A DNA stretch of 36,460 bases from positions 1 to 36,460 of the forward strand of contig JAFMKE010000007.1 in assembly GCA_017853115.1 (NCBI GenBank), written 5' to 3'. The DNA is from Verrucomicrobiota bacterium. GTDB lineage: Bacteria > Bacteroidota > Bacteroidia > Chitinophagales > UBA8649. The notes beneath the pieces were generated by a model. That model did not search any database and was not told where the DNA came from. It saw only the letters and a program-made list of their open reading frames with translations. Positions 1-36,460 of this stretch are shown piece after piece; the stretch's first letter is position 1, and every line of letters starts with the position of its first letter. The translations under genes and the position numbers were made by a program.

Positions 1-520
1 ATAGATCGTGATTACCTCCCGGTAAATCTGTTCGGCCGATACTCATAAAAAACAATACGTCACCGGCAATCACGAACTTATCCTGATCACTATAAAGGCT
101 TATACTGGCCGGGGAATGTCCTGGTGTGAAAAGTACTTTGAGTGCGCTATTACCAAATTTAATTTCATCTCCTTCTTGAATCGCATGCATGATATTGGGC
201 GATGGCTCAAACACAAAACCATACATTTTACCATGATCTATGGATGCATCCAGCACGACTTGCTCGCCTTCATGGGCCTCAAGATGCAAACCATACTTTT
301 GGCTTACAAAAGCGTTTCCGCAGATATGATCCAAATGACAGTGGGTGTTAATCAAACGGACAGGCTTCAATTCCTCCTTCGCAATAAATGCTTCGAGTCG
401 TTTTTGTTCATTCGCGGTGTAGCAACCGGGGTCGATAATTATGCACTCCTTGGTTTCGTCATACAATACGTAAGTGTTTTCCTGGAAAGGATTAAAAGCA
501 AAGGAGGCAACATGAATCAT
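1..520 (-). CDS. MBL-fold metallo-hydrolase (glyoxalase II-like), 3' end outside the window
   Basis: Reading the minus strand from an ATG at 520 gives an uninterrupted frame of about 173 codons that runs off the left edge. It carries the metallo-beta-lactamase signature THCHLDH (residues 59-65), a later PGHSPAS with the metal-ligand His135, and Asp154 in AGDVLF, followed by the GRTDLPGG stretch common in small glyoxalase-II-like hydrolases. Family members bind two metals and usually hydrolyse thioesters or related substrates in the cytoplasm. The substrate cannot be told from this fragment. Family proteins are about 210 residues, so some 40 residues are missing. It is divergent from the large gene at 611, with 90 bp between them. 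The fold call is firm; the specific function is open. Confidence 0.9.
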   Translation of the reverse strand, partial: MIHVASFAFNPFQENTYVLYDETKECIIIDPGCYTANEQKRLEAFIAKEELKPVRLINTHCHLDHICGNAFVSQKYGLHLEAHEGEQVVLDASIDHGKMYGFVFEPSPNIMHAIQEGDEIKFGNSALKVLFTPGHSPASISLYSDQDKFVIAGDVLFFMSIGRTDLPGGNHDL

Positions 521-610
521 ATCTATTCGTTTAAATTTTACGTAGCCAAATTTTATAAAAATAAATTACAGTAAACAAACTATTCTCAGTAATTTTCGTT
601 TTTAAAACGC

Positions 611-3600
611 ATGTCAATTACCATCCAACATAAGCAATTAAAGCCTTTTATCTTCCTGCTGTTTAGCATTATGGCTGTTGGATTCCTTCCTGCTCAACAA
701 TCGCAAATTTCTTTCGGTAAAAATCGCGTGCAATACAAAGAGTTTAAATGGCAATTCTATGATACCGATAATTTTCGGGTGTACTTTTATCAAGGTGGAC
801 AGGACATGGGAAAGTATGCTATTCTCTCTGCTGAAAAATGTTTAGAAGAGGTTTCAGGCTTGCTCAATGTGAAGCTAACTGAAAAGTTGGATTTGATTGT
901 TTATAATGATATCTCTGATATGCATCAAACCAATATTGGTATCAAGGAAGATGTGGAGGCCATCAGTGGGACGGTTCAATTGAAAAACAACAAACTCTTT
1001 GTATACTTCAATGGCGAGCATGCAGATATGGACCGGCAGATTAAAGAGGGTATAACACGCGTGCACATCGAAAATTTGGCCAAAGGAAGTGGATTCCAAG
1101 AGGTAATTCAAAACAGTTTGCTACTGAATTTGCCTAAGTGGTTTACGGAGGGCTTGGTTAAGTTTGCGGGAACGCCTTGGAGTAGTGAAATGGAAGAAGC
1201 CTTGCGAGATGGTATTCTATCTGGTCGGTATAGCAACTTGACTAAACTGTCTCCAGAAGAAATGGAGTTTGTTGGGCATTCTATATGGCACTATATTCAA
1301 GAGGAATTTGGTAAGGATGCTGTTGGGAATCTCATGTACCTAACCCGTGTAAATCGAAGTGTAGAGGACGGTATATTGTTCGTTACAGGCATGTATCAAA
1401 GCCAGTTTTTGGAGCAATGGTATTACTCCAATTTAGAGAAGTTCAAGCGAGAGAAGGAGTTGTTTGAGTCAGTTGACGAGGCAAACAGCCTGCCCCTAAA
1501 GAAGCATAAGAATTATGTGAAGCATCAGCCGAAACTGAGCCCGGATGGACGCTACCTTGCCTATACGATTAATGAGTTGGGAAGGTGGAAAGTTTTGGTT
1601 TATGACCTAGAAACACAGGAAACGCGATCGCTTAAAAAAGGTGGATTCCGGACCACTTCCTTAGAGACCGATTTGTCTAATCCAATAATCGCGTGGGAAC
1701 CCAAAGGCAAGAAGTTGACGGTGATTTACGAGAAAAAAGACTTGTTCAATATCGTACACTATGACGCGGAAGATTTTAAAAAGGAAGCTAAGCCCGAACC
1801 GCTCCGTAAATTCCAAAAGGTATATGATTTCTCTTATGCTGAGGATAGTAGAAATTTACTCTTGTCAGCTATGCAAATGAGTCAAATTGACCTCTTTAAA
1901 TATTATATGCCTACGAATCGGGTAACACAGATTACCGACGATTTTTATGATGATTTACAGCCGGCTTTTGTAGAATTTGACGGAAGAATGGGCGCCTTAT
2001 TTGTTTCGAATAGGCCGTCGGATGATTTGGTCAAAGGCAGATTGGATACAATTTTGCCCAATGCCAATTTCGATGTCTTCTTTTATGATTTTAACAATCC
2101 GGTTCAACCATTTTCTCAAATTAGTTTTACACCATACGCGAATGAGAGCCACCCGCAGGCATTTACCGACTCTAGCTATACCTTCCTTAGTGATGCTAGT
2201 GGAATTGTGGCGCAATATGAAGGGAAGCTCGAAAGAAAAAAAGTAGGTGATCGGGTTAAGTATGTATATACCATAGAAGAGGAATTGGGAGGCTTGGATT
2301 CAGTAATTCTCGATCCTGAAATTCTCCTGAGCGAGGCATTACCTAAAAATCAAACGCTGAAAGAAATTAAGCGGCAGGAAATGGTTCCTGTGTATAAAAT
2401 GCAAGGCGAAAATCATCTTTTTAAGCAATACAATTTGAGCCTTAATGCCTTGAGTGTTGGAGGAAGAGGGCAGGTAGAGCAGATGGTTATCAATGGCAAA
2501 ACTTCCTTTCATTTCGAGGATTTGAATTATACTTATACGAAATCAAAAGCGATTTCCAGCTACATGGATAATTTGATTCGAGAGCGGGAGAAAGAGAAGT
2601 TACAGGAACAATTAGCCAAAGAAGCTGCTTTGGAAAAGCTCGATAAAGAAGAGGAAACTCCAGAAGCAAAAATAATAGTATATCAAAGTAAATTTGATGG
2701 TTGGGAGCAATTGTCGGAAGCGCATAAGCAAGCGTGGTTAAACGAAGGAGCTGTAGAAGAGGAAGGAGAGGGCGCTTACAAGTTTTCGCGCACTAGACAA
2801 TACTTCTTAAAGTTTATGACCGACAATGTTTCTGTTGGTTTGGACAACGCTTTACTAGTAAACAATTATCAGGCATTCAATCCTGGAAGTCCTGTTTTTA
2901 ATCAGCCGGGGTTGAATCCGATGTTGCGCTTTGGGATTACCGACCTCTTCGAAGATCATAAACTTTTCGGAGGAATTCGCATGCCGCTGTTTGGTAATTT
3001 AAATCCGGAAGTAAACGGCCAATCCTTGCCGTTTAGAGTGGGAATTTTTGAAAATTTAGAAATTTTCCTCAGCTATGAAAACTATAAAAAACGTTGGGAT
3101 AAAAGCATCACATTTTACCATAAAAATTTGAGTGAAATTCAAAATGGTTTTATTCCCTTGGCGAGTATCACCACACCGGGTGTGTTAAGTACGAAAACGA
3201 ATTTAGTGGAATCCAAGTGGTCTTATCCATTTAATCAGTTGAACAGTTTGCGTTTCAAGTTTGGTTTCCGAAACGATCGATTTATCATTAAATCTACTGA
3301 TTTTACTACCTTGAACGCACCTAACCGAAGTGAAAATTGGCTCTACAGTCGGGTGGAGTTTGTCCATGATCATACGCTTCCCGTGGCGAAAAATGTCATG
3401 TATGGATTTAGGGTAAATACCTATTTTGAATTTCAAAAAGAATTTCCCACCCGGGAAGATACTGTATTGAAACAGCAGGTCCAATTGCCTATTTTCAATA
3501 ACTCATACTTGATGTTGTGGGGAGTTGATGCCCGGTACTATCAAAAGGTATTTAAAACGATTGTTTGGGCTAATCGATTCAATTACAGCACATCTGCAGG

Positions 3601-4108
3601 TACGCGTAAAATGGTGTATTATTTAGGTGGAACAGAGGGCATGCTTTTTCCTGCATTCAATGAAACCACTATTGTAAGTCAGGATAAGAACTATGCCTAT
3701 CAAAGCCTGGGTTTAAACATGCGTGGTTTTCAACAGAATATTCGAAACGGAAATAGTTTTGCCGTGCTAAATAGCGAGTTGCGGATTCCGATATTTTCTG
3801 CATTTAGCCGAAGGGAGTTAAAGTCAAGTATTTTAGAGACTTTTCAGTTGGTCGGCTTCTTTGATATAGGTACAGCTTGGGAAGGATTTTCTCCTTTTGG
3901 TTCAGGCAATATTATTCAAGAAATTCGCGAAAATCCTACCGCAATTGCCAGGCTAGATGTATACAAAAAGCCGGTGGTCATGGGCTTTGGAGCGGGTGTG
4001 CGCATGGAAGTGATGGGCTACTACCTGCGCGGAGATTTAGGATGGGGTTATGATACGGGCAAGTTAAATAAACCCCGATTCCAAATGGCTCTTGGATATG
4101 ATTTCTAA
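611..4108 (+). CDS. Composite outer-membrane protein: degenerate peptidase-MA domain, TolB-like propeller, Omp85-like barrel
   Basis: A 1165-residue protein with a signal peptide (about residues 1-28). Residues ~45-280 resemble the peptidase-MA (gluzincin) domain that often precedes propellers in Bacteroidota. The WFTEGL element with Glu180 is present, but the place expected for HExxH reads RVHIENLA (around His152), so the zinc site looks lost. Residues ~295-560 contain TolB/WD40-like propeller strands (for example KLSPDGRYLAY). A charged, Glu/Lys-rich helix around 650-690 links to a C-terminal half (about 725-1165) that looks like an Omp85-type barrel, with MRGF at 1037-1040 resembling the loop-6 (V/I)RGF motif and a terminal Phe. 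Likely located in the outer membrane with a periplasmic propeller. Function unknown; a role in protein assembly or transport is inference from the fold. Confidence 0.8.
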   Translation: MSITIQHKQLKPFIFLLFSIMAVGFLPAQQSQISFGKNRVQYKEFKWQFYDTDNFRVYFYQGGQDMGKYAILSAEKCLEEVSGLLNVKLTEKLDLIVYNDISDMHQTNIGIKEDVEAISGTVQLKNNKLFVYFNGEHADMDRQIKEGITRVHIENLAKGSGFQEVIQNSLLLNLPKWFTEGLVKFAGTPWSSEMEEALRDGILSGRYSNLTKLSPEEMEFVGHSIWHYIQEEFGKDAVGNLMYLTRVNRSVEDGILFVTGMYQSQFLEQWYYSNLEKFKREKELFESVDEANSLPLKKHKNYVKHQPKLSPDGRYLAYTINELGRWKVLVYDLETQETRSLKKGGFRTTSLETDLSNPIIAWEPKGKKLTVIYEKKDLFNIVHYDAEDFKKEAKPEPLRKFQKVYDFSYAEDSRNLLLSAMQMSQIDLFKYYMPTNRVTQITDDFYDDLQPAFVEFDGRMGALFVSNRPSDDLVKGRLDTILPNANFDVFFYDFNNPVQPFSQISFTPYANESHPQAFTDSSYTFLSDASGIVAQYEGKLERKKVGDRVKYVYTIEEELGGLDSVILDPEILLSEALPKNQTLKEIKRQEMVPVYKMQGENHLFKQYNLSLNALSVGGRGQVEQMVINGKTSFHFEDLNYTYTKSKAISSYMDNLIREREKEKLQEQLAKEAALEKLDKEEETPEAKIIVYQSKFDGWEQLSEAHKQAWLNEGAVEEEGEGAYKFSRTRQYFLKFMTDNVSVGLDNALLVNNYQAFNPGSPVFNQPGLNPMLRFGITDLFEDHKLFGGIRMPLFGNLNPEVNGQSLPFRVGIFENLEIFLSYENYKKRWDKSITFYHKNLSEIQNGFIPLASITTPGVLSTKTNLVESKWSYPFNQLNSLRFKFGFRNDRFIIKSTDFTTLNAPNRSENWLYSRVEFVHDHTLPVAKNVMYGFRVNTYFEFQKEFPTREDTVLKQQVQLPIFNNSYLMLWGVDARYYQKVFKTIVWANRFNYSTSAGTRKMVYYLGGTEGMLFPAFNETTIVSQDKNYAYQSLGLNMRGFQQNIRNGNSFAVLNSELRIPIFSAFSRRELKSSILETFQLVGFFDIGTAWEGFSPFGSGNIIQEIRENPTAIARLDVYKKPVVMGFGAGVRMEVMGYYLRGDLGWGYDTGKLNKPRFQMALGYDF

Positions 4109-4130
4109 CTGGTTTAAATGACTAGTTTTT
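4107..4130 (+). terminator. Weak intrinsic terminator
   Basis: AACTGGT (4107-4113) can pair with ACTAGTT (4121-4127), including one G-T wobble, over a 7-nt loop, followed by a run of five T ending at 4130. It overlaps the stop codon of the 611-4108 gene. The stem is short, so termination may be partial. Confidence 0.4.
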
Positions 4131-4134
4131 ATTG

Positions 4135-4142
4135 TAGCTTTG
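4135..4142 (+). promoter_or_regulatory. Bacteroidota -7 promoter element
   Basis: TAGCTTTG matches the Bacteroidota -7 consensus TAnnTTTG exactly and lies 45 bp before the MscS-type gene. A -33 element is poor (only a GGTTT about 20 bp upstream), so this is a candidate. Confidence 0.5.
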
Positions 4143-4187
4143 CATTTCAATTAACTGAATATTTCCGCATAAACCAAAGATATAAGG

Positions 4188-5060
4188 ATGGGAAAATTGT
4201 TTGACATCGAGTTGTTTGCCTGGGGTGAGCATGTGTTTCGTTTGGGCAATGTCTTAATGGCCGTATTCTTCATGATTCTGCTTCCTTTTCTTTTTTTACT
4301 GTTTCGAAAATTTGTATTGAATCCCTATTACAAGCGAAAAGGAATGGATTTGGGGCGAAAGTACGCCATGAATCAGCTGGTAAAGTATGTGATGTATATT
4401 CTAATTTTTCTGTTGGTGATTCAAAGTCTCGGATTTAAACTTTCCGTTATTTGGGCAGCTGGAGCAGCTTTATTGGTTGGAATAGGGCTTGGATTACAGC
4501 AGACCTTCAATGATTTTGCCTCGGGCGTTATTCTGCTTATGGAAGGAACGGTTAAAAAAGGCGATTGGATTGAGGTAGGAAATACGATGGGTGAAGTGAA
4601 AAAAATTGGTTTGAGAACCTCATTGATTACGACGAGAAGGAATATTTCCATCATTGTACCCAACTCCAAAATCACTGTGGACAATGTGATTAATTTAAGC
4701 CATGACAATAACATGGTTCGTCATAGTGTTTCGGTTGGCGTGGCGTATGGAAGTGATGTCCAATTGGTGAAAAAGGTTCTGCTGGAATGTGCCGAGCGTC
4801 ATAGTAAGGTTTTGCCTGGTGCCTTTGTGCGTTTAGTTGAGTTTAATACCTCTTCTATCGATTTTGAATTACTATTCTGGTCAGAAGAGTATCGGATGAT
4901 TGAAGATGTTCGGAGTGATTTACGCTTTATGATTGATAGTGGTTTTAGAAAGTATGGTATTGTTATTCCATTTCCGCAAAGAGATTTACACATCAAAAAT
5001 TTTCCTGTACCCAGCGAATTTAAGCAAGAACCGAATAATGGAATAGGCGATAAAGCTTGA
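4188..5060 (+). CDS. Small-conductance mechanosensitive channel, MscS family
   Basis: A 290-residue inner-membrane protein. Three hydrophobic segments are visible (about residues 16-40, 62-83 and 85-115). The third is the glycine/alanine-rich pore helix (GAALLVGIGLGLQQTF) typical of MscS, followed by the conserved beta domain (about 118-180, with IVPNS) and a mixed cytoplasmic domain. MscS channels open under membrane tension to release solutes in hypo-osmotic shock. The length matches the minimal MscS class. It has its own -7 element upstream and ends 4 bp from the convergent antiporter gene, with no clear terminator between them. The family assignment is firm; gating properties cannot be read from sequence. 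Confidence 0.92.
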   Translation: MGKLFDIELFAWGEHVFRLGNVLMAVFFMILLPFLFLLFRKFVLNPYYKRKGMDLGRKYAMNQLVKYVMYILIFLLVIQSLGFKLSVIWAAGAALLVGIGLGLQQTFNDFASGVILLMEGTVKKGDWIEVGNTMGEVKKIGLRTSLITTRRNISIIVPNSKITVDNVINLSHDNNMVRHSVSVGVAYGSDVQLVKKVLLECAERHSKVLPGAFVRLVEFNTSSIDFELLFWSEEYRMIEDVRSDLRFMIDSGFRKYGIVIPFPQRDLHIKNFPVPSEFKQEPNNGIGDKA

Positions 5061-5064
5061 AATC

Positions 5065-6048
5065 CTAGACGAGCTCGAGTAAGTTAATTCCGAGGAAAGA
5101 ACCTACCATAAAGAAGATGTATAGCAGTATAAACAACACCCCAAAGCTTCGAGGCGTTGGTTTGAAGAAGCTAGCGATAAGGAGTAAAAATGTTGCCGCT
5201 AGCATAATCGGTAAACTAAACTGATTAAAGTTTGAGTCTTCAACATAGTAAGGTTTCAAATTCATAATGCCAATGAAGGCGGGTAGACCAAGTACAGCCA
5301 GCAAGTTGAATATATTGGATCCCATTACATTACCCAGGATAATGTTAAAATGTTTCTTTCGCGCTGCGGCAGCCGTTACGGCAAGCTCGGGTAGTGATGT
5401 CCCGAGGGCAACTACTGTTTGAGAAATAACATCACTTCCTAAATGCAATAGACTACTAATCGAAGTTATAGCATCGGTCGTGTATTTTGCCCCTACCCAA
5501 ACGCCAAGAATGCTTAAAATGAAATAGGCGTAATTCTTCCAATTGAGCACAACATTGTCAATGACTTCGGGTTTATCATTTTTACTCGAGAATCCTACCA
5601 CATAGACTAAATAGATGATAAGAAGTAAAAGACAAATAAGCGCTTCAATTAGATTCAATTCTTTGTCCCACAGGAAATAGGTAGCCAAGATGGTCGCGAA
5701 AACAAGCAATAAAAATTCTACTCGATGTGCCTTGAACTGAATAAAAAATCCCGCACTCATTAAAATGGCTATCCCGGTTATGAAAAGAATATTACTGATG
5801 TTTGAACCAACCACTGTTCCCGTTACGATATCCGGCTCACCGCCTAAGACAGAGATAACACCTACTGCTAATTCAGGGAGTGAAGTGCCGAAGGCTACCA
5901 CAGTGGCACCAATGATGAACGAAGGAACATTAAACTGATTGCCTAATTTTTCAGCAACATAGATGAAGTAATCGGCCGACCTTAAAAGCACTGTGAGAGC
6001 TACCGCAAGAACTACAAACCAAAGTATGATAGTGAATAATATTGACAC
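5065..6048 (-). CDS. CaCA-family sodium/calcium-type antiporter (YrbG-like)
   Basis: A 327-residue, very hydrophobic protein with about ten membrane segments and the two inverted alpha repeats of cation/Ca2+ exchangers: GTSLPELAVG with GSNISN in the first half, and ALGTSLPELAVT with MGSNIFN in the second. Family members exchange Ca2+ (or another cation) for Na+ or H+ across the inner membrane; the ions used here are not determinable. The start is GTG at 6048: an in-frame stop lies 9 nt further upstream and no ATG is available near the first membrane helix. It lies 47 nt downstream of the nfu-like gene on the same strand, so cotranscription is possible. Confidence 0.92.
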   Translation of the reverse strand: MSILFTIILWFVVLAVALTVLLRSADYFIYVAEKLGNQFNVPSFIIGATVVAFGTSLPELAVGVISVLGGEPDIVTGTVVGSNISNILFITGIAILMSAGFFIQFKAHRVEFLLLVFATILATYFLWDKELNLIEALICLLLLIIYLVYVVGFSSKNDKPEVIDNVVLNWKNYAYFILSILGVWVGAKYTTDAITSISSLLHLGSDVISQTVVALGTSLPELAVTAAAARKKHFNIILGNVMGSNIFNLLAVLGLPAFIGIMNLKPYYVEDSNFNQFSLPIMLAATFLLLIASFFKPTPRSFGVLFILLYIFFMVGSFLGINLLELV

Positions 6049-6095
6049 CCGATGAAGTTAGAATTTTTCTTTATCACCGCAAAAGAAAGAATTTG

Positions 6096-6689
6096 CTAGC
6101 CCGCTTCGGCTACCACCTCTTTTACGCTAGGAACCATGCGTTTGAGCATAGCTTCTATTCCATCTTTTAGCGTGGCGGAACTACTCGGACATCCAGAACA
6201 AGCACCTTGCATAATAAGGGTCACAACACCATCGTCAAAAGACTTGAAGGCGATATTCCCTCCATCCATTTCAACAGCAGGCTTTACATATTTGTCGAGT
6301 AACTCAATAATTTGAGCATCTGTACCAGTAATTTGCTTTTTCGCCTCGTTTTCCGCTTTTTGTTGTTCAAAAAATGCCGGCAGGACAATTGGCTTTTGTT
6401 GAAGGATATAGTCTTTTAGAAAGGCTTTCAATTCAAAACTTAACTCGAACCATTCTTCTTGCGTTTCCTTTTTTGATATGGTTACAAAATCATTAGAGAT
6501 AAATACACTTTCTACATAGTCAAAAGTAAACAAGGCTTCAGCTAAAGGTGATAAACTGGCCTCTTCCTTACTCTTGCATTCGATCATTGCATTAGGCAAA
6601 AGCATACTGGTAGCAACGAATTTCAACATTCGCGGATTTGGCGTACTTTCCGTATAAATTTCAACAAATTTTTGAGCTTCTTTTTCCAT
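6096..6689 (-). CDS. Nfu-type iron-sulfur cluster scaffold/carrier
   Basis: A 197-residue protein with an N-terminal Nfu_N domain (ESTPNPRMLKF near the start) and a C-terminal NifU-like domain (about residues 110-195) whose GACSGCPSS holds the CxxC cluster ligands Cys164 and Cys167. Nfu proteins receive a [4Fe-4S] cluster from the assembly machinery and hand it to target enzymes in the cytoplasm. The start at 6689 (MEKEAQ) is preferred; an in-frame start 21 codons upstream would add a stretch with no family similarity and extend into the purF promoter. It is divergent from the purF-korAB genes. KorB carries a predicted [4Fe-4S] cluster, so a supplier role is possible but is only inference from position. 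Confidence 0.9.
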   Translation of the reverse strand: MEKEAQKFVEIYTESTPNPRMLKFVATSMLLPNAMIECKSKEEASLSPLAEALFTFDYVESVFISNDFVTISKKETQEEWFELSFELKAFLKDYILQQKPIVLPAFFEQQKAENEAKKQITGTDAQIIELLDKYVKPAVEMDGGNIAFKSFDDGVVTLIMQGACSGCPSSSATLKDGIEAMLKRMVPSVKEVVAEAG

Positions 6690-6733
6690 TATCAACAGAT
6701 GTTTATGTAAAGGTAAACCGCAAAGGGAGAATA

Positions 6734-6766
6734 TTGGTTTATATCGCATCATTTTAATTACATTTG
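6734..6766 (+). promoter_or_regulatory. Promoter of the purF-korAB genes
   Basis: TACATTTG (6759-6766) is an exact TAnnTTTG -7 element, with a TTG at 6734-6736 as a possible -33 part (22-nt spacing, slightly long). The start codon at 6779 is only 13 nt from the end of the -7 element, so the leader would be a few bases long. This position also excludes the TTG at 6764 as the translation start. Confidence 0.6.
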
Positions 6767-6778
6767 CGTTTTGAGATT

Positions 6779-8677
6779 ATGAGTGATTCGATTAAGCACG
6801 AGTGCGGCATTGCTTTTATCCGCCTTTTAAAGCCACAGCAATACTACATAGACAAGTATGGAACAGCGTCTTATGCTATTAATAAGATGTATTTACTGAT
6901 GGAAAAACAGCATAATCGCGGGCAGGATGGTGCAGGTTTAGCGTATTTAAAATTGGATACTAAGCCAGGAGAGCAGTACATCAATAGACACCGAAGTATA
7001 AAGCAACAGCCCCTGCAGGATATCTTTAAAAAAGTGTTTACTGAGTTTAATAAGAAGACGGCAAAAACCCCTAAAAAACAATTAACGGCAGATTGGTTAA
7101 AGGAGAATGTTTCTTCGGCTGGAGAACTCTTTTTAGGCCATTTGAGGTATGGAACGCATGGGGTGAATTCTATCCAAGCATGCCATCCATTTATTCGTAA
7201 AAATAACTGGAGAAGTCGCAATCTGGTTATGGCAGGAAACTTTAACCTCACCAATGTCGATGAGTTAATCGATTTTTTGGTAAGTATTGGACAGCATCCG
7301 ATAAAGAAAAGCGATACGGTTACGGTGATGGAAAAAATAGGGCATTACGTGGATCGGGATGTGCAGCGAATTTTTGATAAATACAAAGCGGAGAATTACG
7401 ATTATAAAACCATCTCGGAATATGTAGAAAAAGAGCTGGATATTGAAAGTATCCTTCAGCATGCCGCAAAAGATTTTGATGGCGGTTATTTAATGGCTGG
7501 ATTAATTGGTCATGGAGATGCTTTTGTATTGAGAGATCCGAATGGTATTCGACCAGGGTATTATTACAAGGATGATGAAGTAGTGGTTGTGGCATCAGAA
7601 AGACCAGCTATTCAAACCACTTTCAATATCAACTCAGAAAATGTAAAAGTTATCCCTCCGGGAAATGCCTTAATTGTAAAAAAAGATGGTCAGTTTAGTT
7701 TGAAGCAATGTTTGCCATCACAGGAAGTTTTATCCTGCAGTTTTGAGCGAATCTATTTTTCTAGAGGAACGGATACCGAGATTTACAAGGAGCGAATTGA
7801 TTTAGGATATCGATTGACTGATCGGGTTATGAAGGAGGTGAGTTATGACTACGAAAACACCGTGTTCTCGTTTATCCCCAATACGGCAGAAGTTGCTTTT
7901 TACGGTTTAATGAAAGGTGTTGAAGAGCATATTAATGCGCACAAACAAAAGGAGATTGAAAAAAATCCAGCAATGTCTGGCGAACAGTTAAATCACCTAC
8001 TAAACCTTCGCCCACGAGTCGAAAAGATTGCAGTTAAGGATGTTAAAATGCGCACTTTCATCACGGATGATGCTGCGAGAGATGAGATGGTTTCCCACGT
8101 TTACGATATCACCTACGACAGTATTCAACAGCAGAAAGACACCTTGGTAATGATTGATGATTCAATTGTTCGAGGCACGACCTTGCAGAAAAGTATTCTA
8201 TCTATTCTCGATCGTTTGGGTCCTAAAAAGATTATTGTCGTTTCTTCTGCCCCGCAAATTCGCTATCCCGATTGCTATGGCATAGATATGAGTAAAATGC
8301 ATGATTTTATTGCATTTAGAGCACTTTTAGCCCTGCTAAAGGAAAGGGGTTTAGCGCATAAACTGGAAGAGGTTTATGAGAAGTGTAAGAAGGCATTGCA
8401 AGATGGTACGGCAAAAGATAAGAACTATGTTCAGGAGTTGTATGCACTGTTTACAGATGATGAGATATCCGATAAGATTAGTGAGATTGTCCGTCCTGAG
8501 CATATTGCTGCAGAAGTTAAAGTAATCTATCAGGATGTAAAAGACCTCAATCTGGCTTGTCCGAAAAACTTAGGTGACTGGTATTTTACAGGAAACTATC
8601 CTACTCCTGGTGGAAATAAGGTGGTTAATAAGGCCTTTGTGTTTTTTATGGAAGGTAAAAATGAACGCGCTTATTAA
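6779..8677 (+). CDS. purF: Amidophosphoribosyltransferase, long form (class II glutamine amidotransferase + PRPP domain)
   Basis: A 632-residue protein. The N-terminal Ntn-glutaminase domain begins HECGIAF with the presumed nucleophile Cys9 after an eight-residue leader, which would need to be cleaved as in the B. subtilis-type enzyme. LRYGTHG supplies the glutamine-binding Arg. The phosphoribosyltransferase domain has the PRPP motif IDDSIVRGTT (459-468). The canonical reaction is PRPP + glutamine to phosphoribosylamine, the first purine step. Odd points: the protein is longer than the usual ~470-510 residues, the oxyanion-hole NG is N-F (154-155), and the segment before the PRPP loop carries an insertion (roughly 390-430). 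It overlaps korA by one base. It may be a paralogue with a shifted role rather than the housekeeping PurF. Confidence 0.82.
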   Translation: MSDSIKHECGIAFIRLLKPQQYYIDKYGTASYAINKMYLLMEKQHNRGQDGAGLAYLKLDTKPGEQYINRHRSIKQQPLQDIFKKVFTEFNKKTAKTPKKQLTADWLKENVSSAGELFLGHLRYGTHGVNSIQACHPFIRKNNWRSRNLVMAGNFNLTNVDELIDFLVSIGQHPIKKSDTVTVMEKIGHYVDRDVQRIFDKYKAENYDYKTISEYVEKELDIESILQHAAKDFDGGYLMAGLIGHGDAFVLRDPNGIRPGYYYKDDEVVVVASERPAIQTTFNINSENVKVIPPGNALIVKKDGQFSLKQCLPSQEVLSCSFERIYFSRGTDTEIYKERIDLGYRLTDRVMKEVSYDYENTVFSFIPNTAEVAFYGLMKGVEEHINAHKQKEIEKNPAMSGEQLNHLLNLRPRVEKIAVKDVKMRTFITDDAARDEMVSHVYDITYDSIQQQKDTLVMIDDSIVRGTTLQKSILSILDRLGPKKIIVVSSAPQIRYPDCYGIDMSKMHDFIAFRALLALLKERGLAHKLEEVYEKCKKALQDGTAKDKNYVQELYALFTDDEISDKISEIVRPEHIAAEVKVIYQDVKDLNLACPKNLGDWYFTGNYPTPGGNKVVNKAFVFFMEGKNERAY

Positions 8678-10536
8678 TGACTAAGCAAAAGGAGAATATT
8701 GCTATAAAGTTTGCCGGCGATTCTGGAGATGGGATGCAATTGACGGGTGCCCAGTTTACGGATAATACCGCCGCTCATGGCAATGACTTTGCCACTTTTC
8801 CAAACTATCCTGCTGAGATTCGTGCCCCGCAAGGTACAATCCACGGGGTTTCCGGTTTTCAAATTCATTTTGGTAGTCGATTGATTCACACGCCAGGCGA
8901 TGAGTTCGATGTATTGGTTGCGATGAATGCTGCGGCTTTAAAAGACTCCTTGAGTGGTTTAAAATCGAATGGGGTATTGATTGTTGATCGGGCAGGTTTC
9001 GATAAAAAGAATTTGCGTCTGGCCGGATTTGATCCTGATCAGGATGTATTGTCATCGCCAATGGTTAATAATTTCGATTGCATTGTGGTGGAAGCAAGCC
9101 GGTTTGCCCAGGAAACACTTGCGGATTCTCCTTTGGACCCCAAAGCGAAAGATCGAAGTAAGAACATGTTCATCCTAGGCTTGATTCTTTGGATGTATAG
9201 CAGGGATATTGCGAGTGTTGAACGGTTTATTAGCGAGAAATTTAAAGATGACGAAGTCCTTCGTAAAGCCAATCTTGAAGTTCTAGAAGCAGGATATCAT
9301 TACGGAGAAACAGCGGAGTTAAGTCGATATAAAACGGAAGTTAAGGCGGCAAGTTTAGCTCCGGGAGAGTATAGAAATATAATGGGTAATACTGCCTTAG
9401 CGTATGGCTTAATGGCTGCTGCAGCTAAGGCTAAATTGCATATGTTTTATGGTAGTTATCCAATCACGCCTGCTTCGGATATTTTGCATGAATTAGCCAA
9501 ACACAAGTACCATGGTGTACAAACATTTCAGGCTGAAGATGAGATTGCTGCAGCTTGCGCTGCCATTGGCGCATCTTTTGGTGGAGCTCTAGGGGTAACC
9601 GGAACTTCAGGCCCTGGCTTGGCACTGAAATCGGAAGCCGTGAATTTAGCGCTAATGCTTGAATTGCCATTGGTTGTAGTTGATGTTCAGCGTGCAGGTC
9701 CATCTACGGGGATGCCAACGAAAACAGAACAATCGGATTTACTCTTTGCCATGTACGGACGAAATGGAGAGTCTCCTATCCCTATTGTAGCAGCCGGAAG
9801 TCCATCAGGTGCTTTTAGCGCAGCTTATTGGGCATGTAAATTAGCGGTAGAACATATGACCCCTGTGGTCTTGCTCAGTGATGGTTATATTGCCAACGGA
9901 AGTGAGCCATGGCGGTTTCCGCAGTTAGATAAACTCCCGGATATTATGATTCCGAAAGCACCCGAGGATAAAGGCATGGGAGAATCCTATCTACCTTACC
10001 AACGCAATTCGGATTTGGTGCGCTCGTGGGTAACTCCCGGCACACCGAATAAGCAACACCGAATTGGTGGCTTGGAGAAAGAACTGGAAACGGGGAATGT
10101 GAGCTATGATCCTGATAATCATCAGGCAATGACAGATATGAGAGAAGAAAAAGTTAGAAGAATAGCGACTTATCTTCCCAATCAAGAAATTCATTGCGGT
10201 GAATCGCAGGGTGATTTACTCATTTTGGGTTGGGGAAATACGACCGGTATTATCCAATCGAGTGTGAAGGAATTAATGGAAGATGGATTTAAGGTTGGGC
10301 AGATTCAGCTTGGATTTATCAATCCAATGCCAAAGAATTTAGGCGAGATTTTGAACAAGTTTAAATGCATATTAATTCCAGAGTTGAATACAGGCCAACT
10401 GCTTAAGTTGATGACTATTGCTTACCCAACTTGTAATTTTTTAGGTTTACATAAGGTTAAAGGTGTCCCTTTTAAAAAGCAAGAGATTGTTGATGAGGCG
10501 AGAAAAATCTTGAAGGAGGTGGAAAATGGACAGTAA
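8677..10536 (+). CDS. korA: 2-oxoacid:ferredoxin oxidoreductase, fused gamma-alpha subunit
   Basis: A 619-residue protein. The gamma domain comes first (about residues 8-190, starting FAGDSGDGMQLTG), then the alpha pyrimidine-binding domain (from ~230) with the signature YPITP at 261-265, which contacts the 2-oxoacid. This fused order and size match the a-subunit of two-subunit 2-oxoacid:ferredoxin oxidoreductases. With KorB it would interconvert 2-oxoglutarate (or another 2-oxoacid) + CoA and succinyl-CoA (or the matching acyl-CoA) + CO2 using ferredoxin. The ATG lies inside the purF stop (TAATG) and korB starts 11 nt before its end, so the three genes are translationally linked. 2-Oxoglutarate is the likeliest substrate, but specificity is not proven. 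Confidence 0.9.
   Translation: MTKQKENIAIKFAGDSGDGMQLTGAQFTDNTAAHGNDFATFPNYPAEIRAPQGTIHGVSGFQIHFGSRLIHTPGDEFDVLVAMNAAALKDSLSGLKSNGVLIVDRAGFDKKNLRLAGFDPDQDVLSSPMVNNFDCIVVEASRFAQETLADSPLDPKAKDRSKNMFILGLILWMYSRDIASVERFISEKFKDDEVLRKANLEVLEAGYHYGETAELSRYKTEVKAASLAPGEYRNIMGNTALAYGLMAAAAKAKLHMFYGSYPITPASDILHELAKHKYHGVQTFQAEDEIAAACAAIGASFGGALGVTGTSGPGLALKSEAVNLALMLELPLVVVDVQRAGPSTGMPTKTEQSDLLFAMYGRNGESPIPIVAAGSPSGAFSAAYWACKLAVEHMTPVVLLSDGYIANGSEPWRFPQLDKLPDIMIPKAPEDKGMGESYLPYQRNSDLVRSWVTPGTPNKQHRIGGLEKELETGNVSYDPDNHQAMTDMREEKVRRIATYLPNQEIHCGESQGDLLILGWGNTTGIIQSSVKELMEDGFKVGQIQLGFINPMPKNLGEILNKFKCILIPELNTGQLLKLMTIAYPTCNFLGLHKVKGVPFKKQEIVDEARKILKEVENGQ
10513..10520 (+). promoter_or_regulatory. Perfect Shine-Dalgarno before korB
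   Basis: AAGGAGGT lies 5 nt before the korB ATG at 10526, inside the end of korA. It is fully complementary to the usual 16S rRNA 3' end. The other starts in this window mostly lack such a site, as expected for Bacteroidota. It also encodes KEV of KorA, so chance is possible. Confidence 0.5.
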
Positions 10537-11512
10537 AAAGTTGACAGCGAGAGATTATGCGAGTGACCAGGATTTAAGATGGTGTCCGGGATGTGGCGAT
10601 TTTGCTATTTTGAAACAAACCCAGATGGTTTTGGCGGAGATTCAGGCAGATCCTGCTCAAACGGTGTTTGTTTCAGGTATAGGTTGTTCTTCAAGATTCC
10701 CTTATTACATGAATACCTATGGTATGCACAGTATACACGGCCGAGCTACAGCTATTGCGAGTGGTTTGCGCCTGACTCGCCCAGACTTGAATATTTGGGT
10801 AATTACTGGCGATGGCGATTCGATGTCAATTGGGGGAAACCACCTCATTCATTTGTTAAGAAGAGATTTAAATCTGAACGTATTATTGTTTAATAACGAG
10901 ATTTATGGATTGACTAAAGGACAATACTCACCTACATCCAAGCAGCACATTAAAACGAAGTCAAGTCCTTTCGGGAGTGTTGAGAAGCCATTTAACACCT
11001 TGAGCTTGGCGTTTGGTGCTGGCGCCTCGTTTATTGCTCGCTCCATTGACCGAGAAGCGAAGCATTTGCAAGAAATGTTGAAAAGGACCAATGAGCACGA
11101 GGGTACGTCATTGCTGGAGATTTATCAAAATTGTCACATTTTTAATGATGGCGCTTTCGAGCAATTTACGGATAGAAAAGCTCAAAAATTGAATGCTATT
11201 TTTCTTCGTCAGGATGAAGTAATCAGTTTTGGTGAAAACAATGAAAAGGCTTTTCGCTTTGATGGCTTAAGCCCTCGCGCAGTGGATAAAGCGAACTATC
11301 CTGCTGAGGAGCTTTGGATTCACGACGAAAGTGACGCTTTGAAAGCTTCAATTCTCTGTAATTGGGTAGAATCAAATCCAGAATTACCGAAGTTGTTTGG
11401 AGTAATCTATGCTAAAAAACAATCTAATAATGCGCGAAATATGGACTCCGATGTGCTTGATGAGCGCTATGTCAATGACCTGATTAAAGGCCGAAAGACT
11501 TGGAGCGTCTAG
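10526..11512 (+). CDS. korB: 2-oxoacid:ferredoxin oxidoreductase, beta subunit (TPP and [4Fe-4S])
   Basis: A 328-residue catalytic subunit. The thiamine-diphosphate motif GDGDSMSIGGNH starts at residue 95. Four cysteines, Cys20 and Cys23 (WCPGCGD), Cys54 (GIGCSSR) and Cys203 (YQNCHIF), are spaced 3, 31 and 149 residues apart. That is nearly the pattern of the four ligands of the single [4Fe-4S] cluster in archaeal two-subunit oxidoreductases, so the beta subunit should carry one cluster and pass electrons to a ferredoxin. No ferredoxin or delta subunit is encoded next to it. It overlaps korA by 11 nt. The next gene has its own promoter. Confidence 0.92.
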   Translation: MDSKKLTARDYASDQDLRWCPGCGDFAILKQTQMVLAEIQADPAQTVFVSGIGCSSRFPYYMNTYGMHSIHGRATAIASGLRLTRPDLNIWVITGDGDSMSIGGNHLIHLLRRDLNLNVLLFNNEIYGLTKGQYSPTSKQHIKTKSSPFGSVEKPFNTLSLAFGAGASFIARSIDREAKHLQEMLKRTNEHEGTSLLEIYQNCHIFNDGAFEQFTDRKAQKLNAIFLRQDEVISFGENNEKAFRFDGLSPRAVDKANYPAEELWIHDESDALKASILCNWVESNPELPKLFGVIYAKKQSNNARNMDSDVLDERYVNDLIKGRKTWSV

Positions 11513-11549
11513 GTATTGTTGAAATGATAATATTAAAATAACGCCTCAA

Positions 11550-11584
11550 TTTGTTGGTTTACAATTTTATTAAATTTAACTTTG
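11550..11584 (+). promoter_or_regulatory. Promoter of the OmpA-family gene
   Basis: TAACTTTG (11577-11584) matches TAnnTTTG exactly, and TTTGTTG (11550-11556) offers a -33 element about 20 nt upstream. Both lie between korB and the ATG at 11629, and would fall inside the coding region if the longer frame from 11551 were used. This supports the 11629 start and a leader of roughly 40 nt. Confidence 0.7.
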
Positions 11585-11628
11585 TCGGCTTAAGAAAAAA
11601 TAAAACTTTCATTAATCAATTTATTAGG

Positions 11629-13545
11629 ATGAAAAAAATATTTACACTCTTTCTTTTCACTGCAATAGTTTTTGCAGGGTTTGCTCAAGAAAATGACAAG
11701 TCTGATAAAAAAGCAGACAAGGAGAAAAAGGAAAAGTCGGCTAAATCAAGTGATAAGCAAAGTAAGGATGATGCTATAATTTTTATTGGCGAACCTGAGG
11801 ACGGGGATTACTCTTTAGAGAGTCGTCGTGAGATTTCTACGCCTTCGATGCCAATGTACAATGTTGAGCAAGAGTTTAACAAAGGCAAAAAGAAAAGAAA
11901 ACAGCAGGAAGCTTTTATGAATAACGAATATTATTTCCCTGCTAAACCCAAGAATGCTTGGCAGTTAGGTGTTCGAGGTGGTATTTCTATGCTTAATGGT
12001 GATATCAATCAAAATTTCTTCAAAGGGGCCAAGCCATTTGTTCCGGGTTATACCTTTGGTGCTTCGGTGGTTAAGCCGTTTTCTTACCTTTTCTCTATTC
12101 GTTTGAACTACGATTTTATGGAGATGTGGAATACGGATTGGCAACCATCTACGCTAACAGCAGATTTAATTCGTAATACGGATTATGCTTTGGCCAATTA
12201 TGTAAATGATAATCCTAATGGGGGGAATGTTAAAATTTTTAATAATTCGCACACCATTGCGCATGACATGACTTTTGATGCGGTTTTTACTGTAGGTAAT
12301 TTGCGCTACCATAAAGAACGCACGAAAGTTGTTTTCAACTTTTTTGCCACCATGGGTGGATTTATGTACCAGACTTGGTATGACCATCTTGATGCGAATG
12401 GGGATCCATATGATTACAGAAGTATTCCGGATATTAACACCAATCCAGACGTGAGCAAAGCCGATGTAATTCAGGCGTTAGAGACCATGAGAAATGGTGT
12501 TTATGAAACCCCTGCAGATGGTCACCCGAATTCTAAAAATCCAACTATCCTGAACAATTACAGTTTTAGACCTACCGGAGGGGTTGGTATGGGTATGTCC
12601 TTTAGATTGAGTAGAGTGGTTAATTTGGATCTTCAGGCACGTATGATGTTTACCAAAGACGATTTGATGGATGGTGTGAGATGGGAAGAACCAGCCGGTA
12701 ACAATACAGTCGCTATTCCAGCGTCTCAAGGCGGTGGTCAGGCACCAGTTTCAAGAGGTTTGACAGGGAACTATGATTCATACACCAATACCACCTTAGG
12801 GCTAACATTTAAGTTGGTAGGTAAGAACAAAACAGAATCTACCACTTTGCTGAATCCATTACATTACAGTTACCAAAAAATTGCCGAAAACGATCCCGAA
12901 AAGGCGATAGAAGAATTATTGAAAGATGATGATGATGATGGTGTTCCAAATAGAATGGATGAGGAGCCAGATACACCAGAAGGTGCTCCGGTTAACCCTA
13001 AAGGTATAGCTTTAGATAGTGACAAAGACGGAGTAATAGATTTGTATGACGAGGAGCCGTTTTCTGTGCCTGGTTTGCCAGTGACTGAAAAAGGTGTGGC
13101 TATTGTTCCAATAGTTGAAGAAGCTTGTCAAGTATGTGACTGTGAAAATGTTGTATTGCCTTCTATTCACTTCGATAAAGACAAATACAATATTAGACCA
13201 GAATTCTACGCTCACTTGCACAGTGTTGCGGCAAAATTGAATGTATGTCCAGATTTACGCGTTCGTGCAACGGGTATGACAGATAAAGACGACAGTAATA
13301 AATACAATGAGCAGTTATCTTGGAATCGTGTTAATGAAGTAATCGAATTCTTGACTGAGAATTATGGTATCGATAGAACGAGATTTATCGTCTTGTTCGA
13401 AGGTGAAGCTAACGCAACAGGTACTTCAAGTTTTGAACAATACAGAGAAAGAAAAGTAACACTTGAACAAGCTGAGCCTGGAGAAGTGGGTGACTCTAAT
13501 CCTCCTGCTCCGCATCCGAATGTGAAAGCTGGTTCTAAGGAATAA
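11629..13545 (+). CDS. OmpA-family outer-membrane protein with TSP3-type repeats
   Basis: A 638-residue protein with a signal peptide (MKKIFTLFLFTAIVFAGFAQ). A Lys/Ser/Asp-rich low-complexity stretch (about 21-50) follows, then a predicted beta-barrel (about 105-410). A calcium-binding, Asp-rich TSP3-like segment comes next (five Asp at 433-437, then DSDKDGVIDLYD), and finally a C-terminal OmpA domain (about 505-635, with LSWNRVNEVIEFL and the conserved Asp/Arg pair expected to bind diaminopimelate in peptidoglycan). It likely tethers the outer membrane to the wall, in agreement with the DNPR-type MurE encoded nearby, which predicts meso-DAP peptidoglycan. It has its own promoter and a strong terminator, so it is probably monocistronic and highly expressed (inference). 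Confidence 0.9.
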   Translation: MKKIFTLFLFTAIVFAGFAQENDKSDKKADKEKKEKSAKSSDKQSKDDAIIFIGEPEDGDYSLESRREISTPSMPMYNVEQEFNKGKKKRKQQEAFMNNEYYFPAKPKNAWQLGVRGGISMLNGDINQNFFKGAKPFVPGYTFGASVVKPFSYLFSIRLNYDFMEMWNTDWQPSTLTADLIRNTDYALANYVNDNPNGGNVKIFNNSHTIAHDMTFDAVFTVGNLRYHKERTKVVFNFFATMGGFMYQTWYDHLDANGDPYDYRSIPDINTNPDVSKADVIQALETMRNGVYETPADGHPNSKNPTILNNYSFRPTGGVGMGMSFRLSRVVNLDLQARMMFTKDDLMDGVRWEEPAGNNTVAIPASQGGGQAPVSRGLTGNYDSYTNTTLGLTFKLVGKNKTESTTLLNPLHYSYQKIAENDPEKAIEELLKDDDDDGVPNRMDEEPDTPEGAPVNPKGIALDSDKDGVIDLYDEEPFSVPGLPVTEKGVAIVPIVEEACQVCDCENVVLPSIHFDKDKYNIRPEFYAHLHSVAAKLNVCPDLRVRATGMTDKDDSNKYNEQLSWNRVNEVIEFLTENYGIDRTRFIVLFEGEANATGTSSFEQYRERKVTLEQAEPGEVGDSNPPAPHPNVKAGSKE

Positions 13546-13567
13546 GCGAGATATTTTAATGATTTAC

Positions 13568-13600
13568 AAAAAGCATCAGTCTATTGACTGATGCTTTTTT
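13568..13600 (+). terminator. Strong intrinsic terminator after the OmpA gene
   Basis: A perfect 14-bp stem (13568-13581 with 13586-13599; core GCATCAGTC / GACTGATGC) closes a TATT loop and ends in six T (13595-13600). The matching A-run on the left arm means it could also work in the other direction. Confidence 0.93.
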
Positions 13601-13700
13601 GTTGGTGCATTGTACTGAACTTCTATTGCGAAATTCCTTAATTTGTACAATCCACTAAACTTTTGTTCACAATTCGATAGCATACTATTGAAAATATTTA

Positions 13701-13708
13701 TAGATTTG
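13701..13708 (+). promoter_or_regulatory. -7 promoter element of the TonB-dependent receptor gene
   Basis: TAGATTTG is an exact TAnnTTTG match, 21 nt before the ATG at 13730. No good -33 TTTG is seen at the normal distance, so an activator may be needed. The same gap holds an inverted repeat ATTGTAC / GTACAAT (13609-13615 and 13645-13651). Confidence 0.5.
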
Positions 13709-13729
13709 CTTTAACCAAATTTAACAAGA

Positions 13730-16546
13730 ATGAATAGAATTTACGCGGTTTTAATTGCTGCATTAATAGCAGTAACAGGTCTTGCTCAAACTGTTTCCGG
13801 TACAGTAACAGATGAAAATGGCGAACCATTATTTGGAGTAAACGTTGTTGAAAAAAACACTTTCAATGGTACCACAACGGGTTTTGATGGAGAATACTCC
13901 CTTAACTTAACTACAGAAAACCCTGTAATAGTTTTCAAATTTGTAGGATATCGTGATAAGGAGGTTGCCTACACAGGTGGTAAAATCAATCATCAAATGC
14001 AAGTGGATGAGATAGGTTTGGATGCGGTAGTGGTTTCTGCCTCAAAAAGAAAAGAGCGTATCCTAGATGCTCCAGCTTCTGTGACCTTGATCAGTGCGGA
14101 AAAAATTGAAAACACAGCGGCAGTTGTAGCTACGGATAACTTAAAAAGTGTTCCAGGCGTAGATGTTATGCCAACAGGATTGGTTTCAGCGAATGTTGCT
14201 GTGCGAGGCTTTAACAATATCTTCTCGGGATCCATGCTAACTATGGTCGATAATCGAATTGGACAGGTTCCTGCTCTAAAGGTCAATGCATTCCAGTTAA
14301 TGCCGGGTGGAAACGACGATATTGAAAAAATAGAGGTAATTAGAGGTCCGGGCTCTGCCTTATACGGACCGAATGCGGCTGATGGGGTAATGCATATTAT
14401 CACCAAGTCACCGTTAGATATGCGTGGTGACCATAATGCTGAAACTACCTTAAGTTTTACCGGGGGTAGCCGAAGTGTTTGGGCTCCGAGCGTAAGACAT
14501 TCGCAAAAGATTAGTGATAAATTGGGATTTAAGATTTCTGGTGGCTACATGCAAGGTCATGATTTTCCATACTATGATAGTAGGGAGCCTGTTCCTGGTT
14601 CTCAGTTTATTTTGGGAACTGTGCAAGACGGTACTCAATACGTTTTAGATTCTGTAAAAGGAGTTCAAACTTTTGACAGAGACTTTTTTATACAAAAGTA
14701 CAATGTTGATGGTCGTCTTGACTGGGCGGTGAATGATGATATAGATTTTACGTTTAGCGGTGGATATGCGAACACTACAAATTTGGAGTTGACTGGTTTA
14801 GGTTCTGCTCAAGGAATAGGCTGGGGTTACTCCTATGCTCAAGTCAGAGCGCGATGGAAGAACCTGTTTGTTAATTACTTTTTGAACTCGAGTAATTCGG
14901 GAGATTCGTACTTAGTGAGTCAAGTAGAAGAAGGTGATGCTCAACCATATCAATTTCAGACTTTGTTCGATAAATCAAAGTTGCATGGTCTTCAAATTCA
15001 ACACAATGCGAAAGTGAAGCAGATGTTCGATTTTACTTATGGTTTCGATGCGATTTTAACTCGACCAATTTCAGAAGGAACGATTTATGGTCGTTATGAG
15101 GATGATGATGAAATCAATCAGTTTGGTGTTTACGGTCAAGCGGAATATCACGTTAATGAAAAGTTGGATGTTTTAGGAGCTTTGCGTGGTGATTACCAGG
15201 ACAGAATTAATGAATTCTTCCTTTCGCCTAGAGCAGCGCTTGTATATAAACCAACGCCTCGTCATACCACCCGTATTACATATAACCGAGCGTTTAGCGC
15301 ACCTTCTGCTTTAAATACTGCGCTGGATTTACCGCAGTTGTTTGTGCCGAATGGTATAACCGCTAGGGGATTGGGTAATCCGAATGGATTTTCCTACAAC
15401 CGAGGAGCTAATGGTCTACCGCAGTTTTACAGCCCTTACGATAATCAGTGGTATAACGTAAATAATTTGTCGAATAACAACGTGCATTTTGATGGATTTC
15501 TTAATTCATTAACTGGTTTAATAGGTAATTCATTATACAATGGGAATCCCACAGAAGCGCAGTTGCAATTTGTAAAAGACCAGTTAGTTAATCTTACGGG
15601 CGACTTATCTACTTCAAGCTCTACTTTGAATAATAATGTTGAAAGAAAAGTTATTGACTTCATTACCAATGAAGAATTTGATATTTCTACTATCCAGGAT
15701 TTGGAGTCAGTGAAGAGCACCGTAACACAAACCATGGAAATTGGTTATAAGGGAATTATTAAGGATAAGTTATTTTTATCTGCAGACTTGTATTACACGC
15801 GTATTGATAATTTCGTGAGCCCGTTATCTCCTGCTTCTTATCGAGTACTATTTAATGATGATCAACTAGCGCAAGCTTTAGTTCCAGTTGTCAATACAAA
15901 TTTAGGTTCAACAAACGGCCTAATCACAGGTGCGCTTGGTTCTTTGGCTGCTGATGCCGGTGTTTCAGTTGCAGAATGGATGGTGGGTGCTATGCAAGGT
16001 TTCTCTCTAGGAACAGTGGCTCCAGACGATGATTTGGTTAATTCAGATTTGATTTTGACTTACATCAACCTGGGAGAAGTTGACGTAGCGGGTGCAGATG
16101 TAGGCGCTACGTATGTGGAAAAAATTAAAGAATCTACTTTAACACTTTCAGGCATGTTCTCTTTCGTAAACAAAGATCGTATCCCTTTAGCGGGTGCTTC
16201 GGGAGGTTATATTGCGCTTAATGCACCGCGTTTCAAATCGTCTTTGGCAGTAGAAGGAGCTAACATTGCTAACACGGGTATCGGCCTTGGTTTGAATTGG
16301 AGATGGCAAGATGCTTTCCCAGCTAACTCAGCGGTTTATGTAGGCGATGTACTCGCAGCTAACTTGATAGATTTAAGTGTTTCTTATCGTCCTAAGTTTT
16401 CAGAAAATACAATTCTGAGTGGTACGTTCTACAACATCACTAATAATGAATTCCAACGTTTCCCTGGAACGCCATTTATCGGGTTCTACACGATGTTTAG
16501 ATTAAGCCACACCTTCCAGTATAATATTGGTGGCAAGAAGAGTTAA
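13730..16546 (+). CDS. TonB-dependent receptor with N-terminal carboxypeptidase-regulatory-like domain
   Basis: A 938-residue outer-membrane receptor. Signal peptide about 1-19; carboxypeptidase-regulatory-like beta-sandwich about 20-105 (SGTVTDENGEPLFGVNV, the usual Bacteroidota opening); plug domain about 115-230 (APASVTLISAEKIE through IEVIRGPGSALYGPNAADGV); then a 22-strand-type barrel to the C-terminal NIGGKKS. It imports a ligand across the outer membrane with energy from TonB-ExbBD. No SusD-like lipoprotein lies beside it, so it is not a classic glycan-uptake SusCD pair; siderophore, cobalamin or another small ligand is possible but not decidable. Its own -7 element and terminator suggest a single-gene unit. 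Confidence 0.93.
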   Translation: MNRIYAVLIAALIAVTGLAQTVSGTVTDENGEPLFGVNVVEKNTFNGTTTGFDGEYSLNLTTENPVIVFKFVGYRDKEVAYTGGKINHQMQVDEIGLDAVVVSASKRKERILDAPASVTLISAEKIENTAAVVATDNLKSVPGVDVMPTGLVSANVAVRGFNNIFSGSMLTMVDNRIGQVPALKVNAFQLMPGGNDDIEKIEVIRGPGSALYGPNAADGVMHIITKSPLDMRGDHNAETTLSFTGGSRSVWAPSVRHSQKISDKLGFKISGGYMQGHDFPYYDSREPVPGSQFILGTVQDGTQYVLDSVKGVQTFDRDFFIQKYNVDGRLDWAVNDDIDFTFSGGYANTTNLELTGLGSAQGIGWGYSYAQVRARWKNLFVNYFLNSSNSGDSYLVSQVEEGDAQPYQFQTLFDKSKLHGLQIQHNAKVKQMFDFTYGFDAILTRPISEGTIYGRYEDDDEINQFGVYGQAEYHVNEKLDVLGALRGDYQDRINEFFLSPRAALVYKPTPRHTTRITYNRAFSAPSALNTALDLPQLFVPNGITARGLGNPNGFSYNRGANGLPQFYSPYDNQWYNVNNLSNNNVHFDGFLNSLTGLIGNSLYNGNPTEAQLQFVKDQLVNLTGDLSTSSSTLNNNVERKVIDFITNEEFDISTIQDLESVKSTVTQTMEIGYKGIIKDKLFLSADLYYTRIDNFVSPLSPASYRVLFNDDQLAQALVPVVNTNLGSTNGLITGALGSLAADAGVSVAEWMVGAMQGFSLGTVAPDDDLVNSDLILTYINLGEVDVAGADVGATYVEKIKESTLTLSGMFSFVNKDRIPLAGASGGYIALNAPRFKSSLAVEGANIANTGIGLGLNWRWQDAFPANSAVYVGDVLAANLIDLSVSYRPKFSENTILSGTFYNITNNEFQRFPGTPFIGFYTMFRLSHTFQYNIGGKKS

Positions 16547-16571
16547 GGATAATTCAAGAAGAGATAAGTTG

Positions 16572-16605
16572 AAAGGAGCTATTCGGAAGAATAGCTCCTT
16601 TTTTT
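16572..16605 (+). terminator. Strong intrinsic terminator after the TonB-dependent receptor
   Basis: A 13-bp perfect stem (AAAGGAGCTATTC at 16572-16584 with 16589-16601) with a GGAA loop runs into seven T (16599-16605). Confidence 0.93.
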
Positions 16606-16639
16606 ATGGTTTTTGGTGATTTTGTGAAGCGATTTAAAT

Positions 16640-16669
16640 TTTGAATACTGAGGTCAAATTGTATATTTG
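16640..16669 (+). promoter_or_regulatory. Promoter of the pyruvate carboxylase gene
   Basis: TTTG at 16640-16643, an 18-nt spacer and TATATTTG at 16662-16669 form a full Bacteroidota -33/-7 promoter. The ATG at 16677 is only 8 nt after the -7 element, so transcription should start at or within a few bases of the start codon. Confidence 0.72.
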
Positions 16670-16676
16670 TTAGCCT

Positions 16677-19600
16677 ATGCAAGATCTTAAAATCAAAAGA
16701 CTACTGGTTGCTAATCGCGGGGAAATTGCCATTCGTATATTTCGAGCAGCAACAGAACTAAAAATTCGAACCGTAGCACTATATACCTATGAAGACAGGT
16801 ATTCTTTACATCGATATAAAGCGGATGAGGCGTATCAAATTGGCGATAGAGATGAACCCCTCAAACCATACCTAGATATCGAAGAAATTATCGCCTTGGC
16901 TAAACGAGAAAGTATTGATGCCATACATCCCGGTTATGGTTTTCTTTCAGAGAATGTAAATTTTGCTCGTCGGTGTCGTGAGGAAGGAATAATTTTCGTG
17001 GGGCCATCGCCAGAGTCCATGGAGCAACTTGGGGACAAAGTTGCGGCTAAAAAAATAGCAAGAGCAACAAATGTTCCGGTTATTGAGGGAAGTCAGTTGG
17101 ATGTGGCTAAAGCGGAAGATGCCTTAGAAGAAGCCAAAAGAATTGGCTACCCTATCATGGTTAAGGCCGCTGCTGGTGGTGGAGGAAGAGGTATGCGTGT
17201 TGTTCGAAACGACGAACAGTTGGTAAAAGCATTTAAGGAATCGAAAAATGAAGCCGAGAAAGCATTTGGTATTGATACAATTTTCTTGGAGAAGTTCATA
17301 GAAAACCCCAAGCACATTGAGGTACAATTATTAGGTGATCAAGACGGACATCTGGTCCATTTGTATGAGCGGGATTGTTCAGTTCAGCGAAGATTTCAAA
17401 AAGTTGTTGAAGTTGCTCCTGCACCTTCACTTAGGCAAGAAACAAAAGATAAACTGTATCAATACGCTATTCAAATTGGTAAGTATGTTAACTATTACAA
17501 TGCAGGTACTGTAGAGTTTTTAGTGGATGCAGATGAAAATATTTATTTTATCGAAGTTAATCCGCGTATACAGGTAGAGCATACCATAACAGAGGAGATT
17601 ACAGGGATTGATATCGTGCGTACACAAATTCTCATAGCCAATGGTTTGCCACTTAGTCACCCAAGTATTTATATTAACAAGCAAGAAGATGTGGTGGCTG
17701 ATGGATTTGCCATTCAGTGTCGAATCACAACAGAGGATCCATTGAATAATTTTCAACCCGATTACGGTACTATTATCGCGTATCGCAATGCTGCTGGTAT
17801 GGGTATTCGATTAGATGAGGGTAGTTCCTACCCAGGTGTCACCATTTCTCCATTCTTTGACAGCATGCTTGTGAAAGTTTCGGCTTGGGGCAGGACCTTG
17901 CGAGGGGCAGCAGAACGTTTAGATCGAGCGCTCGTTGAGTTTAGAATTAGAGGAGTAAAAACGAATATTCCATTTTTACAAAATGTGGTGCAACATCCTG
18001 TGTTTGTGCATGGAGAACAGAATGTTGGATTTATTGAATCTCACCCCGAGTTATTCGAGTTTAGTAAGAAGCGGGATAGAGCAACAAAGGTGTTAAAGTA
18101 CATTGGCAATACGATTCTCAATGGCAATAGTGATGTTAAGTTTGTCGATCCGAATAAGAATTTTAGAATTCCAAGGATTCCTAGCTTCGATAAAACTGTA
18201 GATTTCCCCAAGGGCAGTAAAGACCGGTTAAATGAGTTGGGTCGAGAGGATTTCTGTAAGTGGATGAAAAATGAAAAGGGAATTTTTTATACGGATACAA
18301 CCTTTAGAGATGCGCATCAATCCTTATTGGCTACGCGCGTTCGCACCCACGATATGTTAGCGGTTGCAGAAAGTTTTGCTAAAAATCATCCGGAAGTATT
18401 TTCTATGGAAATTTGGGGCGGGGCAACCTTCGATGTGTGTATGCGCTTCTTGAAAGAAGATCCCTGGATGCGTTTGCAAATGCTGCGTAAAGCGATGCCC
18501 AATATTCTTACGCAAATGCTTTTGCGCAGTAGTAATGCGGTAGGATATACGGCATATCCAGACAACTTAGTTGCCAAGTTTATTGTAAAGGCATCCGAAA
18601 ATGGAATGGATATCTTCAGAATCTTTGATTCCTTGAATTGGACCAAGTCCATGGCCCTGAGCATAAAAACCGTAAGGGAAGAAACAAATAGCCTTGCGGA
18701 AGCTTGTATTTGCTATACCGGTGACATTATGGATGAAAGCCGACAAAAATTCAATCTACATTACTATATCGATTTGGCTCGGGAACTGGAAGACATGGGG
18801 GCTCATATACTTGGGATTAAGGATATGGCCGGATTACTAACACCATTCGCAGCAGAGCGCTTGATTACTGAGTTGAAGAGTAAAGTTGATATTCCTATTC
18901 ACCTGCATACCCACGATACGTCATCGGTGCAATCAGCAACCTATTTGAAAGCAGTTGAAGCGGGGGTTGATGCGGTAGATGTCGCGATTGCGAGTATGAG
19001 TGGACTAACTTCACAGCCTAATTTTAATTCGATTATTCACATGCTTAAAGGGCATGAAAGAGAGCGGGCCATGAATTTAGCCAAACTCAATGAGTTCTCG
19101 AATTACTGGGAAGACGTGCGGGAGTATTACTATCCTTTTGAATCAGAATTGAAGGCAGGCACTGCTCAGGTGTATGAAAATGAAATACCAGGCGGGCAAT
19201 ATTCCAATTTGCGCCCACAAGCAAGAGGTTTGGGTATTGAAGATCAATTTGAAACCATTAAGAAAAATTACCAGATAGCGAATGAGTTGTTTGGGGAAGT
19301 AGTTAAAGTCACACCTTCGAGCAAGGTAGTGGGTGATATGGCCATGTTTATGACGAGTAATGGTTATTCGAAAGAGGATATTTTGAGCAAGGGGATGGAT
19401 ATATCATTTCCTGATTCGGTAATTAATTTCTTTAAGGGTGATATTGGGCAGCCGTATGGAGGCTTTCCAAAAGAATTGCAAAAGATAATCTTGAAAGATC
19501 AATTGCCATACACGGATAGACCCAATGAGCACTTAGAGCCAGTGGATTTTGAGACTGAGTTTAAGGCATTTAAGAAAGAGTTTGGTAAGTATAAAAATGA

Positions 19601-20120
19601 GCTGGACTTCTTAAGTTATAAGCTTTACCCTAAGGTGTATAAAGATTTTAATGATTTCAATGAGGAGTACGGCGATGTATGGGTAATTCCAACAACTACC
19701 TTTTTCTATGGAATGAAGCAAAATGAAGAAATCATGGTGGAGATTTCTCCTGGTAAGAATATTATAGTGAAATACCTGAATACCACCGCCCCGGATGAAG
19801 ATGGATTTTGCCATGTATATTTCAAGTTGAACGGGCAGAACAGGCATATTCAGGTGAAAAATGAGCAGTTGAATATCGAGGTTAAATCCAACCGCAAGGT
19901 TGTGAGCGATAAAGAGATTGGCGCGCCGCTGCAGGGAAAATTAACGAAAGTATTGGTATCTGTAGGAGATAAGGTGAAGAAAAATGCTCCCCTATTCTTA
20001 ATTGAAGCGATGAAAATGGAAAGTACGGTTGTTGCGCCTGTTGATGGACAGATTACTGAGGTAGTGCTGAGCGATAATCAAATGGTGCAGCAAGATGATG
20101 TTGTCGTCGTAATTGTTTAG
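16677..20120 (+). CDS. pyc: Pyruvate carboxylase, single-chain
   Basis: A 1147-residue cytoplasmic biotin enzyme that carboxylates pyruvate to oxaloacetate with ATP and bicarbonate. Domains in order: biotin carboxylase (about 5-455, with the Gly-rich ATP loop AAAGGGGRGMR and EVNPRIQVEH); carboxyltransferase (about 530-810, with FRDAHQSLLATR, the carbamylated-type Lys715 in GIKDMAG and metal ligands in HLHTHD 742-747); the conserved PYC/OADA domain; and a C-terminal biotinyl domain whose EAMKMES places biotin on Lys1113. Length and order are those of full pyruvate carboxylase, with no split subunits. The role is anaplerotic, feeding the TCA cycle. It has its own promoter and ends 35 bp from the convergent smpB. 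Confidence 0.96.
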   Translation: MQDLKIKRLLVANRGEIAIRIFRAATELKIRTVALYTYEDRYSLHRYKADEAYQIGDRDEPLKPYLDIEEIIALAKRESIDAIHPGYGFLSENVNFARRCREEGIIFVGPSPESMEQLGDKVAAKKIARATNVPVIEGSQLDVAKAEDALEEAKRIGYPIMVKAAAGGGGRGMRVVRNDEQLVKAFKESKNEAEKAFGIDTIFLEKFIENPKHIEVQLLGDQDGHLVHLYERDCSVQRRFQKVVEVAPAPSLRQETKDKLYQYAIQIGKYVNYYNAGTVEFLVDADENIYFIEVNPRIQVEHTITEEITGIDIVRTQILIANGLPLSHPSIYINKQEDVVADGFAIQCRITTEDPLNNFQPDYGTIIAYRNAAGMGIRLDEGSSYPGVTISPFFDSMLVKVSAWGRTLRGAAERLDRALVEFRIRGVKTNIPFLQNVVQHPVFVHGEQNVGFIESHPELFEFSKKRDRATKVLKYIGNTILNGNSDVKFVDPNKNFRIPRIPSFDKTVDFPKGSKDRLNELGREDFCKWMKNEKGIFYTDTTFRDAHQSLLATRVRTHDMLAVAESFAKNHPEVFSMEIWGGATFDVCMRFLKEDPWMRLQMLRKAMPNILTQMLLRSSNAVGYTAYPDNLVAKFIVKASENGMDIFRIFDSLNWTKSMALSIKTVREETNSLAEACICYTGDIMDESRQKFNLHYYIDLARELEDMGAHILGIKDMAGLLTPFAAERLITELKSKVDIPIHLHTHDTSSVQSATYLKAVEAGVDAVDVAIASMSGLTSQPNFNSIIHMLKGHERERAMNLAKLNEFSNYWEDVREYYYPFESELKAGTAQVYENEIPGGQYSNLRPQARGLGIEDQFETIKKNYQIANELFGEVVKVTPSSKVVGDMAMFMTSNGYSKEDILSKGMDISFPDSVINFFKGDIGQPYGGFPKELQKIILKDQLPYTDRPNEHLEPVDFETEFKAFKKEFGKYKNELDFLSYKLYPKVYKDFNDFNEEYGDVWVIPTTTFFYGMKQNEEIMVEISPGKNIIVKYLNTTAPDEDGFCHVYFKLNGQNRHIQVKNEQLNIEVKSNRKVVSDKEIGAPLQGKLTKVLVSVGDKVKKNAPLFLIEAMKMESTVVAPVDGQITEVVLSDNQMVQQDDVVVVIV

Positions 20121-20155
20121 AGAACATTTAAAAATTAACAAAGCTCAAGTAAGTT

Positions 20156-20611
20156 TTACCAACGATTCTTTAAGCGGTCCAATTCGCGGCTGGTATCTTT
20201 CTGCTTGATGCTGTCTCTTTTGTCAAAACTCTTTTTCCCTTTAGCAACGGCTATGTCAAGTTTCGCAAAACCGCGCTCGGAAAGAAACAAGCGGATGGGA
20301 ATCACGGTCAATCCTTTTTCAGTGATTTTTCGGGTAATCTGCTTCAGTTCGGATTTTTTCAATAGCAGCTTCCGTGGTTGATTGGGTAGGTGATTATAAT
20401 GTGTACCAAAAGTATATTCCGCAATATGCATGTTTACGACATAAAGTTCATCCTTACGCAACTGACAAAAAGCTTCGTTGATATGCGCTTTAGCAGCGCG
20501 AATTGCTTTGATTTCCGTGCCGGTCAACCGAATGCCGGCAGTGTATCGCTGTAGTAACTCGTAATCGAAGCTTGCACGCTTATTTTTTATGTTGACAGGT
20601 ACTTGTTTCAC
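20156..20611 (-). CDS. smpB: SsrA-binding protein SmpB
   Basis: A 151-residue basic RNA-binding protein that pairs with tmRNA to rescue stalled ribosomes. The SmpB fold is recognised from NKRASFDYELL at the start, GIRLTGTEIKAIR, LPNQPRKLLLKKSEL and the basic C-terminal tail ending RLKNRW, which in the family inserts into the mRNA channel. The start is GTG at 20611, because an in-frame stop lies 9 nt upstream and no ATG is available. A TAACTTTA hexamer-like -7 (minus strand, 20616-20623) sits directly before it, so the leader may be very short. The ssrA tmRNA gene is not visible in this window. Confidence 0.96.
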   Translation of the reverse strand: MKQVPVNIKNKRASFDYELLQRYTAGIRLTGTEIKAIRAAKAHINEAFCQLRKDELYVVNMHIAEYTFGTHYNHLPNQPRKLLLKKSELKQITRKITEKGLTVIPIRLFLSERGFAKLDIAVAKGKKSFDKRDSIKQKDTSRELDRLKNRW

Positions 20612-20886
20612 GAAGTAAAGTTAGCAAAAACTTCATCTTCAAAGCCATACTGATCTTGGCATGTGGTGGGAATTTACGGTCATAAAGATGAATGATTCGA
20701 ACTGGCTGTTACCTCGCGAGTGCGAAAATTATCCCATAGATCTGAATAGTCAGCCTCCAATGTTAATAAGGAGGGTGTGGAAATTAATACTATGAAAATC
20801 AATTGATTACGATTTTATTTCTAGGCTTGACTTGTACTTTATTCACAGGAATACACATCATTATCAACAAAACAATAGCTTGAATG

Positions 20887-20935
20887 TGGGAAAATATTGG
20901 TGGTAAAAAATGGAGAAATGTGGGAAAATGTGTCA
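20887..20935 (+). promoter_or_regulatory. Putative MraZ operator: phased TGG repeats
   Basis: TGGTA (20901), TGGAG (20911) and TGGGA (20921) follow each other at exactly 10-nt steps, with a weaker TGTCA at 20931 and an additional TGGGA at 20887. MraZ in E. coli binds TGGGN direct repeats with 5-nt spacers, that is a 10-nt period, just upstream of its own gene. The 11-nt word TGTGGGAAAAT occurs twice (20885-20895 and 20919-20929). Location, unit and period all fit autoregulation by the downstream mraZ. Confidence 0.72.
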
Positions 20936-20943
20936 AAAGTGTA

Positions 20944-20951
20944 TACTTTTA
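20944..20951 (+). promoter_or_regulatory. Candidate -7 element of the dcw cluster promoter
   Basis: TACTTTTA fits TAnnTTTG in all but the last position and lies 30 nt before the mraZ ATG. The expected -33 region falls on the TGGGA repeat around 20920, so MraZ binding there would block polymerase. Confidence 0.45.
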
Positions 20952-20981
20952 TGACTGTTTTAAAATCGTAGTGGATAACTC

Positions 20982-21452
20982 ATGAGTTTTTTAGGAGAAT
21001 ATGAATTGAAACTTGACGCCAAAGGACGTTTGCGTTTGCCGGGTGCTCTTAAGCAACAGCTTAGCCCAGAAGCTAAAGGACGTTTTGTGGTGAATAGGGG
21101 TTTTGAGGAGTGTTTAGAGATTTATCCTATCAACGTATGGCAGGATGTGCGCAAGAAAGTGGAGAAGTTGAATCAGTTCAAGAAAAAGGAACGTGCATTT
21201 ATTCGATATTTTTTACGTGGAGCAACTGAGGTGGTTCTTGATGGTGCCGATAGATTAAATATTCCAAAACATTTGCTCGAATATGCGGGTATTAAAGGTG
21301 ATGCAATTATCACCCCGGGTAAAAACACTTTGGAATTGTGGAACAAAGCCAAGTATGAGAAAGAGCTTGCAATGGATTCGGATTCCTTTGCGGATTTAGC
21401 TGAAGATGTACTCGGTGATATTGATTTAGATATTACAGATTTAAACGAATAG
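20982..21452 (+). CDS. mraZ: Transcriptional regulator MraZ
   Basis: A 156-residue DNA-binding protein with two SpoVT-AbrB-like half domains, each carrying the characteristic strand: DAKGRLRLP (residues 12-20) and LDGADRLNIP (about 86-95). MraZ forms a ring and represses the dcw promoter by binding phased repeats upstream of its own gene; such repeats are visible at 20887-20935. It is the first gene of the cluster, 4 nt before rsmH. The acidic C-terminal tail (many Asp after ~130) is a mild extension. Family assignment is secure. Confidence 0.96.
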   Translation: MSFLGEYELKLDAKGRLRLPGALKQQLSPEAKGRFVVNRGFEECLEIYPINVWQDVRKKVEKLNQFKKKERAFIRYFLRGATEVVLDGADRLNIPKHLLEYAGIKGDAIITPGKNTLELWNKAKYEKELAMDSDSFADLAEDVLGDIDLDITDLNE

Positions 21453-21456
21453 AGAT

Positions 21457-22365
21457 ATGAACGATAACAGCTATCATATCTCCGTTCTTTTGCAAGAGTG
21501 CGTTGATGCCTTGCATATTAAACCCAATGGCAACTATGTGGATTTGACCTTCGGCGGTGGTGGACACTCGCGCGCGATTTTGGAAGCGATGGACGGTGGG
21601 ATGTTGTATTCTTTTGATCAAGATGAAGATGCCCTTGCTAATCGGATGGATAATCCTTCGTTCACTTTTGTCGGACACAACTTTAGGTTTCTTAAACGTT
21701 TTTTACGCTATTATCATGCAATTCCAGTTGATGGAATTATGGCTGATTTAGGTATTAGTTCTTACCAAATTGATGCAGGAAGTAAGGGTTTCTCAACAAG
21801 GTTTGATGGTCCTATGGATATGCGTATGAATCAAGAGGCTGAGTTGAAAGCAAGTGACATTTTACATACTTATAGTGAGGAAGATCTTGTGCATATTTTT
21901 TCTTCCTATGGCGAGGTAAGGAATGCTAAAACCCTAGCTGCAGCTATTGTGCAAGCAAGAAACAGTGGTGTGCGTTTCGAAAGTACGCAAGCCTTTGTGG
22001 CATTCTTGGATGCCTTTGTGATGGGAGGAAATCCAAATAAATACTATGCTCAAGTTTTTCAAGCGCTTAGGATTGAAGTGAACGATGAATTGAATGCTCT
22101 GAAGGAAATGCTGGAGCAAAGTTATGAGGTTCTCCGAAAAGGTGGGCGTCTGGCAGTTATTACATTTCACTCTCTGGAAGATCGTTTGGTTAAAAACTTT
22201 TTTAAGACAGGAAATTTCGAAGGTGAACGAAAGAGCGATGAGTTTGGTCGGGTGAAGAAATATTTCAAACTGATTAATAAAAAGCCAATTGAGGCTAGTG
22301 ATGAAGAATTGAAAATGAATCCACGTTCCCGGAGTGCAAAATTGAGAATAGCTGAAAAAGTATAA
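21457..22365 (+). CDS. rsmH: 16S rRNA (cytosine(1402)-N(4))-methyltransferase RsmH (MraW)
   Basis: A 302-residue SAM-dependent methyltransferase that N4-methylates C1402 of 16S rRNA in the decoding centre. The opening HISVLLQECVDAL, the SAM-binding DLTFGGGGHS (29-38), ADLGISSYQID, GFSTRFDGPMDMRM and the late AVITFHSLEDRLVKNFF are all canonical. Conserved second gene of dcw clusters. Its stop codon directly abuts the next ATG (TAAATG), implying coupled translation with ftsL. Confidence 0.97.
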   Translation: MNDNSYHISVLLQECVDALHIKPNGNYVDLTFGGGGHSRAILEAMDGGMLYSFDQDEDALANRMDNPSFTFVGHNFRFLKRFLRYYHAIPVDGIMADLGISSYQIDAGSKGFSTRFDGPMDMRMNQEAELKASDILHTYSEEDLVHIFSSYGEVRNAKTLAAAIVQARNSGVRFESTQAFVAFLDAFVMGGNPNKYYAQVFQALRIEVNDELNALKEMLEQSYEVLRKGGRLAVITFHSLEDRLVKNFFKTGNFEGERKSDEFGRVKKYFKLINKKPIEASDEELKMNPRSRSAKLRIAEKV

Positions 22366-22728
22366 ATGCCAGAGGAAAAAGAAGATATAGGGTTGGTGGA
22401 AAATCAGATTTCTCTTGAGGAGCGAGTGAAGAATATCCTTCGCTTCGATGAGAAAAACTGGTTTAACAATTTGCCTTTGGTCCTGTTCATCGCGATGCTC
22501 GGTGTGTTGCATGTGGCAAACAATCATACGGCAGAAAATAAAATACGCCAGATGAACCAGCTTGAGCAGGATATCAAAGAATTGCGATGGACCTACATGA
22601 CAGCAAAGTCCGAGTTAATGTACAAGAGTAAGCAGAGTGAAGTGGCAAAAATGGTCGAAGAAATGGGTTTAAAGGAGTTGACTGCTCCACCCTACAAAAT
22701 AGTTGTAAAGCAAGACGACTATGAATAA
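22366..22728 (+). CDS. ftsL: FtsL-like division protein
   Basis: A 120-residue bitopic protein with a charged cytoplasmic N-terminus (1-35), one transmembrane helix (about 36-51, LPLVLFIAMLGVLHVA) and a periplasmic coiled-coil-like helix (about 55-105). Sequence similarity to proteobacterial FtsL is slight; the call rests on topology, size and position between rsmH and the septal PBP, where Bacteroidota encode FtsL. In the family it forms a complex with the FtsQ-type protein and activates FtsWI. It begins right at the rsmH stop and overlaps ftsI by 8 nt. Confidence 0.82.
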   Translation: MPEEKEDIGLVENQISLEERVKNILRFDEKNWFNNLPLVLFIAMLGVLHVANNHTAENKIRQMNQLEQDIKELRWTYMTAKSELMYKSKQSEVAKMVEEMGLKELTAPPYKIVVKQDDYE

Positions 22729-24853
22729 ACGGAGAGAAATAATGTGGCGAATGTGGGTCGCGATACTGGTTCCAGTACTCGCGGGTTTGGCTATTATATT
22801 TCAGTCGTTTAAGATTCAAGTCTATGAGGGGCCGGCCTTGCGGCAACTTGCCGATAGCCTAACTATAGTATCCCGTTCTATTGAGGCCGAGAGAGGAAAT
22901 ATTTATGCTGAGGACGGAAGCTTGCTATCGACTTCTCTACCATTTTTTGAAATCCGTATGGATTTTCAGTCGGAGCCCATGACTGACCAAATTTTTAATG
23001 AAAATGTCGATTCTTTGGCCTATTATCTCAGTATAAACATTGGGGGTAAATCGAAGGAGGAATTTAAAAAGGAGCTGTTGGAGAATCGGCAGAAAGGTAA
23101 TAGGTACTACTTAGTTAAGCGCAATGTCACTTATCCAGAGCTCAAGGAAATATATGAGTGGCCTTTCTTTCGACTGGGTCGCTATAAGTCGGGAATGATC
23201 GTCTTGCAAAAGAATAAGCGAATCACGCCTTTTGGGATTTTGGCAGAACGAACCATTGGTTTTAAGCGAATTGTACCTAATCCTGAGATAGAAGGCCGAA
23301 TGGATACGATTCGAGTAGGAATCGAGGGGAAGTTTGACGAACAGTTAGCGGGAGTGGAAGGGCAGATGCTTATGCAACGAATATCTGGTGGTGTTTATAT
23401 TCCTTTAAACGGTGAAGGTAACATTGAGCCTCAAGCAGGGTATGATGTGAGCATGACTCTTGACATAAACATTCAAGATGTGGCTGAGTCCGCATTGAAG
23501 AAGGCTTTATTGTCTAGTAGTGCTGACAACGGATGCGCGGTGGTAATGGAAGTTAAAACTGGGAAGATTAAAGCCATAGCCAATTTGACTTATCGAAAAG
23601 AGTTAGGAAAGTACATCGAATATTACAATTACGCTGTTGGCTCGAATACGGAGCCTGGTTCAACTTTTAAGTTGATGTCCATGGCTGCTCTACTTGAAGA
23701 TGGATTGATTAAAGATGTGAGTGAGGAGACTGTTGATGTTGAAGGTGGGGTAAAGCAATATGCCGACCGAACGATGCGAGATGTGCATAAATTTGAAAGC
23801 GATACCATAACGATTAAGGAAGCCTTTGCCTTTTCTTCTAACGTTGCTATATCCAAATTGGTAACGGAAAAATATGGTGATAAAGCTTCCAAATTCTACG
23901 ATCGATTGCTGGAACTCCGATTAAACAATCCTGTTGGGATTGAGATAACAGGAGAAACGGCCCCAACCATTCATCCGCCTTCAACGTGGAGTTTAGTATC
24001 GCTCCCTTGGATGAGTACGGGATATGAAGTACAACTGAGCCCTTTACAGATTCTCACCTTTTACAATGCCATAGCAAACAATGGTAAAATGATGAAGCCT
24101 TATCTCGTTTCTGCAATCAAGGAATTGGATAAAACAGTAGAGGAGTTTGAGCCAGTTGTTATTGATAAAGAGATCGTTTCCCCAACAACCGTTGGTCAGT
24201 TGCAAGAGTTACTAGAAGCCGTTTTCGAGTTTGGTTCGGCTAAGCATTTGAAGTCAAATGGTCAACTGCGAATGGCCGGAAAGACCGGAACAGCTCGGAT
24301 TGCTAACCAAACAATTGGATATGAAGACAGGGTCTATCAAGCTTCATTTGCGGGATACTTCCCGGCGGAGCAACCGCTATACTCTTGTATTGTGGTTATC
24401 AATAATCCAAAAAATGGATATTACGGAGGCTCAGTGGCTGGGCCAGTTTTTGCCGAGATAGCGAATAAAATCTATGCGAATGGCATCGAAATGCATCACA
24501 GCATACAAGAGCATCCTTTGGTTTCTGATTATAGTATTCCTCGTCTAGGAAACCTTTCCAGCGAAGATGCCCAGACGATTTATGATAAACTAGGCTTCTC
24601 TTTTCACTCGGAAATCAATGCAGATTACGGGATTGCCAAAAAACAGAATAACTCGATGACCATGGTCGCGAATAATAGAATTGAAGGTTTGGTGCCTAAT
24701 CTCCTGGGAATGGATTTGAAGGATGCGCTTTTTGTGGCTGAAAATGCGGGATTACGCGTAGAGATGGTAGGGGCTGGAAAAGTAAAAAAACAGAGTTTAA
24801 CCCCAGGACAAAACTATACTCCTGGACAATCGATAAGCTTAGAATTATTTTGA
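22721..24853 (+). CDS. ftsI: Septal peptidoglycan transpeptidase FtsI (PBP3-like) with one PASTA domain
   Basis: A 710-residue class B penicillin-binding protein: short cytoplasmic tail, membrane helix (about 9-27), dimerisation/pedestal domain, then the transpeptidase domain with SxxK at Ser314-Lys317 (STFK), SxN at 372-374 (SSN) and KTG at 521-523. A single PASTA domain closes the protein (from VPNLLGMDL to the end). It cross-links septal peptidoglycan together with FtsW, encoded five genes later. Beta-lactams would acylate Ser314. It overlaps ftsL by 8 nt and murE by 4 nt. Confidence 0.96.
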   Translation: MNKRREIMWRMWVAILVPVLAGLAIIFQSFKIQVYEGPALRQLADSLTIVSRSIEAERGNIYAEDGSLLSTSLPFFEIRMDFQSEPMTDQIFNENVDSLAYYLSINIGGKSKEEFKKELLENRQKGNRYYLVKRNVTYPELKEIYEWPFFRLGRYKSGMIVLQKNKRITPFGILAERTIGFKRIVPNPEIEGRMDTIRVGIEGKFDEQLAGVEGQMLMQRISGGVYIPLNGEGNIEPQAGYDVSMTLDINIQDVAESALKKALLSSSADNGCAVVMEVKTGKIKAIANLTYRKELGKYIEYYNYAVGSNTEPGSTFKLMSMAALLEDGLIKDVSEETVDVEGGVKQYADRTMRDVHKFESDTITIKEAFAFSSNVAISKLVTEKYGDKASKFYDRLLELRLNNPVGIEITGETAPTIHPPSTWSLVSLPWMSTGYEVQLSPLQILTFYNAIANNGKMMKPYLVSAIKELDKTVEEFEPVVIDKEIVSPTTVGQLQELLEAVFEFGSAKHLKSNGQLRMAGKTGTARIANQTIGYEDRVYQASFAGYFPAEQPLYSCIVVINNPKNGYYGGSVAGPVFAEIANKIYANGIEMHHSIQEHPLVSDYSIPRLGNLSSEDAQTIYDKLGFSFHSEINADYGIAKKQNNSMTMVANNRIEGLVPNLLGMDLKDALFVAENAGLRVEMVGAGKVKKQSLTPGQNYTPGQSISLELF

Positions 24854-26316
24854 AAACATTAGCAGACATATTGCACGGCGTAAAACTATTAGAAGTTCAT
24901 GGCCACACGCACAAACACATTAGTGCATTGACTTTGGATTCTCGGGCTGCAAAAAGTGATGGTTTGTTTGCCGCCATCGTTGGCAGTCAGCGCGATGGTC
25001 ATGACTTTATACCTTCAGTCCAAGAAAAGGGCATTGCTGCTGTGTTATGTGAAAGGCTGCCGGAGAATTTAGTTGCGGAAACAACTTATATCCGGGTTAA
25101 GGATAGTTCTGAGGCTTTAGGTGTGATAGCATCCAATTTTTATGATAAGCCTTCATCAAAGTTGAAAATTGTAGCCGTAACGGGAACCAACGGCAAAACC
25201 TCCGTGGCGACAATGCTTTTTCAGCTATTTACCAAGCTGGGATACCACTGTGGTTTATTGTCAACCGTAGAAAACAAGATAGGTGAAGAAATAATCCCAG
25301 CTACCCATACTACGCCGCATGCCATTGCGATTAATGAGCTTTTGGCTAAGATGGTTGAAGCGGGTTGCAGTCACTGCTTCATGGAAGCAAGTTCGCATGC
25401 TATTCATCAAAATCGAATTGCAGGATTAGCAATCGATGGGGCGGTGTTTACCAACCTTACGCATGATCATTTAGATTACCACAAGACTTTCAAAGAGTAT
25501 TTGAAAGCAAAAAAAATGCTTTTTGATCAACTAGATAAGAATGCTTTCGCCTTGAGTAATGCTGATGATAAAAATGGTGTCGTCATGCTTCAGAATACAG
25601 TGGCTGGTAAACAGTATTATGCCATAAGTGGGCATGCTGCATTCTCTGGTAGAGTTATAGAAAGTGACTTTAATGGTATGATGCTGAACATTAATGGAAA
25701 GGAAGTTCACGTCAAAATGATCGGTGCATTTAATGCCTACAATTTATTGGCAGTCTTTGGTTCTGCAATATTATTGGGTGAGGATGAGACCGAGGTGTTC
25801 GTTGCAATGAGCACATTGGAGGGTGCTGAAGGACGATTTGAATCGCTTAAATCGAGCGAAGAGAGTGTCGTTGGTATTGTTGACTACGCGCATACGCCAG
25901 ATGCCCTAAAAAAAGTATTGGAAACTATCAATCAATTGAATGTTTATGGTCGTCAGTTAATCACGGTTGTGGGTTGCGGTGGTGATCGAGATAAAACCAA
26001 GCGTCCATTGATGGGAGCTATCGCTGCCAAGTTGAGTTCTAAGGTGATACTTACTTCAGATAATCCAAGAACGGAGGATCCTAAGCAAATTCTCGAGGAG
26101 ATGCAGGCGGGAGTTGCGGTAGTTGACAGGAAAAAAGTTTTAGTTATTGAAAATAGGCATGAGGCGATAAAAACGGCTTGCATGTTGGCTCAAGCGGAAG
26201 ATATTGTGCTGGTGGCAGGGAAAGGTCATGAGACCTACCAAGAGATAAATGGCGAACGAAGTTTTTTCGATGATAAAGAAGAATTAGAAGCCGCTTTTAA
26301 AGAATTGAATAAATAG
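24850..26316 (+). CDS. murE: UDP-N-acetylmuramoyl-tripeptide synthetase MurE (meso-DAP type)
   Basis: A 488-residue cytoplasmic ATP-dependent amino-acid ligase that adds the third residue to UDP-MurNAc-L-Ala-D-Glu. ATP loop VTGTNGKTS (110-118). DNPR at 404-407 is the known determinant for meso-diaminopimelate rather than lysine. The start is TTG at 24850, sharing TTGA with the ftsI stop; the resulting MKTLADIL opening fits the family and no ATG lies near. Length is normal for MurE. The DAP prediction agrees with the OmpA-type peptidoglycan-binding domain encoded at 11629-13545. Confidence 0.96.
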   Translation: MKTLADILHGVKLLEVHGHTHKHISALTLDSRAAKSDGLFAAIVGSQRDGHDFIPSVQEKGIAAVLCERLPENLVAETTYIRVKDSSEALGVIASNFYDKPSSKLKIVAVTGTNGKTSVATMLFQLFTKLGYHCGLLSTVENKIGEEIIPATHTTPHAIAINELLAKMVEAGCSHCFMEASSHAIHQNRIAGLAIDGAVFTNLTHDHLDYHKTFKEYLKAKKMLFDQLDKNAFALSNADDKNGVVMLQNTVAGKQYYAISGHAAFSGRVIESDFNGMMLNINGKEVHVKMIGAFNAYNLLAVFGSAILLGEDETEVFVAMSTLEGAEGRFESLKSSEESVVGIVDYAHTPDALKKVLETINQLNVYGRQLITVVGCGGDRDKTKRPLMGAIAAKLSSKVILTSDNPRTEDPKQILEEMQAGVAVVDRKKVLVIENRHEAIKTACMLAQAEDIVLVAGKGHETYQEINGERSFFDDKEELEAAFKELNK

Positions 26317-26322
26317 AAAGTC

Positions 26323-27576
26323 ATGCTATACGAATTATTTACTTACCTCAATGAACATACTCACTTACCCGGTATGGGGCTATTTGAGTTTTTATCGTTT
26401 CGTGCAGTATTAGCAGCTGTTCTTTCTTTAGTTATTTCTATTCTTCTTGGTGATCGGATCATAAATAAATTACGAAAACTGCAAATTGGCGAAACTGTCA
26501 GAGATCTTGGGCTGGAGGGTCAGAAAGAAAAGCAAGGAACACCTACTATGGGTGGCATATTGATATTATTATCTATTCTAATTCCTACCCTTTTGTTTGC
26601 TGATTTAAAGAATATCTATGTCTTGATTATGCTGATTGCCACAGTTTGGATGGGGGCTATTGGATTTTTGGACGACTACATCAAAGTTTTTAAAAAGAAC
26701 AAAGAAGGCTTAGCGGGTAAGTTTAAAGTAATTGGACAAGTTGGCTTGGGGATTATAGTTGGTGCTGCCATGTACTTCCATCCAGATATTTATGTTAAGC
26801 AGGAAGTTAGTTATGCGGAGTCGTTGAAGTTCCCACAAGAGCAAATATCCACGCATTTGGATATGCAAAGTGATAAGCATTATATGGCCAAGATTGATGC
26901 GCCAATTACTAATGTTCCTTTCTTGAAAGGCAATGAGTTTAACTACGAAAAAGTCCTGACTATAATGAATCCAAGTTGGAAGAAATTTGGTTGGTTGATT
27001 TTTATCCCAGCAGTAATCTTTATCATAACTGCGGTTTCTAATGGAGCTAATCTAACCGATGGAATTGATGGATTGGCGACGGGAACTTCAGCGATAAGTG
27101 GAGCAGTGCTCTTTTTGTTTGCCTATGTTTCGGGAAATATCATTTTTGCTGACTACCTCAACATACTGTATATACCTTATGCTGCTGAATTGACGATTTA
27201 CATAGCTGCTTTTGTTGGAGCTTGTATCGGTTTTTTATGGCACAACTCTTATCCGGCCAAGGTATTTATGGGGGATACGGGAAGTTTGGCCATAGGCGGA
27301 ATAATCGCGGCTTTGGCGATTTTAACGAGGAAAGAATTGCTGCTGCCGATTTTGGTCGGCGTATTCGTTGCGGAAAACTTATCAGTAATGATCCAAGTAG
27401 CCTATTTCAAGTACACAAAGAAGAAGTACGGGGAAGGCAAAAGAGTCTTTCTTATGTCGCCTTTGCACCATCATTATCAGAAAAAAGGATATCACGAAGC
27501 TAAGATTGTAACGCGCTTTTGGATAGTAGGTATTCTACTAGCCATTATCGCTGTAGCCACCTTGAAAATAAGATAG
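26323..27576 (+). CDS. mraY: Phospho-N-acetylmuramoyl-pentapeptide-transferase MraY
   Basis: A 417-residue polytopic membrane enzyme that transfers phospho-MurNAc-pentapeptide to undecaprenyl phosphate, giving lipid I. Catalytic motifs: LDDYIK with Asp117-Asp118, NLTDGIDG with Asp246, MGDTGSL with Asp318 and the HHH of 382-384. Compared with about 360 residues in E. coli, the extra length is mostly a hydrophilic insert of some 70 residues (about 153-221) between what should be helices 4 and 5, which places it in the periplasm. Six nt follow the murE stop. Confidence 0.96.
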
Positions 27577-27585
27577 AAGAAAACA

Positions 27586-28929
27586 ATGCAAACACAAAAA
27601 ATAGCCATATTGGGAGCCGCGGAAAGTGGTGTGGGTACTGCGCTTTTAGCGAAGCAGCAGGGCTTTGCTATATGGGTATCCGATATGGGGTGTATTGCAG
27701 AGAAATACAAGAAAATTTTGCATGAGGAAGCTATTCAATTTGAAGAGGGGACACATACGCAATTGGAAATACTCAAGGCCGATCTCGTGATGAAAAGTCC
27801 CGGCATAGCTGAAAGTACACCAATCATGAAAGCGGTGCGGGCCGCAGGAATACCTGTGGTGTCTGAAATTGAGTTTGCCTCCCGTTATACGGATGCATTT
27901 ATCATCGCAATAACAGGGAGCAATGGCAAAACTACTACCACCACACTCATACACAAAATGCTAAAAGATGCTGGATTCAACGTGGGTTTGGGAGGTAATA
28001 TAGGAATGAGCTTCGCTGGGCTGGTTGCTCAACATAACCACGATTACTATGTATTGGAGGTGAGTAGTTTTCAGTTGGATGATGTGTCAACTTTTAGACC
28101 AAACATTGCAATTCTTTTAAACATAACACCCGACCATCTTGATCGGTATGACTACGAGTTTGAGAACTACGTCGAAGCGAAATTGAATATTACCAAATAT
28201 CAAGACGAGAAGGATCTATTTATCTATTGCCAGGATGATCCGGGTATTACAACCGGTATGCAAGATAAAGCCATCAAGGCACGAAAAATTCCTTTCACAC
28301 AGCAAAGCGAATTGGATGAGGGTGCATGGCTTGCCAATGAAATTACACTAACTATAAATCTAAATAAAAAACAATTTACCATGTCAATTAACGATTTAGG
28401 AATCAAAGGAAAACACAATGTCTACAATTCTATGGCTGCATCGATTGTAGCTCGCGCGGTAGACATTAAAAAAGAAAGTATTCGTGAGAGTTTGATGGAC
28501 TTCAAAAACTTGGAGCATCGAATGGAGCGGGTTTTAAAAATTGGGGGAGTTGAATTTGTTAACGATTCCAAAGCGACCAATGTCAACTCAACTTGGTATG
28601 CCATGGAGTCTATTCAGAATCCCATAGTTTGGATTGCTGGTGGGGTAGATAAAGGAAACGACTATGAAGTGCTAAAGGCTTTAGTCCGTCAGAAAGTACA
28701 CACGGTGATTTGCCTAGGAAATGATAGCAGAAATTTACACGAAGCCTTTGCAACGCATACTGATTTGATGATAAATGTGCATGATATGAAAGAGGCGGTG
28801 CGTATCGCTAATCATTTTGCGAATAAGGGCGATGTGGTTTTGTTATCTCCTGCTTGCGCAAGTTTTGATTTGTTCGAAAACTACGAAGACAGAGGGAATC
28901 AGTTTAAGGCGGCTGTTCGTAATTTATAG
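27586..28929 (+). CDS. murD: UDP-N-acetylmuramoylalanine--D-glutamate ligase MurD
   Basis: A 447-residue cytoplasmic ligase that adds D-glutamate to UDP-MurNAc-L-Ala. N-terminal Rossmann-like UDP-binding domain, central ATPase domain with ITGSNGKTTTT (109-119) and NITPDHLDRY, and C-terminal domain with VNDSKATNVNST and LLSPACASFDLFENYEDRG, both hallmark MurD stretches. Length is typical. It lies 9 nt after mraY and 20 nt before ftsW. Confidence 0.97.
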   Translation: MQTQKIAILGAAESGVGTALLAKQQGFAIWVSDMGCIAEKYKKILHEEAIQFEEGTHTQLEILKADLVMKSPGIAESTPIMKAVRAAGIPVVSEIEFASRYTDAFIIAITGSNGKTTTTTLIHKMLKDAGFNVGLGGNIGMSFAGLVAQHNHDYYVLEVSSFQLDDVSTFRPNIAILLNITPDHLDRYDYEFENYVEAKLNITKYQDEKDLFIYCQDDPGITTGMQDKAIKARKIPFTQQSELDEGAWLANEITLTINLNKKQFTMSINDLGIKGKHNVYNSMAASIVARAVDIKKESIRESLMDFKNLEHRMERVLKIGGVEFVNDSKATNVNSTWYAMESIQNPIVWIAGGVDKGNDYEVLKALVRQKVHTVICLGNDSRNLHEAFATHTDLMINVHDMKEAVRIANHFANKGDVVLLSPACASFDLFENYEDRGNQFKAAVRNL

Positions 28930-28949
28930 ATTCAATTTTTACGTCAATC

Positions 28950-30134
28950 ATGTTCGATAATTTGGTAAAAAATATAAAAGGAGATAGGTACATATGGGCC
29001 ATTGTGCTCGTGTTGTCCTTATTTTCTTTACTGGCGGTTTACAGTTCCACCGGAACGCTGGCGTACAAATATCGTGCAGGGAATACGGAGTATTATTTGA
29101 TGAAGCAAATCTTGATTATCGGTGGTGGATTAGGCTTGATGTATTTTACTCATTTGATTAACTACAAGTACTTTTCACGTATATCTCAGATTTTGTATTA
29201 TCTCAGCGTAGTATTATTAATCATCACCTTGTTTTTTGGTACGGATATCAATGAGGCTAAACGATGGATTACATTGCCCGGAGTCAATTTAACTTTCCAA
29301 ACCTCTGATTTGGCAAAGTTTGCTTTAATTATGTATTTGGCTAGAATGCTCTCTAAGAAGCAAGACATGGTGCGTTCTTTTAAAGAGGGGTTTTGGCCAA
29401 CAATTTTCCCTGTAGTAGTTATCTGTGGCTTAATTGCTCCCGAGGATTTATCTTCTGCATTGGTGCTGTTCTCAACTAGCGTATTGATTATGTTTGTTGG
29501 TAGAATTCATCTCGCATATATTGGTGGGCTTGTAGGTATTTCTTTACTATTCGTAGGAATGTTTGTAACACTCTTATTTACTTTACCCGAGGAGTCTATG
29601 CCCGGCCGTATGACGACATGGAAGGCTAGGATAGAAGCCTTTGCTAACCTCAATGGAGAGCAAGAAGAGCCCTATCAATTAGTGCAATCAAAAATAGCAA
29701 TAGCGAAAGGAGGTTTCTTTCCTAATGGACCAGGAAATAGCACGCAACGCAACTTTTTACCCCATCCTTATTCCGATTTTATATATGCAATAATTATTGA
29801 GGAATATGGATTTTTTGGCGGTGTATTTATCGTGTTTTTGTATTTAGCTTTTTTAGTTAGGTCGGCATTTATAGTCAGAAAAGCCCCCAAAGCTTTTGGC
29901 GCCTTGCTTGCTTTTGGTCTTGCCTTAAGCTTGACTATTCAAGCCATGATAAACATGTCAGTGGCAGTGGGCTTAGTTCCAGTAACTGGACTAACATTGC
30001 CATTGGTAAGTATGGGAGGGAGTTCTACCATCTTCGTGAGTTTGGCATTTGGTATTATTCTAAGTGTAAGTCGAGATGCTGAACAGCTTGAAGAAATTGA
30101 AGGTGCCGAAGAATTAATTGAAAAGAGTGCTTAA
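28950..30134 (+). CDS. ftsW: Peptidoglycan glycosyltransferase FtsW (SEDS family)
   Basis: A 394-residue SEDS protein with about ten membrane helices. It polymerises lipid II at the septum as partner of FtsI. Recognisable pieces are AKRWITLPGVNLTFQTSDLAKFALI, PEDLSSALV (with the region of the catalytic Asp), LPHPYSDFIYAIIIEEYGFFGG and the C-terminal LVSMGGSST. Position between murD and murG is the standard place for ftsW rather than rodA. One nt separates its stop from the preferred murG start. Confidence 0.96.
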   Translation: MFDNLVKNIKGDRYIWAIVLVLSLFSLLAVYSSTGTLAYKYRAGNTEYYLMKQILIIGGGLGLMYFTHLINYKYFSRISQILYYLSVVLLIITLFFGTDINEAKRWITLPGVNLTFQTSDLAKFALIMYLARMLSKKQDMVRSFKEGFWPTIFPVVVICGLIAPEDLSSALVLFSTSVLIMFVGRIHLAYIGGLVGISLLFVGMFVTLLFTLPEESMPGRMTTWKARIEAFANLNGEQEEPYQLVQSKIAIAKGGFFPNGPGNSTQRNFLPHPYSDFIYAIIIEEYGFFGGVFIVFLYLAFLVRSAFIVRKAPKAFGALLAFGLALSLTIQAMINMSVAVGLVPVTGLTLPLVSMGGSSTIFVSLAFGIILSVSRDAEQLEEIEGAEELIEKSA

Positions 30135-30135
30135 A

Positions 30136-31224
30136 GTGAAACGCAAGCTGAACATATTAATGAGTGGCGGTGGAAGCGGAGGACACGTTTTCCCAGCAAT
30201 CGCGATAGCGGACGCCATAAAGAAGATTCATCCGGAAAGTGAGTTTTTGTTTATTGGTGCAGAAGGAAAAATGGAAATGACAGCTGTTCCTAAAGCAAAA
30301 TATGCTATCAAAGCGCTGCCTATTGTAGGCTTGCAACGTCGACTCACGGCAAAGAATTTATTGTTTCCGTTAAAGTTAATTTTTAGTATTATCAAAGCTT
30401 GGTTTATCGTGCGAAAGTTTCGGCCTGATGTTGCTATTGGTACCGGGGGATATGCAAGTGGAGCGGCATTGAAAGTGGCACAATGGCAAGGGGTCCCAAC
30501 ATTTATTCAGGAACAGAACGCATTCCCGGGAATCACAAATAAATTGCTGGCGAATAAGGTAGTTAAGGTGTTTGCTGCTTATCCGGGATTAGAAAGATAT
30601 TTTCCAGCGGGGAAAATTCAATTGACAGGCAATCCACTTCGTGGAAGTATTTCTTTGGAAGGATTAGATCGAAAAAGTGCAGTTGAACATTTTGGGTTAG
30701 ACCCTAATGGTTCAGTAGTTTTCATTACTGGAGGAAGTTTGGGTGCTGGCGCCATCAACAAGGCTATTGCGAACAAGATCGACCAGCTAGATAAAAAAGG
30801 TATTCAACTCATTTGGCAGTGTGGTAAAATTTATGAGGAGGAGTATGGTAAGTTCAATTCGCCAAACATTAAAGTGCTCAGTTTTATTGATCGAATGGAT
30901 TTAGCCTATGCAGCTGCAGACATTATTGTATCACGCGCTGGGGGAACTATTTCCGAACTTGCTATTATTGGCAAACCTTGTATTTTATTGCCTTCTCCAA
31001 ACGTAGCCGAAGATCATCAAACGAAAAATGTCATGGCCTTGGTTGAAAAAGATGCCGCCATACTTATCAAGGATAATGAGGCGAATGAACGATTAGTGCC
31101 ACAATGTTTAGCCTTGCTTGAGGATAAAGCTATGCAAGAAACTATTCGCAAGAATATTAAACTTTTTGCTAAACCTCATGCGGCTATGGAGATAGCTACA
31201 ACCATATTGAAAACGATACAATGA
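30136..31224 (+). CDS. murG: UDP-GlcNAc:lipid I N-acetylglucosaminyltransferase MurG
   Basis: A 362-residue GT28 enzyme on the inner face of the membrane that converts lipid I to lipid II. The start GTG at 30136 is chosen: it gives VKRKLNILMSGGGSGGHVFP, placing the G-loop (11-17) at the usual distance from the N-terminus; a TTG at 30118 and a GTG at 30127, both overlapping ftsW, are less likely. Other marks are GTGGYASG, IQEQNAFPGITN, ITGGSLGA and SRAGGTISE, the UDP-GlcNAc site. It overlaps murC by 4 nt (ATGA). Confidence 0.95.
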   Translation: MKRKLNILMSGGGSGGHVFPAIAIADAIKKIHPESEFLFIGAEGKMEMTAVPKAKYAIKALPIVGLQRRLTAKNLLFPLKLIFSIIKAWFIVRKFRPDVAIGTGGYASGAALKVAQWQGVPTFIQEQNAFPGITNKLLANKVVKVFAAYPGLERYFPAGKIQLTGNPLRGSISLEGLDRKSAVEHFGLDPNGSVVFITGGSLGAGAINKAIANKIDQLDKKGIQLIWQCGKIYEEEYGKFNSPNIKVLSFIDRMDLAYAAADIIVSRAGGTISELAIIGKPCILLPSPNVAEDHQTKNVMALVEKDAAILIKDNEANERLVPQCLALLEDKAMQETIRKNIKLFAKPHAAMEIATTILKTIQ

Positions 31225-32588
31225 GTGTTTTGGAAAACATATCGAAAGTATACTTTCTTGGTGTTGGGGGCATCGGTATGTCAGCACTTGCCCGTTATTT
31301 CAATGAGCGTGGATTGGAGGTGAAAGGCTACGATAAGACACCTTCGTCCTTGACGGATCAGTTGGGTAAAGAAGGAATTCAAATTACTTTTGAAGATGAG
31401 TTGACGACACTTATGCAGGATGCTGATTTAGTGGTGTATACACCGGCTATACCTGTGTCGCACAAGCAATTGAATTGGTATAAAGAACACAGCTTTCAGC
31501 TGATGAAGCGCTCTGAGGTGCTGGGCTTAATTTCTCGCAACCACTTTTGTATTGCCATAGCAGGATCGCACGGCAAAACGACAGTATCTTCTATGCTTGC
31601 TCATCTTTTGAATCAGTCAGTGGGGTGCACGGCATTCTTAGGGGGTATAGCCACGAATTACAATAGCAATTATATCCATTCATCAGACAAATACATGGTG
31701 GTCGAGGCCGATGAATTTGATCGTTCTTTTCTCACCTTGCATCCAAATATTGCTGGAATTACGGCCATAGACAGTGATCATCTCGAAGTGTATGGTAGTC
31801 TAGAAAAAATTGAAGAAGAGTTTATTCAGTTCGCGAACCAAATAGTTACGGATGGTAAAATGGTTATTCACGAGGATTATACTCATGTTGGATCTTTGAT
31901 AAAAACCGACATTGAACAAACTGTTTATGGGCAGCGGAATCAAGCCGATTATCGCTTATTGGACTACAGAATTGAAGGGGGGCGATTCATTTTTTCTGTT
32001 GACTATAAAGGAGAAAAAATTGCAAACCTTGAAGCAAATTTTGGCGGTATTCATAACTTGGAAAACGCTACATTGGCCATAGCTATTGCTAAAAATATTG
32101 GCCTGGATAATGACAGTATAAAAGATGGAATTCGAAGCTTCAAAGGAATAAAGAGAAGATTTGAAAAACACGTAGATGGAGACACCATCTATATCGATGA
32201 TTATGCACATCACCCAATGGAGATTCGGGCCTTTTTGAACTCATTAAAGTATTTGTATCCCGACAAAGAAATACTTGCCATTTTTCAACCGCATTTGTTT
32301 TCGCGAACGCAAAACTTGTATCAAGAATTCGGTGATGAACTTAGTGTGGCTGATCAAGTTTTTCTTCTTCCAATTTACCCCGCAAGAGAGGAGCCTGTAG
32401 AAGGAGTTTCTTCGGAATTGATATGGTCTGCAATTAGCCAAAAGAATAAGAGTTTAGTTGAAAAAGAAGAATTGTTGAGCCTGGTTCAAAAGTATGGGAA
32501 AGGCAAGGTGGTAGCTACAATTGGGGCTGGAGATATCGATCGTTTTGTTGAACCTATTAAAACATTGTTTGGTGAAAAAGGAAACTAA
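31221..32588 (+). CDS. murC: UDP-N-acetylmuramate--L-alanine ligase MurC
   Basis: A 455-residue cytoplasmic ligase that adds L-alanine to UDP-MurNAc, the first peptide step. N-terminal GVGGIGMSALARY, ATP loop GSHGKTT (115-121), VEADEFDRSF, the DDYAHHP motif and FQPHLFSRT are all typical. Starts in the murG stop (ATGA) and overlaps ftsQ by 17 nt. No ddl or murB lies between murC and ftsQ, unlike the E. coli order; this matches other Bacteroidota clusters. Confidence 0.97.
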   Translation: MSVLENISKVYFLGVGGIGMSALARYFNERGLEVKGYDKTPSSLTDQLGKEGIQITFEDELTTLMQDADLVVYTPAIPVSHKQLNWYKEHSFQLMKRSEVLGLISRNHFCIAIAGSHGKTTVSSMLAHLLNQSVGCTAFLGGIATNYNSNYIHSSDKYMVVEADEFDRSFLTLHPNIAGITAIDSDHLEVYGSLEKIEEEFIQFANQIVTDGKMVIHEDYTHVGSLIKTDIEQTVYGQRNQADYRLLDYRIEGGRFIFSVDYKGEKIANLEANFGGIHNLENATLAIAIAKNIGLDNDSIKDGIRSFKGIKRRFEKHVDGDTIYIDDYAHHPMEIRAFLNSLKYLYPDKEILAIFQPHLFSRTQNLYQEFGDELSVADQVFLLPIYPAREEPVEGVSSELIWSAISQKNKSLVEKEELLSLVQKYGKGKVVATIGAGDIDRFVEPIKTLFGEKGN

Positions 32589-33339
32589 ACGAAAGATTGT
32601 TTTAGGCTTGAAAATGCTTTTGATGTTGGTGCTCCTTGTGCTTTTTACTGCACTTGTGATATATGCGCGCAAGCAGGAACAAAATATTATTTGCCATGAG
32701 ATAGATGTACATATAAAAAATGGCAATGAATGGAAGTTCCTAAATGAACAAGATATTTTGGCTTTTATTAACAATAACGGGCATAATATAGTGATTAATC
32801 AGGCGCTGAAAGATATTCAGTTAAGGGACATCGAAGAGCGGATTGAGAAGAGCCAATATGTCGAAAAAGCTGATGTATATGCGAATCTTGATGGTAAGGT
32901 GCGAGTGGATGTTTCTCAAAAAATTCCGGTTTACAGAGTATTCAACACTGCGGGTGTTAGTTACTATGTCAGCGAGAACGGAGAAAGTATACCTATTTCA
33001 AGTAAATTTACTCCTAGACTAATTGTCGCTACGGGAAATTTGTCTAGTCAAGGGGTGGAATCAATTCACTCGGATTTATTGAGCATTGTTCGCTTTATCC
33101 AAGGAGATGATTTTTGGGAGGCTATGATAGGGCAAATAGAAGTGGAAGAGAACGGAGATTTTATATTATATACAAAGATTGATGAGCATCGGATAAACCT
33201 TGGAAATACGGAGCGTTTGGAGCAAAAGTTTAGGTTACTTCAAATATTCTACGGAGAGGCTTTGAAAAATGTAAACTGGAAACTATATAAGGAAATCAAC
33301 CTGAAATATAAAGGACAAATAATCTGTATAAAAAATTAA
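32572..33339 (+). CDS. ftsQ: Cell division protein FtsQ
   Basis: A 255-residue bitopic protein: basic cytoplasmic stretch (KKETKRK), one membrane helix (about 13-32), and a periplasmic part with a weak POTRA-like region (about 45-120) followed by the beta domain. The open frame extends to a TTG at 32521, but the GTG at 32572 is preferred since it puts the basic residues just before the helix; it overlaps the end of murC by 17 nt. FtsQ links early and late division proteins through FtsL. The call rests on topology and gene order more than on identity. Confidence 0.85.
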   Translation: MKKETKRKIVLGLKMLLMLVLLVLFTALVIYARKQEQNIICHEIDVHIKNGNEWKFLNEQDILAFINNNGHNIVINQALKDIQLRDIEERIEKSQYVEKADVYANLDGKVRVDVSQKIPVYRVFNTAGVSYYVSENGESIPISSKFTPRLIVATGNLSSQGVESIHSDLLSIVRFIQGDDFWEAMIGQIEVEENGDFILYTKIDEHRINLGNTERLEQKFRLLQIFYGEALKNVNWKLYKEINLKYKGQIICIKN

Positions 33340-33348
33340 ACAACTGGA

Positions 33349-34689
33349 ATGGAGGCAAAAGATCGAATCATTGTAGGCTTAGATATCGGAACCACAAAAA
33401 TTTGTGTGCTGGTTACCAAAAAAGATGAAACAGGTAAAACGCAGGTTTTAGGAGTCGGAAAAGCTCCTTCACACGGGGTAATGCGTGGGGAAGTTGCTAA
33501 TATTGATAAAACTGTACAATCTATTATACAGGCTGTCCAAGAGGCTGAAAAACAATCGGGTGAGAAAATTCGTGAAGTGCATGTGGGTATTGCTGGCCAG
33601 CATATTAAAAGTATGCAACATCGTGGCATTTTGACAAGAGATGATGCGTTAACGGAAATTTCAAAAGAGGATGTTAAAAGCCTGATTCGCGACATGTACA
33701 AGCTAGCCATGAATCCGGGTGAAAGAATTATTCATGTGTTGCCGCAAGAGTTTTTTGTTGATTCCCTCCCGGCAAAAAATGATCCTGTGGGCATGTGCGG
33801 AAGCCGATTAGAGGCAAATTTTCATATCATTACGGGGCGCGTAGCTGCCGCTCAGAATATCGAACGCTGCGTGGAGAAGTCCGGTCTATTTATGGAAGGT
33901 TTAATTCTCGAGCCATTGGCCTCTGCCGCCAGTGTACTGGATGCGAATGAAAAAGAACTCGGGGTTGCTCTAGTTGATATTGGAGGGGGGACTACAGATT
34001 TGGCGATTTTCCAGGAGGGTATTATTCGTCACACTTGTGTGATTCCTTTCGGTGGGAATATTGTGACTGAAGACATAAAAGATGGCTGTAAGATTATGAA
34101 AAGTCAAGCGGAGGAATTGAAGCTTCGTTTCGGTTCGGCTTTAGCTGTGGAGGCGAAGGAAAATCAAATTATTTCTATACCTGGGCTGAAAGGTCGTCCG
34201 CCAAAAGAGATTTCTATGAAGAATTTGGCGAGCATTATCCAGGCGAGAATGGAAGAAATATTTGAACAGGTCTATTTTGAAATCAAAGCATCGGGCTATG
34301 CGAATAAGTTGAACGGCGGGATAGTTATAACGGGTGGTGGTTCGCAATTGAAGTTCATTAAGCAGCTGGTTGAATATGTTACCGGGTTGGATGCTCGCAT
34401 TGGTTATCCGATAGAGCACCTTTCACCAGGTTTCAACGAAGAATTGAAGCATCCAATGTTTGCTACAGGGATCGGTTTAGTGGAGCGTGCAGCGAATGAG
34501 GAACAGCATGCTAGCAAGAAAGTACAAGTTGAATCTTACGACTCAACCCTGGAGAAAGATAAAGAGGTAGTAGCTCCCGAGGAAACCTCGGATCCCGGTA
34601 AGAACAAAGTAGCCAATTGGTGGAAAGACATCATTGGTACTCTGCCAGAATGGCTAATGGAGGAAAATGACGATGATTCAAAATACTAG
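33349..34689 (+). CDS. ftsA: Cell division protein FtsA
   Basis: A 446-residue actin-like ATPase that anchors FtsZ filaments to the membrane. The two phosphate motifs LDIGTTK (11-17) and VDIGGGTTDLAIF (209-221) and the adenosine motif GGIVITGGGSQL are intact, with the SHS2/1C subdomain between the phosphate motifs. After a polar linker (about 385-420) the C-terminus has an amphipathic-looking helix (VANWWKDIIGTLPEWLMEE), suited to membrane binding. Spaced 9 nt from ftsQ and 20 nt from ftsZ. Confidence 0.96.
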   Translation: MEAKDRIIVGLDIGTTKICVLVTKKDETGKTQVLGVGKAPSHGVMRGEVANIDKTVQSIIQAVQEAEKQSGEKIREVHVGIAGQHIKSMQHRGILTRDDALTEISKEDVKSLIRDMYKLAMNPGERIIHVLPQEFFVDSLPAKNDPVGMCGSRLEANFHIITGRVAAAQNIERCVEKSGLFMEGLILEPLASAASVLDANEKELGVALVDIGGGTTDLAIFQEGIIRHTCVIPFGGNIVTEDIKDGCKIMKSQAEELKLRFGSALAVEAKENQIISIPGLKGRPPKEISMKNLASIIQARMEEIFEQVYFEIKASGYANKLNGGIVITGGGSQLKFIKQLVEYVTGLDARIGYPIEHLSPGFNEELKHPMFATGIGLVERAANEEQHASKKVQVESYDSTLEKDKEVVAPEETSDPGKNKVANWWKDIIGTLPEWLMEENDDDSKY

Positions 34690-34709
34690 AATAGATAAAA
34701 CGAAAACTT

Positions 34710-36269
34710 ATGAATTTGCAATTTGATTTACCTAAAGAGCAATCGTCTATCATCAAGGTAGTTGGTGTGGGTGGCGGTGGAAGCAACGCGGTAAACCACA
34801 TGTATGAGATGGGGATACGTGGTGTTAACTACGTTGTATGTAATACCGATCAGCAAGCACTGGATTTAAGTCCAGTTCCCAATAAGATTCAGCTAGGTCC
34901 GGAAATGACGCAAGGTTTGGGTGCCGGTTCTCGTCCAGAGGTTGGCGAACAGGCTACTATTGAGTCAACTCAGGAAATCCAGGATTTATTGAGCAAGAAT
35001 ACCAAAATGGTATTTGTTACGGCTGGTATGGGCGGCGGTACAGGGACAGGTGGTGCGCCGATTGTTGCAAAGCTAGCCCGTGAAATGGGCATTCTTACTG
35101 TAGGTATCGTAACCACACCCTTCAGTTTTGAAGGAAGACGCAAGTTGATGCAGGCGGATGAAGGTATCAAAAAATTGAAAGAGGAAGTGGATAGCATCTT
35201 GGTGATATCGAATGATAAGATCAGAGAAATTTATGGCAATTTGTCAAAGTCGGAAGCATTCTCGAGAGCAGATGATGTGTTAACTATGGCTGCGAAATCT
35301 ATTTCCGAGATTATTACTGTCCCAGGAGAAATCAACGTCGATTTTGCCGATGTGCAATATGTAATGAAAAACAGTGGTGTAGCGATTATGGGGGTGGCGG
35401 AAGCTGAAGGCTCAGATCGTGCAATGCGTGCGGTTCATGCTGCGATTAATTCACCCTTACTCAATAATAATAATATTACAGGTGCAACAAACATCTTGAT
35501 TAACATAAGTTCAGGGAAAGCTCAAGTCACTATTGATGAAATTACCGAGATTAACGACTTTGTTCAGGATGCGGCGGGCAACGATACTGATATTATTTTT
35601 GGTACGTGCGACGACGAAACTTTGGGTGATAAGTTGAGTGTAACAATCATCGCCACAGGTTTTGAGGATGACAATGCGGCGCCTGCTCCAGTTAAGAAGG
35701 AAGTAATCAAATTAGATACACCGACTACGGAAGAAAGGACGGAAAAGGATGATAATGACAAGCCTGTGTATAAGGAAATGAAGGTGGTGGATAAGTCGGT
35801 AAACCCTCATACAGGAAGTAAACGCAGTGAGTCCTATACTTTTGATTTGTTTGACGGCAGACTAGAAGATGAAACAAATGAGCCAGAGCAGGAGGCATCC
35901 GAAGAAGATGCATTTGACTTTGAAATAAAGCAAGTCGATACGACTATCCCCGAAACCTATGGTTTTTATACCACGCAGAAACCGGATAATTCAGGGCAAG
36001 AAAAACAGGAGGATGAAAAAAGGATAACCGCACTCAATGACCGCGTTCGTCGCTTGAAGGATGTAAGCTATAAGTGGGACAACATGAACAAGATAAAAGA
36101 ACTGGAAGATACACCTGCTTACGCTCGGCGTGGAGTTAATTTGGATGAACCCCCGCATAGTAGTGAGAACAATGTTTCGCGATTTTCAGTAGATAGTTTT
36201 GATATGGACGGAGAAACGCGCCCAGAAATAAGAAGAAACAATGGTTATCTGAATGATAACGTGGATTGA
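34710..36269 (+). CDS. ftsZ: Cell division protein FtsZ
   Basis: A 519-residue tubulin-like GTPase that forms the Z ring. The GTPase core (about 1-320) has VGVGGGGSNAVNHM at the N-terminus and the tubulin signature GGGTGTG at 108-114. It is followed by a long acidic linker (about 325-470) and a C-terminal segment (about 475-519) with PAYARRGVNL, SRFSV and the end NNGYLNDNVD, a form typical of Bacteroidota FtsZ rather than the E. coli-type conserved peptide. Last gene of the cluster, followed by a terminator. Confidence 0.98.
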   Translation: MNLQFDLPKEQSSIIKVVGVGGGGSNAVNHMYEMGIRGVNYVVCNTDQQALDLSPVPNKIQLGPEMTQGLGAGSRPEVGEQATIESTQEIQDLLSKNTKMVFVTAGMGGGTGTGGAPIVAKLAREMGILTVGIVTTPFSFEGRRKLMQADEGIKKLKEEVDSILVISNDKIREIYGNLSKSEAFSRADDVLTMAAKSISEIITVPGEINVDFADVQYVMKNSGVAIMGVAEAEGSDRAMRAVHAAINSPLLNNNNITGATNILINISSGKAQVTIDEITEINDFVQDAAGNDTDIIFGTCDDETLGDKLSVTIIATGFEDDNAAPAPVKKEVIKLDTPTTEERTEKDDNDKPVYKEMKVVDKSVNPHTGSKRSESYTFDLFDGRLEDETNEPEQEASEEDAFDFEIKQVDTTIPETYGFYTTQKPDNSGQEKQEDEKRITALNDRVRRLKDVSYKWDNMNKIKELEDTPAYARRGVNLDEPPHSSENNVSRFSVDSFDMDGETRPEIRRNNGYLNDNVD

Positions 36270-36296
36270 TAATTTACTAACTAAAATTTTAATTAG

Positions 36297-36325
36297 AAGC
36301 CTACTCAATCGAGTGGGCTTTTTTT
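36297..36325 (+). terminator. Intrinsic terminator of the dcw cluster
   Basis: AAGCCTACTC (36297-36306) pairs with GAGTGGGCTT (36311-36320) through ten base pairs including one T-G wobble, loop AATC, then a T-run to 36325. It lies 27 nt after the ftsZ stop. Confidence 0.92.
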
Positions 36326-36460
36326 GTATTCAATCATAGTATATCTGCACTGCTTTACAGTCTCAAGTTCGGGGAACCTTGCTACAAGTAAGTAGAATGA
36401 GGACTAAAAAAAACAGAAAAAAGTAGAGCGAGGTATTGTCTAGCGATGTAATAAGTTTTA
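36326..36460. other. Non-coding tail after the dcw terminator
   Basis: No gene or tRNA recognised. Two adjacent tiny hairpins (GTTC-GGG-GAAC at 36367-36377 and CTTG-CTA-CAAG at 36378-36388) sit within an imperfect outer inverted repeat (AGTCTCA 36359-36365, TGAGGACT 36398-36405). A run of A follows, so this is not a plus-strand terminator. Confidence 0.4.

Follow-up and report, generated by a model that had tools for sequence, protein, structure and literature searches.

A putative MraZ operator of four phased 10-bp units ahead of the mraZ-headed division gene cluster in a Bacteroidota genome

What does the operator of MraZ look like in the Bacteroidota, and where does it lie relative to the promoter? 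MraZ is among the most widespread transcription regulators in bacteria. The described sites that we found in the open-access literature are from proteobacteria, mollicutes and B. subtilis, and a paper on a Bacteroidota MraZ operator was not found there. The question is raised by a 36,460-nt stretch of a Bacteroidota genome (the window), in which an initial annotation had pointed to phased TGG repeats upstream of mraZ as a possible MraZ operator of this phylum.

The repeats lie in the 370-nt intergenic region between smpB and mraZ, at the head of the dcw cluster (Table 1). Downstream of the ftsL-like gene the remaining cluster continues through ftsZ, as judged from the reading frames. The MraZ encoded in the window also matches solved MraZ structures. 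The DxxxR loops with which MraZ contacts DNA are both kept, as DAKGR and DGADR (DSKGR and DGAGR in E. coli), and the DxKGR loop is kept in about 180 of the 189 MraZ proteins of relatives. The array stands directly 5' of mraZ, with 42 nt from the end of the last unit to the start codon, and the order read at the site is TGTGGGAAAATATTG, GTGGTAAAAA, ATGGAGAAAT, GTGGGAAAAT, GTGTCAAAAG and TGTA-TACTTTTA.

Table 1. Features of the smpB-mraZ region; units, -7 box and second element are predictions.
Feature	Position	Strand	Remarks
smpB	20156-20611	minus	left border of the intergenic region 20612-20981
TGTGGGAAAAT, probable degenerate copy of the second conserved element	20885-20895	plus	59 nt upstream of the TA of the -7 box
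MraZ-box unit 1, GTGGTAAAAA	20900-20909	plus	predicted -56 to -47; 29.4-bit matrix match begins here
MraZ-box unit 2, ATGGAGAAAT	20910-20919	plus	degenerate: first base A for G (ATGG, not GTGG)
MraZ-box unit 3, GTGGGAAAAT	20920-20929	plus	
MraZ-box unit 4, GTGTCAAAAG	20930-20939	plus	GTGT type; register 20910 scores 25.0 bits
-7 box, TACTTTTA	20944-20951	plus	TAnnTTTG consensus, 5 of 6 fixed positions; 14 nt after the start of unit 4
mraZ, 156 aa	20982-21452	plus	PF02381 (2.2e-29); TIGR00242 above cut-off
rsmH (mraW)	21457-22365	plus	second gene of the dcw cluster
ftsL-like gene	22366-22728	plus	by position and a weak match, below the family cut-off

The words on which the proposal was based are all in place (TGGTA at 20901, TGGAG at 20911, TGGGA at 20921, TGTCA at 20931, TGGGA at 20887 and TACTTTTA), and TGTGGGAAAAT does occur exactly twice in the window, at 20885 and 20919. 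The exact 10-nt period stands as well, but the number of units had to be raised from three to four (starts at 20900, 20910, 20920 and 20930), of which three carry a GTG(G/T) core and one ATGG: TGTCA, taken for a flank, belongs to an in-phase fourth unit. The TGGGA at 20887 had likewise been read as a flank of the array; this copy, whose distance to the next GTGG is 14 nt, does not keep the phase and occupies the place of a different element described below, which makes it unlikely to be a fifth MraZ unit. The two irregular units have counterparts in relatives: ATGGAG, as in unit 2, is found in L007 and ATGGTG in L008, and GTGTC last units followed by TACTTTTG are found in L035, L038 and L043. 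A unit of the GTGT type is permitted by the mollicute MraZ consensus AAAGTGK (PMC5282649).

Three TGG words at exact 10-nt spacing are expected about 0.26 times in the whole window and were present in 22 of 100 shuffles; the words alone are therefore not striking at that scale. Within the 370-nt intergenic region, a run of at least three was obtained in 59 of 20,000 dinucleotide shuffles. We took mraZ upstream regions from the family, order, class and phylum of the window, added two named MAG records ('Saprospirales bacterium' and 'Chitinophaga pinensis'), and, of 181 regions in all, kept the 173 that had sufficient length and differed from one another in their last 100 nt. TGG pairs at spacings of 10, 20 and 30 nt numbered 245, 123 and 48, where shuffles gave 11.1, 11.1 and 9.8; other spacings showed no peak of this kind. 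The 10-nt pair was present in 143 of the 173 regions, against a shuffle mean of 10.4 (maximum 18), regional counts that are not independent events because the compared genomes, which span dozens of families, are related. The phased units that the initial annotation had expected upstream of mraZ in relatives are thus strongly conserved (245 pairs against 11), although it had sought the relatives among the Flavobacteriales; the nearest named ones are the Saprospirales and Chitinophaga MAGs of the window's own order.

A 34-column matrix, iterated from mraZ upstream regions without the window and its family, reads GTGG(G/T)AAAAA GTGG(T/G)AAAA(T/A) GTGKnAAAAA, and its information is mostly in the GTG cores, at about 1.2-2.3 bits per position versus 0.2-0.7 for the A positions. 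At 20900 the window site reaches 29.4 bits, compared with a median of 30 for the training regions. Among unrelated sites on both strands of the window the best has 7.6 bits, and the top score in 60 whole-window shuffles was 18.3 bits. A chance origin of the array was rejected on this comparison and on the 10-nt TGG pairs in relatives. Since its score equals the median of the relatives, the site is not unusually degenerate, as it had at first appeared to be by comparison with E. coli. A calibrated operator profile made from 40 class members returned this site as the only match at E<=10 in a search of the 2.07-Mb genome (E 0.024), and hence no further MraZ targets there; in relatives, its top-ranking matches are largely mraZ upstream regions.

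The array was also followed in genomes of the phylum that have rsmH and no MraZ match over the family cut-off, the orientation of the locus being set by tblastn. In all ten of them (eight of one family, G273, G303, G329, G343, G347, G355, G376 and G384, plus G426 and G253) the array is absent from the 1.4 kb upstream of rsmH, with best scores of at most -1.4 bits. These ten genomes are near-complete. By contrast, three genomes of one family with a divergent MraZ carry the array (29.5, 17.7 and 21.6 bits). Both the conservation of the array and its absence where MraZ is absent support the proposed reading as a Bacteroidota MraZ operator.

The position of the array relative to the promoter is conserved in the class. 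Of the 116 array-bearing class members, 79 have a TAnnTTTG box (5 or more of 6 positions matched) that starts 10-19 nt past the beginning of the last unit, and in 74 of these the distance is 14-16 nt; shuffled flanks give 16.5 boxes at 10-19 nt (maximum 30). When the number of units is allowed for, 92 of 96 class members have the box at a phase of 4, 5 or 6 (mod 10) relative to the units, and the 14-nt distance in the window conforms exactly. In the promoter map of F. psychrophilum the -7 box occupies -12 to -5 (PMC9723704); mraZ transcription is on this basis predicted to start near 20956, with the array at -56 to -17 and a leader of about 26 nt. A -33 box, TTTG, was not found at this promoter, and GTGG units sit at that place in the class, so that the array does cover the -33 region of the candidate -7 box, as had been noted from the window alone. 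A -33 motif was likewise not identified in F. johnsoniae, as cited in PMC7366714. The downstream layout of the E. coli/Burkholderia type, which is common to those described cases but does not define the operator, was not found in the window and its class, where the array is upstream of the -7 box. Members of the phylum's other classes have TTGAC ahead of the first unit in 35 of 48 cases, with 2.0 expected. The distance is mostly 28-30 or 37-40 nt, and the array there thus follows the -10 box. Within the phylum the operator has therefore switched from one side of the promoter core to the other, and we infer that the switch roughly coincides with the boundary at which the TAnnTTTG promoter type comes in. 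In f21, a family of the window's order (L046, L052, L054, L064, L066, L084, L087 and L097), the middle unit is GTGTTATTTTG, so that a -7-like box appears inside the array; TTTG lies 25 nt upstream of this box in 7 of 18.

We consider 20900-20939 very probably to be an MraZ operator heading the mraZ-rsmH-ftsL...ftsZ cluster, at which bound MraZ would exclude the polymerase. The operator would consist of four 10-bp direct repeats of the form GTG(G/T)nAAAAn. Being one helical turn apart, the units would present the same face to successive MraZ subunits, and as the GTG cores would share one face of the helix, one MraZ ring could contact three or four successive units. In the species studied MraZ forms rings and acts as a repressor, and the octameric ring is cited for mollicutes in PMC7761207. 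Since the array fills about -56 to -17, just upstream of TACTTTTA, MraZ bound there would deny RNA polymerase access to the -33/spacer DNA. The sequence does not itself give the sign of regulation. We infer binding by MraZ, and repression rather than activation by analogy with E. coli and mycoplasmas, where MraZ represses its own operon (PMC8475190).

Could MraZ on the array instead activate, replacing the -33 element and recruiting or positioning RNA polymerase? An array that precedes the -7 box at a constant helical phase would suit an activator, as would the GTGG units in the place of a TTTG at -33. We nevertheless regard activation as improbable, given the repressor role of MraZ in both systems in which its effect on its own operon is cited above, and given that the array overlaps the footprint of the polymerase and in some relatives the -7 box as well (GTGTTATTTTG), an arrangement more in keeping with a blocker. 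The period might also reflect phased A-tracts that bend the DNA and aid the promoter, the GTG cores being read by no regulator. AAAA runs do recur at 10 nt directly upstream of the -7 box, but most of the information is in the GTG cores, the array lies downstream of the -10 box in other classes, where upstream bending cannot act, and it is lost where MraZ is lost; we give this explanation very little credence. Use of the array by another direct-repeat regulator, with the MraZ target elsewhere, has a precedent in the mollicute HsdC, which reads similar GTG repeats with a period differing by 1 nt (PMC5282649), but is scarcely credible for an array that accompanies mraZ in most genomes of the phylum examined, repeats at exactly the MraZ period and is missing from the rsmH locus where a genome has no MraZ.

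Taken alone, the window site, read as an MraZ operator, is an ordinary member of a known operator kind. The E. coli operator, which we read in NC_000913 as GTGGGAAATT, GTGGGGCAAA and GTGGGAATAA, shares with it direct units of the GTGGG type, the exact 10-nt period and the position directly before mraZ. In E. coli, however, the boxes come after the -10 box (TAAACT) and extend over the transcription start, whereas the window units precede the -7 box, and in place of GTGGG the window has G or T at the fifth base, A-rich tails, one ATGG and one GTGTC unit. The mollicute site, (AAAGTGKN3)3, is alike in its 10-nt period, its GTG(G/T) core, which explains the GTGT units in the window and its relatives, and its A-rich character (PMC5282649, PMC8475190). 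It differs in that the window has four units without a strict AAA before each core, and belongs to another phylum and promoter type. In Burkholderia cenocepacia, four 7-nt repeats with 3-nt spacers, that is, a 10-nt period, are found at the dcw promoter, and a fragment with these repeats was bound by MraZ in EMSA (PMC7761207). These repeats follow the -10 box and span the transcription start (PMC7761207), while the window array is upstream of the -7 box.

The relatives revealed a second conserved element. Exact copies of TGTGGAWAA are carried by 34 of the 116 class members, where shuffles give 0.27. They lie mostly on one strand and some 16, 26 or 37 nt ahead of the first MraZ unit; carriers upstream of mraZ include L014, L023, L035, L064 and L108. 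In 14 of 19 cases the element is 59-61 nt away from the -7 box irrespective of how many MraZ units there are, and this constancy indicates that it is anchored to the promoter. As a general part of promoters in the order it was rejected: in a genome-wide comparison, TGTGGAWAA about 60 nt before TAnnTTTG was only weakly above the reversed control, with the excess mostly in one family. TGTGGAWAA is the exact reverse complement of the DnaA box TTWTCCACA, and in the window TGTGGGAAAAT at 20885 is probably a degenerate copy of it rather than an MraZ unit. DnaA is a candidate reader of the element, which resembles the DnaA box (TTATCCACA; TTWTNCACA). The likeness is exact in the relatives, whereas in the window the 9-mer TTWTNCACA is not found at 20885-20893, where the copy, TGTGGGAAA, is a single site off by one position. 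Binding of DnaA to the ftsL promoter region is known from B. subtilis (PMC8203912, PMC11019786). Further DnaA-box-like words in the same intergenic region are TTATTCACA (20839-20847, plus strand), TTATCAACA (20861-20869, plus strand) and GTGGATAA (20971-20978, minus strand), the last adjoining the mraZ start codon.

Some relatives have a further MraZ-type array on the opposite strand. A minus-strand GTGG pair at 10 nt was found in 32 of 164 regions (about 0.4 expected), 70-310 nt upstream of the forward array, in carriers that include L030, L032, L033, L035, L036, L040, L051, L059 and L189-L194; no such second array was found in the window. In family f4 the opposite-strand array stands ahead of an ArsC-like gene that has a -7 box of its own. 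The divergent genes differ between families, however, and for this reason a dedicated divergent target of the inverted array was rejected.

Our data yield a phylum-wide operator consensus, GTG(G/T)nAAAAn at 10 nt. For specialists, the interest would lie in the class-wide layout and in the promoter-anchored second element. It is tempting to speculate, and we put this forward tentatively, as possible rather than likely, that the dcw promoter of Bacteroidia may be a composite switch, in which the upstream MraZ array (-56 to -17) is combined with a DnaA site about 72 nt upstream of the transcription start. A promoter-anchored element resembling the DnaA box makes a possible link between replication initiation and transcription of the division genes in Bacteroidota directly testable. 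If the composite switch is real, MraZ and the replication initiator would jointly set the transcription of the division and cell-wall cluster.
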